From IMG/VR virus record IMGVR_UViG_3300010375_000034, positions 1 to 38,215 of that record: a stretch of DNA of 38,215 nt, one strand, 5' to 3'. Both the position numbers and the translations under genes were made by a program. Shown here piece after piece: positions 1 to 38,215 of the stretch. Within the stretch, counting starts at the first letter, position 1; every line of letters begins with the position of its first letter. The stretch is from a virus. A model generated the notes under the pieces. The model made no database searches, was not told the origin of the DNA, and saw only the letters and a program-made list of their open reading frames with translations.

Positions 1-31
1 ATCAAGCCAGCTAGCCACCCAGACCCGCCGA
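1..31. repeat. Contig terminal overlap, left copy
   Basis: Bases 11-31 are identical to 38195-38215, and bases 3-10 match 38187-38194 with one mismatch. This is the signature of a circular genome, or of a circularly permuted, terminally redundant one, opened during assembly. The few mismatching bases at the edge (1, 2 and 10) may be read-end errors. Confidence 0.8.
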
Positions 32-446
32 GGGCTTCTCGGTCATTGCGCTCCTGGTCAATCTGCCTTGATATCGCATCGACTTCACCCTCGCTGTTGG
101 CATTGATATAGCGATTGGCAAAGCCCTGTTTGTCTTGCGGGATAAATTGAAACGGGTCAAATCCGGCAGAGGGCTTTTGATAAATTGCGGGCATGCCGGG
201 CTGTCTACCTACGATGGAACCCAAGGTATTGAACTGCCTTAATCCGCCAAGGAATACATCCTTGCCGGTCTTTCCTCCCGGAGCGACAGATTGGTTAAGT
301 GCATAGTTAATCCCGTATCCCTTTGATAGTACAGCCGAAAAGTTGGCCAGCGGATTGCTCTGAATTTCAGGTTGCTGCTGGACGCTGTTAAAGCCACCAA
401 TGGGCATGTTATAAAGCTCGTTATCCTGCTGCTCGCGAATAGGCAT
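1..446 (-). CDS. Giant internal virion protein, N-terminal part (wraps round the contig ends)
   Basis: This is the first ~145 codons of the ejection-type protein whose remainder lies at 34194-38215. ATG at 444-446 has a good ribosome binding site (GGTGGGAG) and follows the stop of the M23 protein by 3 nt. The frame stays open to base 1. The last residues before the edge (GGSGWLAGL) match those at the other contig end (GGSGWLGGLAGV), so the gene is continuous on a circle; joined length is about 1478 aa. The N-terminal part is Gln/Asn-rich with no enzymatic motif I recognise. Position after the gp14/gp15-like genes fits a T7 gp16-type role in the internal core ejected into the cell. The role is inferred from order and size, not from a domain. 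Confidence 0.8.
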   Translation of the reverse strand, partial: MPIREQQDNELYNMPIGGFNSVQQQPEIQSNPLANFSAVLSKGYGINYALNQSVAPGGKTGKDVFLGGLRQFNTLGSIVGRQPGMPAIYQKPSAGFDPFQFIPQDKQGFANRYINANSEGEVDAISRQIDQERNDREALGGSGWLAGL

Positions 447-449
447 TGC

Positions 450-3053
450 TTATCTCCCACCCAAAAAGCTCTGATAAAGTGTTTGACTGTCCACCTTTGG
501 GGTGTTTACTTTAGATTGCCGCTCAGAACGGGCATTTTGGATTGCCTGCTTGTTTTTTGCTACTGCGTCAGCATGTAAGCGGTTCACTTCCCCATTACTA
601 TCCGGGTGCCAGCGCATAATTTTCCCGTTTTGGCTATATAACGGCTCAAAGAGTCCAGCCTTATTCTTCTGCCATAGCTGGTAATCCGGGCGGGGTTGCC
701 GCGCCGTTATGGCGTCGCTCACCAGGTAAACATTTCCGGTATTAACCGGAACCAAAAACTTACCCTTAAGATCGTTGTCAAGCTGCTTTTTCATCCAGCT
801 GGCGTTTTGCTCATCGTTATACCCTGTGAGTCCATAGAACTTTTCAGGCGGGTACCTCATCACCGTAGGACGCCCGTTGACGCTTGAGGTCCCATACAGC
901 TTTTTAATCTGCCGGGTTGCCTCGTTCCGGGCGGCGACTTCATTGCCACTGTTAGAATACGCATTGCTGAAAATCCGCTTCCAGTCGTTATTTAACGATG
1001 CTTGAAAGCCCTGTAATGTGGGAACCTCAGGGGCCGTTGCTCCGAAGCCGAGCCAGCCGCCACCCGTTGCCGGGAAAGCGCTTTTTGGCTGATTCTCTTC
1101 TTTTTTCAGCAGGTTTCTAACCGTGTGCTCGTTGGCATTCAGTTGGGAAAGGTAATTGCGATCCGTCGTCAAAGCCGCCGATTCCACGGCCTGTTGTCCG
1201 GTTTTTCCATTGCGCAGCTCTGCATCAATGGCGTTCAATTTCCCTCGGTCGGCATCCGATAGGCCACTCACTTCAATACCCTTATCCATCAGCCAGCCGT
1301 AGCGGGTTCCCGCCTCTGCCTGTTGCTGACTGGTTCCGTGCAAAAGCTGAACCATTTCCTCTTTGTATTTTTTGGGAACATAGCCGGTAGTAGTGATCAA
1401 TTGATGAACAAACGCATCGTGATTTGCGGGGCGGCTGGTATTGGCCAGCTGTTGACGGTAGGTGTCGGGATCGACTAGATGCCCTTGCTCGTCCTTTATC
1501 CGTAAATGCAGATGTGGACCGCTTGCGTGGCCCGTCATCCCGACTTTACCGATTACCTGGCCAGGTGCTACCAGGTCTCCTTTTTTGACGTTCTGGCTGG
1601 AGGTATGGGCGTAAAGCGCGGTTTTACCGTCATCCTGGAGGACTTCAATCACTTGGCCATAGCCGCCCTTTGCGCCGACTGCAATCACTCTCCCGGAGCG
1701 CATTGAGGTAATGGCTGTGCCTTGGGCCGCTGCTAAATCAATCCCGTCGTGGATATGCCCGGGTCGCTGTTCTCCGAAAGCTCCCGTTTTGGAAGGATTC
1801 CCGGCCAACGGTTGAACGCCGCCTATTGCATTTTCATAAGCCTTATCAACAATGCGGTGCGTTTCTTCGGAACTTTGGTCAGCCGGTATATGGCCACTCA
1901 AGGTCATGGCAATACGACTGTCATCAGAGGACTGCTTGTTCCGAGCTTCCCGTAATTTCCCGATGGTATTGGCTGCCCAGCGACCGCCCTCTGCATCCTG
2001 AAGTGAAGGTGTGTTTTTAACCAGGGCATTAATTTCAGACTCGGTTGCATTTCCTTTACTGGCCCGGTCTTCAATATCGTTTTTGGCCATTTGAATATTA
2101 AAGGCTTGGTTAAACGAAAGTCCTTGCTCATGCTGTTTTGCGTACCATTGCTGATCGCCGACATGGGCCTGCATGGTGTTTATCAGCTCACTTTGTTTGG
2201 CCAAATCAAGCCCCAAATTCTGAGGCTTTTCATGGGAAAACTGATTGATGAACTGCATTTGCTTTTCAATGTCGGAAATCTTGGCAAACGTGGCAATATG
2301 AGCCGCTGCATTCAGGTTGTTCAAGAACGCCTGTTGCTTCTCAATCTTCTCGTTTGGCGTTAAGCCCTGGGCATCCCAGGCCTGTTTTAATTGCGCAAGC
2401 GAGGTGTCATACGCCTTTTGCTCAGCCGTATTTTGAGGAGCCGGGTTCTGTAAAAGCTGATTTTGTAAATTCACAACCAGAGCCGCGTTGTCTGCGGTCG
2501 CCTGCTTGTTGCGGTAGGATGTCCAGCTGGCATTGGCACGAGTCACAATCGGCATGGCTTTGGAACCGGCTATTTTAGCCCACTGAGGCCCAAGCTCGCC
2601 CGGCATTGCTCCGGCTGTCTTGGTCACATAATTATCCAGATCGGCCGCCAATTTGTTGGGATCTTTTTGCTCGTCCGGGAGCGCTTCGTAGCCAGACTGA
2701 ATTTTTAAAAAATTGTTCTCCCTATCCGCTTCCAGGTTCGAGAGGTAGCTCCTAACGGCATCCTGATTACTTTGCATTGCCGCTTGGCGAAAGGTTTGAT
2801 CGGCAAGGGTGTACCCTTCGGGTAACTCCTTTTCATCATAGTTCTGAATATTTTGACCGTAAGCCTCTCCAGCCCGTGCGGAATCCACTTGCACATGGTT
2901 CGCCTGAATATTGCTCACAATCTGGTTTGTTTCGGCGAATACCCGGCTCATATCCTGAAAAACCCCCGCTGCGGCATCCGCCTCGTGTGGGTTAAACGTT
3001 GGAATATTGCGAAAATCGGTCGTGACTTGGGGCTCAAATCTCGGTACTGGCAT
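450..3053 (-). CDS. Internal virion protein with M23 (LytM-type) peptidase domain
   Basis: 867 aa. Most of it is helical and Gln/Asn/Ala-rich, as in internal core proteins of T7-like phages. Residues ~425-530 form an M23 zinc metallopeptidase domain: HDGID (His435, Asp439), a Tyr-Ala-His at ~483, and HLH (514-516), the usual zinc and catalytic residues of LytM-type endopeptidases that cut peptidoglycan cross-links. It lies between the gp14-like and giant gp16-like genes, so it is probably ejected with the DNA and opens the cell wall locally at infection. In T7 the wall-cutting activity sits in gp16 as a transglycosylase; here it is in the neighbouring protein and of another class. ATG at 3053, 1 nt after the upstream stop. 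Domain call strong; virion location inferred from order. Confidence 0.85.
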   Translation of the reverse strand: MPVPRFEPQVTTDFRNIPTFNPHEADAAAGVFQDMSRVFAETNQIVSNIQANHVQVDSARAGEAYGQNIQNYDEKELPEGYTLADQTFRQAAMQSNQDAVRSYLSNLEADRENNFLKIQSGYEALPDEQKDPNKLAADLDNYVTKTAGAMPGELGPQWAKIAGSKAMPIVTRANASWTSYRNKQATADNAALVVNLQNQLLQNPAPQNTAEQKAYDTSLAQLKQAWDAQGLTPNEKIEKQQAFLNNLNAAAHIATFAKISDIEKQMQFINQFSHEKPQNLGLDLAKQSELINTMQAHVGDQQWYAKQHEQGLSFNQAFNIQMAKNDIEDRASKGNATESEINALVKNTPSLQDAEGGRWAANTIGKLREARNKQSSDDSRIAMTLSGHIPADQSSEETHRIVDKAYENAIGGVQPLAGNPSKTGAFGEQRPGHIHDGIDLAAAQGTAITSMRSGRVIAVGAKGGYGQVIEVLQDDGKTALYAHTSSQNVKKGDLVAPGQVIGKVGMTGHASGPHLHLRIKDEQGHLVDPDTYRQQLANTSRPANHDAFVHQLITTTGYVPKKYKEEMVQLLHGTSQQQAEAGTRYGWLMDKGIEVSGLSDADRGKLNAIDAELRNGKTGQQAVESAALTTDRNYLSQLNANEHTVRNLLKKEENQPKSAFPATGGGWLGFGATAPEVPTLQGFQASLNNDWKRIFSNAYSNSGNEVAARNEATRQIKKLYGTSSVNGRPTVMRYPPEKFYGLTGYNDEQNASWMKKQLDNDLKGKFLVPVNTGNVYLVSDAITARQPRPDYQLWQKNKAGLFEPLYSQNGKIMRWHPDSNGEVNRLHADAVAKNKQAIQNARSERQSKVNTPKVDSQTLYQSFLGGR

Positions 3054-3054
3054 A

Positions 3055-3573
3055 TCAGGCTATCCCATTTGAACTGGCTAAGGGCAAGGTCGCAGTTGTG
3101 CCGATGGTTGTAGAGCCGATACTTGGCACTGTACCGGTATTCAATAAGCTTTGAGAGCCGCGCAATCCTGAACTGATGCCCGATAAAACACTCCCACCCA
3201 AGGCCCAGCGACCCACACCCAGGGAGTCATCAATTTGCATCCCGAATAAGCCCTGCTGTGCATTGCTAAGAATACCGGCATTTTTGGACTGCTGGGCTGA
3301 GAGATTGAATGTATCCTGCGCAATAGTGGTCGGGGTTCCACTGCCAACGTCGATATTGCTCCCGGCGAAAATGGCCATCTGTGTGGCCAGGGTGCGTTTA
3401 AGCTGGAGCTGGCGGTTTTGTTCTTCGACAGCTGCCTGTGTCGCAGCAGCCTGTTGCTGGAGCTTCAACTGGTCGGCTTGCTGTGCGGCGGCCCGGTGCG
3501 CTTGCGTGCCGCCTACAACACTCGTTGCAACCGTGGCGATTAAACTCGCAATCGCTAATTCCGCAATTCCCAT
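3055..3573 (-). CDS. Internal virion protein, T7 gp14-like
   Basis: 172 aa from the ATG at 3573, which overlaps the stop of the upstream tail tube B gene as TAATG and has AGGAG upstream. A longer reading to 3612 would invade that gene without a better start. The N-terminus is hydrophobic (Ile/Ala/Val-rich to residue ~25, a membrane-inserting helix), then comes a Gln/Ala-rich coiled coil (~30-65) and a Gly/Ser/Thr-rich tail. This layout is typical of internal virion protein B, which in T7 forms the outer-membrane part of the ejection channel. Assigned from position and composition; no specific motif. Confidence 0.65.
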   Translation of the reverse strand: MGIAELAIASLIATVATSVVGGTQAHRAAAQQADQLKLQQQAAATQAAVEEQNRQLQLKRTLATQMAIFAGSNIDVGSGTPTTIAQDTFNLSAQQSKNAGILSNAQQGLFGMQIDDSLGVGRWALGGSVLSGISSGLRGSQSLLNTGTVPSIGSTTIGTTATLPLASSNGIA

Positions 3574-5291
3574 TACACCGACACTCCTATCTTTATTGCC
3601 AGAATCTCCCATTCCAGGGGGTCGTCTTGCGTGATGGTGACTTGCGCGTCGGCCCCAACTTCCGCAAGGTAAAATGTTTTCCAGCCAGTGTAGGGCTGAA
3701 CAGGTGTATTAATCGCATTAGCACCCAGCTTGCGCCACTTGGTCCGATACGTTTTTCGCTTGGTTTTTACGACAACGCCCCGACTGTTTCGCATTTTTAT
3801 TTTTACGTATACGAGGCTTTTTCCGTCGCCTTGATAATTCTGTCCCTGGATAATGACCGATACCGGCAGAGTGTAGGAGAGGGCATGAAAAGGCAATCCA
3901 ATTTCCAGCTCGCTAACCGCCTCGTTTGTCATCAATCCACCGCCGCTTACAGTGGCAGGCAGGAGAACATTATTGTCACCAAACACGGTCACTTCTTGAT
4001 TGTTCAGGAAATTGAGACCGGTCCAGGATTGCGTCGGTGACTCTGATTCTTTTTTGATACCGCAGTCCACTTTAAAACCAGCGTTCAGCTTTTCAATCGT
4101 GTATAGAGTTTGGCCACCGATAACGCGCTTCACGCTGAAGTAAACGTCATCGTTAACGACCGCGACATCCTGGAATTCTCCGTCGGTCGTCCATTCCGTC
4201 CAGGCAACGAGTTGCTCCTGATCGAGCAAATTTAATATCGAAACCGTCCCATCCTCATTAACCGCGTACAGAATGCTGGAGGGAATCTTGGCGGTAGGTC
4301 GGCGTACCGCCATACGAACAGGGTTTTTAACCAGCTGTGGCGCGAAAACAGAGATATTGGGTGCCGTATAGGAGGATTCAACCCCGTTGTCGTTATACAC
4401 AAACTGAAGAGCCGCCTGCCCACCCTTCTGAATAAAGACAGGATTTCCTCCAAGCGATACCGGCTTTGTGGGGGTGGAACCTTCCGAAGTTCCCTTGTGA
4501 AGCTGGTCTGCAATTTTACTCGGCGTAATAGCATCATCCAGAGACCCCTTGATGTACCACTCCCCGCCACTGGTGAAAATCTGCAAGGTGCTTCCGTAGA
4601 TGATGTGCTGAATCGCGTTGACCTGACCACTGTCGAGGGTGACGTTGATCGCGTCGCTATCCAGCCCCGTTCCTTCGTCGAAGTCAAAATATAAGCCGGA
4701 TTTACTTCCAAGGATTGTTTGGGGGCGTGACTTTAAGCCCCCTAGCCAAAATCGACCATAACCAAAGGTCCCGGAAACCGGCCACCCGCGCGAAGCACTG
4801 ATGACCGGCTCTTCTCCCGAACCGAAATCGTAATCTGGAATATTGGTAATCGGCAACTCATCCACATTCCAGTCCGTATGGCTATGCCGTGTAATCCGAA
4901 GCGTTTTTAAATTTTCGTGAAATAAAATCAACGTGTCGGCGGACTGAGTCGAATCCAGGGCTTCAAGCATATCGCCGGTTAAATTGCCCATAGTACCGCC
5001 TGTAACAGTGGCGACGAGTTCATCATCCTTGTATACGGTCATTTTTCCAGCCGTAAACACCAGCAGATAATCCTGCTCCGTATTGAACGTGAACTCGATT
5101 TCTTTCCGCAGAGCGCTTGTAAAATCAATGAACTCCAGGCCTTCTCTGCGTTTTAGCCCGCCCTGATGCATCGCATAACAGTTGTTTAATTTAGCTGCAC
5201 CGTTGGCATAAGTGGCAATGTCGTCTCGCGCTTGCATGTCCGGCGAGAGTTCTCCCCGGACAAAGCTTGCCTGATACGACTTCACGACCAT
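3573..5291 (-). CDS. Tail tubular protein B / nozzle protein
   Basis: 572 aa, shorter than T7 gp12 (~790). The N-terminus (SYQASFVRGELSP, then YANGAAKLNNCYAMHQGGLKRREGL) is a hallmark of podovirus nozzle proteins: the SPxxxxR...Y..G....N......GG...R.G pattern. The rest is beta-rich with scattered Trp/Gly as in the beta-propeller platform of gp12. It forms the distal end of the short tail and carries the fibres. It overlaps the tail tube A stop (TAATG) and the next gene's start in the same way, showing tight translational coupling. Confidence 0.9.
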   Translation of the reverse strand: MVVKSYQASFVRGELSPDMQARDDIATYANGAAKLNNCYAMHQGGLKRREGLEFIDFTSALRKEIEFTFNTEQDYLLVFTAGKMTVYKDDELVATVTGGTMGNLTGDMLEALDSTQSADTLILFHENLKTLRITRHSHTDWNVDELPITNIPDYDFGSGEEPVISASRGWPVSGTFGYGRFWLGGLKSRPQTILGSKSGLYFDFDEGTGLDSDAINVTLDSGQVNAIQHIIYGSTLQIFTSGGEWYIKGSLDDAITPSKIADQLHKGTSEGSTPTKPVSLGGNPVFIQKGGQAALQFVYNDNGVESSYTAPNISVFAPQLVKNPVRMAVRRPTAKIPSSILYAVNEDGTVSILNLLDQEQLVAWTEWTTDGEFQDVAVVNDDVYFSVKRVIGGQTLYTIEKLNAGFKVDCGIKKESESPTQSWTGLNFLNNQEVTVFGDNNVLLPATVSGGGLMTNEAVSELEIGLPFHALSYTLPVSVIIQGQNYQGDGKSLVYVKIKMRNSRGVVVKTKRKTYRTKWRKLGANAINTPVQPYTGWKTFYLAEVGADAQVTITQDDPLEWEILAIKIGVSV

Positions 5292-5845
5292 TAGTTGTAC
5301 CGCGTGGTGATCAATTCGTGCTGATGCCGAGGGCTTTTGGTAGGCTCTTTGCGGCTGTCTCTCAGTTTTGCCTTGCTGAGTGTATCAGTGGCCAACTTGT
5401 TGAAATTGGCCATTTTTTTGTCATCCCCCACGATGGCCACAGCAAACATCGAGGCCAGGGAGTAAACGAGCGCGGTTAAAAAATACGTTGGAAACTCAGT
5501 CTCGCTTCGTCTCACCTGGTAGGTGATTTCTGCTTCCAGGTCATCCGTTAATAACTTATCGTCCTGAATTCTGTAGTCGGAATGGCTATTTAAGCTTTTT
5601 AAATCAATCAAATCGCTTGGCAATTGAAATGCCCTGGCATAGCCAAATAATGGCACTTCCTGCAATTGGGTCAGTTTCTTTTGCTCAATCGAAAATTTCC
5701 AGGTGTAGGACGTGAGCAAGTCATCCCGAAGCATTGGGTAAAGGGTTCCGGCGACCTCCGCTTCGCGCATATCGTCTTCGAAGCTTTCAATCGTCTCGCC
5801 ACCAACCAAAACCAGCGCTGTATTGCAAATCTGAATATCGTTCAT
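5291..5845 (-). CDS. Tail tubular protein A (head-tail adaptor, gp11-like)
   Basis: 184 aa from ATG 5845 (MNDIQICNTALVLVG), preceded by TTGGAG; an upstream in-frame TTG is less likely. The start I..CN.AL...G..tI.SF.D......A..Y...RD.LL....W.F matches gatekeeper/adaptor proteins of T7-like phages, which bind beneath the portal ring and connect it to the nozzle. Length is close to T7 gp11 (196 aa). It sits between the capsid genes and tail tube B, as expected. Confidence 0.9.
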   Translation of the reverse strand: MNDIQICNTALVLVGGETIESFEDDMREAEVAGTLYPMLRDDLLTSYTWKFSIEQKKLTQLQEVPLFGYARAFQLPSDLIDLKSLNSHSDYRIQDDKLLTDDLEAEITYQVRRSETEFPTYFLTALVYSLASMFAVAIVGDDKKMANFNKLATDTLSKAKLRDSRKEPTKSPRHQHELITTRYN

Positions 5846-5898
5846 TTCAAACTCCAAAGTGCCGGTGAAGATTGCTCCTCACCGGCTTTCCCTTGTCC

Positions 5899-6171
5899 CT
5901 AATCTGTATCGGTTGTGCCGATAGCCAATCCGTCTGTCGTATCGACCGTGTTTCCATCATTGGCGTTGATGGTGAGCCAATACCCTTGCGGGGTTCCCCC
6001 TGTATCGCAGAATGCGTAAATCTGGTCCCCTACTGCGGTCTCGCCAGCTACCAAATTAAAATAGCCAGCAGTATTCACAGTGGCCTGTGTATCCACGGTT
6101 TTATAACGATGAATAGCCGGTGCATTGCAGCCCGTCCGACCGCTTGCCCAGTTACTTTTATCAAACGCCAT
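5899..6171 (-). CDS. Small virion-associated protein after the capsid gene (possible decoration protein)
   Basis: 90 aa, rich in Thr, Gly, Ala and Asn, predicted mostly beta, with no transmembrane segment or known motif. AGGAG precedes the ATG. It lies between the major capsid protein and tail tube A, a slot often holding a head decoration or head-completion protein in podoviruses. It may be a small capsid-decorating protein; this rests only on place and composition. Confidence 0.55.
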   Translation of the reverse strand: MAFDKSNWASGRTGCNAPAIHRYKTVDTQATVNTAGYFNLVAGETAVGDQIYAFCDTGGTPQGYWLTINANDGNTVDTTDGLAIGTTDTD

Positions 6172-6209
6172 GATTCAACTCCTATAACTAAAACGACAAG
6201 TAAAATGGA

Positions 6210-7064
6210 TTACAAAATACTGTCGTCTGTGGTGACTTTTACGCAGCCTGAGGCATCGATAACCCCGGCATTGGCGGACAAGAAGCCGGTAACCTTGTGA
6301 GCCAGCTTGTTCCCGTCGTACCAGACTTCAACTTTTGGGTCCAGGTTGACCAGCAAGCCCACTGCCATTTTCTGCCAGGCGTAGTTTGTCCGATCGTTGG
6401 TACTGAGCGGCAAACCGCCCTCGTCCGGCATATCGGGAACCTCGAAGAAGCGGAAGCCCCAGAGTTCCCCGACCTGGCCATTTACAATGACGTTACTGGT
6501 GTTGTAGTCACTGGAGCCGACACGAGGGTCGTCTGTCAGGTAGGAAACACCGTTGGTATGAGCCAAAAAAGTACGGTCTCTCTTTTCCACGCCTGATTTG
6601 GAAAGGAGCCGCATTGCTTCTTTCAGCATTTTCCGGTTGAGGTTGTCATTCGTCCCGGACACGTTTTTGGCAACCACATTGTTAATGGTGGCCGCACCCA
6701 AAGCGTCAATGATGATCTGCAACATCCGGCGAATCATCGCCATGGAAATGGATTTGGCAATTTCCTGGCGCTCATCGTAATTCGTTTGGCCATTGAGGAA
6801 AATGTCGGTATATTCCGCGACTGTCCAGTTCCGAACCGTAATGGTCACAGGGTCGTGTTTTGTATTACCGGCGGGAATATCCGTATGGAAGTTCGTCCGC
6901 TCCGTGGTCTTGGTACGGCCCATCACAGGGAATTGCTTCGACTTCATCCCCTTGCCGTCTTTTACGCGGACCCGGTCCTTAATGCCGTCCACATCCGCCT
7001 GAAAGACATGATGCACTTCGCTTTCAAACGTTGTAACCGCGTCTTTGCTAAGCTCTAAGCTCAT
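6210..7064 (-). CDS. Major capsid protein
   Basis: 284 aa from ATG 7064 (MSLELSKDAV), with GGGGAC upstream; the longer frame to 7109 has no good start. The sequence has features of HK97-fold capsid proteins of podoviruses: an N-terminal arm (FESEVHHVFQADVDGIKDRVRVKDG), a conserved run with V.VRNWTVAEYTD, a long spine-like helix (residues ~105-125), and a late P-domain sequence with VGSSDYNTSNVIVNGQVGELWGF. It follows scaffold and precedes the tail genes. A strong terminator lies between scaffold and this gene, so it may have its own transcript. Confidence 0.88.
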   Translation of the reverse strand: MSLELSKDAVTTFESEVHHVFQADVDGIKDRVRVKDGKGMKSKQFPVMGRTKTTERTNFHTDIPAGNTKHDPVTITVRNWTVAEYTDIFLNGQTNYDERQEIAKSISMAMIRRMLQIIIDALGAATINNVVAKNVSGTNDNLNRKMLKEAMRLLSKSGVEKRDRTFLAHTNGVSYLTDDPRVGSSDYNTSNVIVNGQVGELWGFRFFEVPDMPDEGGLPLSTNDRTNYAWQKMAVGLLVNLDPKVEVWYDGNKLAHKVTGFLSANAGVIDASGCVKVTTDDSIL

Positions 7065-7163
7065 AAAAAAAGTCCCCATTCTTAAGCAGCGCCCGTTCGA
7101 GCGCGGCAAGTTCTGCCTTACGTCCGAACTGGGTATGCCCAGGAATGGGGGCCAGTTTTTACC

Positions 7164-7200
7164 TAAAAAAATGGCAACAGCAGCCTTTTCCCCTGTTGCC
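7164..7200 (-). terminator. Rho-independent terminator between scaffold and capsid genes
   Basis: On the minus strand GGCAACAG / CTGTTGCC form an 8-bp stem (7173-7200) followed by AT and a T6 run. It would end scaffold-side transcripts ahead of the capsid gene, or act as a partial terminator that adjusts their ratio. Confidence 0.8.
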
Positions 7201-7271
7201 TGTATGTCTGAGTAGTGTTGACCGCATAGGGTTATTAAAAAAATAATAGGGTTATTTTTAAACGGTGAACA

Positions 7272-7285
7272 GTTAAGCTCTTAAC
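7272..7285. promoter_or_regulatory. Late-boundary palindrome, copy 1
   Basis: GTTAAG-CT-CTTAAC, a perfect dyad apart from its centre, overlapping the scaffold stop codon. Two relatives occur at 13296-13309 and 33094-33107, each at the end of one late gene and ahead of another. Probably a protein-binding site or part of a promoter; function unknown. Confidence 0.5.
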
Positions 7286-8090
7286 CTAACTTTTTGGCTT
7301 TGGTCGCCTTTCCCAGTAATTCGTAATATTTGTCCTGGTGGAATTTGCTACCGGAATCCATTTCCTTTCCGTATTTTTTCTTGTATTCCCTGGCATCCGC
7401 ATCCCATTCCTCTGGGGACTTGCTCTCCATGCCGCCGTTGTTGATATCCCCTGGAATACCCTTTTCCCCAGCGGCTCCAATCAGGATATTGAGTTCTTTC
7501 AACATGTCGCCGTTCTGCCCTGCTAATTGAGCCAGCGCCTTCATGGCAGGCGTATTGCGCTTATCCCGATAACGGGTTATGTTGCTGAGAATCTTATCGG
7601 CGTCCTCACCCAGCTTTTCCCGCTCTTTGTTTAAATCCGGCTGGTTTTTGATGTTGTAGAGAAAATGGTTTTTAACCAGCAAATTGACCTGCTCCTGCGT
7701 GAATTTGCCCGCTTTGAATGTGGGTTCAAATTCCTTAAACAGCGGGTCGTTTTCGGCATTGATTTCGAGAGTTCTATACTCTTGCGGGATATCCTGGTCA
7801 TCCTTGAAGCTGATTGCCTGATAGCTTTCAGGCGCTTCCGGATTCTTCTCACGCAGTTTTCCGCTCAGCTCTTTATAGCCCTTCATCACTTCCGGGATGG
7901 TTTTATATTTGCCCAGATAGAGCCCCTTCTCATCCTTGAAGCCATCGGCATCGTTGAAGGGATCAAGCTTTTGATTGGGATCATCAGTGGCTTGACTTTC
8001 AGTTTGGGTGCTTTCTGTCGAGGTTGCAGCCTCTTCCGTGTTTTTGTTTTCTTCCGTCGTTGTACTATCGTCTATGAGCGAGCCCGACAT
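7281..8090 (-). CDS. Scaffolding protein
   Basis: 269 aa, highly charged (Glu/Asp/Lys) with an acidic Thr/Glu-rich N-terminus, helical centre and a basic, Lys-rich C-terminus ending KATKAKKLG, which is how scaffolds bind the inside of the capsid shell. The middle contains a conserved YKTIPEVMKGYKEL...KLREKNPEAPESY pattern common in podovirus scaffolds. It lies between portal and capsid genes as usual. AGGAGAGG precedes ATG 8090; the start overlaps the end of the Bbp19-like gene by 19 nt. It would be removed or degraded after procapsid assembly. Confidence 0.85.
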   Translation of the reverse strand: MSGSLIDDSTTTEENKNTEEAATSTESTQTESQATDDPNQKLDPFNDADGFKDEKGLYLGKYKTIPEVMKGYKELSGKLREKNPEAPESYQAISFKDDQDIPQEYRTLEINAENDPLFKEFEPTFKAGKFTQEQVNLLVKNHFLYNIKNQPDLNKEREKLGEDADKILSNITRYRDKRNTPAMKALAQLAGQNGDMLKELNILIGAAGEKGIPGDINNGGMESKSPEEWDADAREYKKKYGKEMDSGSKFHQDKYYELLGKATKAKKLG

Positions 8091-8344
8091 ACAGCCTCTC
8101 CTTTTCTGATTAGGGTTCTAATGGTTCTGAAAAAATTGTTTTCTCCTTCCCGGATGCCCATGAGCATGGCCATCGCCATACCGTCTGCCGCCTGGGAGGG
8201 AATGGTTGATTTTTCGATAGTGAGCTGTCGCATATCGTCCAGCACTTCCTCGCCCAATGGCGTTTTGAAAAGTGCCGCAAAGCGTTGAGCCCGTTTTTCA
8301 GCCTCGGTTAATTTAACCGCCTCTGTTTTGGCTTTCCGTGGCAT
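8072..8344 (-). CDS. Bbp19-like small structural protein
   Basis: 90 aa. The pattern RFAALFKTPLGEEVLDDM followed by a short spacer and DGMAMAMLMGIREGENNFFRTI resembles the Bbp19 family (F...F.T..G..VL.dl......f..G.R.....I), found next to portal genes in podoviruses and thought to be a minor head protein. The start has AAAGGA upstream. It lies between portal and scaffold. The family match is from memory of the pattern and should be treated as probable. Confidence 0.65.
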   Translation of the reverse strand: MPRKAKTEAVKLTEAEKRAQRFAALFKTPLGEEVLDDMRQLTIEKSTIPSQAADGMAMAMLMGIREGENNFFRTIRTLIRKGEAVCRARS

Positions 8345-8360
8345 AGCCCGTCCTTTACGA

Positions 8361-9977
8361 TTAAGCAGCGTTCATCAGATTTTGCAGGGCGCTTGCATCC
8401 GGTACGCCTCCGGATTGGTCTCCACCGCCCTGCTGTGAAAGTGCCTGGATAATTTTCTGCTGAGAATTGGCCATCTCGTCCGCAGTCGGAACCACTTCGG
8501 CATCCACATGGAGCTTGAGCGCCAGGTAGGGTATCAATTTTTCCGGCGGTATCAACTGCATGACAATTTGAGGCCCGTAAACCGCAATGAGGTACTGGAT
8601 AAACCTCATCGTCGATTCGACATCCTGCTCGTCCTCTGCCTGGGCAATTGGTGAGCGATACTGTAAATTGATAATCTGGCCATCCACCTGGACGTAATCG
8701 CCCAGATCAACAAGGCCCAGCTCGTCGAGAATATAAAGCTCGCGGTCTGTGGCTGTTTTCTGGCAGTCGTACATCAGACGGTCAAAGGCTGGCCCTATGC
8801 GTTTTGAGAGTTCCGCTTGCCGCGCCGCGATTTCCGTCGCTGATTTCACGGGCAGGTTAACATTACCCAGCGGCTCGGCATACATGTTTTTATAGATGCC
8901 GTTCTGAAGGTCACTGAAGAGGAATTGCGTGAGCGTGTCCATACTCCCGTCGCTTTGCAAAAGCTGGATACTGGGACCGTATGCGCCGCCATTACTCTCC
9001 ACCGGAATCAGATTCATTTCACCGAAGCGGACATTATCCAGGTTGATCGCATCGTCATTGAGGACCGTGTAATTACCATGCAGAACCCGGTCTGCTTTTT
9101 TCAGAAGCAGCTCTTTAACTTTGTTGAGGGTTTTAACGTCCGCCAGAGCTTTGAGCAAAGGCCCCCGTTTGTACAGAGAACCCGCCCGGCCCGGCCAGCG
9201 GAACACAACCCACGGCGATGATTTCTGCTCACGGTCTACCAGGAGTGCTTTGCCCTTCTCGTCGAAAACAACGTAGCGATAGCCCTTTTGAGTTTTTTCC
9301 TTCCCCTCCTTTACGTCCATGCGCTTGATGTCCTGCCAGACGGTTCCTTCAATCAGGCAGACCGTTCTGGATGGGTCTTTTTCATACTTCTCTTTCCACT
9401 CATCCGGGATTTTAGCATCGTCCCAAACATCCTTAATGTCCCGAAAAGGGATATGGGTTTTTCTGAAAACCGTCTTAATATCGCCGTTGGGGCCTTCTTC
9501 CGGGTAAACATCCAGGGCAGAGACGGCGGTGTAAACAAAGGGATTTTCCTTAGTCCCTTTGTTACAGAGGAAAGCACCCATCCCGAAAGCCAAATCCATA
9601 AGAGATGAGCCAATCTGAGTACCAAAATTACTGGCAAATTTGTATTCAAACAGGGTATCGGTAATGGTTGAGAGCTGTTCGTTACCCTTGTTTTTATCGG
9701 CAACAGCACTCCCGGATACCAGGCGCAAATATTGTTTTCCACTGGGAAACATTCCGCCCTGAAGATTGGCCGCAAACCCATCCAGCGCCCAGGCCGCCGT
9801 CGAATCGTACAGCCTATCACCCTGCTCTGTTGGCTGGTCCCGGCTTACTCCCGTGGTTACTTCTTCCAGCGCATCGCCCAGAAATTCCAAGGCTCGCCGA
9901 ACTTCTCTGTCCCAACGTTCTTTGCGACGTTCGGACCGTTTGAATCGCTTCAGTAAGCGCTCGATTGATTCATCCAT
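8361..9977 (-). CDS. Portal protein (head-tail connector)
   Basis: 538 aa from ATG 9977, chosen because GGAGG lies 8 nt upstream; a TTG at 9992 is the alternative. The sequence carries the collar-type portal features of T7 gp8 relatives: an N-terminal RR...W...A....P, an early YDSTAAWALDGFAANLQGGMFPSGKQYLRL block, an IPV.......G....I.LL segment, and SATEIAARQAELSKRIGP..DR before the C-terminal crown helix. It forms the dodecameric ring at the packaging vertex, docks the terminase, and later holds tail tube A. The last ~30 residues are Gln/Gly-rich. Confidence 0.93.
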   Translation of the reverse strand: MDESIERLLKRFKRSERRKERWDREVRRALEFLGDALEEVTTGVSRDQPTEQGDRLYDSTAAWALDGFAANLQGGMFPSGKQYLRLVSGSAVADKNKGNEQLSTITDTLFEYKFASNFGTQIGSSLMDLAFGMGAFLCNKGTKENPFVYTAVSALDVYPEEGPNGDIKTVFRKTHIPFRDIKDVWDDAKIPDEWKEKYEKDPSRTVCLIEGTVWQDIKRMDVKEGKEKTQKGYRYVVFDEKGKALLVDREQKSSPWVVFRWPGRAGSLYKRGPLLKALADVKTLNKVKELLLKKADRVLHGNYTVLNDDAINLDNVRFGEMNLIPVESNGGAYGPSIQLLQSDGSMDTLTQFLFSDLQNGIYKNMYAEPLGNVNLPVKSATEIAARQAELSKRIGPAFDRLMYDCQKTATDRELYILDELGLVDLGDYVQVDGQIINLQYRSPIAQAEDEQDVESTMRFIQYLIAVYGPQIVMQLIPPEKLIPYLALKLHVDAEVVPTADEMANSQQKIIQALSQQGGGDQSGGVPDASALQNLMNAA

Positions 9978-9981
9978 CGGC

Positions 9982-10173
9982 TTAGCCTCCAATATTGTCC
10001 TGGACTCCGATTTCGGAAGTCATAATTAAACTGGATTGCCCCATCCTGCGGCGGAAATTAGCATCAGCCACCCGTTTGTTTTCGGCGGCTGTAGCTGCCG
10101 CCTGGGCAGCGGCTTCGTCCTGCTGCTGCTTCATTCGCTTGGCCTGGTTGTCTGCCTCTGTTGGTTTCGCCAT
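9982..10173 (-). CDS. Small Ala/Gln-rich protein upstream of the portal
   Basis: 63 aa from ATG 10173 (MAKPTEADNQAKRM), with AAAGGCAGGA upstream. Residues 10-40 are an Ala/Gln/Lys-rich helix, probably coiled coil, followed by a conserved-looking end FRRRMGQSSLIMTSE.G. An R-R-x-G-x-x-S-x-I-x-T-S tail is common in short phage proteins placed just before portal genes, but I do not know a proven function. It overlaps the upstream gene by 43 nt, so the two are probably translated together. Confidence 0.7.
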   Translation of the reverse strand: MAKPTEADNQAKRMKQQQDEAAAQAAATAAENKRVADANFRRRMGQSSLIMTSEIGVQDNIGG

Positions 10174-10793
10174 CTGGTCCTGCCTTTCTGTGCCATACTG
10201 AAAATCATTTCCCGCTCGCCCAGGCTTAAGGGGTTGCCGAAGTAGAGGGTCTCGATTTCGAGGTAGTCCTCCGTCGAAAGTGCCTGGCCGCCATTTTCGA
10301 GAAGCCAACGGAAAAACTGCTCAGGAGTAAATACCCACTCAGCGACACCCAGCAGGTTTTTTGCGAGCGTGACACATCCCGGAAACCAATTTGTGATGTG
10401 GTGACTGGTAAGGGTACGACTGACTGGAAAATCGATCCGCACCACTGTCCCCCCGTGGTGGGCAAAGTCAAGGGCGATAAGTTCAGCCGGTATGACAACA
10501 GTAGGGTCTTGGGCTCGTCGGAGTTCAATCTGAACATGGGTAGCAACGGGATCGATGACCTGTACCCAGTTATCCACCTGGGAGAAGGCGAGGACGTGGA
10601 CAAAGCCGCCACGCATAATCCATTCCATCCAGGCGGGAAGAACATCCCGACCGCCAGAACGGTAGAAAGCAAACCACCAGCGACGAATTTCAACCTGTTT
10701 CTTGCGTCTTTCACCAGATAGAGCCTCCCGGTACCACGGAACGTACTTGCCCGGTATTTTTATTTTTCGTTTTAAAAAAGCCCCGCAACGCAC
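10131..10793 (-). CDS. Conserved phage protein between terminase and portal; start uncertain
   Basis: The convincing part starts near GERRKKQVEIRRWWFAFY and continues through FVHVLAFSQVDNWVQVIDP to CVTLAKNLLGV...TPEQFFRWLLENG. This resembles an uncharacterised family common beside podovirus terminases (pattern HV.a......W..idP ... C....K..LG......TP...yr.L). There is no ATG, GTG or TTG where one is expected: GGGAGG lies just upstream of CTATCTGGTGAA, and the in-frame codons are CTA TCT GGT. The nearest upstream candidate is GTG 10793 (220 aa, overlapping the terminase by 83 nt); the nearest downstream is ATG 10628. A base error or a lost start is possible. Function unknown. Confidence 0.6.
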   Translation of the reverse strand: MRCGAFLKRKIKIPGKYVPWYREALSGERRKKQVEIRRWWFAFYRSGGRDVLPAWMEWIMRGGFVHVLAFSQVDNWVQVIDPVATHVQIELRRAQDPTVVIPAELIALDFAHHGGTVVRIDFPVSRTLTSHHITNWFPGCVTLAKNLLGVAEWVFTPEQFFRWLLENGGQALSTEDYLEIETLYFGNPLSLGEREMIFSMAQKGRTRWRNQQRQTTRPSE

Positions 10794-12351
10794 CAATACC
10801 GCAAGCCGCATACTGGATAGAGTCGTGCACGTCTGCGAAAATATTTTTAAGAGGCCGTTCATCGAAGCGAATATCTCCTGCTGTAGAAATCTGCCGGTAC
10901 ATGTAGCCGCCATTGAAGCCCCGGATTGTGATTCGACAATTCGGGGAAATCATGAGCATCGAGCGCCCGTCCATTAGAGTGGACAGCATGTGTTCAACGG
11001 ATTCGTAGCGTTCTGGCCATCGGAATCCGGGTGACGGTTTTACCTTAAGCCGTTGCCCCTGCTGAACCAGGAGCATTTTTAATTCCTTGTTGAGGATATC
11101 GATGTAGGTTTGCTCATCGTTTTGAGTCGGGTTTGCCCCGGCAGGGTCTCCCCACAAGGGATTGTGAATATCGTTTTCCGGGAAGTTTTGTTGAATAAAT
11201 TGAACAAGCAATTGTGCGAAGCGTTTCGCTCCCATGCCTTCCTTCTCGGTGATGCACAATTCCGCAACGATATCCCAGGCTCCCCTTACTGTTGGTTGCC
11301 AGAAAGTAGCCGCCGGATGTCGACCGGAGCAGTCAATCCCGACGACAATAAGCGATTTAGGCTTAATTGCAACGGGCTTCTCGTGCACGTGGATTCGCTG
11401 ATTCCAACAGCTGGCATAGACTGCGACCCCTTTTTTGATGAAGCCGTATTGCCCGTGAACGTAAACGTCAATCCATTCCTGGCTTTTACCCTGGGAAATC
11501 CGCTCATAATAAATGGTTTGGCCCCAGTTTTTACGCTTTTGCATACCCTCGCGGTAGGCCTTGAGCGCTTCCTGAATTTCTGAAGAATCGTTGCTGTAAC
11601 CGGCTTCGCGCAGCTCGAAAATTTTCTTTTCCGGTTCTGCGGTCCAGGCAATCGTTTCTTCCGTCTGGAGGAGGTTTTCAACATTCTCCGCCTCTGCGGA
11701 TAATCCCGAGGGTTGCGACCAAAACGCCCAGTCTTCCGGCGTTTCTTCCTCTGCCAGGTTAAACCACCAATGGCCATCATCAGGCGGGTTAGTATCTAAA
11801 ATAATGGCCGGACGGGTACAGCCGCCCTCTTTTGCCGAGGGATAACGCCCGGCCCGGCCCGTCGCAGCATCTAAAATCTCTTTATGTATTTCCCTGGCTT
11901 CGTTGAACCACACGAAAGAAGTCTCCAGGGATAGCAGCTTTTTGGCATCTTCCGGCTGATCCAGCGCCAGGAATATGACCTCGAAATCGACTAAGGTGCC
12001 GTCCGACATGGAGTATTTAACAAAATGCGTGTACGGGGGACGGCCTGTAAAATTGCCGAAAACCGCTGGATTTTTCTCAGGGTCTCCCGGAGGGAACCAA
12101 TCTTTCCAAGTCTTTATCGTTGTCGAAAACAGCTCAGGTAAAGTGTTTCGGACAATAACTGCGCGGGACTTTCGAATCCCCATTTTGTTCGGAGTCTGGC
12201 CACAGGCCAGGCGAAATAATTCAAAGCAACAGCCGACCGACTTCCCGGAACCGACCGGACCTCGGACACCTCGAACAAAGGCCGGGGAATTATGGAACAG
12301 CTTTAACGTCGGTGAGGCTGTATAGCTGACGGTAGCGATATTAGAATTCAT
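10711..12351 (-). CDS. terL: Terminase large subunit
   Basis: 546 aa. Walker A is GPVGSGKS (residues ~31-38), the Walker B-type segment with its catalytic acid is FVWFNEARE, and the nuclease domain begins at VVGIDCSGRHPAATF, whose Asp is the first metal ligand. It is the packaging motor ATPase and the nuclease that cuts concatemers, working at the portal ring. It follows the small terminase, with a 56-aa gene overlapping the start by 11 nt. Length and motif order are typical. Confidence 0.93.
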   Translation of the reverse strand: MNSNIATVSYTASPTLKLFHNSPAFVRGVRGPVGSGKSVGCCFELFRLACGQTPNKMGIRKSRAVIVRNTLPELFSTTIKTWKDWFPPGDPEKNPAVFGNFTGRPPYTHFVKYSMSDGTLVDFEVIFLALDQPEDAKKLLSLETSFVWFNEAREIHKEILDAATGRAGRYPSAKEGGCTRPAIILDTNPPDDGHWWFNLAEEETPEDWAFWSQPSGLSAEAENVENLLQTEETIAWTAEPEKKIFELREAGYSNDSSEIQEALKAYREGMQKRKNWGQTIYYERISQGKSQEWIDVYVHGQYGFIKKGVAVYASCWNQRIHVHEKPVAIKPKSLIVVGIDCSGRHPAATFWQPTVRGAWDIVAELCITEKEGMGAKRFAQLLVQFIQQNFPENDIHNPLWGDPAGANPTQNDEQTYIDILNKELKMLLVQQGQRLKVKPSPGFRWPERYESVEHMLSTLMDGRSMLMISPNCRITIRGFNGGYMYRQISTAGDIRFDERPLKNIFADVHDSIQYAACGIGALRGFFKTKNKNTGQVRSVVPGGSIW

Positions 12352-12511
12352 CGTCTAACTCGCTCCCCCACCGCAAGAAGTGGTTTCTTAATGCCAGGTA
12401 ACGGGTTGTCCAGGAGTAATTGTCGCGCTCAATTTCAAAGACAACCGCTTCAAATTGCTCACGGATGACGCCCTGCTTTTTTTTCTTAATTTTCTTTTTC
12501 GCTTTGGACAT
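12341..12511 (-). CDS. Small basic protein between the terminase genes
   Basis: 56 aa. The start is strongly basic (KAKKKIKKKKQ), then REQFEAVVFEIERDNYSWTTRYLALRNHFLRWGSELDDEF as two predicted helices. ATG 12511 lies inside the 3' end of the small terminase gene and the stop overlaps the large terminase start region, so it is embedded in the terminase operon. The Lys-rich head suggests nucleic acid binding. A real gene is likely because it fills the gap exactly and is in phase with good overlaps; function unknown. Confidence 0.6.
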   Translation of the reverse strand: MSKAKKKIKKKKQGVIREQFEAVVFEIERDNYSWTTRYLALRNHFLRWGSELDDEF

Positions 12512-13022
12512 CAATCACATTTGCCCCCATTAAGGGGTCTCCGAGGTTGATAATGACCTGAACACCTGTTAGACCATTGTTCTCGCGCTTCTCTCCGAAC
12601 TCTCCCGCTGCTTTAAGCGATGTTTCTGACATCTTTGCCAGGATGGACCCAAAGCTCGCCCTGGTTTTATCGTCGTGAGTTTTGTCGAAATTCTGCTCTA
12701 TCTTGTCCATCAGCCTTTCGTGGCGGCCCATTGCGGAGGCGGCCCGGTGCTTGTACATGGCGCACTCGTTGATGAGTTGAACTTCAGCGGCTAAATAAGA
12801 GCTTTTCTCGATTTCCGAACGCCGGACACCGCTTATTTTCAGGGCCTCATCAACATCCAACGTTTGGCTGTAACTTTGTAGAAAACTGAGATGCCTAGGG
12901 GTGAATAGGTGCGGCTTTGCGTTATCGGTGATAATCACTTCCCGGACTTTACGGGTGATTATCGGCTCCAGCAGCTTGTCGATCTTCGTCGATTTCTCGC
13001 CAGTATCGCCCGTTTCGCTCAA
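12486..13022 (-). CDS. terS: Probable terminase small subunit
   Basis: 178 aa from TTG 13022, with GAGGATTAGG upstream. Residues ~40-80 (FTPRHLSFLQSYSQTLDVDEALKISGVRRSEIEKS) look like the helix-turn-helix domain small terminases use to recognise the packaging site. A long central helix (oligomerisation) and a C-terminal Val/Ile-rich strand (VQVIINLGDPL) follow, similar to other small terminases in which that tail contacts the large subunit. It directly precedes the large subunit. Assigned by architecture and position. Confidence 0.7.
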   Translation of the reverse strand: MSETGDTGEKSTKIDKLLEPIITRKVREVIITDNAKPHLFTPRHLSFLQSYSQTLDVDEALKISGVRRSEIEKSSYLAAEVQLINECAMYKHRAASAMGRHERLMDKIEQNFDKTHDDKTRASFGSILAKMSETSLKAAGEFGEKRENNGLTGVQVIINLGDPLMGANVIDVQSEKEN

Positions 13023-13257
13023 GACCTAATCCTCGCAAGGCTTCCAGTACATCCTCCCGTTTCACCAGCTCGCAGTACTGTTTGTCAGCGGTGAGAATTT
13101 GGTTGATAGGCGAGTGTGACCGCTTACCGTAGCCAGCCATCATGGCCGCCATTCGGCCTACTCGTGGCTCTTTTACCCCGAGTGCTTTTTGTTCTCGCCA
13201 TAGGCGCGCAAATACTTCCGCGAATCGGAGCATCCGCTGGGATTTAAAGTTGGCCAT
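12949..13257 (-). CDS. Unknown protein upstream of the small terminase
   Basis: 102 aa, basic, helical, without transmembrane segments. The N-terminal half (MLRFAEVFARLWREQKALGVKEPRVGRMAAMMAGY) may be a helix-turn-helix-like bundle. It overlaps the small terminase start by 74 nt and has no clear ribosome binding site at ATG 13257. One palindrome copy (13296-13309) lies just upstream. Possibly a DNA-binding or packaging accessory protein; this is inference. Confidence 0.6.
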   Translation of the reverse strand: MANFKSQRMLRFAEVFARLWREQKALGVKEPRVGRMAAMMAGYGKRSHSPINQILTADKQYCELVKREDVLEALRGLGLERNGRYWREIDEDRQAAGADNHP

Positions 13258-13295
13258 AGGCTTTAAAAAATAACTTTTTTTATTTTGTTTGGGTA

Positions 13296-13309
13296 GTTAA
13301 GAACTTAAC
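13296..13309. promoter_or_regulatory. Late-boundary palindrome, copy 2
   Basis: GTTAAG-AA-CTTAAC, overlapping the stop codon of the 78-aa gene and preceding the gene at 12949-13257 on the minus strand. Followed on the minus strand by an A/T-rich tract. See the copies at 7272 and 33094. Confidence 0.5.
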
Positions 13310-13533
13310 CCCTCAGTCCCAAAATCCAGCCTCAAAACCACTTGAGAGACACCGAATAATTCCTTGTGCATCACGGCGTCCAACTCTTCCAGCCAGACGC
13401 GGTAGGGATACTTTGAGCGTTTATGGCCATACAACGGGAAATCTTTGTTGATTTCCCGACGAAGAGCGCGTCCGCGCACGCCATTTTTTTTGGCTTTTTG
13501 TAACGCCTGTTCGATGATACTCTTCGCTTTCAT
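13297..13533 (-). CDS. Small conserved basic protein, first gene of the late operon
   Basis: 78 aa from ATG 13533; a GTG at 13548 is an alternative, and neither has a strong ribosome binding site. The core AKKNGVRGRALRREINKDFPLYGHKRSKYPYRVWLEELDAV matches a pattern I have seen in small proteobacterial phage and island proteins (G..g..lrraI.da.P.g.r...PYkvWl.Ei), with no assigned function. Very basic N-terminal half, suggesting nucleic acid binding. It is the gene nearest the divergent control region on the minus side. Confidence 0.65.
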   Translation of the reverse strand: MKAKSIIEQALQKAKKNGVRGRALRREINKDFPLYGHKRSKYPYRVWLEELDAVMHKELFGVSQVVLRLDFGTEGLSS

Positions 13534-13620
13534 CCGCCATTTGCCCACGATCAGCGCGCCCCCAATTTTTTTTGATTTATTCTACCCCATTTTTTAAAAC
13601 TCAATTTAAGCTCAGCCGCA

Positions 13621-13641
13621 GCGCGCCCCGATTTTTTTTTG
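13621..13641. repeat. 21-bp inverted repeat, left arm
   Basis: GCGCGCCCCGATTTTTTTTT followed by G is repeated exactly in inverse orientation at 14563-14583, 921 bp away. A related direct copy (GCGCGCCCCCAATTTTTTTT) lies at 13554-13573. Exact over 21 bp, including both the GC half and the T-tract. Confidence 0.85.
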
Positions 13642-13731
13642 GTTTTTTGGCTCACTCAATCCACGCAGAATTACCCCATCCTAAAAACCGCCTATTCCCC
13701 GGAATTTATCGGCGCAATGGTTGAATCCTGA

Positions 13732-13858
13732 GACGCGCGGGCGCTTCGGGACCCCCACCCCCTCACCGCTGGCTGAGACCCCCGGGGTCATTCCTTGACG
13801 CGCGCACACCTCGACGCGCTGCGCGAGGAAGGAATCACGCCTTGCGCCTGGGCGCGTC
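13732..13858. repeat. GACGCGC iteron-like cluster with stem-loop
   Basis: GACGCGC occurs at 13732, 13797 and 13813, and inverted (GCGCGTC) at 13852-13858. CCTCG (13809) pairs with CGAGG (13824) with an inner CGC/GCG stem and a GCT loop. ATTCCTT (13790) and AAGGAAT (13829) flank it. Candidate binding array for an initiator or terminase. Confidence 0.6.
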
Positions 13859-13878
13859 TAATGAATATCCCGAGCTGC

Positions 13879-13970
13879 ATTCAAGGGGGTCAAAAAACCC
13901 CCTGAAATAGCAGGCTGAAAACCCGCTCAGCATCAGGCACCCTCAACCCGGATTGAAGGGGGTTAAAAAA
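13879..13970. repeat. Two direct repeats of an ATTSAAGGGGGTYAAAAAA motif
   Basis: The copies at 13879-13897 and 13952-13970 match at 17 of 19 positions and lie 73 bp apart, close to seven helical turns. The first also forms a small AGGGGGT/ACCCCCT hairpin. Confidence 0.5.
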
Positions 13971-14228
13971 CGGTCGTTTATTGACCCTCTTGGCACCAGG
14001 TAAACGCTATCCAATCGCCTTGAATTATTACCCCATCGGCTCCGGTGGCTCTCGTGATTCTCTTCTCCCACGCGAGGCTTGGGATGCAGGCGATTCGATA
14101 CCTAACAATTGAGATGACAGTAAGAGTTTTACCCTATCCAGAACCAGCTGAATTAAAGTGCTTGCAATGAATGTAAAGCTGGAAAGGCTTGCTATCACTG
14201 CTTACTGTAATTAATTGTAACAATAGTA

Positions 14229-14282
14229 TTGACATAGACATTGGCTTTGTTGTCCTATCTAGTTATATGCGTTAAACGCATA
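14229..14282 (+). promoter_or_regulatory. Candidate early promoter with palindromic operator
   Basis: A consensus -35 TTGACA (14229-14234) lies 18 bp before TCCTAT (14253-14258); the -10 match is modest. Just downstream, at 14266-14282, is a perfect 17-bp palindrome TATGCGTT-A-AACGCATA, placed as an operator over the start region would be. It precedes the first gene of the rightward operon. Confidence 0.5.
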
Positions 14283-14310
14283 ATATAACCAAGATGAAAG
14301 GATATAACTG

Positions 14311-14484
14311 ATGGACAGCTACTACGATAGCTCCATAGACATTGAAATAGATGCTAAACGAGTATGCCAAGAGCTGGTTAAGCACGGAAATGGCTTCCAA
14401 GGGATTGTTGAGTTCTTTATTGATAACCCATCAGCATCGAACAGCTGGCAGGCACACCGTGTACTCAACTGGCTCGGCTATTAA
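14311..14484 (+). CDS. Unknown 57-aa protein, first early gene
   Basis: 57 aa, acidic start (DSYYDSSIDIEIDAKRVCQ) then LVKHGNGFQGIVEFFIDNP...SWQAHRVLNWLGY. GAAAGGA lies 8 nt before ATG 14311, and a promoter with operator lies directly upstream. No transmembrane helix, no known motif. A small, aromatic-rich early protein in first position is the usual profile of host-takeover or anti-defence genes, but nothing in the sequence proves this. Confidence 0.7.
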   Translation: MDSYYDSSIDIEIDAKRVCQELVKHGNGFQGIVEFFIDNPSASNSWQAHRVLNWLGY

Positions 14485-14562
14485 GGGCCAAATGGCGGCA
14501 AATAGTTTCCTCCCCCTATAACCCCCATAAATATATATATATAAATAAAAGCGAAGTAAGAA

Positions 14563-14583
14563 CAAAAAAAAATCGGGGCGCGC
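14563..14583. repeat. 21-bp inverted repeat, right arm
   Basis: Exact reverse complement of 13621-13641. It lies in the 142-bp gap between the first early gene and ardC, next to an AT-rich ATATATATATA tract (14530-14550) and GC-rich DNA. Confidence 0.85.
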
Positions 14584-14626
14584 GCCGCTCGCTGGCCGCT
14601 TCCCCGCCGAAAGGACTCCAAAACCA

Positions 14627-15559
14627 ATGCCTGAGAAGTTTAACCTTCAACAACACGTCACCAATCAAATCATTGAGGCCTTAGAAAAAGGTGTTCCACC
14701 TTGGACAAGAGGCTGGAAGAGCAAAAACGCTGACTCGCTGGGCATGCCGCCTCTGCCCATCAATCTGAGTTCAAAGAAAAAATATCGCGGCATCAATATT
14801 CTGCTGCTTTGGGACGCACAAGAGAAAGGCAGCTTTGAGTCCCGCTATTGGGTTACTTACAAACAAGCTCAAGAACTGGGCGGAACGGTCAAACAAGGCG
14901 AGAAGTCCACAATGGTGGGTTATTACAGCTCAATCAATCCATGTGAAGAACACAAAAAAAACGTGGTCGCCGACTGCGCCACCTGCGAGCCTCGCGGATT
15001 CTGGAAATATTACCGGGTATTCAATACGGATCAGTGCGAAGGTTTAAAAGTCCCTAGCCAGACTATTACACCGGTTGTCGTTGATAGCCGGGAGCTCACA
15101 CCCAACGAAATGGGCGAAATGATACTAAAGGCATCCGGCGCGAAAATTGAACATCGCTCCATCCTGAAATCACCGCACTACAACATCGGAACCGACAAAA
15201 TTGTTCTGCCGCACCAGGCGCAATTTATCGACGATGATAATTATTACAGAACAGCATTGCACGAGCTGACTCACTGGACAGGTGCAGCACACCGACTCAA
15301 GCGTGATTTTGCAAATCGATTCGGCACCAAGGCTTACGCCTTCGAGGAGCTGGTTGCAGAACTGGGAAGCGCTTTTCTTTGCGCTGAGATTGGAGTAATG
15401 GGCCTACTTGAAAAACACGCCGCCTATATTGACGGCTGGCTCGACGTTTTGAAACGGGATAAGGGCGCAATCTTCACAGCTGCAAGCAAAGCCAGTGACG
15501 CCTTTGAATATTTGCTAGCTTACCTGGAAAACAGCTCATCCGCAACCGAGGTTGCCTGA
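14627..15559 (+). CDS. ardC: ArdC-type antirestriction protein (ssDNA-binding plus zinc metallopeptidase)
   Basis: 310 aa. The N-terminal domain (residues 1-150: ...VTNQIIEALEKGVPPW..., the W in RGINILLLW, and W.TYKQAQELGG.VKKGEKS-like sequence) is the ssDNA-binding domain of ArdC/TraC-primase relatives. The C-terminal domain has the zinc site HELTH (212-216) with WTGAAHRL and the later ELVAELGSAFLCAE.G glutamate. ArdC proteins protect incoming single- or double-stranded DNA from restriction and are typical of plasmids. An insert at ~105-125 has Cys-6, Cys-117 and Cys-120-like spacing, perhaps a second metal site. ATG 14627 with AAAGGA upstream. A UUCG-capped hairpin follows. Confidence 0.9.
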   Translation: MPEKFNLQQHVTNQIIEALEKGVPPWTRGWKSKNADSLGMPPLPINLSSKKKYRGINILLLWDAQEKGSFESRYWVTYKQAQELGGTVKQGEKSTMVGYYSSINPCEEHKKNVVADCATCEPRGFWKYYRVFNTDQCEGLKVPSQTITPVVVDSRELTPNEMGEMILKASGAKIEHRSILKSPHYNIGTDKIVLPHQAQFIDDDNYYRTALHELTHWTGAAHRLKRDFANRFGTKAYAFEELVAELGSAFLCAEIGVMGLLEKHAAYIDGWLDVLKRDKGAIFTAASKASDAFEYLLAYLENSSSATEVA

Positions 15560-15565
15560 TTCACC

Positions 15566-15585
15566 GGAGGGGCTTCGGCCCCTCC
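15566..15585 (+). terminator. Stable hairpin after ardC
   Basis: GGAGGGGC-TTCG-GCCCCTCC is a perfect 8-bp stem with the extra-stable UUCG tetraloop, 7 nt after the ardC stop codon. The following T-run is poor (CTTGAGTTAG), so it may be a weak terminator or an mRNA 3'-end stabiliser. Confidence 0.6.
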
Positions 15586-15613
15586 CTTGAGTTAGTCAGG
15601 GAAAGGAAATTCG

Positions 15614-15763
15614 ATGTCAGTCAATACCTACACAATCCCGCCCTACAGCAGCACTGCCCCAGTGAGTACGGACAATGCAACCCCGGCCATTCTGCTAGGC
15701 GCATCAATGATGGCCATTGCAGCCATCACGATAAACGATAAATTCATAAAACACCGAGGATAA
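15614..15763 (+). CDS. Small single-pass membrane protein
   Basis: 49 aa; GGGAAAGGAA precedes ATG 15614 at good spacing. An N-terminal Ser/Thr/Pro-rich part is followed by a hydrophobic helix (residues ~24-41, AILLGASMMAIAAITI) and a basic end (KFIKHRG), so probably one membrane span with the C-terminus inside. It lies in the early operon between ardC and the recombinase. No family recognised. Confidence 0.6.
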   Translation: MSVNTYTIPPYSSTAPVSTDNATPAILLGASMMAIAAITINDKFIKHRG

Positions 15764-15766
15764 ACC

Positions 15767-15931
15767 ATGACCCCTACCGAACGGATACTCTACAACGCTC
15801 TCATCGAATGCCAGAGATATTTCAGGCAAGAGCGGGACAACCAGGACGGTGAACTGGAGACAATCATCGACTCAGCCCTCATGACCGGAAGGGCCCCTCA
15901 CCAGGTCCCTGGCCAAACATTTTTGTTTTAG
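15767..15931 (+). CDS. Unknown 54-aa protein upstream of the recombinase
   Basis: 54 aa, starting 3 nt after the membrane peptide's stop. Acidic/polar, helical (ERILYNALIECQRYFRQERDNQDGELETIIDSALM). A Trp-less helical miniprotein with no known motif. The recombinase ATG follows 9 nt later, so the three genes probably share one transcript. Confidence 0.6.
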   Translation: MTPTERILYNALIECQRYFRQERDNQDGELETIIDSALMTGRAPHQVPGQTFLF

Positions 15932-15940
15932 GATATTGCC

Positions 15941-16600
15941 ATGAAAAAAGAAAATCGCCGCCGCCGCGTCGTGCTGTACGTCCGAGTCAGCACCAAGAAA
16001 CAAACAAATCTCAACCAGTTTCTCCAGCTTCGCAAAGCTGCTGAATACCACGACTGGGAAGTTGTCGCAGTTTTTCGAGATCACGGAAGAACTGGGGCCA
16101 ACCAGGATAGACCCGGTTTTCAAGCCTTATTGAAATTTATTCGGAATCGAAAAAACAAAGTCGATATGCTGGCCACGTACAACCTTTCGAGAATCGGTCG
16201 TAGCGTTCGAGACCTGGCCAACTTTCTGGAAGATGAAATCCGGGAACGAAACATCAACTATTTCAGCTACAGAGACAGCATTGATACTACCACTCCTCAC
16301 GGACGGATGCTTTTCGCAATTCTGGCAGCAGTCAGTGAGTTTGAAAGAGAATGCACTGTTGAGAAAGTTCTTGACGCACTTGAAAGAGCGAGAGCCCAAG
16401 GGAAAACCCTTGGCCGTCCAAAGCGCAATAATCCTAAAAATAAAAAATACGATCCGGAAATCATCAATAAAATTTTGACTGATTACAATAACGGCAAGGG
16501 CAAGAAGATTAAACAGATTGTCAAAGAGGTTCCATACGCTCGAAACACAGTGCGTTCAATCATCAGGGAGGCAGAAAATGCTGAAACCGAGGCATCCTAG
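15941..16600 (+). CDS. Serine recombinase (resolvase/invertase family)
   Basis: 219 aa. The catalytic domain has YVRVSTKKQ (Ser17 nucleophile), GRTGANQDRPGFQALLKFI, the arginine motif YNLSRIGRSVRDL, and the E-helix FAILAAVSEFERE; GRPK leads to a C-terminal helix-turn-helix (IKQIVKEVPYARNTVRSII). This is the resolvase/invertase branch, not the large integrase branch, so it most likely resolves multimers or inverts a segment rather than integrating the phage. Many plasmids carry one for dimer resolution. No partner site is obvious from inspection. ATG 15941; weak AGGATATTGCC upstream. Confidence 0.9.
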   Translation: MKKENRRRRVVLYVRVSTKKQTNLNQFLQLRKAAEYHDWEVVAVFRDHGRTGANQDRPGFQALLKFIRNRKNKVDMLATYNLSRIGRSVRDLANFLEDEIRERNINYFSYRDSIDTTTPHGRMLFAILAAVSEFERECTVEKVLDALERARAQGKTLGRPKRNNPKNKKYDPEIINKILTDYNNGKGKKIKQIVKEVPYARNTVRSIIREAENAETEAS

Positions 16601-16910
16601 GTCAAGAGAGACCGTGATCCTTGAGAGCGTGGACCCGGAGCTAAATGGCAAAGAGTTTCTGATCGAAGACTACTGCGAAAATTTAATCGGCCGCTCCTGG
16701 CAGGATGCAGGAACAAACCCAGCAGCTTTAAAATACGCCCTTCGCAACGTCCGCCACAATCTGCCAGTCGATGACAACGTTGTAGGCGGTCAAATCAATG
16801 GACGGAGCAATCTGGTCCATGAAAGCGAAATCCCCCTGGAACGCAAAAAACCCAACCGGCAAGGCTGGGTTTTCGCTATAATCTCATGGCTCAAACGAAA
16901 TAAGGGCTAG
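16578..16910 (+). CDS. Unknown protein overlapping the recombinase 3' end
   Basis: 110 aa from ATG 16578, chosen because GGGAGG lies 6 nt before it and it couples to the recombinase stop (23-nt overlap). The core ILESVDPELNGKEFLIEDYCENLIGRSW...NPAALKYALR and VVGGQINGRSNLVHESEI is protein-like and reads as a small alpha/beta domain I cannot name. Near the 3' end the RNA forms AAAACCCA/TGGGTTTT (16847-16873), a stem inside the coding sequence. Co-transcribed with the recombinase; a directionality or accessory factor is a guess. Confidence 0.65.
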   Translation: MLKPRHPRSRETVILESVDPELNGKEFLIEDYCENLIGRSWQDAGTNPAALKYALRNVRHNLPVDDNVVGGQINGRSNLVHESEIPLERKKPNRQGWVFAIISWLKRNKG

Positions 16911-16968
16911 CTCCTTATCCAGATCGCAAACACCTCATAAACTCTTACGTGAAAGGAGGTGGGCGCTA

Positions 16969-17028
16969 ATGGATAGAATGATTGAATTGTTAATGACGAT
17001 CATCATTCTCCTGCTTCTCAGCAGGTAG
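16969..17028 (+). CDS. 19-aa hydrophobic peptide, candidate type I toxin-like
   Basis: ATG 16969 is preceded by GAAAGGAGGTG, a nine-base match to the end of 16S rRNA, at ideal spacing. The product MDRMIELLMTIIILLLLSR is one membrane-spanning helix with charged ends. Length and make-up are like the Ibs toxins of enteric bacteria (19 aa, all hydrophobic). A terminator hairpin follows at once. A TATAAT lies upstream at 16877 without a clear -35. A second such cassette is at 24916. Too short for most gene callers. The toxin idea is inference; no antisense RNA was identified. Confidence 0.5.
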   Translation: MDRMIELLMTIIILLLLSR

Positions 17029-17035
17029 GGGCTTT

Positions 17036-17072
17036 GAGTGGGCTAACTTCTCAGGGAGGCCCACTCCCCTTA
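17036..17072 (+). terminator. Terminator after the 19-aa peptide
   Basis: GAGTGGGC (17036-17043) pairs with GCCCACTC (17059-17066), followed by CCCCTTATTT. An 8-bp perfect stem with a short, mixed T-run. Confidence 0.65.
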
Positions 17073-17101
17073 TTTCGTTCGAGACCGTTTTACCAAGTCC
17101 G

Positions 17102-17150
17102 TTGACAAAACGCAACGACTTGACAATCAAGATAGCATATCAAACCAGCA
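17102..17150 (+). promoter_or_regulatory. Tandem -35-like boxes before the HTH gene
   Basis: TTGACA occurs twice (17102 and 17120), 18 bp apart, in an AT-rich stretch ahead of the HTH gene. GATAGC and ATATCA are possible -10 elements, but spacings are not ideal. Low-confidence promoter. Confidence 0.3.
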
Positions 17151-17163
17151 AAGTTAAGCCTTT

Positions 17164-17433
17164 ATGCCTAAAAAAGTTGATACCAGCGAATTCATCCACG
17201 ACATCGAGGATAAGCTTAATGCGATGGAAGCCATTCGCAACGAGGCGAATTTAAAACAGCAGGACTTGGCCGATCTGTTAGGCATACATCAAAGCCGTAT
17301 TCAACGCTGGGAAAAGGGAGAATGGAAGAAGTCTCAGCACATCCGCACCTTCATTGGCCTGATACGCGCAATTGATAACCTCCAAATCCAGAACCTCAAG
17401 AAGCGCCAGGAAGAGCAGGAAGAGGACAAATAA
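17164..17433 (+). CDS. XRE-family helix-turn-helix regulator
   Basis: 89 aa. Residues ~20-55 (IRNEANLKQQDLADLLGIHQSRIQRWEKGEWK) match the Cro/CI-type HTH pattern: R...l.Q.dLA..lGi.qs.I.rwE.G. A helical, acidic C-terminal tail (KKRQEEQEEDK) probably dimerises. Likely a repressor for its own operon or neighbours. It runs toward a minus-strand gene ending 2 nt away. No good ribosome binding site before ATG 17164. Confidence 0.85.
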   Translation: MPKKVDTSEFIHDIEDKLNAMEAIRNEANLKQQDLADLLGIHQSRIQRWEKGEWKKSQHIRTFIGLIRAIDNLQIQNLKKRQEEQEEDK

Positions 17434-17435
17434 AG

Positions 17436-17696
17436 TCACTGCATATTCTCCAACCTTTTGCGGAGATAAGCTCCACGATTGTTAATTCCGCCCCTTGCCT
17501 GGACATCTTTGATTTCCGCCTCCACACGGTCAATTCCCAGCCTATTACATTCTTTCCAGAGCATCCTCGGGCCAAAACCCCAATTGAGCAAAACGTTTGT
17601 GAATATGGGGAAGGTAAAAATAGCATGTGATATGCCATCAAAGATTTTATATTCTTCACCGTTGAGGATAACTGTTTGAATTGTACTGCTTGTCAT
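17436..17696 (-). CDS. Unknown 86-aa protein, the only minus-strand gene in the early region
   Basis: 86 aa; AGAAAGGA lies 7 nt before ATG 17696. The N-terminal half is hydrophobic (GISHAIFTFPIFTNVLLNWGFGP) but not a clear membrane span; the C-terminal half (DRVEAEIKDVQARGGINNRGAYLRKRLEN) resembles a short helical motif A...gg..N.GAYL...L found near the ends of some plasmid replication or primase-type proteins. I treat that as suggestive only. It is transcribed against the early operon and faces the HTH regulator, so it could be part of a lysogeny/lysis-type switch. A GATCCC/GGGATC dyad (17734-17756) lies upstream. Confidence 0.65.
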   Translation of the reverse strand: MTSSTIQTVILNGEEYKIFDGISHAIFTFPIFTNVLLNWGFGPRMLWKECNRLGIDRVEAEIKDVQARGGINNRGAYLRKRLENMQ

Positions 17697-17768
17697 TTCA
17701 AATCCTTTCTGTTACGCGCGCGGTTCGTGGATCGATCCCAACTCCTAGGAGGGATCTAAGAATTTAAA

Positions 17769-17810
17769 CCAACTTTTCAATTTCCAACTTCAACTTCAAC
17801 TCCAACTTCT
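17769..17810. repeat. AACTTC/AACTCC hexamer tract
   Basis: CCAACTTTTCAATTTCCAAC followed by TTCAACTTCAACTCCAACTTC: a degenerate six-base repeat (GTTGRA on the minus strand) about 42 bp long, upstream of the minus-strand gene. May be a regulator binding array or slippage product. Confidence 0.5.
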
Positions 17811-18113
17811 TTGATTTTTATGTAATTTTTTTTTGCAAAATCGAGCGCAAACGAACGGCACATTTAAGCCGCCGATGCTAAAATCATCGACTTTGATACG
17901 ATCCCAAAGCAAACTAAACCCTCGTCAGAGCGTCACTTCAAGAAAGTTAAATTGCAGCAAAACAAGTACTCTCGGCCAAGCCGAAAGCCAATAGAAGCCG
18001 TTTTATCCGCCCTGTCATACAGTAGCGGCCTATCAACACAGTCCAGACGGTTTTATCAAATGCTCATCGAATTACGATTTTGCAATATTCTCCCCACAAA
18101 CCTTGATTATCAC

Positions 18114-18142
18114 TTGCACAGCAAAACTTGCCGCGATATAAT
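18114..18142 (+). promoter_or_regulatory. Near-consensus sigma70 promoter for a small RNA
   Basis: TTGCAC (18114-18119), exactly 17 bp, then TATAAT (18137-18142). It is the best promoter in the window. A terminator follows about 35 bp later, so the product would be a short RNA starting near 18149. Confidence 0.75.
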
Positions 18143-18148
18143 AATCGA

Positions 18149-18209
18149 AGATTTTTTGGATGAAAATTTTGATAAAAAACCTGTCGGGCCTAATCGACGG
18201 GTTTTTTTA
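18149..18209 (+). ncRNA. Predicted ~60-nt small RNA
   Basis: Bounded by the promoter at 18114-18142 and a strong intrinsic terminator. The 5' part is U/A-rich and mostly unpaired (18149-18175), followed by the terminator hairpin. Size and layout resemble plasmid copy-control or antisense RNAs and small phage riboregulators. A 34-codon ORF could start at 18160 and read through the terminator, but it lacks a good ribosome binding site, so a non-coding RNA or a leader attenuator is more likely. Target unknown. Confidence 0.6.
18176..18208 (+). terminator. Strong terminator of the small RNA
   Basis: CCTGTCG (18180-18186) pairs with CGACGGG (18195-18201), extended by AAAA/TTTT; 8-nt loop, then a T7 run. 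Confidence 0.85.
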
Positions 18210-18378
18210 TTTTGTGAAGTTCGTCATTAAACCTCCTCTCGTACAAACAAAAACTGCCGGTCTGCCAGACTGATGAAAAATTTGTACACTATCCCAATCT
18301 ATGCAAACAACAAACACGTTTAGTATATCCGATCCATGAGTCTCTCTGTCAACCGCTCAGATCGCTTTTCAAACGCAA

Positions 18379-18415
18379 ATCTAACCTTGGCAAATTAAGC
18401 TCAAAGTAGTCTAAT
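18379..18415 (+). promoter_or_regulatory. Promoter of the coiled-coil DNA-binding gene, with shared upstream element
   Basis: TTGGCA (18387-18392), 17 bp, TCTAAT (18410-18415): five of six matches in each box. The -35 is embedded in ATCTAACCTTGGCAAATTA, of which a close second copy (ATCTAACCTTG TGT AAATTA) lies after the gene at 19176-19195, suggesting a shared operator. Confidence 0.55.
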
Positions 18416-18512
18416 CGTGTAATAATGAAAAATCGGCACACGTTTTTAGAATCTGCATTTAAAAATAAAAATAACACGGCAGCTCTCGAAGGATCAAGGC
18501 GAATATTCTATT

Positions 18513-18564
18513 TTTTTAAAAACTTGTCTAATTTTTAAAAACTTCGACTGATTTTGAAAGGCTT
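18513..18564. repeat. TTTTTAAAAACTT tandem array
   Basis: Two exact copies of TTTTTAAAAACTT (18513 and 18532) and a weaker third (TTTTGAAAGGCTT, 18552), spaced 19-20 bp, about two helical turns. They lie between the promoter and the start of the following gene, as operator sites for an autoregulator or plasmid iterons would. Confidence 0.5.
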
Positions 18565-18584
18565 GTAAATTGCCAGGGATCGCA

Positions 18585-19151
18585 ATGGACAATGAATTAG
18601 ATACCACCCCCAATGTATTAGCTAACTCAGAAGTACTTCGGCTTAAGATTGTAGATGCAGCCGATGCAATGGATTGCAGCGTTGCTACAGTTTACAATCG
18701 CGCAAAAGAACATAGCTGGACGCGCGGAAAAGATTCCAAAGGGGCATGGGTAGAAATACCGGAAGACTTCTTGCCGAGTGCATGGGTTCAGGAATACAAG
18801 GCCAAAAACGCCTTGGAAGAGACCAATGCAGATACACCTCTGCCCTCCAGTGAACTGATTGACCAACTGCTAGAAAAAATGGTGGAAAAGCTAGACGAAA
18901 AGTACAAAGAAGCACTGGAAAGCAAAGAACGGGAAGTAAAATCCCATCAGGCCACCATAGAAGCACTTAACAACCAAATAGCCGCCCAAAATAACCAATT
19001 GGTAGTGCTCAAAGAAAAAAACAACCTCAAGTCACAAGCTGAAATCAGAGCTGAGATTGAGGCCGAACTCAAGCCGCAGTTCACCAGTCTGGCTAATAAA
19101 CCGAAGGGCTTCTGGAATAAATTAGCCTACTTGTTCTCAGAAAAAGAGTAA
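18585..19151 (+). CDS. HTH plus coiled-coil DNA-binding protein (KfrA-like architecture)
   Basis: 188 aa from ATG 18585 (CAGGGAT upstream); a TTG at 18570 is possible. Residues ~20-60 (LKIVDAADAMDCSVATVYNRAKEHSWTRGKDSKGAWVEIPEDFLPSAW) form a helix-turn-helix with a winged extension, and residues ~80-160 are a long coiled coil. The end GFWNKLAYLFSEKE is short and aromatic. HTH plus long coil is the plan of plasmid KfrA-type proteins, which autoregulate and help segregation; the direct repeats upstream and downstream fit autoregulation. Other coiled-coil regulators are possible. Confidence 0.7.
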   Translation: MDNELDTTPNVLANSEVLRLKIVDAADAMDCSVATVYNRAKEHSWTRGKDSKGAWVEIPEDFLPSAWVQEYKAKNALEETNADTPLPSSELIDQLLEKMVEKLDEKYKEALESKEREVKSHQATIEALNNQIAAQNNQLVVLKEKNNLKSQAEIRAEIEAELKPQFTSLANKPKGFWNKLAYLFSEKE

Positions 19152-19220
19152 TACTGTAAAGATTTGTAAAACATCATCTAACCTTGTGTAAATTAGAAGA
19201 AACTAAACAAAACTAGAAAA

Positions 19221-19267
19221 TCTTAGAAAAGTTTTTCTTGACCAAAATTGTAGAGTGGGTCTAGTCT
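19221..19267 (+). promoter_or_regulatory. Promoter and palindromic operator of the small-gene cluster
   Basis: The quasi-palindrome AGAAAAGTTTTTCT abuts TTGACC (19238-19243), 18 bp before TAGTCT (19262-19267). The AGAAAA-TTTTTC core is found again over the start regions of the genes at 19773 and 20851. A CACTC/GAGTG hairpin containing the next gene's GGAGAGG follows. Confidence 0.45.
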
Positions 19268-19303
19268 TTAAAAACACTCCTGAGTGGAGAGGTTTTTATT
19301 CGG

Positions 19304-19558
19304 ATGAGCGCGGAAGTAGGAAATAACAATCCCTACAAAGACTATCTGACGACCGGTTCAGCGGGACAGATACTTGGTGTCTCCCCGCCAAGAGTGCATG
19401 AGTTTTTTGACCGAGGCGAATTTCCCACTGGGATAATCGTCGCCGGTTACAAATTCATGAAAGAGATCGAGGTTTTAGAGTTCAAACAACGGCGGGAAGA
19501 GCAAAAGAGACTCGAAGAGCTTAAAAAACTCGCTGAGCAAAGGCTTAAACCGCCATAG
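19304..19558 (+). CDS. Small HTH protein (excisionase/MerR-like fold)
   Basis: 84 aa. TTGSAGQILGVSPPRVHEFFDRGEFPTGIIVAGYKFM (residues ~16-52) is a winged-helix/excisionase-like HTH (lt...A..LGvs..rv......g.fp.g..v....). A charged coiled-coil tail (REEQKRLEELKKLAEQRL) follows. Likely a transcription regulator or recombination directionality factor; a serine recombinase is present 2.7 kb upstream. GGAGAGG lies ~13 nt before ATG 19304, within a hairpin. Confidence 0.7.
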   Translation: MSAEVGNNNPYKDYLTTGSAGQILGVSPPRVHEFFDRGEFPTGIIVAGYKFMKEIEVLEFKQRREEQKRLEELKKLAEQRLKPP

Positions 19559-19569
19559 GATTTATCTAA

Positions 19570-19758
19570 ATGGCAGAATTACCGCCGGATTCTCAGGATT
19601 TCGTATTGATTCAAACAATTTTGGCCATGTACGACCGGCAAATTGAAAATCAAAAGCAGATGATAGCGCTGCTAACCGATACGCTTCAACAACAAAAAGC
19701 CTTACAAGAGCATCTAATCAAGATTCAAGCGAATGCAGAACCCGTTTTAAACGATTAG
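19570..19758 (+). CDS. Unknown 62-aa helical protein
   Basis: 62 aa, Gln/Leu-rich and almost wholly helical (LIQTILAMYDRQIENQKQMIALLTDTLQQQKALQEHL), probably a coiled-coil dimer. AGGA lies 9 nt before ATG 19570, and the gene begins 11 nt after the HTH gene. No recognised family. Confidence 0.6.
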   Translation: MAELPPDSQDFVLIQTILAMYDRQIENQKQMIALLTDTLQQQKALQEHLIKIQANAEPVLND

Positions 19759-19775
19759 AAAAGGTTTTTCAAATG
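19755..19775 (+). repeat. 21-bp repeat over a start site, copy 1
   Basis: TTAGAAAAGGTTTTTCAA plus ATG, identical to 20833-20853. Contains the ribosome binding site (AAAAGG) and start codon of the next gene; the first bases encode the end of the 62-aa gene. Confidence 0.7.
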
Positions 19776-20081
19776 TCTTCTAAAACATGGATTTTATTGC
19801 AGCTTACGCCAGTTGGTCAGTTAAAAGGCTCATTCTATCTGAATTTGGCACACGTGAGACGTTTAGAAGTTTGTCGAGACGGCGATCGCATCGACCAAAT
19901 CACTTTTTCCTATGGCGATGGCTATGCGGAAGTAGTCAGGCTTACCCATCGCCGAGAATGCGAAGAATTCCTCAGATTATTTGAGGAATACCGCAAAGAA
20001 GAGTTTCTTCACAGAGATACTCAAGAGTTTCCAACCAGCAAGATTCAGGTGGTCTCCTTCGCAGGTGAGGATCTGACGTGA
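19773..20081 (+). CDS. Unknown 102-aa protein
   Basis: 102 aa. N-terminal beta-rich part (WILLQLTPVGQLKGSFYLNLAHVRRLEV), then YGDGYAEVVRLTHRRECEEFLRLFEEYRKEE, helical. Reads like a small alpha/beta domain; no membrane span. Start lies in the 21-bp repeat leader with AAAAGG. The stop overlaps the next start (GTGATG). Unknown function in a cluster that ends in counter-defence genes. Confidence 0.6.
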   Translation: MSSKTWILLQLTPVGQLKGSFYLNLAHVRRLEVCRDGDRIDQITFSYGDGYAEVVRLTHRRECEEFLRLFEEYRKEEFLHRDTQEFPTSKIQVVSFAGEDLT

Positions 20082-20452
20082 TGGAATGCATTTTTAAACA
20101 CTTCCGACCGAAACCACGCCTTAAACCCGTGGACTTGATACTTCAACGATTAGAAAGAATCGAGGAACAAATGATCACACAAGCTGATATTGATTCGATT
20201 AAAGACAAAGTTACCGAGCAAGGGACAGACTTGCGTAACGTCCTGGAAGAAGTGAAAGCGGACTTAGCGTCCCATAATGACGTTGACGCGACTGCACTCC
20301 GGGATGAGATTGATGCTAATGGCCAGCTCGTGAAAGACCTCCAAAAGGTTCTTTCCGATGCTAAGACTCAACCAGCACCGCCTGTTACCGGAGACTCATC
20401 CGGCTCCGATAACAGCGGTGATGGTCAAACAGGCACCGAGAGCACAATTTAG
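20081..20452 (+). CDS. Unknown coiled-coil protein with disordered tail
   Basis: 123 aa from ATG 20081 (GTG at 20078 is the other option). Residues ~25-90 are a heptad-type coiled coil (LILQRLERIEEQM...DSIKDKVTEQGTDLRNVLEEVKADL); the end is a Pro/Thr/Gly/Ser/Asp-rich linker-like tail. It may be oligomeric, perhaps a small structural or scaffold-like element. A strong terminator follows. Confidence 0.6.
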   Translation: MECIFKHFRPKPRLKPVDLILQRLERIEEQMITQADIDSIKDKVTEQGTDLRNVLEEVKADLASHNDVDATALRDEIDANGQLVKDLQKVLSDAKTQPAPPVTGDSSGSDNSGDGQTGTESTI

Positions 20453-20462
20453 GCTCATTATT

Positions 20463-20503
20463 GGGAGAAGGTAGCCAAATGCCTTCTCCCTTCCCTTTTC
20501 CCT
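20463..20503 (+). terminator. Strong intrinsic terminator
   Basis: GGGAGAAGG (20463-20471) pairs perfectly with CCTTCTCCC (20482-20490), followed by TTCCCTTTTCCC. It splits the small-gene cluster from the counter-defence genes. Confidence 0.75.
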
Positions 20504-20510
20504 CCCTAAA

Positions 20511-20801
20511 ATGAAAGATTTAAAAATGAATTTTCATGAGCTTTTTCAAACAGAAGAACAAGATACCCGAACGGTTGAAAGGGTAAAAAATTTCATTCTT
20601 GGGGCGCTGGCTACAAGCGAGTTTGTTTCAGGCCCATGCAGGAGCGACTTAGATAAATCTACCCGTATATATTCTGTGCATCGAGTTGAGTTGAACAATC
20701 CCAAATTTGCAGAAGCTGCCCGTTACATGGCGGAAACATACTTGGAACTTTTTCCTGTGTGCTCGAAAGAGGAAGCGACACGAGAAACCGCCAACGTCTA
20801 A
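20511..20801 (+). CDS. Unknown 96-aa protein
   Basis: 96 aa (ATG 20511; ATG 20526 also possible). Acidic, helical, with RVKNFILGALATSEFVSGPCRSDLDKSTRIYSVHRVELNNPKFAEAARYMAETYLELF, which looks like a compact globular domain. No motif I know. It precedes the Acb2-like and Tad2 genes and follows a terminator, so it may be the first gene of a counter-defence transcript. Confidence 0.6.
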   Translation: MKDLKMNFHELFQTEEQDTRTVERVKNFILGALATSEFVSGPCRSDLDKSTRIYSVHRVELNNPKFAEAARYMAETYLELFPVCSKEEATRETANV

Positions 20802-20832
20802 AAAACTACGTTTTAGTCCAGGTAAAACGAAC

Positions 20833-20853
20833 TTAGAAAAGGTTTTTCAAATG
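20833..20853 (+). repeat. 21-bp repeat over a start site, copy 2
   Basis: Identical to 19755-19775; carries AAAAGG and the start codon of the Acb2-like gene. Confidence 0.7.
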
Positions 20854-21042
20854 GCTAAAAGCCCGCTATTAGCTCACTTTGAGTATGACAATGTTGTTGG
20901 CTCTGCAAAGGCTCACTGTCACGATATTGCAGCATTGGCCAAAAACTTTGAACGGAATATCCCGGACGGTGATGAAAAAGATATTGTCCTTCGACGGCTC
21001 TTGGACGTGAAAGATGCGGTTATAAGAGCTTGCAAACTGTAA
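20851..21042 (+). CDS. Probable Acb2/Tad1-like (Vs.4-type) cyclic-nucleotide sponge
   Basis: 63 aa from ATG 20851. The pattern HFEYDNVVGSAKAHCHDIAAL then AKNFERNIPDGDEKDIVLRRLLDVKDAVIRA fits the two-helix hairpin of T4 Vs.4/Acb2-type proteins (F.Y.........ir..Ak..a..i....P...EK..al..L.e...a...a). These proteins bind cyclic di- or trinucleotides or gcADPR and block CBASS or Thoeris signalling. The next gene is a Tad2 protein with an N-terminal module often linked to such genes. The match is by pattern; the family usually ends in AN..IA, here AVIRA. Moderately sure. Confidence 0.5.
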   Translation: MAKSPLLAHFEYDNVVGSAKAHCHDIAALAKNFERNIPDGDEKDIVLRRLLDVKDAVIRACKL

Positions 21043-21055
21043 TGGAGAACTGTCT

Positions 21056-21469
21056 ATGTCCCTGGTGTATTACGGAACTAAATGTATTGAAGCCTGGCCA
21101 GCTGAAAAAAATGGCGAGGCAGGCTATGGCGTCCGCTATGCCGACGGTTATGAGTCTTGGTCGCCTAAGCACGTTTTTGAAGAAGCCTATCAACCGACGA
21201 CCGCACTAAGCTTCGGTCATGCGGTGGTTGCTTCTGTATCTGGCCAAAAAGTTTGTCGGGCTGGCTGGAACGGCAAGGGAATGTTTTTGTATTACGTCCC
21301 TGCCAATGCTTATCCAGCTCAAACGGACGTGGCTAAAAAGCATTGGGGCGAGAATTCTCTCGTCCCATATGGGGCGTATCTCGCAATGAAGACCGCCGAT
21401 GATAACGTCGTTCCCTGGTTAGCTTCCCAAACGGACGTCTTGGCGAACGACTGGATGATCATTGATTAG
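21056..21469 (+). CDS. Tad2 (DUF2829) anti-Thoeris protein with N-terminal SWSPK domain
   Basis: 137 aa. Residues ~50-137 are a clear DUF2829/Tad2 domain: FGHAVVASVSGQKVCRAGWNGKGMFL, then VPYGAYLAMKTADDNVVPW, then LASQTDVLANDW. Tad2 proteins bind and sequester the Thoeris signal 1''-3' gcADPR. The first ~48 residues hold a separate module (GTKCIEAWPA...GYGVRYADGYESWSPKHVFEEAY) found beside Vs.4/Acb2-like genes in other phages. It follows the Acb2-like gene by 13 nt; GGAGA lies upstream of ATG 21056. Family call firm; ligand unproven. Confidence 0.85.
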   Translation: MSLVYYGTKCIEAWPAEKNGEAGYGVRYADGYESWSPKHVFEEAYQPTTALSFGHAVVASVSGQKVCRAGWNGKGMFLYYVPANAYPAQTDVAKKHWGENSLVPYGAYLAMKTADDNVVPWLASQTDVLANDWMIID

Positions 21470-21472
21470 CCG

Positions 21473-21715
21473 GTGAGCTATAAGTGTATCAAGGAGCGGA
21501 TGACAGAACGTGAGCCGCTTTATACGGTTAACGCTATTCTGGAATCGCTCCCTGATTACCCTTTCGAGTCAACCGACAGAATCACCTATGCCGAGATGTA
21601 CGGCTCCTCCCTGGTATTCATGGGAGAGGATGCTCAGTATTACTTTCTCCGGGGATACAAAGACCTCCGTCCAATGAGGAAGTTTTTCGACACAAACAAA
21701 CAATTGCTTTTTTAA
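21473..21715 (+). CDS. Unknown 80-aa protein after tad2
   Basis: 80 aa from GTG 21473, or 71 aa from ATG 21500, which has AAGGAG but at only 3-nt spacing. Tyr/Phe-rich: YTVNAILESLPDYPFESTDRITYAEMYGSSLVFMGEDAQYYFLRGYKDL. Beta-rich, cytosolic. Close to the nucleotide-sponge genes and co-directional, so perhaps another counter-defence factor; no motif supports it. Confidence 0.6.
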   Translation: MSYKCIKERMTEREPLYTVNAILESLPDYPFESTDRITYAEMYGSSLVFMGEDAQYYFLRGYKDLRPMRKFFDTNKQLLF

Positions 21716-21734
21716 CATCAGCAAGGGAGAGGCA

Positions 21735-22010
21735 ATGGCCAAGGGAGTGGAGAAGGGAACGCGCTTACCAGCAGACTGGCAGCCCAGCACCGACCTGTTT
21801 CAATGGGCTCAAGCAGAAAGGCCGGAAATTCCCGCGAAGGATCTGCATAAAATCACCGAGGATTTTAAGGACTACTGGCTGGCTGAGGCCGGTAAACGGG
21901 CTTATAAACTGGATTGGGACCGTACTTACAGGCGCTGGATACGACATCACTTTGTCCGCAAACAAACAGGATTTACCAAAGACAACACCCCGAAGGGCTT
22001 TGTCTGTTGA
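21735..22010 (+). CDS. DnaT/replisome-organiser-like C-terminal domain protein
   Basis: 91 aa. GTRLPADWQPSTDLFQWA then DFKDYWLAEAGKRAYKLDWDRTYRRWIRHH match the domain pattern LP.dW.p......a.......F.dYW......k..K.DW..t.r.Wir found at the C-terminus of phage replisome organisers and DnaT-like proteins, where it binds ssDNA and recruits helicase. Here it stands alone, directly upstream of (4-nt overlap) the primase-helicase, so probably a helicase-loading partner. GGGAGAGG precedes ATG 21735. Confidence 0.8.
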   Translation: MAKGVEKGTRLPADWQPSTDLFQWAQAERPEIPAKDLHKITEDFKDYWLAEAGKRAYKLDWDRTYRRWIRHHFVRKQTGFTKDNTPKGFVC

Positions 22011-23731
22011 AAACCTGGGCTGATTTTGGAATTACCGTTCCTAACGGTGGAGGCGGGGCAGAGCGCTATACGACTTGCCCCCAGTGCTCAAATGATCGCA
22101 AACGCGCCAATAAGCGCAAGGCTTGCCTCTCGGTCAATGTCGATAAACAGGTTTGGTTCTGCAATCATTGTGGGTGGACCGGCACCCTTAAAAGCGGCGC
22201 AAGCAAACAGTTTCAAGGTGATAACCTTCACTGGAAAAAACCGGAATGGATTCTCCCGGATTTCACACCGAACGAAGGTATCAAATCAGACTGGCTATCC
22301 TGGTTTGCTGAGCGCGGTATCAGCGAGGAAGTGCTCAAACGAAACCGGGTCATCACCAAGCCTGCATACATGCCCCAGCTGGACGATTGGACAACCTGCG
22401 CGCAGTTCCCGTTTTATCGAGACGGTGCCTGTATCAATATCAAATACCGGGACCGGGATAAAAATTTCCGCCTGCAGGGCGGAGCTGAACGCATCTTTTA
22501 CGGCCTGGATGATATCCGCGAAACCACCATCATTGTGGAAGGGGAAATCGATAAGCTGTCCATGGAAATGGCAGGCTTTGAGAATTGCATCAGTGTTCCC
22601 GATGGCGCACCCCATCCCGAGAGCAAAGATTACTCCAGCAAATTCGCTTTTCTGGAGAACTGCAAGGAAAAACTCGACAAGGTGAAGCAATTCATCATTG
22701 CCGTAGACAACGATATCGCGGGCATTCGGCTTGAAACCGAGTTGATGCACCGACTGGGCCGCGACCGTTGCAGCCTGGTTAAGTGGCCTCCCGGATGCAA
22801 GGACGCAAACGAAGTCCTGGTCAAAATCGGGGAGGAAACCCTGATCGACATCATCTATAACGCCGAACCGCCGCCGGTTGAAGGCGTTGTGCTCATCAGT
22901 GATGTGATCGGACGTATCCGGGATTTATACGAACACGGCCGCATGCCTGGGGTTTCTACCGGCTGGCCAATGATGGATCAGTTTTTTCTTGTTTCGCCCG
23001 GAGAGCTAACCCTGGTAACGGGTATCCCTGGCCACGGAAAAAGTGAATGGCTGGATGCCATGTTGATGAACTTAGCGACACTACACGGGTGGAGTACGGC
23101 CTATTACTCCCCTGAAAACTTCCCCTTGGAAGAGCACATCGCAAAGCTTGTCGAAAAGCAATCCGGCCGGGCGTTCCAGCACCCCAACCCGATAATAAAA
23201 ATAGGAAAGGAGGACCTGGAGAACAGCACCCAATGGCTGAACAAGCATTTCTATTTCCTCAAACCGGATGAGGACAATCTTTCCCTCGATGTCATTGTGG
23301 AAAATTCCCGCGCCCTGGTATTCCGCCACGGAATCAAGGCCCTGGTCATTGACCCCTGGAACGAGGTTGAGCACGACCGGCCCCAGCACCAAACGGAAAC
23401 AGAATATACCTCTGTCCAGCTCACAAAAATAAGACGCTTCGCCCGGATTGTCGGATTAGCCGTTTTCGTGGTTGCCCATCCTGCCAAGCTTCAGAAGGAC
23501 AGCAAGGGAGTTTATCCCGTTCCGACACCCTATGACGTCAGCGGGTCCGCTCACTGGCATAACAAGGCGGATAACTGCATCACAATATATCGGGACAAAA
23601 CCAAGCCGAACGATCCCGTCCAGGTGCATATTCAGAAAATCCGCTTCAAGAAAAACGGGCGCGTCGGTGTCTGCTATTTCCGCTATGACACGATGACCGG
23701 CCGCTATACCGACATTCCTGACCACTTTTAG
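22007..23731 (+). CDS. Primase-helicase (T7 gp4/Twinkle-like)
   Basis: 574 aa from TTG 22007 (TTGA overlap with the upstream stop; AAGGG 9-10 nt before). Zinc-ribbon primase domain with CPQC (24-27) and CNHC (52-55). TOPRIM region with TIIVEGEIDKLS and IIAVDNDIAG. RecA-like hexameric helicase domain with Walker A (TGIPGHGKS), Walker B-type hydrophobic strand ending in IDPWNEVE, and a downstream HPAK arginine-finger-type region. It makes primers and unwinds DNA at the fork. No phage DNA polymerase is found, so host polymerase III probably does synthesis. Confidence 0.93.
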   Translation: MKTWADFGITVPNGGGGAERYTTCPQCSNDRKRANKRKACLSVNVDKQVWFCNHCGWTGTLKSGASKQFQGDNLHWKKPEWILPDFTPNEGIKSDWLSWFAERGISEEVLKRNRVITKPAYMPQLDDWTTCAQFPFYRDGACINIKYRDRDKNFRLQGGAERIFYGLDDIRETTIIVEGEIDKLSMEMAGFENCISVPDGAPHPESKDYSSKFAFLENCKEKLDKVKQFIIAVDNDIAGIRLETELMHRLGRDRCSLVKWPPGCKDANEVLVKIGEETLIDIIYNAEPPPVEGVVLISDVIGRIRDLYEHGRMPGVSTGWPMMDQFFLVSPGELTLVTGIPGHGKSEWLDAMLMNLATLHGWSTAYYSPENFPLEEHIAKLVEKQSGRAFQHPNPIIKIGKEDLENSTQWLNKHFYFLKPDEDNLSLDVIVENSRALVFRHGIKALVIDPWNEVEHDRPQHQTETEYTSVQLTKIRRFARIVGLAVFVVAHPAKLQKDSKGVYPVPTPYDVSGSAHWHNKADNCITIYRDKTKPNDPVQVHIQKIRFKKNGRVGVCYFRYDTMTGRYTDIPDHF

Positions 23732-23739
23732 GAGTCGCA

Positions 23740-24339
23740 ATGAATCCATATCTACTGATTACAGGTTTTCAAAGCGATGGCTATTGGCCACATATCACGA
23801 GCCATTATTCCATCCAGGGAGAAGCTTTTATAGGGGCCACAGAATACGAAAAGCAACATCCGGAAAATTCCATTGTCGCCATCTATAAGCGAGTGTATAT
23901 CAACTTCCCGCAATTCCACTTTAAACTAAATGAGCTTTCCCCTCCTCTCCAAAAACCTCCCCTCGGGCCGCCGCCCGTCTTCCAGCACGAAATGGGATGC
24001 AACCATCAATGCAAATTCTGCAAAGCGGATTTCTCCAGACTATACGCCCACTACACCCATATTGAGAGGCGAAACGCGGAGAATACAACGGAGGTTCTCA
24101 ATCACACAGTAGACCGAGCGATTAACCATAACAACACACTGGCTAATGCATTAAACACTGCATTAGATACTCTACAAACCGAAGCTAATCTTTACAAAAT
24201 GCACATCCATGAGACTACGAAGGGCTCAACCGTCTACAGTGAGCTCGTTCGACGCCTTGATGTGATAACGGTTGCCATCAATAAAAGCCGCGAGGCCCTA
24301 TCAAACATAGGAATTAAGCTCGATGCAGAACCCCGATAG
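23740..24339 (+). CDS. Unknown protein with Cys4-like zinc motif
   Basis: 199 aa; AGGAG lies 6 nt before ATG 23740. N-terminal half has mixed strands (YLLITGFQSDGYWPHITSHYSIQGEAFIGATEYEKQHPENSIVAIYKRVY), then a Pro-rich linker, a C-x4-C-x2-C zinc-like motif (CNHQCKFC) at ~87-94 with nearby His residues, and a long C-terminal coiled coil. Possibly a nucleic-acid-binding or adaptor protein tied to replication since it follows the primase-helicase by 8 nt. No family recognised. Confidence 0.65.
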   Translation: MNPYLLITGFQSDGYWPHITSHYSIQGEAFIGATEYEKQHPENSIVAIYKRVYINFPQFHFKLNELSPPLQKPPLGPPPVFQHEMGCNHQCKFCKADFSRLYAHYTHIERRNAENTTEVLNHTVDRAINHNNTLANALNTALDTLQTEANLYKMHIHETTKGSTVYSELVRRLDVITVAINKSREALSNIGIKLDAEPR

Positions 24340-24586
24340 CGGTCCGAACTTCGGGTACTGCGTTGATAGCTTCCTGGTGGAAAGAAACCGACAGGCCGAT
24401 TCGCTGGTCTGCTTGATCGATATGATAGCGAAGAAGTGCAATCAGTATGGGCTCAAAGGCATCAAAATCGATACCATAAATTTTGCTCAGGACATCGAAG
24501 GGTTTGGCCATATTACGGTCGACCTTATAAGCCGACATTTCCCGCCCGATAAACAAGAGGATTCATACAATGCAGAACCAAAATGA
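24323..24586 (+). CDS. Unknown 87-aa protein
   Basis: 87 aa, starting inside the previous gene (17-nt overlap), with AGGAATTAAG upstream. VERNRQADSLVCLIDMIAKKCNQYGLKGIKIDTINFAQDIEGFGHITVDLISRHFP looks like a small alpha/beta fold. Acidic C-terminus. Co-transcribed with the replication genes; function not known. Confidence 0.6.
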   Translation: MQNPDSGPNFGYCVDSFLVERNRQADSLVCLIDMIAKKCNQYGLKGIKIDTINFAQDIEGFGHITVDLISRHFPPDKQEDSYNAEPK

Positions 24587-24776
24587 TGACGAACTCAAAA
24601 AATTTCGCGGCTTATGGGAGCGCGTCAACGAGAATGGACGAGTAAACTACTCCGGGAAGGTACTCACGCCGTGTTGCCGCAAAGAGGTTTGGGCGAATGT
24701 TTATCCCAATTTGAGAAAACAGGAAACTAAACACCCGGATTTCAATATACGCTTAACCCCGGTAAACCCCACATAG
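24570..24776 (+). CDS. Unknown 68-aa protein, last larger gene of the early operon
   Basis: 68 aa; AAGAGGA lies 8 nt before ATG 24570 and the start overlaps the previous gene. Contains paired cysteines (LTPCCRKEVWANVYPN), basic, probably compact. No known family. The start repeats the MQN opening of the previous gene but the proteins are not otherwise similar. Confidence 0.6.
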   Translation: MQNQNDDELKKFRGLWERVNENGRVNYSGKVLTPCCRKEVWANVYPNLRKQETKHPDFNIRLTPVNPT

Positions 24777-24820
24777 CATGTAAATAACCTGGATATCAGA
24801 AATATACAACAAATGGCTTA

Positions 24821-24857
24821 TTGTTCATAAAACAAAAGCATGCTATTACTTAAGTAA
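24821..24857 (+). promoter_or_regulatory. Candidate promoter with palindrome before the 24-aa peptide
   Basis: TTGTTC (24821-24826), 17 bp, TATTAC (24844-24849). The perfect palindrome TTACTTAAGTAA (24846-24857) overlaps the -10 and presumed start, as a repressor site would. Confidence 0.4.
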
Positions 24858-24915
24858 GTGCGTCTAAAAACGCGCCCGCATGCCCATACCCCCGATTTAG
24901 AAAGGAGGTGAGGGA

Positions 24916-24990
24916 ATGGAAATTGCGGTTATTATCGCAGTAGCCAAGCTGTTGTACGCAGCATGGAGCCTCTACTGTTTAATTAAATAA
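24916..24990 (+). CDS. 24-aa hydrophobic peptide, second toxin-like cassette
   Basis: AGAAAGGAGGTGAGGGA precedes ATG 24916: a near-perfect ribosome binding site, sharing the 11 bases GAAAGGAGGTG with the cassette at 16969. The peptide is one hydrophobic helix (EIAVIIAVAKLLYAAWSLYC) with a C-terminal Lys. It has its own candidate promoter and a terminator 40 nt downstream, giving a transcript of about 200 nt, like type I toxin mRNAs. It could also be a small holin-like or membrane-modifying peptide. No antisense RNA is proven. Confidence 0.5.
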   Translation: MEIAVIIAVAKLLYAAWSLYCLIK

Positions 24991-25031
24991 GCTAATCTAC
25001 AGTGACTGACTAACAATAGGAGATGAGAAGA

Positions 25032-25060
25032 GGGGCCTTTGGGAGAAGGTTCCCTTTTTT
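25032..25060 (+). terminator. Early operon terminator
   Basis: GGGGCCTT (25032-25039) pairs with AAGG-T-TCCC (25046-25054, one bulge and one G-U), loop TGGGAG, followed by T6. Confidence 0.75.
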
Positions 25061-25272
25061 CATGGTTTCGGAAATATTTCCATATTCTTTAACCATACTC
25101 CTGCATGCAAAAAAACGAAACTTAAAATAAGTTGCGTTTCTCTCCTTAATTTCTCACGTATTTGTCTTTGCTTAGAAATGTAGTTAGTAAACTACTTTTT
25201 AATTATACCGACTTATTCAATAAAAACAAATTGTTTTTCAGTATTTCCTCCATCCGGCCGACACACGGTCAA

Positions 25273-25305
25273 GAAAAAAATAAACCCCCGGAGAGGGTCC
25301 AGGGG
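25273..25305 (-). terminator. Late operon terminator
   Basis: On the minus strand CCCCTGGA-CCCTC-TCCGGGGG is an 8-bp stem (one U-G pair) followed by TTTATTTTTTT, 72 bp after the stop of the last late gene. Confidence 0.85.
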
Positions 25306-25376
25306 CGTGTTTGTAAATTCAAATGGGATTTAAATGCAGATTGGATGGGGATTATTGTGTGCTATTAGAAAAAGCT

Positions 25377-26039
25377 TTAAAAAGGTTGTCGCACGATTGT
25401 CAACTTTAGACAAGGCCTTGTCTCAAATTTTAAACCATCCGCCAAAAGCGCCTGGGTGACCTGGGCTTCATCCAGGAAAGTTTCCGGGAGTACAGCCGTC
25501 CAATCTTTTTTCCCCAATGTTTTCCCGATGGGAATACCCGCCGACCAGAATAAATATGCGATGGCCTGGGAGCAGATCGGAAAATCCGGGGTCTCAATTT
25601 TAGGGTCTTTACCCATCTTTTGAATAAAACCATGCCTAAATCCCAGGGCCATTAAGAGGGGGTATTTCCAAAATCCATAGAATCGCTTCACCCCCGCCAC
25701 CATCATTCGTTCATGGGCCTGCAAAAGTAGTTTCTGTTTGTCTTCAGGAATGGGATCAACCGTTCTCAAAACAAAATACGGACGCCGGGTTACATAATGC
25801 TCCGCCTCGACTTCTCCGTAAAGCACCCCTGCTTTTGCTCCCGTACTCGCAATCTTACCATCGGGCAAAGCGCACCAGATATGTGCTGCAAGGGTATCGC
25901 CTTGAAGCAACGTATTTACATGCCCCAACAAATCCCGCTTTCCGGGAAGGTTCACCCCGATATCCCAAGGCTGGATATCCGGTGTCTTTTCAATAACGCT
26001 CGTTAACGGCAGGTTAGGCTCAATGATCGAGTCAGTCAT
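25377..26039 (-). CDS. Probable papain-like (permuted NlpC/P60, YiiX-type) enzyme
   Basis: 220 aa. AAHIWCALPDGKIASTGAKAGVLYGEV and RRPYFVLRTVD followed by FPICSQAIAYLFWSAG resemble the permuted papain-like amidases: a His segment (..HIW.a) and a late CS...ayL...AG motif around the catalytic Cys. Last gene of the late operon, after the L,D-transpeptidase-like gene, so a role in lysis or wall attack is likely. Start ATG overlaps the previous stop (ATGA). The fold call is from motif memory and moderate. Confidence 0.5.
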   Translation of the reverse strand: MTDSIIEPNLPLTSVIEKTPDIQPWDIGVNLPGKRDLLGHVNTLLQGDTLAAHIWCALPDGKIASTGAKAGVLYGEVEAEHYVTRRPYFVLRTVDPIPEDKQKLLLQAHERMMVAGVKRFYGFWKYPLLMALGFRHGFIQKMGKDPKIETPDFPICSQAIAYLFWSAGIPIGKTLGKKDWTAVLPETFLDEAQVTQALLADGLKFETRPCLKLTIVRQPF

Positions 26040-26206
26040 ACCGGAATCCCCTCAAGCTCCGAGTAGTAACAAGGCTTACAGCACCATTCGGTTTCCGTAA
26101 TGGGGTTCATCATCTCAAGCGGGTAAAATCCCCCGCAACCGATACACTCCTCAAAGCTGTCCTTGTAGGCTTCATCGAGAAGACGGTCTATTTCCTGACG
26201 GCTCAC
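26036..26206 (-). CDS. 56-aa zinc-finger-like miniprotein
   Basis: GTG start at 26206 with GGAGG just upstream, overlapping the previous stop by 4 nt; its stop overlaps the next ATG (ATGA). Two Cys pairs, CIGC and CCKPC, about 23 residues apart, as in a zinc ribbon. Acidic N-terminal helix. A clear coupled gene in the lysis module. Function unknown; such zinc miniproteins sometimes regulate or adapt enzymes. Confidence 0.65.
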   Translation of the reverse strand: MSRQEIDRLLDEAYKDSFEECIGCGGFYPLEMMNPITETEWCCKPCYYSELEGIPV

Positions 26207-26664
26207 ATCACCTCCAGTGGAATGGTTTTACGAATACGCGCCTGGCTTTTTAACCAGTCCTTCACCCTCAGCCATTCGTCGTGATACACAATCACGATGC
26301 AACCCTCAGAACCAGGAATGCCGTTTTCCTCGTGCAGGCAAATGCCCTTTCGTTTGCGCTTGCGGTTCTTCGGATCGCAAATGGTTACCATATCGCCCTG
26401 GTTATCAATCGGAAAACATTCCCCGATACCCCGCTCCCCGGCCAGCTGACCCACGTTTTGAGAGGCCGTGTACAAATTAAAGTCCCCATAGGGACAAGGC
26501 GATTTAGTCGTCACCCAGCTGGTTTCTGCAAAGCCTGGCTGTCCACTTCTGGCCAGAATTTTCTCAACGATGTACTCCCCACTTTTATGGCGAATGGAGA
26601 AGCGGCCCATTGTGGAGCCACTATTGCGGTCGAAGAAGGCTCTATACTCGGGTATCATCATCAA
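26203..26664 (-). CDS. L,D-transpeptidase-fold enzyme (probable lysis enzyme)
   Basis: 153 aa. The motif KGICLHEENGIPGSEGCIVI (H and C catalytic) matches the YkuD-like HG...(S/T).GC signature as it appears in phage proteins (iHpdg..PGt.GCIgi). The N-terminal part (GEYIVEKILARSGQPG, CPYGDFNLY) fits the substrate-side strands. It likely cleaves or remodels peptidoglycan cross-links; no amidase, muramidase or transglycosylase is seen in this module, so it may act as the endolysin with the following enzyme. No signal peptide. GAGAGA precedes ATG 26664. Confidence 0.75.
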   Translation of the reverse strand: MMMIPEYRAFFDRNSGSTMGRFSIRHKSGEYIVEKILARSGQPGFAETSWVTTKSPCPYGDFNLYTASQNVGQLAGERGIGECFPIDNQGDMVTICDPKNRKRKRKGICLHEENGIPGSEGCIVIVYHDEWLRVKDWLKSQARIRKTIPLEVM

Positions 26665-27091
26665 TCTCTCTCACTAATGTTTTCAGTGTTCCCGGATCAT
26701 CTTTCATTGACCGCAGCAGGGTTGCGCTTGCGAGCTTGTCCACTGTGGTTTTAACACTAGAATTTGCTTTCAAGGCCTCAACCTGGCCGCGATATGTTGC
26801 CATTTCTTCGGTGAGTTTATTGATACGCTCATTCGTTTCTTTCGCCAGTTCTGCGGACTCTTTCCGAGTGGATTCATGCTTGGATTCACACTCTTTCCAG
26901 AGCTTTTCCATTTCATCCAATCGATCTTTTGTGTCCTGGTAGCGTTGATCCGTGGACTGACTTAACCGTTTGATGAACCAGCTCACCAGCAAGGCAAGGC
27001 CCTTGATTGAATACCAAGAAATAACAAACAATATGGACCACAGTCCGCCATATTGACGGGCCTGCTCGACGATGAACTTTTCAATTTCCAT
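26642..27091 (-). CDS. Membrane-anchored coiled-coil protein (holin or spanin-like)
   Basis: 149 aa. One hydrophobic segment at residues ~16-40 (GLWSILFVISWYSIKGLALLVSW), then a basic stretch and a long coiled coil (residues ~45-110). This fits an inner-membrane spanin (Rz-like) or a one-span holin. It overlaps the L,D-transpeptidase gene by 23 nt, in the expected lysis place. A separate outer-membrane spanin lipoprotein was not found. Confidence 0.65.
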   Translation of the reverse strand: MEIEKFIVEQARQYGGLWSILFVISWYSIKGLALLVSWFIKRLSQSTDQRYQDTKDRLDEMEKLWKECESKHESTRKESAELAKETNERINKLTEEMATYRGQVEALKANSSVKTTVDKLASATLLRSMKDDPGTLKTLVREIDDDTRV

Positions 27092-27104
27092 TCCACGCCC
27101 GCTT

Positions 27105-28364
27105 TTACGCCAGTAAATAATTTTTTCGAATCAGAGAAACCAGTTCAGCAAACAAGGCCGCCGCCATTACGTCATAGCCGGTGTTGTTCGGGTGCAGGTT
27201 GTCAAAATTTAATCCGGTTTTATAGCGTCGCGGTGTTGCCGTATCTGCGGTAACAGTCGTTAAATCAATGACCGCATAATTCCCGGCCTTGATTCGGTTC
27301 ATGAAGGCTTTCAGGAGATTGTCCGTTGCGGCGTCATAGTTATTGTTCGGGGCCAGGAAAACCGCAACCGGCAGGATGCCCAGGCTATGGCAGAAGTTAG
27401 CGAAGTCTACCCATCGGCGATACATGATATCGAAGTCAGCTTGAACAGGCGTGCTTTTATCGTTGGGTGAATAGGGGGATGCTAGAGCAATAGCCGGTTT
27501 TACGGAAGTAAGACAGCTTTTACCATACCCATAATACTCATCCGTTTTCGCACCGGCAGACCCTAAGTTGATCATGTTAATCGGGTAGCCGGCCGCCAGC
27601 GCCAGCATTTCAACCCGGTTGATGTGGGAATTTCGATCGTTGGTCGCCCCCAACCCTTCCGTGATTGAGTTCCCCAAACCCGCTATTTTAATTACCTGCT
27701 TGGCACTCAGGAACTCGAAGGCAAAGAAGGGGCTGATGGTTGACGTACCGGCGCTCGTCAGCGTGGAGGGATTGGTTGTATAGTCACCGCTCTGGAAAAA
27801 CGCCTCCTGATAATAATTGGTTGCAGGGTCGCTAGAATTGGCGGAAATGGAATAATAGCCGACCGAGTTGCTATTTACAGACGTGTCAAAACGGGCTCTG
27901 GCCATGATAAACGGCATTTTGTTGCCGTCGGAACGCAGCACCGATTGAAGAGGAATCCAGTCGGATACAAGAATGCCACCGTCTCTCGCGGTAGCTCCCT
28001 TTGCCGGAACCGTTCCCGTGGCAGAGCCATTGTTAAAGGTTCCTGCCTGCCAGCCTGTTAAGCCGCCATCGTTGGTCAGGGTGTTTCCAACCGAGGGGAC
28101 AATTTTATTCGTGTTGGAATTGGTGGGCGCTACGATCAGTGACGCCACCCCAAATGAGGTGGTTTGAATATTTTTGAAATGAACCCGGACAAAATTAAAA
28201 TCTTCTACTGGCGCATTCGCAATGGTTGTAAAGGTTTGAGTGTTGCCGCCGCCCGTGTTTCCACCGCCGCCCCCGGCCAGGTAGCGGGTAGCGATATTGT
28301 TAATATTGTTTGTCGGTATCCGCTGACCAATCTTGGGCGGCTTGTAGCTAGGCTTTAATAACAT
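27105..28364 (-). CDS. SGNH/GDSL esterase-type receptor-binding protein
   Basis: 419 aa. An N-terminal Gly-rich stretch and beta region (1-220) precede an SGNH hydrolase domain: GLGNSITEG (Ser233), NLGSAGAKTDEY (Gly block II), FLAPNNNYD (Asn block III) and DNLHPNNTGY (Asp388, His391). It probably removes acetyl groups from host surface polysaccharide. Directly downstream of the tailspike cluster and with a fibre-like N-terminal part, so likely carried on the virion. AAGGA lies 8-9 nt before ATG 28364. Confidence 0.85.
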   Translation of the reverse strand: MLLKPSYKPPKIGQRIPTNNINNIATRYLAGGGGGNTGGGNTQTFTTIANAPVEDFNFVRVHFKNIQTTSFGVASLIVAPTNSNTNKIVPSVGNTLTNDGGLTGWQAGTFNNGSATGTVPAKGATARDGGILVSDWIPLQSVLRSDGNKMPFIMARARFDTSVNSNSVGYYSISANSSDPATNYYQEAFFQSGDYTTNPSTLTSAGTSTISPFFAFEFLSAKQVIKIAGLGNSITEGLGATNDRNSHINRVEMLALAAGYPINMINLGSAGAKTDEYYGYGKSCLTSVKPAIALASPYSPNDKSTPVQADFDIMYRRWVDFANFCHSLGILPVAVFLAPNNNYDAATDNLLKAFMNRIKAGNYAVIDLTTVTADTATPRRYKTGLNFDNLHPNNTGYDVMAAALFAELVSLIRKNYLLA

Positions 28365-28375
28365 CCTGTGAATCC

Positions 28376-28666
28376 TTAAATCTGCATTACAAAAACGTTA
28401 TTGGTGGCTGAGTCCAAGTCATTCAGAGCCTTAATCGCCTCAAATGGCTTTCCCGTACTATTGTCAAGCTGGATAACATCTCCGGGACTGAAGCGCTCGC
28501 ATCCGTTTTTCGTAGGGTCTGTGCCGTCAAAGGTTACCCATAAATCCGATGTTCCAAGATGTTGAAGAAACCTGGAATTGTATTCCGTACTCACTGCCGC
28601 CATTAACACTTTTACCGCCGTTAAACTGACGGATTGAACGGAATGAACCGCGCTCCCTTTTGCCAT
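28376..28666 (-). CDS. Small structural protein between the tailspike and the esterase
   Basis: 96 aa; AGAGGAG is well placed before ATG 28666. SVQSVSLTAVKVLMAAVSTEYNSRFLQHLGTSDLWVTFDGTDPTKNG...GDVIQLDNSTGKPFEAIKALN is beta-rich. Similar short proteins (VTFDG.DPT..G..L.PGD...L....) are frequent in phage tail regions as small fibre or capsid-surface proteins. Role inferred. Confidence 0.65.
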   Translation of the reverse strand: MAKGSAVHSVQSVSLTAVKVLMAAVSTEYNSRFLQHLGTSDLWVTFDGTDPTKNGCERFSPGDVIQLDNSTGKPFEAIKALNDLDSATNNVFVMQI

Positions 28667-28678
28667 TCTATTTCTCCT

Positions 28679-31096
28679 CTATGCCGCCACTGCCCAGGCG
28701 CCAGCGGGTAATTGCTTCACATAAGACGTTTTCTGCCCGGAGTTGAGCACGTCATAGGCTCGTGGTCCTGTTACTGGCACGGCATAACTCCCGGACCCGT
28801 TCCCCAAAATGTTGCCATAGTTACTGACCGCTAGGGCGGTTTGAATCCCACTCAAAGCAGTTGCCGCATCGCTGGCAGCAGAACCTCCCGTAAAGACCAG
28901 GTAACCCCGACCGTTGTATTTATCAGTAGCAGCCCCGCTCATGACCCCATTGAGCCACCCGAACGCATGCTGAACGTAATAATTGCCGTTTGATTCTACG
29001 TAGGAGCCATCCACTTGTTGCTGAATCCAGGAAGGCAGGGTGTTGTAAAACGTCTCCGCATCCGTGTAGCCGTTCAACGCATAGATATAAGCCATAATCT
29101 GGGCCGCCCCGAATGGAGACATTGTGGTATCGCCACCACTGCGGTAGTACCAGCCTACAGGAGCATCGGTATGGGCAAGCATAAATGACCCTGAACCTGC
29201 CGCTGTGATATCTATCTTGCCCGTATTAGCAATCGCACCCGCCGCCGAAGCGTGTAATGTGCAGAGATTCAGAGCTCCAGAGAATCGAAGATAGTAAACT
29301 GTGCCAGGCGTTAAACCCGTAGGGCTCGTGCTTGCTGATAGGCGGGTAAAATAAACAGCACTGCCGGTCTTACAGGTGATAGAAGACGGAACCTGAATCA
29401 CATCCGTTGCAATGGTAATATCTGCATTTGTAAAGACAAGCCCTGTAATGGCTTTCAGGGTACTTCCCGCGCTTGTGATATCGACCTTGCTTGTATTAGC
29501 CAAAGCATTCGCTTGCGTCAAGTGCAGCTGGTAAACCGTCCCGCTTACTTTGCGTGGATAATAAACAATGCCATTGCTTAAGCCGCCAGGGATAGCAGTT
29601 CCCTGGATTGTGAGCGGGGTCGAAAACGTGCTGTTATCGCTGAGATAATCCACGCCCAAATCTACCGTGTCGGCGGTTGTATCCACTGTTCCAACGGTAT
29701 GAACCTGGCTCGCACTCCCTTCCATGGTAGACGGGATAAAACCCGTATCCAGGAAATAACGCCAGATTCCGCCGGAGGCTCCCGGATTCGGTTCCCATTT
29801 CTGAGTTGAGCCGTTAAAGGTGCATTGAGTTTTAAGCACGTTAAGAGCGGCCGTACTGCCATCAAAAGCCATATTGATAGCCACGCGAATAGCGTCCAGC
29901 TGGTGAGCGTTTCCATTATTTCCGGCGAAAAGCTCACGGGCTCCGGTGTTGATATTAATGCCCAGCAGATAAGTCGGCATATTCCAGAAATTATAGGAAC
30001 AGGAACCCGTGATGTCGTCGTAACTATTGCTAGCCAAACTGTTCCACACTGTCGCGTTTGTCGCATCGTATTGCGCGAACAAGCGAAAGAAAGGAGCCCA
30101 GAGATAGGATGGATCGGTTGCGACCTGCCCTCCCTGGGTCTCGAAGGGGTATACATAAATAAATCCGCTTCCTGTATCGGAAAAATCGATAAAATTCGTA
30201 TTGGACAGCGCGTCCGCTTTGGTGTGATAAAGCGACAGGTTATAGCTACCATTCACCCGGATGTAATATTTTGGCCAAGTGATACCGCCGACATCCTGGA
30301 AGGCTAAACCCGTGGGAGCAACCGCTCCGCCAGGATTCCACAAACGCACTGCGTCACCGGTCGTTAAGCCTGCGTCGTTAAAAATAATGTCACCACCCGG
30401 AAAAACGGTTGTGTTATCCAAGGCCATGCCAATGGGTGCCGGATTCACGAATCCACCCCCGCCACGATAGCCACCCATGGTTAAGGCATACCGAGAGCCG
30501 CATTTCCTGACACCATACTGAGCCAGCGATTGAAGCGCCGCCAGGGCATCAATCAGGTACCCTTTAATATTCCAACGCTCGTAAGCAAGCAGCAGGCAGC
30601 CAATAACCACAACATCCCCATCAGGAGCCAGATACAGACTCGCGATACCCGATTGATTACCGCCCGTTGCGGAGTAATCCTCCGACCATACCCATCCGTA
30701 GGCGTTGAGCGAAATGTTTCCCGTCCCGTTTTCATAGAGCGCCACTCCCAGGTTATTCATGAAGTCCGCCAGCTCTTGAGACCAGGCAGTACCCTGTTTG
30801 CTTTTTGCGGTTGCGATGTTGGCGGAACTTAAGAGGTGTTTGCTTTCCAGCACTTTATAACATTCGTTGAATGCTTTGAAATCGTCCGCCATCAAGGCGT
30901 AGAGCATCCCGTAGGATTGCCCTTCGCTGAGCGTGACCATTTTAGAAGGGTCGGAAGCGTAAGCGATTTGCCCTGCATAATCAAAGTTTTTCAGGTGATA
31001 GGGAAAGCTTACGCCACCGTTAAAATAGGGACCGGCACCGGATTTAAACCATGCGAACCAGCTTGCAAAACGCGTCTGCCAAGTTGATTTAGGCAT
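28679..31096 (-). CDS. GH8-type glycanase tailspike with inserted beta modules
   Basis: 805 aa from ATG 31096 (GGAGG 7 nt upstream). Family GH8 signatures: SEGQSYGM (Glu58, general acid), APDGDVVV...LLLAYERW (Asp159/Asp161), and QLDAIRVAINMAFD (~399-412), then a final FGAAQIMAYIYALNG. GH8 enzymes cut beta-1,4-glucans or chitosan (BcsZ, chitosanase). The barrel is interrupted twice: at ~212-322 and ~460-645 are beta modules with a repeated end (LH..A..A.ANT.KIDIT.AGSG), three copies in all. Adjacent tail fibre and SGNH esterase point to a receptor-degrading spike. The exact substrate is unknown. Confidence 0.85.
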   Translation of the reverse strand: MPKSTWQTRFASWFAWFKSGAGPYFNGGVSFPYHLKNFDYAGQIAYASDPSKMVTLSEGQSYGMLYALMADDFKAFNECYKVLESKHLLSSANIATAKSKQGTAWSQELADFMNNLGVALYENGTGNISLNAYGWVWSEDYSATGGNQSGIASLYLAPDGDVVVIGCLLLAYERWNIKGYLIDALAALQSLAQYGVRKCGSRYALTMGGYRGGGGFVNPAPIGMALDNTTVFPGGDIIFNDAGLTTGDAVRLWNPGGAVAPTGLAFQDVGGITWPKYYIRVNGSYNLSLYHTKADALSNTNFIDFSDTGSGFIYVYPFETQGGQVATDPSYLWAPFFRLFAQYDATNATVWNSLASNSYDDITGSCSYNFWNMPTYLLGININTGARELFAGNNGNAHQLDAIRVAINMAFDGSTAALNVLKTQCTFNGSTQKWEPNPGASGGIWRYFLDTGFIPSTMEGSASQVHTVGTVDTTADTVDLGVDYLSDNSTFSTPLTIQGTAIPGGLSNGIVYYPRKVSGTVYQLHLTQANALANTSKVDITSAGSTLKAITGLVFTNADITIATDVIQVPSSITCKTGSAVYFTRLSASTSPTGLTPGTVYYLRFSGALNLCTLHASAAGAIANTGKIDITAAGSGSFMLAHTDAPVGWYYRSGGDTTMSPFGAAQIMAYIYALNGYTDAETFYNTLPSWIQQQVDGSYVESNGNYYVQHAFGWLNGVMSGAATDKYNGRGYLVFTGGSAASDAATALSGIQTALAVSNYGNILGNGSGSYAVPVTGPRAYDVLNSGQKTSYVKQLPAGAWAVAA

Positions 31097-33041
31097 TAAT
31101 CCGACCTCCAAAATAGGTGGAATCCGCCGTCATAGCGTCATCCGAAATATAGGACTGGTACACTTTTATCCCGTAAATGTAGAAACAGCCGGGATTCTTG
31201 CCCAGGTTTTCACCACCAACACGGAAGCGAATCGAGGGTGTTTCCTCGGTTAATCCCAAAGTGGGGATATTGCTCCCGGCGACCACTAGGCCACCGTTGA
31301 AATCAGCCCTACCCACCCCTTGCACGTAATCACGCCGCACGACATGGGTTCCCCAGCCCTCATACGGGTATTCACTGCCGGTGGTAAATACATAGGGGTC
31401 AAGGTCTCTCGCCATCCCATCCACGTAAAACTCATCCGAACTGAAAGCTGAACGGCCATAGCCAAAACGACAATGCCCTGCCTGTCCGCCTTCAATCCAA
31501 ATAATTCGATCCAGGGTGTCGGTATCCGACGGGAAGGTATAGGCCAATAGGGAAACACTGACACCCGGAATCGATAAAAATTCACTGGCCAGACCTGTCG
31601 TTTCCAGCCAGTCGTCGATACCATCAAAGGCGATGGCAGGCCGAGCACTGGCCATATCGGAAATGTTAATCCAGTTAGGCGAACCGGCGAGTGACGGACT
31701 TCTTAGCTCAAGCCCGGTGAGCTTATCCCGCCACTTTGTGACCACTGGATAACCCAACGTACTATCAAGGGTTACGGTCCCGGCGGCATCCGCTTCCCAA
31801 TGCGCCAGCAAGGTATTATCATTCTGGCCAGTGCCGATAAAGCCGCCCGTTTTGATAATCCAATTAACAGCCATAGATGGCTGCACATTGTTGTGCGGTG
31901 TTCCGAGTCCAGATGAAGCCGTGGTTTTATTGTTAGTTCCCGTCCCTGCATTGTAATCATTGTTTGTAGAACCCGATCCGCCCCTTAATCCGGTATTACC
32001 GCCATAAGGGTGAGTATGAGGCGGTCCTTCATCTGGCGTTAGAGCGTGTTTATCTTCCCCAAAAATAGCTCCTAAAACCTTGGCCAGCACATTGCTAAGC
32101 ACAGTGTTATTTTTATCTACACCGACCTTGGCAACCCCTGAGCTATTTGGCACGTTGAAGGTGGTTGAGCCATCCCCGGCCCCATAAGTTGTGCCAATTA
32201 CTGCAAATAGCCCCGCATGCTCAATTCTGCTGTATTCTGCACCGTCCTCCAGGAGATAACCAGGAGGAGCAATAGATCCGTGGAATGGTAATGATGCTCC
32301 GATAGGGACTGCAACACCCCAGCCAATACCGGTCGGGGAACTGGAGTCCAGCGTCAAAACCAGCCCGTCCCGATCCGGTGCGAGGGCCGCATACCCCGTG
32401 GAAGTACGCGTTAAAATCTGTCCCTTTTGGGTTAATGCCCCCGTGGCATGCGCTGCATTGGCGGCTTCAAAAGCGCTCTGTGCCGCTGAATTTGCGCTTG
32501 CCTGGCTTCTGTCGGCACTGGCTTCAGCCGCACTTGCGGCGTCTTCAATATCGCTGAGATTGAACTCGGTATTTTCGATCCCTGTCCCGTCATCGTTCCA
32601 CACCAGGCCTTTCCCTGGCTCCGGGTCTGCAAGCGTTAGAACGCCCTGAAAGGCACTACTTAAAGACAAACGAACACTGCGGGAAATTTTAAACGCCTGG
32701 TCCTGAATCATGGCGATAATACGGGTCAACTCGAAGTTCATTGCTTGGCCCGTAAAGCTACCCGCGCCGCTTTCACTAAAACCCGACGCCCGATCAATTT
32801 GAGTCTGTCGCGCAAGCGTTACTTTCTCACCGCCCACCATGGCACTAACGGCTCTCATGGTGCCGCCGCTGTCCGTCTGTAATCCACTCAAAATACTGAA
32901 GTCGTAGCGTTGAACGCCATTCACAAAAAAGCAGAGATCGGCTTGCGACTCTAACCAGAAGGTAAATTCAAAATCTTTTTGCCCTGCATACGCAATATAG
33001 TTATCAATGGGCGGCCGGTCAGTGATGGGCGTGGTCGCCAT
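31089..33041 (-). CDS. Tail fibre: T7-type N-terminus, collar domain, lectin-like C-terminus
   Basis: 650 aa from ATG 33041 (AGGAG 8 nt upstream). Residues ~1-150 match the T7 gp17 N-terminal attachment domain (FTFWL...FFVNGV...LARQTQIDRASGF...MNFELTRI). An Ala/Ser-rich coiled coil follows (~165-210), then a phage tail collar domain (LPFHGSIAPPGYLLEDGAEYSR..., YGAGDGSTTFNVPN) and a concanavalin/LamG-like C-terminal domain (PAIAFDGIDDWLE). The stop overlaps the tailspike start by 8 nt. It probably anchors the spike complex to the nozzle. Confidence 0.9.
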   Translation of the reverse strand: MATTPITDRPPIDNYIAYAGQKDFEFTFWLESQADLCFFVNGVQRYDFSILSGLQTDSGGTMRAVSAMVGGEKVTLARQTQIDRASGFSESGAGSFTGQAMNFELTRIIAMIQDQAFKISRSVRLSLSSAFQGVLTLADPEPGKGLVWNDDGTGIENTEFNLSDIEDAASAAEASADRSQASANSAAQSAFEAANAAHATGALTQKGQILTRTSTGYAALAPDRDGLVLTLDSSSPTGIGWGVAVPIGASLPFHGSIAPPGYLLEDGAEYSRIEHAGLFAVIGTTYGAGDGSTTFNVPNSSGVAKVGVDKNNTVLSNVLAKVLGAIFGEDKHALTPDEGPPHTHPYGGNTGLRGGSGSTNNDYNAGTGTNNKTTASSGLGTPHNNVQPSMAVNWIIKTGGFIGTGQNDNTLLAHWEADAAGTVTLDSTLGYPVVTKWRDKLTGLELRSPSLAGSPNWINISDMASARPAIAFDGIDDWLETTGLASEFLSIPGVSVSLLAYTFPSDTDTLDRIIWIEGGQAGHCRFGYGRSAFSSDEFYVDGMARDLDPYVFTTGSEYPYEGWGTHVVRRDYVQGVGRADFNGGLVVAGSNIPTLGLTEETPSIRFRVGGENLGKNPGCFYIYGIKVYQSYISDDAMTADSTYFGGRINA

Positions 33042-33093
33042 TACTACGCTCCTGTTTTTCAAAAAGCGTAGCAATTTTTGCTGTTTTTAATAA

Positions 33094-33107
33094 CTTAAGA
33101 ACTTAAC
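33094..33107. promoter_or_regulatory. Late-boundary palindrome, copy 3
   Basis: CTTAAG-AA-CTTAAC on the plus strand, one base off the perfect palindrome. Lies between the 57-aa gene and the tail fibre; shares AGTTAGGTTAAG (minus strand) with the copy at 7272. Confidence 0.5.
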
Positions 33108-33114
33108 CTAACTA

Positions 33115-33288
33115 TTAGCGTTTTGAGAGTTCCGACCTTAGAGCTTCATAAATCATGTATACCGCACCCTCAAGGTGTTTCTTTTTTGTCTTAATTTCTG
33201 CTTCGGATAATCCCGCTAATGTGTGATCAAACGCCGCAAATAAATTCTGCGAGGCACTTTCCAGCTGAGTAGCAGTAATTTCTTTCAT
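33115..33288 (-). CDS. Small helical protein upstream of the tail fibre
   Basis: 57 aa. ATG 33288 overlaps the upstream stop (TAATG) and has CGGAGG well placed. Helical and charged (TATQLESASQNLFAAFDHTLAGLSEAEIKTKKKHLEGAVYMIYEAL), no membrane span. Function unknown; strong start signals make it a real gene. Confidence 0.7.
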   Translation of the reverse strand: MKEITATQLESASQNLFAAFDHTLAGLSEAEIKTKKKHLEGAVYMIYEALRSELSKR

Positions 33289-33554
33289 TACAAACCTCCG
33301 ATTTCAAAAAGTTTCGTTTGCGCGACCAGGTGTTCATATTTCGGGTTGAACCAATCAGCGACACGATGAACGCCCTGGATATCTTTTGGCCAATCGTGAT
33401 CCGCACAAGCTTCCCCGATGTCATTCGTCCATTCTAAATGCTCAAGCTCCCAATGGTAAAAACCATCACCGGGCCAGTTTTCTTGCGCTACGAGCGTGGT
33501 CTGCATCCCTTGGACGATAATCGTCTTCCGGGCGACGGGGTGTTTTTTCATCAC
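33288..33554 (-). CDS. Unknown 88-aa protein
   Basis: 88 aa. Trp/His-rich (VAQENWPGDGFYHWELEHLEWTNDIGEACADHDWPKDIQGVHRVADWF). Coupled to the 57-aa gene by TAATG. No ribosome binding site is obvious at ATG 33554. Position between the internal virion protein and tail fibre; function unknown. Confidence 0.6.
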   Translation of the reverse strand: MMKKHPVARKTIIVQGMQTTLVAQENWPGDGFYHWELEHLEWTNDIGEACADHDWPKDIQGVHRVADWFNPKYEHLVAQTKLFEIGGL

Positions 33555-33568
33555 GGGTCAATTCTTAT

Positions 33569-33607
33569 GAAGCTCCAGTTTTAATTAGTCTACAAAACTG
33601 GAGCTTC
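33569..33607. repeat. Perfect 14-bp inverted repeat (hairpin)
   Basis: GAAGCTCCAGTTTT (33569-33582) and AAAACTGGAGCTTC (33594-33607) with an 11-nt loop. On the plus strand the right arm includes the GGAG that would serve the GTG-start gene at 33616, so folding would hide the ribosome binding site. No T-run after it, so not a classic terminator. Confidence 0.7.
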
Positions 33608-33615
33608 GTCCACCA

Positions 33616-33777
33616 GTGCAAAGGCTGAAAATCGTCCTCATCGAGTATGTCGTTCGAATCGGCTTTGTCGCCTGGATTCTCCTCATTCTGTGGAGTCTGA
33701 TAGCCCCAGTTTTTCAACCCCCTAAAAGCGGACCCGGATGCGATACCTCTCGCGACGGCAGGACAGATTGTTGGTAA
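33616..33777 (+). CDS. 53-aa membrane protein on the plus strand (moron-like)
   Basis: GTG start at 33616, stop 33777. The product has one strong transmembrane helix (residues ~14-34: RIGFVAWILLILWSLIAPVF) and a Pro/Gly/Cys-rich tail ending CW with two cysteines 11 apart. It is antisense to the late operon, fills a 315-bp gap between late genes and is followed 11 nt later by a second plus-strand miniprotein. GGAG lies ~12 nt upstream inside a hairpin. Possible superinfection-exclusion or other membrane modulator. A competing 81-aa minus-strand frame has no good start. Confidence 0.45.
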   Translation: MQRLKIVLIEYVVRIGFVAWILLILWSLIAPVFQPPKSGPGCDTSRDGRTDCW

Positions 33778-33788
33778 AGGAAAATACA

Positions 33789-33872
33789 ATGAAGCGTTTA
33801 TTCGAAGCAATCAAGCAATGGTTTATTGACTGGGAAAAAGAAATGGGCGATTCCAAGGAACACTGGTTTTAA
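33789..33872 (+). CDS. 27-aa amphipathic miniprotein on the plus strand
   Basis: ATG 33789 with TAAAGGA at ideal spacing. Short, Trp- and charge-rich (KRLFEAIKQWFIDWEKEM...), an amphipathic helix. Its stop TAA overlaps the stop of the facing minus-strand gene (3869-end side of the 106-aa gene). Together with the membrane peptide upstream it forms a tiny plus-strand operon inside the late region. Function unknown. Confidence 0.5.
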   Translation: MKRLFEAIKQWFIDWEKEMGDSKEHWF

Positions 33873-34189
33873 CTTGTCCGATTCATGTCATCGAAACTTT
33901 CAAAGACGCTTACGTGGTCGTTTATTTCATCTAAAGCATTGCCATCCGACAAAGATTTTTCAATAATCTGGATACGCTCTTCTCGAGAAAGAGAACCAAA
34001 TTTCCGGATATTGTCGACGTTTAACCCGATAATCATGTTGGTATAACGATTTTCCCAGAGCTTAATATCCGGGTGTTTAAGTCCCCAGTCCCTTACTGCG
34101 ACACCAACAGCATAACCGAGACTCCAAAGAAATTCTTCTTTTGTAAGGGCGTTATAGCGTGTTCCATCAGGGAATTGATAAGTCTGCAT
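33869..34189 (-). CDS. Unknown 106-aa protein after the giant internal virion protein
   Basis: 106 aa from ATG 34189 (MQTYQFPDGTRYNALTKEEFLW); GGAATAG upstream; starts 4 nt after the giant gene's stop. YRWS-like aromatic N-terminus, then helical region with RYTNMIIGLNVDNIRKFGSLSREERIQIIEKSL. Acidic, soluble. Function unknown. Confidence 0.65.
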   Translation of the reverse strand: MQTYQFPDGTRYNALTKEEFLWSLGYAVGVAVRDWGLKHPDIKLWENRYTNMIIGLNVDNIRKFGSLSREERIQIIEKSLSDGNALDEINDHVSVFESFDDMNRTS

Positions 34190-34193
34190 AACA

Positions 34194-37100
34194 CTATTCC
34201 GTTTTCGCCTCGCGCTCTTCGGGATCGACCCCCATGATAGCATTAAGGCCATCCTCAGCCCTATCGAAAAGGCCGCGTATGAAGAAGAGGTTTTGAAACG
34301 GAATTAGGCGCCTGACGGCTCTCGTGTCTGCCGACTGCCAAGCCGGTTTGCCTTCCTCATCCTCTCCCGGAAGAATCGCCCGCGAAATGCCGGTTAAAAT
34401 TTTGGAAGCATCGGAAATCTTTCCGGCGGTCGGACCCGCCAAAGCGTCGGTTAAGTTACGGCTGGCATACCGAGTATTCGGCTGTTTTCCTAAAACGCGC
34501 GAAATCCCGACGTGTCCCCGGGTGGCTTTTTCCAGGATGTTATTCGCGTCAAATAACCAGCCGGTTAATCCCGCCCTGTCTACACCTTCAGCGATCAAGG
34601 ATTGCGGTCTCATGTCGATTTCCCGGCCACTCATCCGGGCTTTCATGAGCGTAACCAAAACCCCCAGCGAAGTGGCGAAAACCACGCCGTTGAGCGTTGC
34701 TAAGTCCCTGTTCTGTATGCCGGTCATCAACACGCGTTGAGTGCCTGCGAAGGCAAACGATTTAAACTGGCCAAAGAGTTTTCCCATTTCCGTCGACAGG
34801 AACAAAGGCTTGTCCTGTCCGGGTGTTACGATAATTCGGTCCACATCTTTCAGGATAGCAGAGCGGAATGTCTGCAAGGCCAGCTGATCCTCCCAGGCAT
34901 TCGTATTGGGTAAATGGATATTGCCTTGAGTTCTACCGTGTTGGCTGAACTGCTCATAGATCCGGTGAGCCATATTTTCGTCAATATAACTCGCTGCTAA
35001 GTTTTCCAGTTCTTTCGCACTTACCCCGCCTTCTACCGTCTGCTTAATCGCTTGCAGCAGGCGTGTTTGTGTCATCATGCCTGCTAACTGCTTGAGGCTC
35101 GCGGTCCATTGGCTGATTCCAGTCACTTTTCCGAAACCTTCCTGGAGAAAAGAAAGCCCTCTTTCAAGTTGGGAGCCTCTTCCGTAATCGTCCATTAATT
35201 CGCCAATAGCCATCATTCTGGAATCGAGAATCATTTCCAGCCCTGCACCGGCTAATTTTACCTCTTCGGCCGCCAATCTAAATCCCTTAAAATCAGAGAT
35301 TAAAGGGACCAGTCCATCGCGCAAAAATCGGGTCGCACCATGGACCAAAACCGGCCCCGCGAGATCCGGGATACTTGACATAGCAACGCCACCCATCAGG
35401 GTTAAATAGTTATAGGTCCGCATGATTTTCCCGCCCCGGACGAAAACCGATGAGGGATCTTCTGGAAGTCCATACGTCCCCCGGAGACGATCAAAAACAG
35501 CCTCAACATCGCGCAAGTCCCGACGTTTTAATTTCTCCAGTTTTTTGAGCTGAGACTCATCATTAAGGCCTCGCATTTTCAGATCCCAGTCGCCAGCAAT
35601 ACGGCTTCTTAATTGCTCCAGGCCTATGGTTAAGTCAGGTGTCTTTAGTCCTTCCATCAGGGAAATATCGGCGCTCATGGTGCGCTCGTATTTCTTGGCC
35701 ACATGCTCGATGTCGCTGATCAAAAACTCCTCAACCCAAGCATCGGGAATATCGTAAATCTGAGCATGCAGAGGACTGCTGTGCCGTACCCGACCCGTTC
35801 CACCACCGGAGCCGCCAGCCATCGAGGCGATGTCGGAAATCGCACCGGTTGCAGGGTCCTTATAAACGAGGTTATATTCAAGCCTGCCATTGGGTGCGCC
35901 GATGATACGGTCAATCAACCGATCCGCGATAAGCTCCAAGGCTTCACGCGGACGGCCTCCCGTCTCTTTGCTCATCAGATATTCCAGGTTCAGATTAAAG
36001 AAGTCGTCCCGCTTGGCAATGATTTTCTCGATGTCCCACACCCGGGAGAGATAGCTCCCGATATCACCATTAGAGCCATCGAGGTTGAGCTGTTTTACAT
36101 CCTCTGCCAGGGCGCCAATATTAATGGCTCTTTCCTTCAGGGGATTGAAAACTTTTTCTCGGAAACTACTGGCCGCCTGTGCCACCTCCGGGATGGGGTG
36201 CTTGTCGCCGTTACGCATTGCCCGTCCAATTTCCCGTTTAAACTCATCATAGGTTAATAAATCGCCGCCTTGACCCAGGGCATCCCCTGCCTCTGCACGA
36301 AGTTTTCCGAATTTCCCGGCCTGGCCAAAACGATACCGCTCAAACAGATCATCCATTTCCTTCAGTGCATAGGCTAAAGGAGCCTTGCTCTGCTTGATGA
36401 TGGACTCAATAGGTACTTTAGTGGCAACCCCTAAGGCATTTTTGGCATAGCGAAGGGGTACTTCTGCCAGCGTTTGGATGATGCGACGGGTTTCCAGCGA
36501 TGGACTTAACAATGTCCGTATGAGCGGGTCTTGCTGGTTCAGCAACGGCAGTTTTTTTAAGAATCCGTGATCCTTCAGGAGTTCGTTTGCTGTTGCTGAG
36601 TCGTCGATGGGAGCGTCGGCGTAGATGGTTCCGTCGTCGGCTGTTTCAAAGGCGTTGTCTCCGTCTTCCCAGGCGGATTCGTCGCTTCCTTCGTGTTCGC
36701 CCCATTCTGCCCAGTAGGCGTTCCCGCCATCGCGTCCCTGTGGATGTCCCTCAGGCTCCGCTTGACCCATTTCCCCGAGTTCAGCATTTCCGCTTGGTGC
36801 GCTCTCCACCGGGTTTCCTGTTCCGGGGTCAATGTTGGCGGTTTCTGTTGGATGGGCTCGTTCATTGGCTTTCCGCAGCTCCTCATTGTACCGGTTGTAA
36901 AACTCCTCGGGCATTACGTCCAACGCGCTGTCATGCTCTAAACTATAATCCAACGCGGCTTGATATGCTTCCGGTGAATCGACGCGGTGGAACCTCTCAA
37001 GGATATCATTTGCGAGGTTGTTGATATAGTGCAGATGCGCGTTTTCTTCGGATTCTCTTTGAGCGAATTGCTGTTGTCCTTTACCCTCTTGAGCGGCGAC

Positions 37101-38215
37101 ATCGACACTGGCCAGCTCGCTGGAAATATCCGTTGAATGCTCACCCATTGCGGATTGCTGGACTTCCTGCAAGTGTTTTTCAAGCGCAGCAATGGTTCCT
37201 TCATTTTTCTGAAGTTTGGCAGCCAGGCCGGGAATCCCGATACGTTCCACAAGGGCATTAAGAGAAGCACCTTGAGGGAATGCGATATAACCCTTTTTCG
37301 GGACGAAGAGCTGAAAGCCTGTGCCGTCCCCAATCTTTGGAGCCTTTTTGTATTTAATATCGTATTGGCTCAAAAAGTCCGTTGCCGGTTGTTCGCCCAG
37401 CATTAAATCTTTGGAAGCGAATTGACCCACCAGGTCTGAAATTCGTTCACGAATTTGCTTCTGCAGGGCGGTTTTAGAGAGCGGTTTTGCAGCCTGCGTA
37501 ACGGCCTGCTCACCCAGGCCAAGCCAGTCAACCGGCTCAAATTTGGGTGACTCAGCAATCCCTTGAGTGATTGGTCCTTCGGCTGAATGCGCAGCTGCAA
37601 CTCCTGTATCCGTCTCCAACGCCTGTGGGCTTATTTCAACACCACCGGGCTCAACGATATCGGGTTCGGCGGTTTTAGAGACTGCTTCTTCCCAGTTTTC
37701 TTTAGCCAGTTTTTTTTGATTCTTGGCATAAATGACTTCTGGGCTGTCCTCTGGGTGAAGCGCCTTTGCGTTTTCCAGCTCCGATGATGCCTGGTCATAG
37801 GCTCGCAATACCGGCTCAATTTCAGATGGCTGATACCGTCCTTGACGCGGGAGTTTTAAATCGTTTTCAATCTTAGCCGCCAGTTGCCCTTCAATTACTT
37901 TGGAGAAGGCACTTTTAGCCCCACCCCAGGCGAGTCGTGCAGCTGGAGCAAGACCACCAATCAGGCCAGATAATAAGGTGATACCGGCGATATTATCGGC
38001 GGAGCTTCCCAACTCACGGGTCAACTGTGTCGCCTGTAAGCCGCTTTCTTGAAGCGCTGCAAAACCCAGCCCGTGCAATGCGCCCCGGGCAGCCCCTTGT
38101 AAAATATTCCCGGCTTGCGCCCCATGTGCTGCATTACCGAAGGGAATCAGGTTAATTGGATCGAGTATACCTGCCGCCACACCAGCCAAGCCACCTAGCC
38201 ACCCAGACCCGCCGA
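34194..38215 (-). CDS. Giant internal virion protein, main part (T7 gp16-like position)
   Basis: About 1340 codons to the contig edge; continues at 1-446, joined ~1478 aa (T7 gp16 is ~1320). N-terminal hydrophobic, Gly/Ala-rich helices (AGVAAGILDPINLIPFG, AGITLLSGLIGGLAPAARLAW) may enter the membrane. Residues ~180-540 are Glu/Gln-rich and probably extended; a Gly-rich stretch and long helices follow, then a C-terminal part with membrane-like pieces (VFATSLGVLVTLMKARM). No lytic motif is seen. Likely the largest ejected core protein forming the trans-envelope channel. Assignment rests on order and size. Confidence 0.8.
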   Translation of the reverse strand, partial: GGSGWLGGLAGVAAGILDPINLIPFGNAAHGAQAGNILQGAARGALHGLGFAALQESGLQATQLTRELGSSADNIAGITLLSGLIGGLAPAARLAWGGAKSAFSKVIEGQLAAKIENDLKLPRQGRYQPSEIEPVLRAYDQASSELENAKALHPEDSPEVIYAKNQKKLAKENWEEAVSKTAEPDIVEPGGVEISPQALETDTGVAAAHSAEGPITQGIAESPKFEPVDWLGLGEQAVTQAAKPLSKTALQKQIRERISDLVGQFASKDLMLGEQPATDFLSQYDIKYKKAPKIGDGTGFQLFVPKKGYIAFPQGASLNALVERIGIPGLAAKLQKNEGTIAALEKHLQEVQQSAMGEHSTDISSELASVDVAAQEGKGQQQFAQRESEENAHLHYINNLANDILERFHRVDSPEAYQAALDYSLEHDSALDVMPEEFYNRYNEELRKANERAHPTETANIDPGTGNPVESAPSGNAELGEMGQAEPEGHPQGRDGGNAYWAEWGEHEGSDESAWEDGDNAFETADDGTIYADAPIDDSATANELLKDHGFLKKLPLLNQQDPLIRTLLSPSLETRRIIQTLAEVPLRYAKNALGVATKVPIESIIKQSKAPLAYALKEMDDLFERYRFGQAGKFGKLRAEAGDALGQGGDLLTYDEFKREIGRAMRNGDKHPIPEVAQAASSFREKVFNPLKERAINIGALAEDVKQLNLDGSNGDIGSYLSRVWDIEKIIAKRDDFFNLNLEYLMSKETGGRPREALELIADRLIDRIIGAPNGRLEYNLVYKDPATGAISDIASMAGGSGGGTGRVRHSSPLHAQIYDIPDAWVEEFLISDIEHVAKKYERTMSADISLMEGLKTPDLTIGLEQLRSRIAGDWDLKMRGLNDESQLKKLEKLKRRDLRDVEAVFDRLRGTYGLPEDPSSVFVRGGKIMRTYNYLTLMGGVAMSSIPDLAGPVLVHGATRFLRDGLVPLISDFKGFRLAAEEVKLAGAGLEMILDSRMMAIGELMDDYGRGSQLERGLSFLQEGFGKVTGISQWTASLKQLAGMMTQTRLLQAIKQTVEGGVSAKELENLAASYIDENMAHRIYEQFSQHGRTQGNIHLPNTNAWEDQLALQTFRSAILKDVDRIIVTPGQDKPLFLSTEMGKLFGQFKSFAFAGTQRVLMTGIQNRDLATLNGVVFATSLGVLVTLMKARMSGREIDMRPQSLIAEGVDRAGLTGWLFDANNILEKATRGHVGISRVLGKQPNTRYASRNLTDALAGPTAGKISDASKILTGISRAILPGEDEEGKPAWQSADTRAVRRLIPFQNLFFIRGLFDRAEDGLNAIMGVDPEEREAKTE
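38188..38215. repeat. Contig terminal overlap, right copy
   Basis: Matches bases 4-31 with one mismatch (21 terminal bases identical). See left copy; together they indicate a circular molecule. Confidence 0.8.

Follow-up and report, generated by a model that had tools for sequence, protein, structure and literature searches.

CBASS, Thoeris and type III CRISPR systems signal with small nucleotides, and sponges are a main answer of phages to them. Two short plus-strand genes in an IMG/VR virus record, analysed here in its entirety (38,215 bases, the window), raise the question of whether one phage places two different sponges side by side, and of what is contributed by the additional module that precedes the sponge domain in the second protein. 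The first open reading frame (ORF) runs from an ATG at 20851, preceded by AGAAAAGG, to a stop at 21042. The second follows after a gap of 13 nt, starting at the ATG at 21056 with GGAG upstream and ending at 21469. Each has a ribosome-binding-like site, and both give the appearance of genuine genes. The features of the pair are as follows.

20851..21042, plus strand: helical-hairpin protein of 63 aa, predicted cyclic-nucleotide sponge
21056..21469, plus strand: SWSPK-Tad2 fusion protein of 137 aa
21056..21199, plus strand: SWSPK module (residues 1-48), a small beta domain without a Pfam name
21203..21466, plus strand: Tad2 domain (residues 50-137)

The Tad2 domain of the 137-aa protein

An earlier note on this DNA had recognised a DUF2829/Tad2 domain in the 137-aa protein and this was confirmed. 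The Pfam search gave PF11195 with an E value of 1.3e-22 and 80.5 bits against a cut-off of 25, and the solved proteins matched included ModTad2 (E 5e-25), AcrIIA7/HgmTad2 (8e-17) and SPO1 Tad2 (E 2e-14). The domain is complete and its match far beyond chance. The motifs quoted in the note were all found, and the ligand-loop motif and C-terminal W and D residues of Tad2 are retained on alignment, GWNGKGM, W121, S124, D127 and D132 being invariant across 36 aligned Tad2 sequences including this one. The AlphaFold2 model (pLDDT 96.3) superimposes on ModTad2 in complex with His-ADPR (PDB 9eib) with a Z score of 12.9 and an rmsd of 2.5 over 87 aligned residues at 51% identity (Foldseek E 7e-10). 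The PHROGs profile phrog_872, listed there as ‘unknown function’, spans residues 14-136 with an E value of 6.5e-42, showing that SWSPK and Tad2 belong to one chain and one profile.

The closest solved relative is ModTad2, the Tad2 of a Myroides odoratus prophage (PDB 9eib, 8v3e). The two proteins have the same GWNGKGMF loop and near-equal loop lengths, but ModTad2 is a bare domain of 88-89 aa whereas the 137-aa protein has the SWSPK module in front. According to work cited in PMC13299392, type II Thoeris is inhibited by ModTad2 through binding of His-ADPR, and type I Thoeris by SPO1 Tad2 through binding of gcADPR. The long insertion of AcrIIA7/HgmTad2 is absent from the 137-aa protein, whose loop length is near that of ModTad2, so its ligand is most plausibly an ADPR-type signal.

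The names of some relatives suggest a different function, that of an AcrIIA7-type anti-CRISPR rather than an anti-Thoeris sponge. Two of the PDB relatives (8kbi, 9kzr) are named AcrIIA7 or inhibitor of type II CRISPR-Cas and the homologue in phage Louie is annotated ‘anti-CRISPR’. However, the AcrIIA7/HgmTad2 protein has also been solved with 1',2'-cADPR and cGG (8kbj, 8kbk), so it is structurally a sponge, and by the E values given above the Tad2 domain here is nearer to ModTad2 than to AcrIIA7/HgmTad2. An anti-CRISPR function is considered highly improbable, and the Tad2 domain is in all likelihood a sponge.

The 63-aa hairpin protein and its relation to Acb2

The 63-aa protein had been described as Acb2/Tad1-like. 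Taken to mean that the protein is Acb2 itself, the description failed: the Pfam search found no match to PF24729 even at an E value of 1, and direct profile-profile comparison of the 63-aa family with 72 Acb2-type sequences gave an hhalign probability of 1% and an E value of 0.05. Even among its relatives, 2 of 12 reach PF24729 at only E 0.011. At the level of the superfamily, however, the description holds. A search of viral contigs with the single sequence gave no relative. The protein does match the PHROGs families phrog_1761 (E 9e-8) and phrog_5120 (E 2e-6), both listed as ‘unknown function’, and its relatives occur in 175 phage records. The connection to Acb2 is made by an intermediate family, consisting of a protein in locus L075 and proteins of Paenibacillus, Mycobacterium, Gordonia and Lactococcus phages, which passed PF24729 at 39-96 bits. 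This family matches the 63-aa clade with an E value of 6e-8 and the Acb2 clade with one of 9e-4, while the best values from 120 unrelated control families were 0.034 and 0.027 in the respective comparisons. Because the intermediate family bridges to PF24729 above the controls, the 63-aa protein is placed in the Acb2/Tad1-hairpin superfamily as a divergent member that is distinct from Acb2.

The structural model (pLDDT 92.5) has helices at residues 5-10, 18-36 and 41-62. This predicted fold, a short N-terminal helix and two long helices, has the layout described for the Acb2 protomer (T4 Vs.4, PaP2/PaMx33 p26), although the 63-aa protein lacks the mid-loop of Acb2. Foldseek and VIA returned only generic helical matches for the model and did not list Acb2, which is not evidence against homology. 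Residues F10, A30, E42, R48, L50, L51, K54, D55 and R59 are invariant in the family. In T4 Acb2, changing Y8 to alanine abolishes function and T68M lowers binding (PMC12657230). The transitive alignment places Y8 at Y12 of the 63-aa protein and T68 at a leucine, and therefore the ligand may differ.

It could be argued that the Tad2 fusion is the only anti-defence protein of the two, the 63-aa protein having a role in structure or assembly and a helical hairpin that binds no signal. Its relatives often adjoin major capsid, portal or lysis genes, no member of the family has a known function and the protein here, the most divergent of its clade, has lost H14, L15 and S23, which are kept by nearly all relatives. 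However, the Acb2 gene of phage JBD67 sits two genes after that for the major head protein, so a capsid-side location does not exclude a sponge role for the clade. Two further points argue against a structural role: the link to PF24729 by way of the intermediate family, which lies far above the controls, and the position of 63-aa-type hairpins directly beside Tad2 in another two independent phages (L357 and L020). A structural role is considered unlikely, and the 63-aa protein is probably, if not securely, a sponge. The families phrog_1761 and phrog_5120, from Vibrio, Acinetobacter, Brevibacterium, Erwinia and other phages, would then add a large unannotated clade to the sponge candidates. As a separate matter, PF24729 hairpins of Paenibacillus and Brevibacillus phages (L278 1495-1710; L280 1492-1698) carry the annotation ‘putative phosphomannomutase’, very likely in error.

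The SWSPK module and its partners

In the model of the 137-aa protein the SWSPK module forms a separate beta domain of ~48 aa. It weakly resembles Tudor, SH3 and CarD-like barrels (best Z 5.6, 48 residues, rmsd 2.2), a similarity within the range of common arrangements. No Pfam family matches the module. No description of it was found in the literature, the papers covered being those with an open licence so that absence proves little. The motif G-Y-x-V-x-Y-x-D-G-Y-x-S-W-S-P-K is nearly invariant. The fusion to Tad2 had been pointed out in the earlier note as one with no assigned role known to its reader, and is indeed present, but the reader could not see that the module is widespread and repeatedly joined to several sponge families. 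That the SWSPK-Tad2 fusion is unusual was rejected, given 106 unique ORFs of this kind in the fetched loci and gp49 of phage N4.

Apart from these 106 ORFs, the unique SWSPK ORFs in the fetched loci comprised 15 of SWSPK-PF13876, 3 of SWSPK-Tad2-crAss001_48, 2 each of SWSPK-crAss001_48 and SWSPK-PF13876-Tad2, and 1 each of SWSPK-Tad2-PF13876-crAss001_48 and SWSPK-crAss001_48-Tad2, though these counts are biased by the queries. A further 16 had no partner among the models used, 2 of them (L428, L434) having a Tad1-like C-terminus. With a query containing neither Tad2 nor PF13876, 27 unique SWSPK ORFs were obtained: 14 with Tad2, 2 with Tad1, 1 with crAss001_48 alone and 10 with none, some of these 10 being truncated at contig ends. 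The fusions to PF13876, Tad2 and crAss001_48 lie above the Pfam cut-offs, and the C-terminus of the L428 protein matches Tad1 (8kbb) with an E value of 5.7e-29. PF13876 is the Acb4 sponge family (PMC11722364). The SWSPK module is thus shared by no fewer than three kinds of phage signal sponge that are unrelated to one another, namely Tad2, Acb4 and Tad1, and that it ties these proteins together is a more interesting result than the sponge pair. Two sponges, an Acb4-type PF13876 domain and Tad2, are found in a single chain behind SWSPK in L374 (2992-3801), L378 (2992-3798) and L049 (3935-5218), the last with a crAss001_48 domain in addition. In the fetched loci no single ORF fuses SWSPK to an Acb2-type or 63-aa-type hairpin, the only hairpin-bearing fusions being those to Tad1.

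It is put at about even odds that SWSPK serves as an accessory rather than being a sponge itself. As an auxiliary domain common to several sponge families, it would most likely add assembly, avidity or targeting. Alternatively, SWSPK may be a sponge part of its own that binds another signal, with Tad2, Acb4, Tad1 and hairpin genes joined to it to deal with several signals. Its fusion to three unrelated sponge families, its occurrence without a recognised partner in 10 of 27 ORFs and its nearly invariant charged and aromatic motif are consistent with this. However, neither the sequence nor the structure of the module matched a nucleotide-binding domain, the barrels that its fold weakly resembles are protein- or peptide-binding ones and the partnerless ORFs are partly cut by contig ends, and a separate signal-binding role is regarded as rather improbable. 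It is suggested more tentatively than the accessory role that SWSPK is a hallmark domain of phage sponges, a signal-binding or sponge-assembling unit for interchangeable multi-signal sponges, and that new sponge families, the 63-aa hairpin clade among them, occur as its neighbours. Should sponges be assembled from exchangeable parts that share a module, then the module is a search handle for undiscovered sponges, and the interchange of parts explains how a single phage could blunt several immune systems at once.

The crAss001_48 domain (PF21825) is likewise found in varied company, being fused in turn to 63-aa-type hairpin, Tad2, Acb4-type and SWSPK domains, or lying beside Acb2 (L020 4448-4912; L019 4001-4606; L430 2992-3702; L051 3367-3903; L189 3280-3708). 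It is a second candidate for a sponge-associated domain.

Pairing of sponge genes and the genomic surroundings

The proposal of two different sponges in tandem gains from the recurrence of the arrangement elsewhere. Hairpin-type genes abut Tad2 in 12 loci (the present record, L357, L020, L204, L221, L253, L022, L023, L028, L075, L263 and L264), among which L204/L221, L022/L028 and L263/L264/L075 are interrelated. The order of the two genes in L357, a Yersinia similis prophage, is the same as here. Tad2 is present in 3 of 50 Acb2-bearing records and is adjacent to Acb2 in all three. It speaks against the two-sponge reading that most members of the 63-aa clade do not adjoin Tad2, which was a neighbour in 0/34 loci and present anywhere in 2/43 records. 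In 24 of 73 unique viral Tad2 loci the Tad2 gene has a PF13876 gene within 1 kb, compared with 2 of 80 RusA loci (Fisher p 4e-7), the RusA set being closely related E. coli prophages and so understating the background diversity; the further controls had PF13876 neighbours in 0/74 Acb2 loci and 0/34 loci of the 63-aa family. SWSPK was found near Acb2 in 6/74 loci against 1/80 controls (p 0.056), a proximity which is no more than suggestive. Records L401 and L442 have a PF24729 hairpin directly upstream of SWSPK, and Lactococcus phage CHPC971 has a relative of Tad1 after a PF24729 protein.

A similar pair exists in phage N4, where gp48 (PF13876, E 9e-35), named as the sponge Acb4 (PMC12657230), overlaps gp49, the SWSPK-Tad2 protein. 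There too a small sponge gene precedes SWSPK-Tad2, but the partner is Acb4 whereas here it is the hairpin protein. The gp48/gp49 pair makes the idea of a shared module testable in a laboratory phage. Pfam names PF13876 after ‘N4 Gp49’, although in the N4 record (L366) the match at 2103-2474 is gp48 and gp49 is SWSPK-Tad2.

The Tad2 domain and its fold, the homology and predicted fold of the hairpin, the recurring pairing of sponges and the sharing of SWSPK were all observed, and on this basis we lean towards interpreting the two genes as a modular two-signal sponge cassette built of known kinds of parts. The cassette would be a counter-defence unit in a tailed phage, located in its early region. 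Its Tad2 domain would bind and hold a TIR-made ADP-ribose-type signal (His-ADPR or gcADPR) and so keep the Thoeris effector off, while the 63-aa protein may oligomerise and trap the cyclic di- or trinucleotides of CBASS-like systems.

Other features in the window bear on the extent of the cassette and the nature of the phage.

21473-21715, plus strand: 80-aa ORF starting with a GTG without a ribosome-binding-like site; the likelier start is the ATG at 21500 after AAGGAG, giving 71 aa
14627-15559, plus strand: ArdC-type anti-restriction protein (PF08401 E 4e-33, with a PF18818 metallopeptidase; phrog_7245 E 6e-81)
15941-16600, plus strand: serine recombinase of the DNA invertase or integrase family (phrog_125 E 3e-45)
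27105-28364, minus strand: GDSL lipase-like domain protein (31.6 bits against a Pfam cut-off of 32.9)

The 80-aa ORF had been put forward as a possible third member and the 96-aa gene at 20511-20801 as part of the same island. Neither gave a significant match in Pfam, PHROGs, NCBIfam or 50,697 phage records; the third-member idea was dropped for want of any relative and the place of the 96-aa gene in an island was not upheld. The pair belongs to a run of short genes that ends at those for a DnaT-like protein and a primase-helicase, and is therefore probably expressed early. The ArdC-type gene, ~5 kb upstream of the pair, is a further counter-defence gene. The serine recombinase suggests that the phage is temperate, and the GDSL lipase-like protein, beside other minus-strand genes, is possibly a tail protein.
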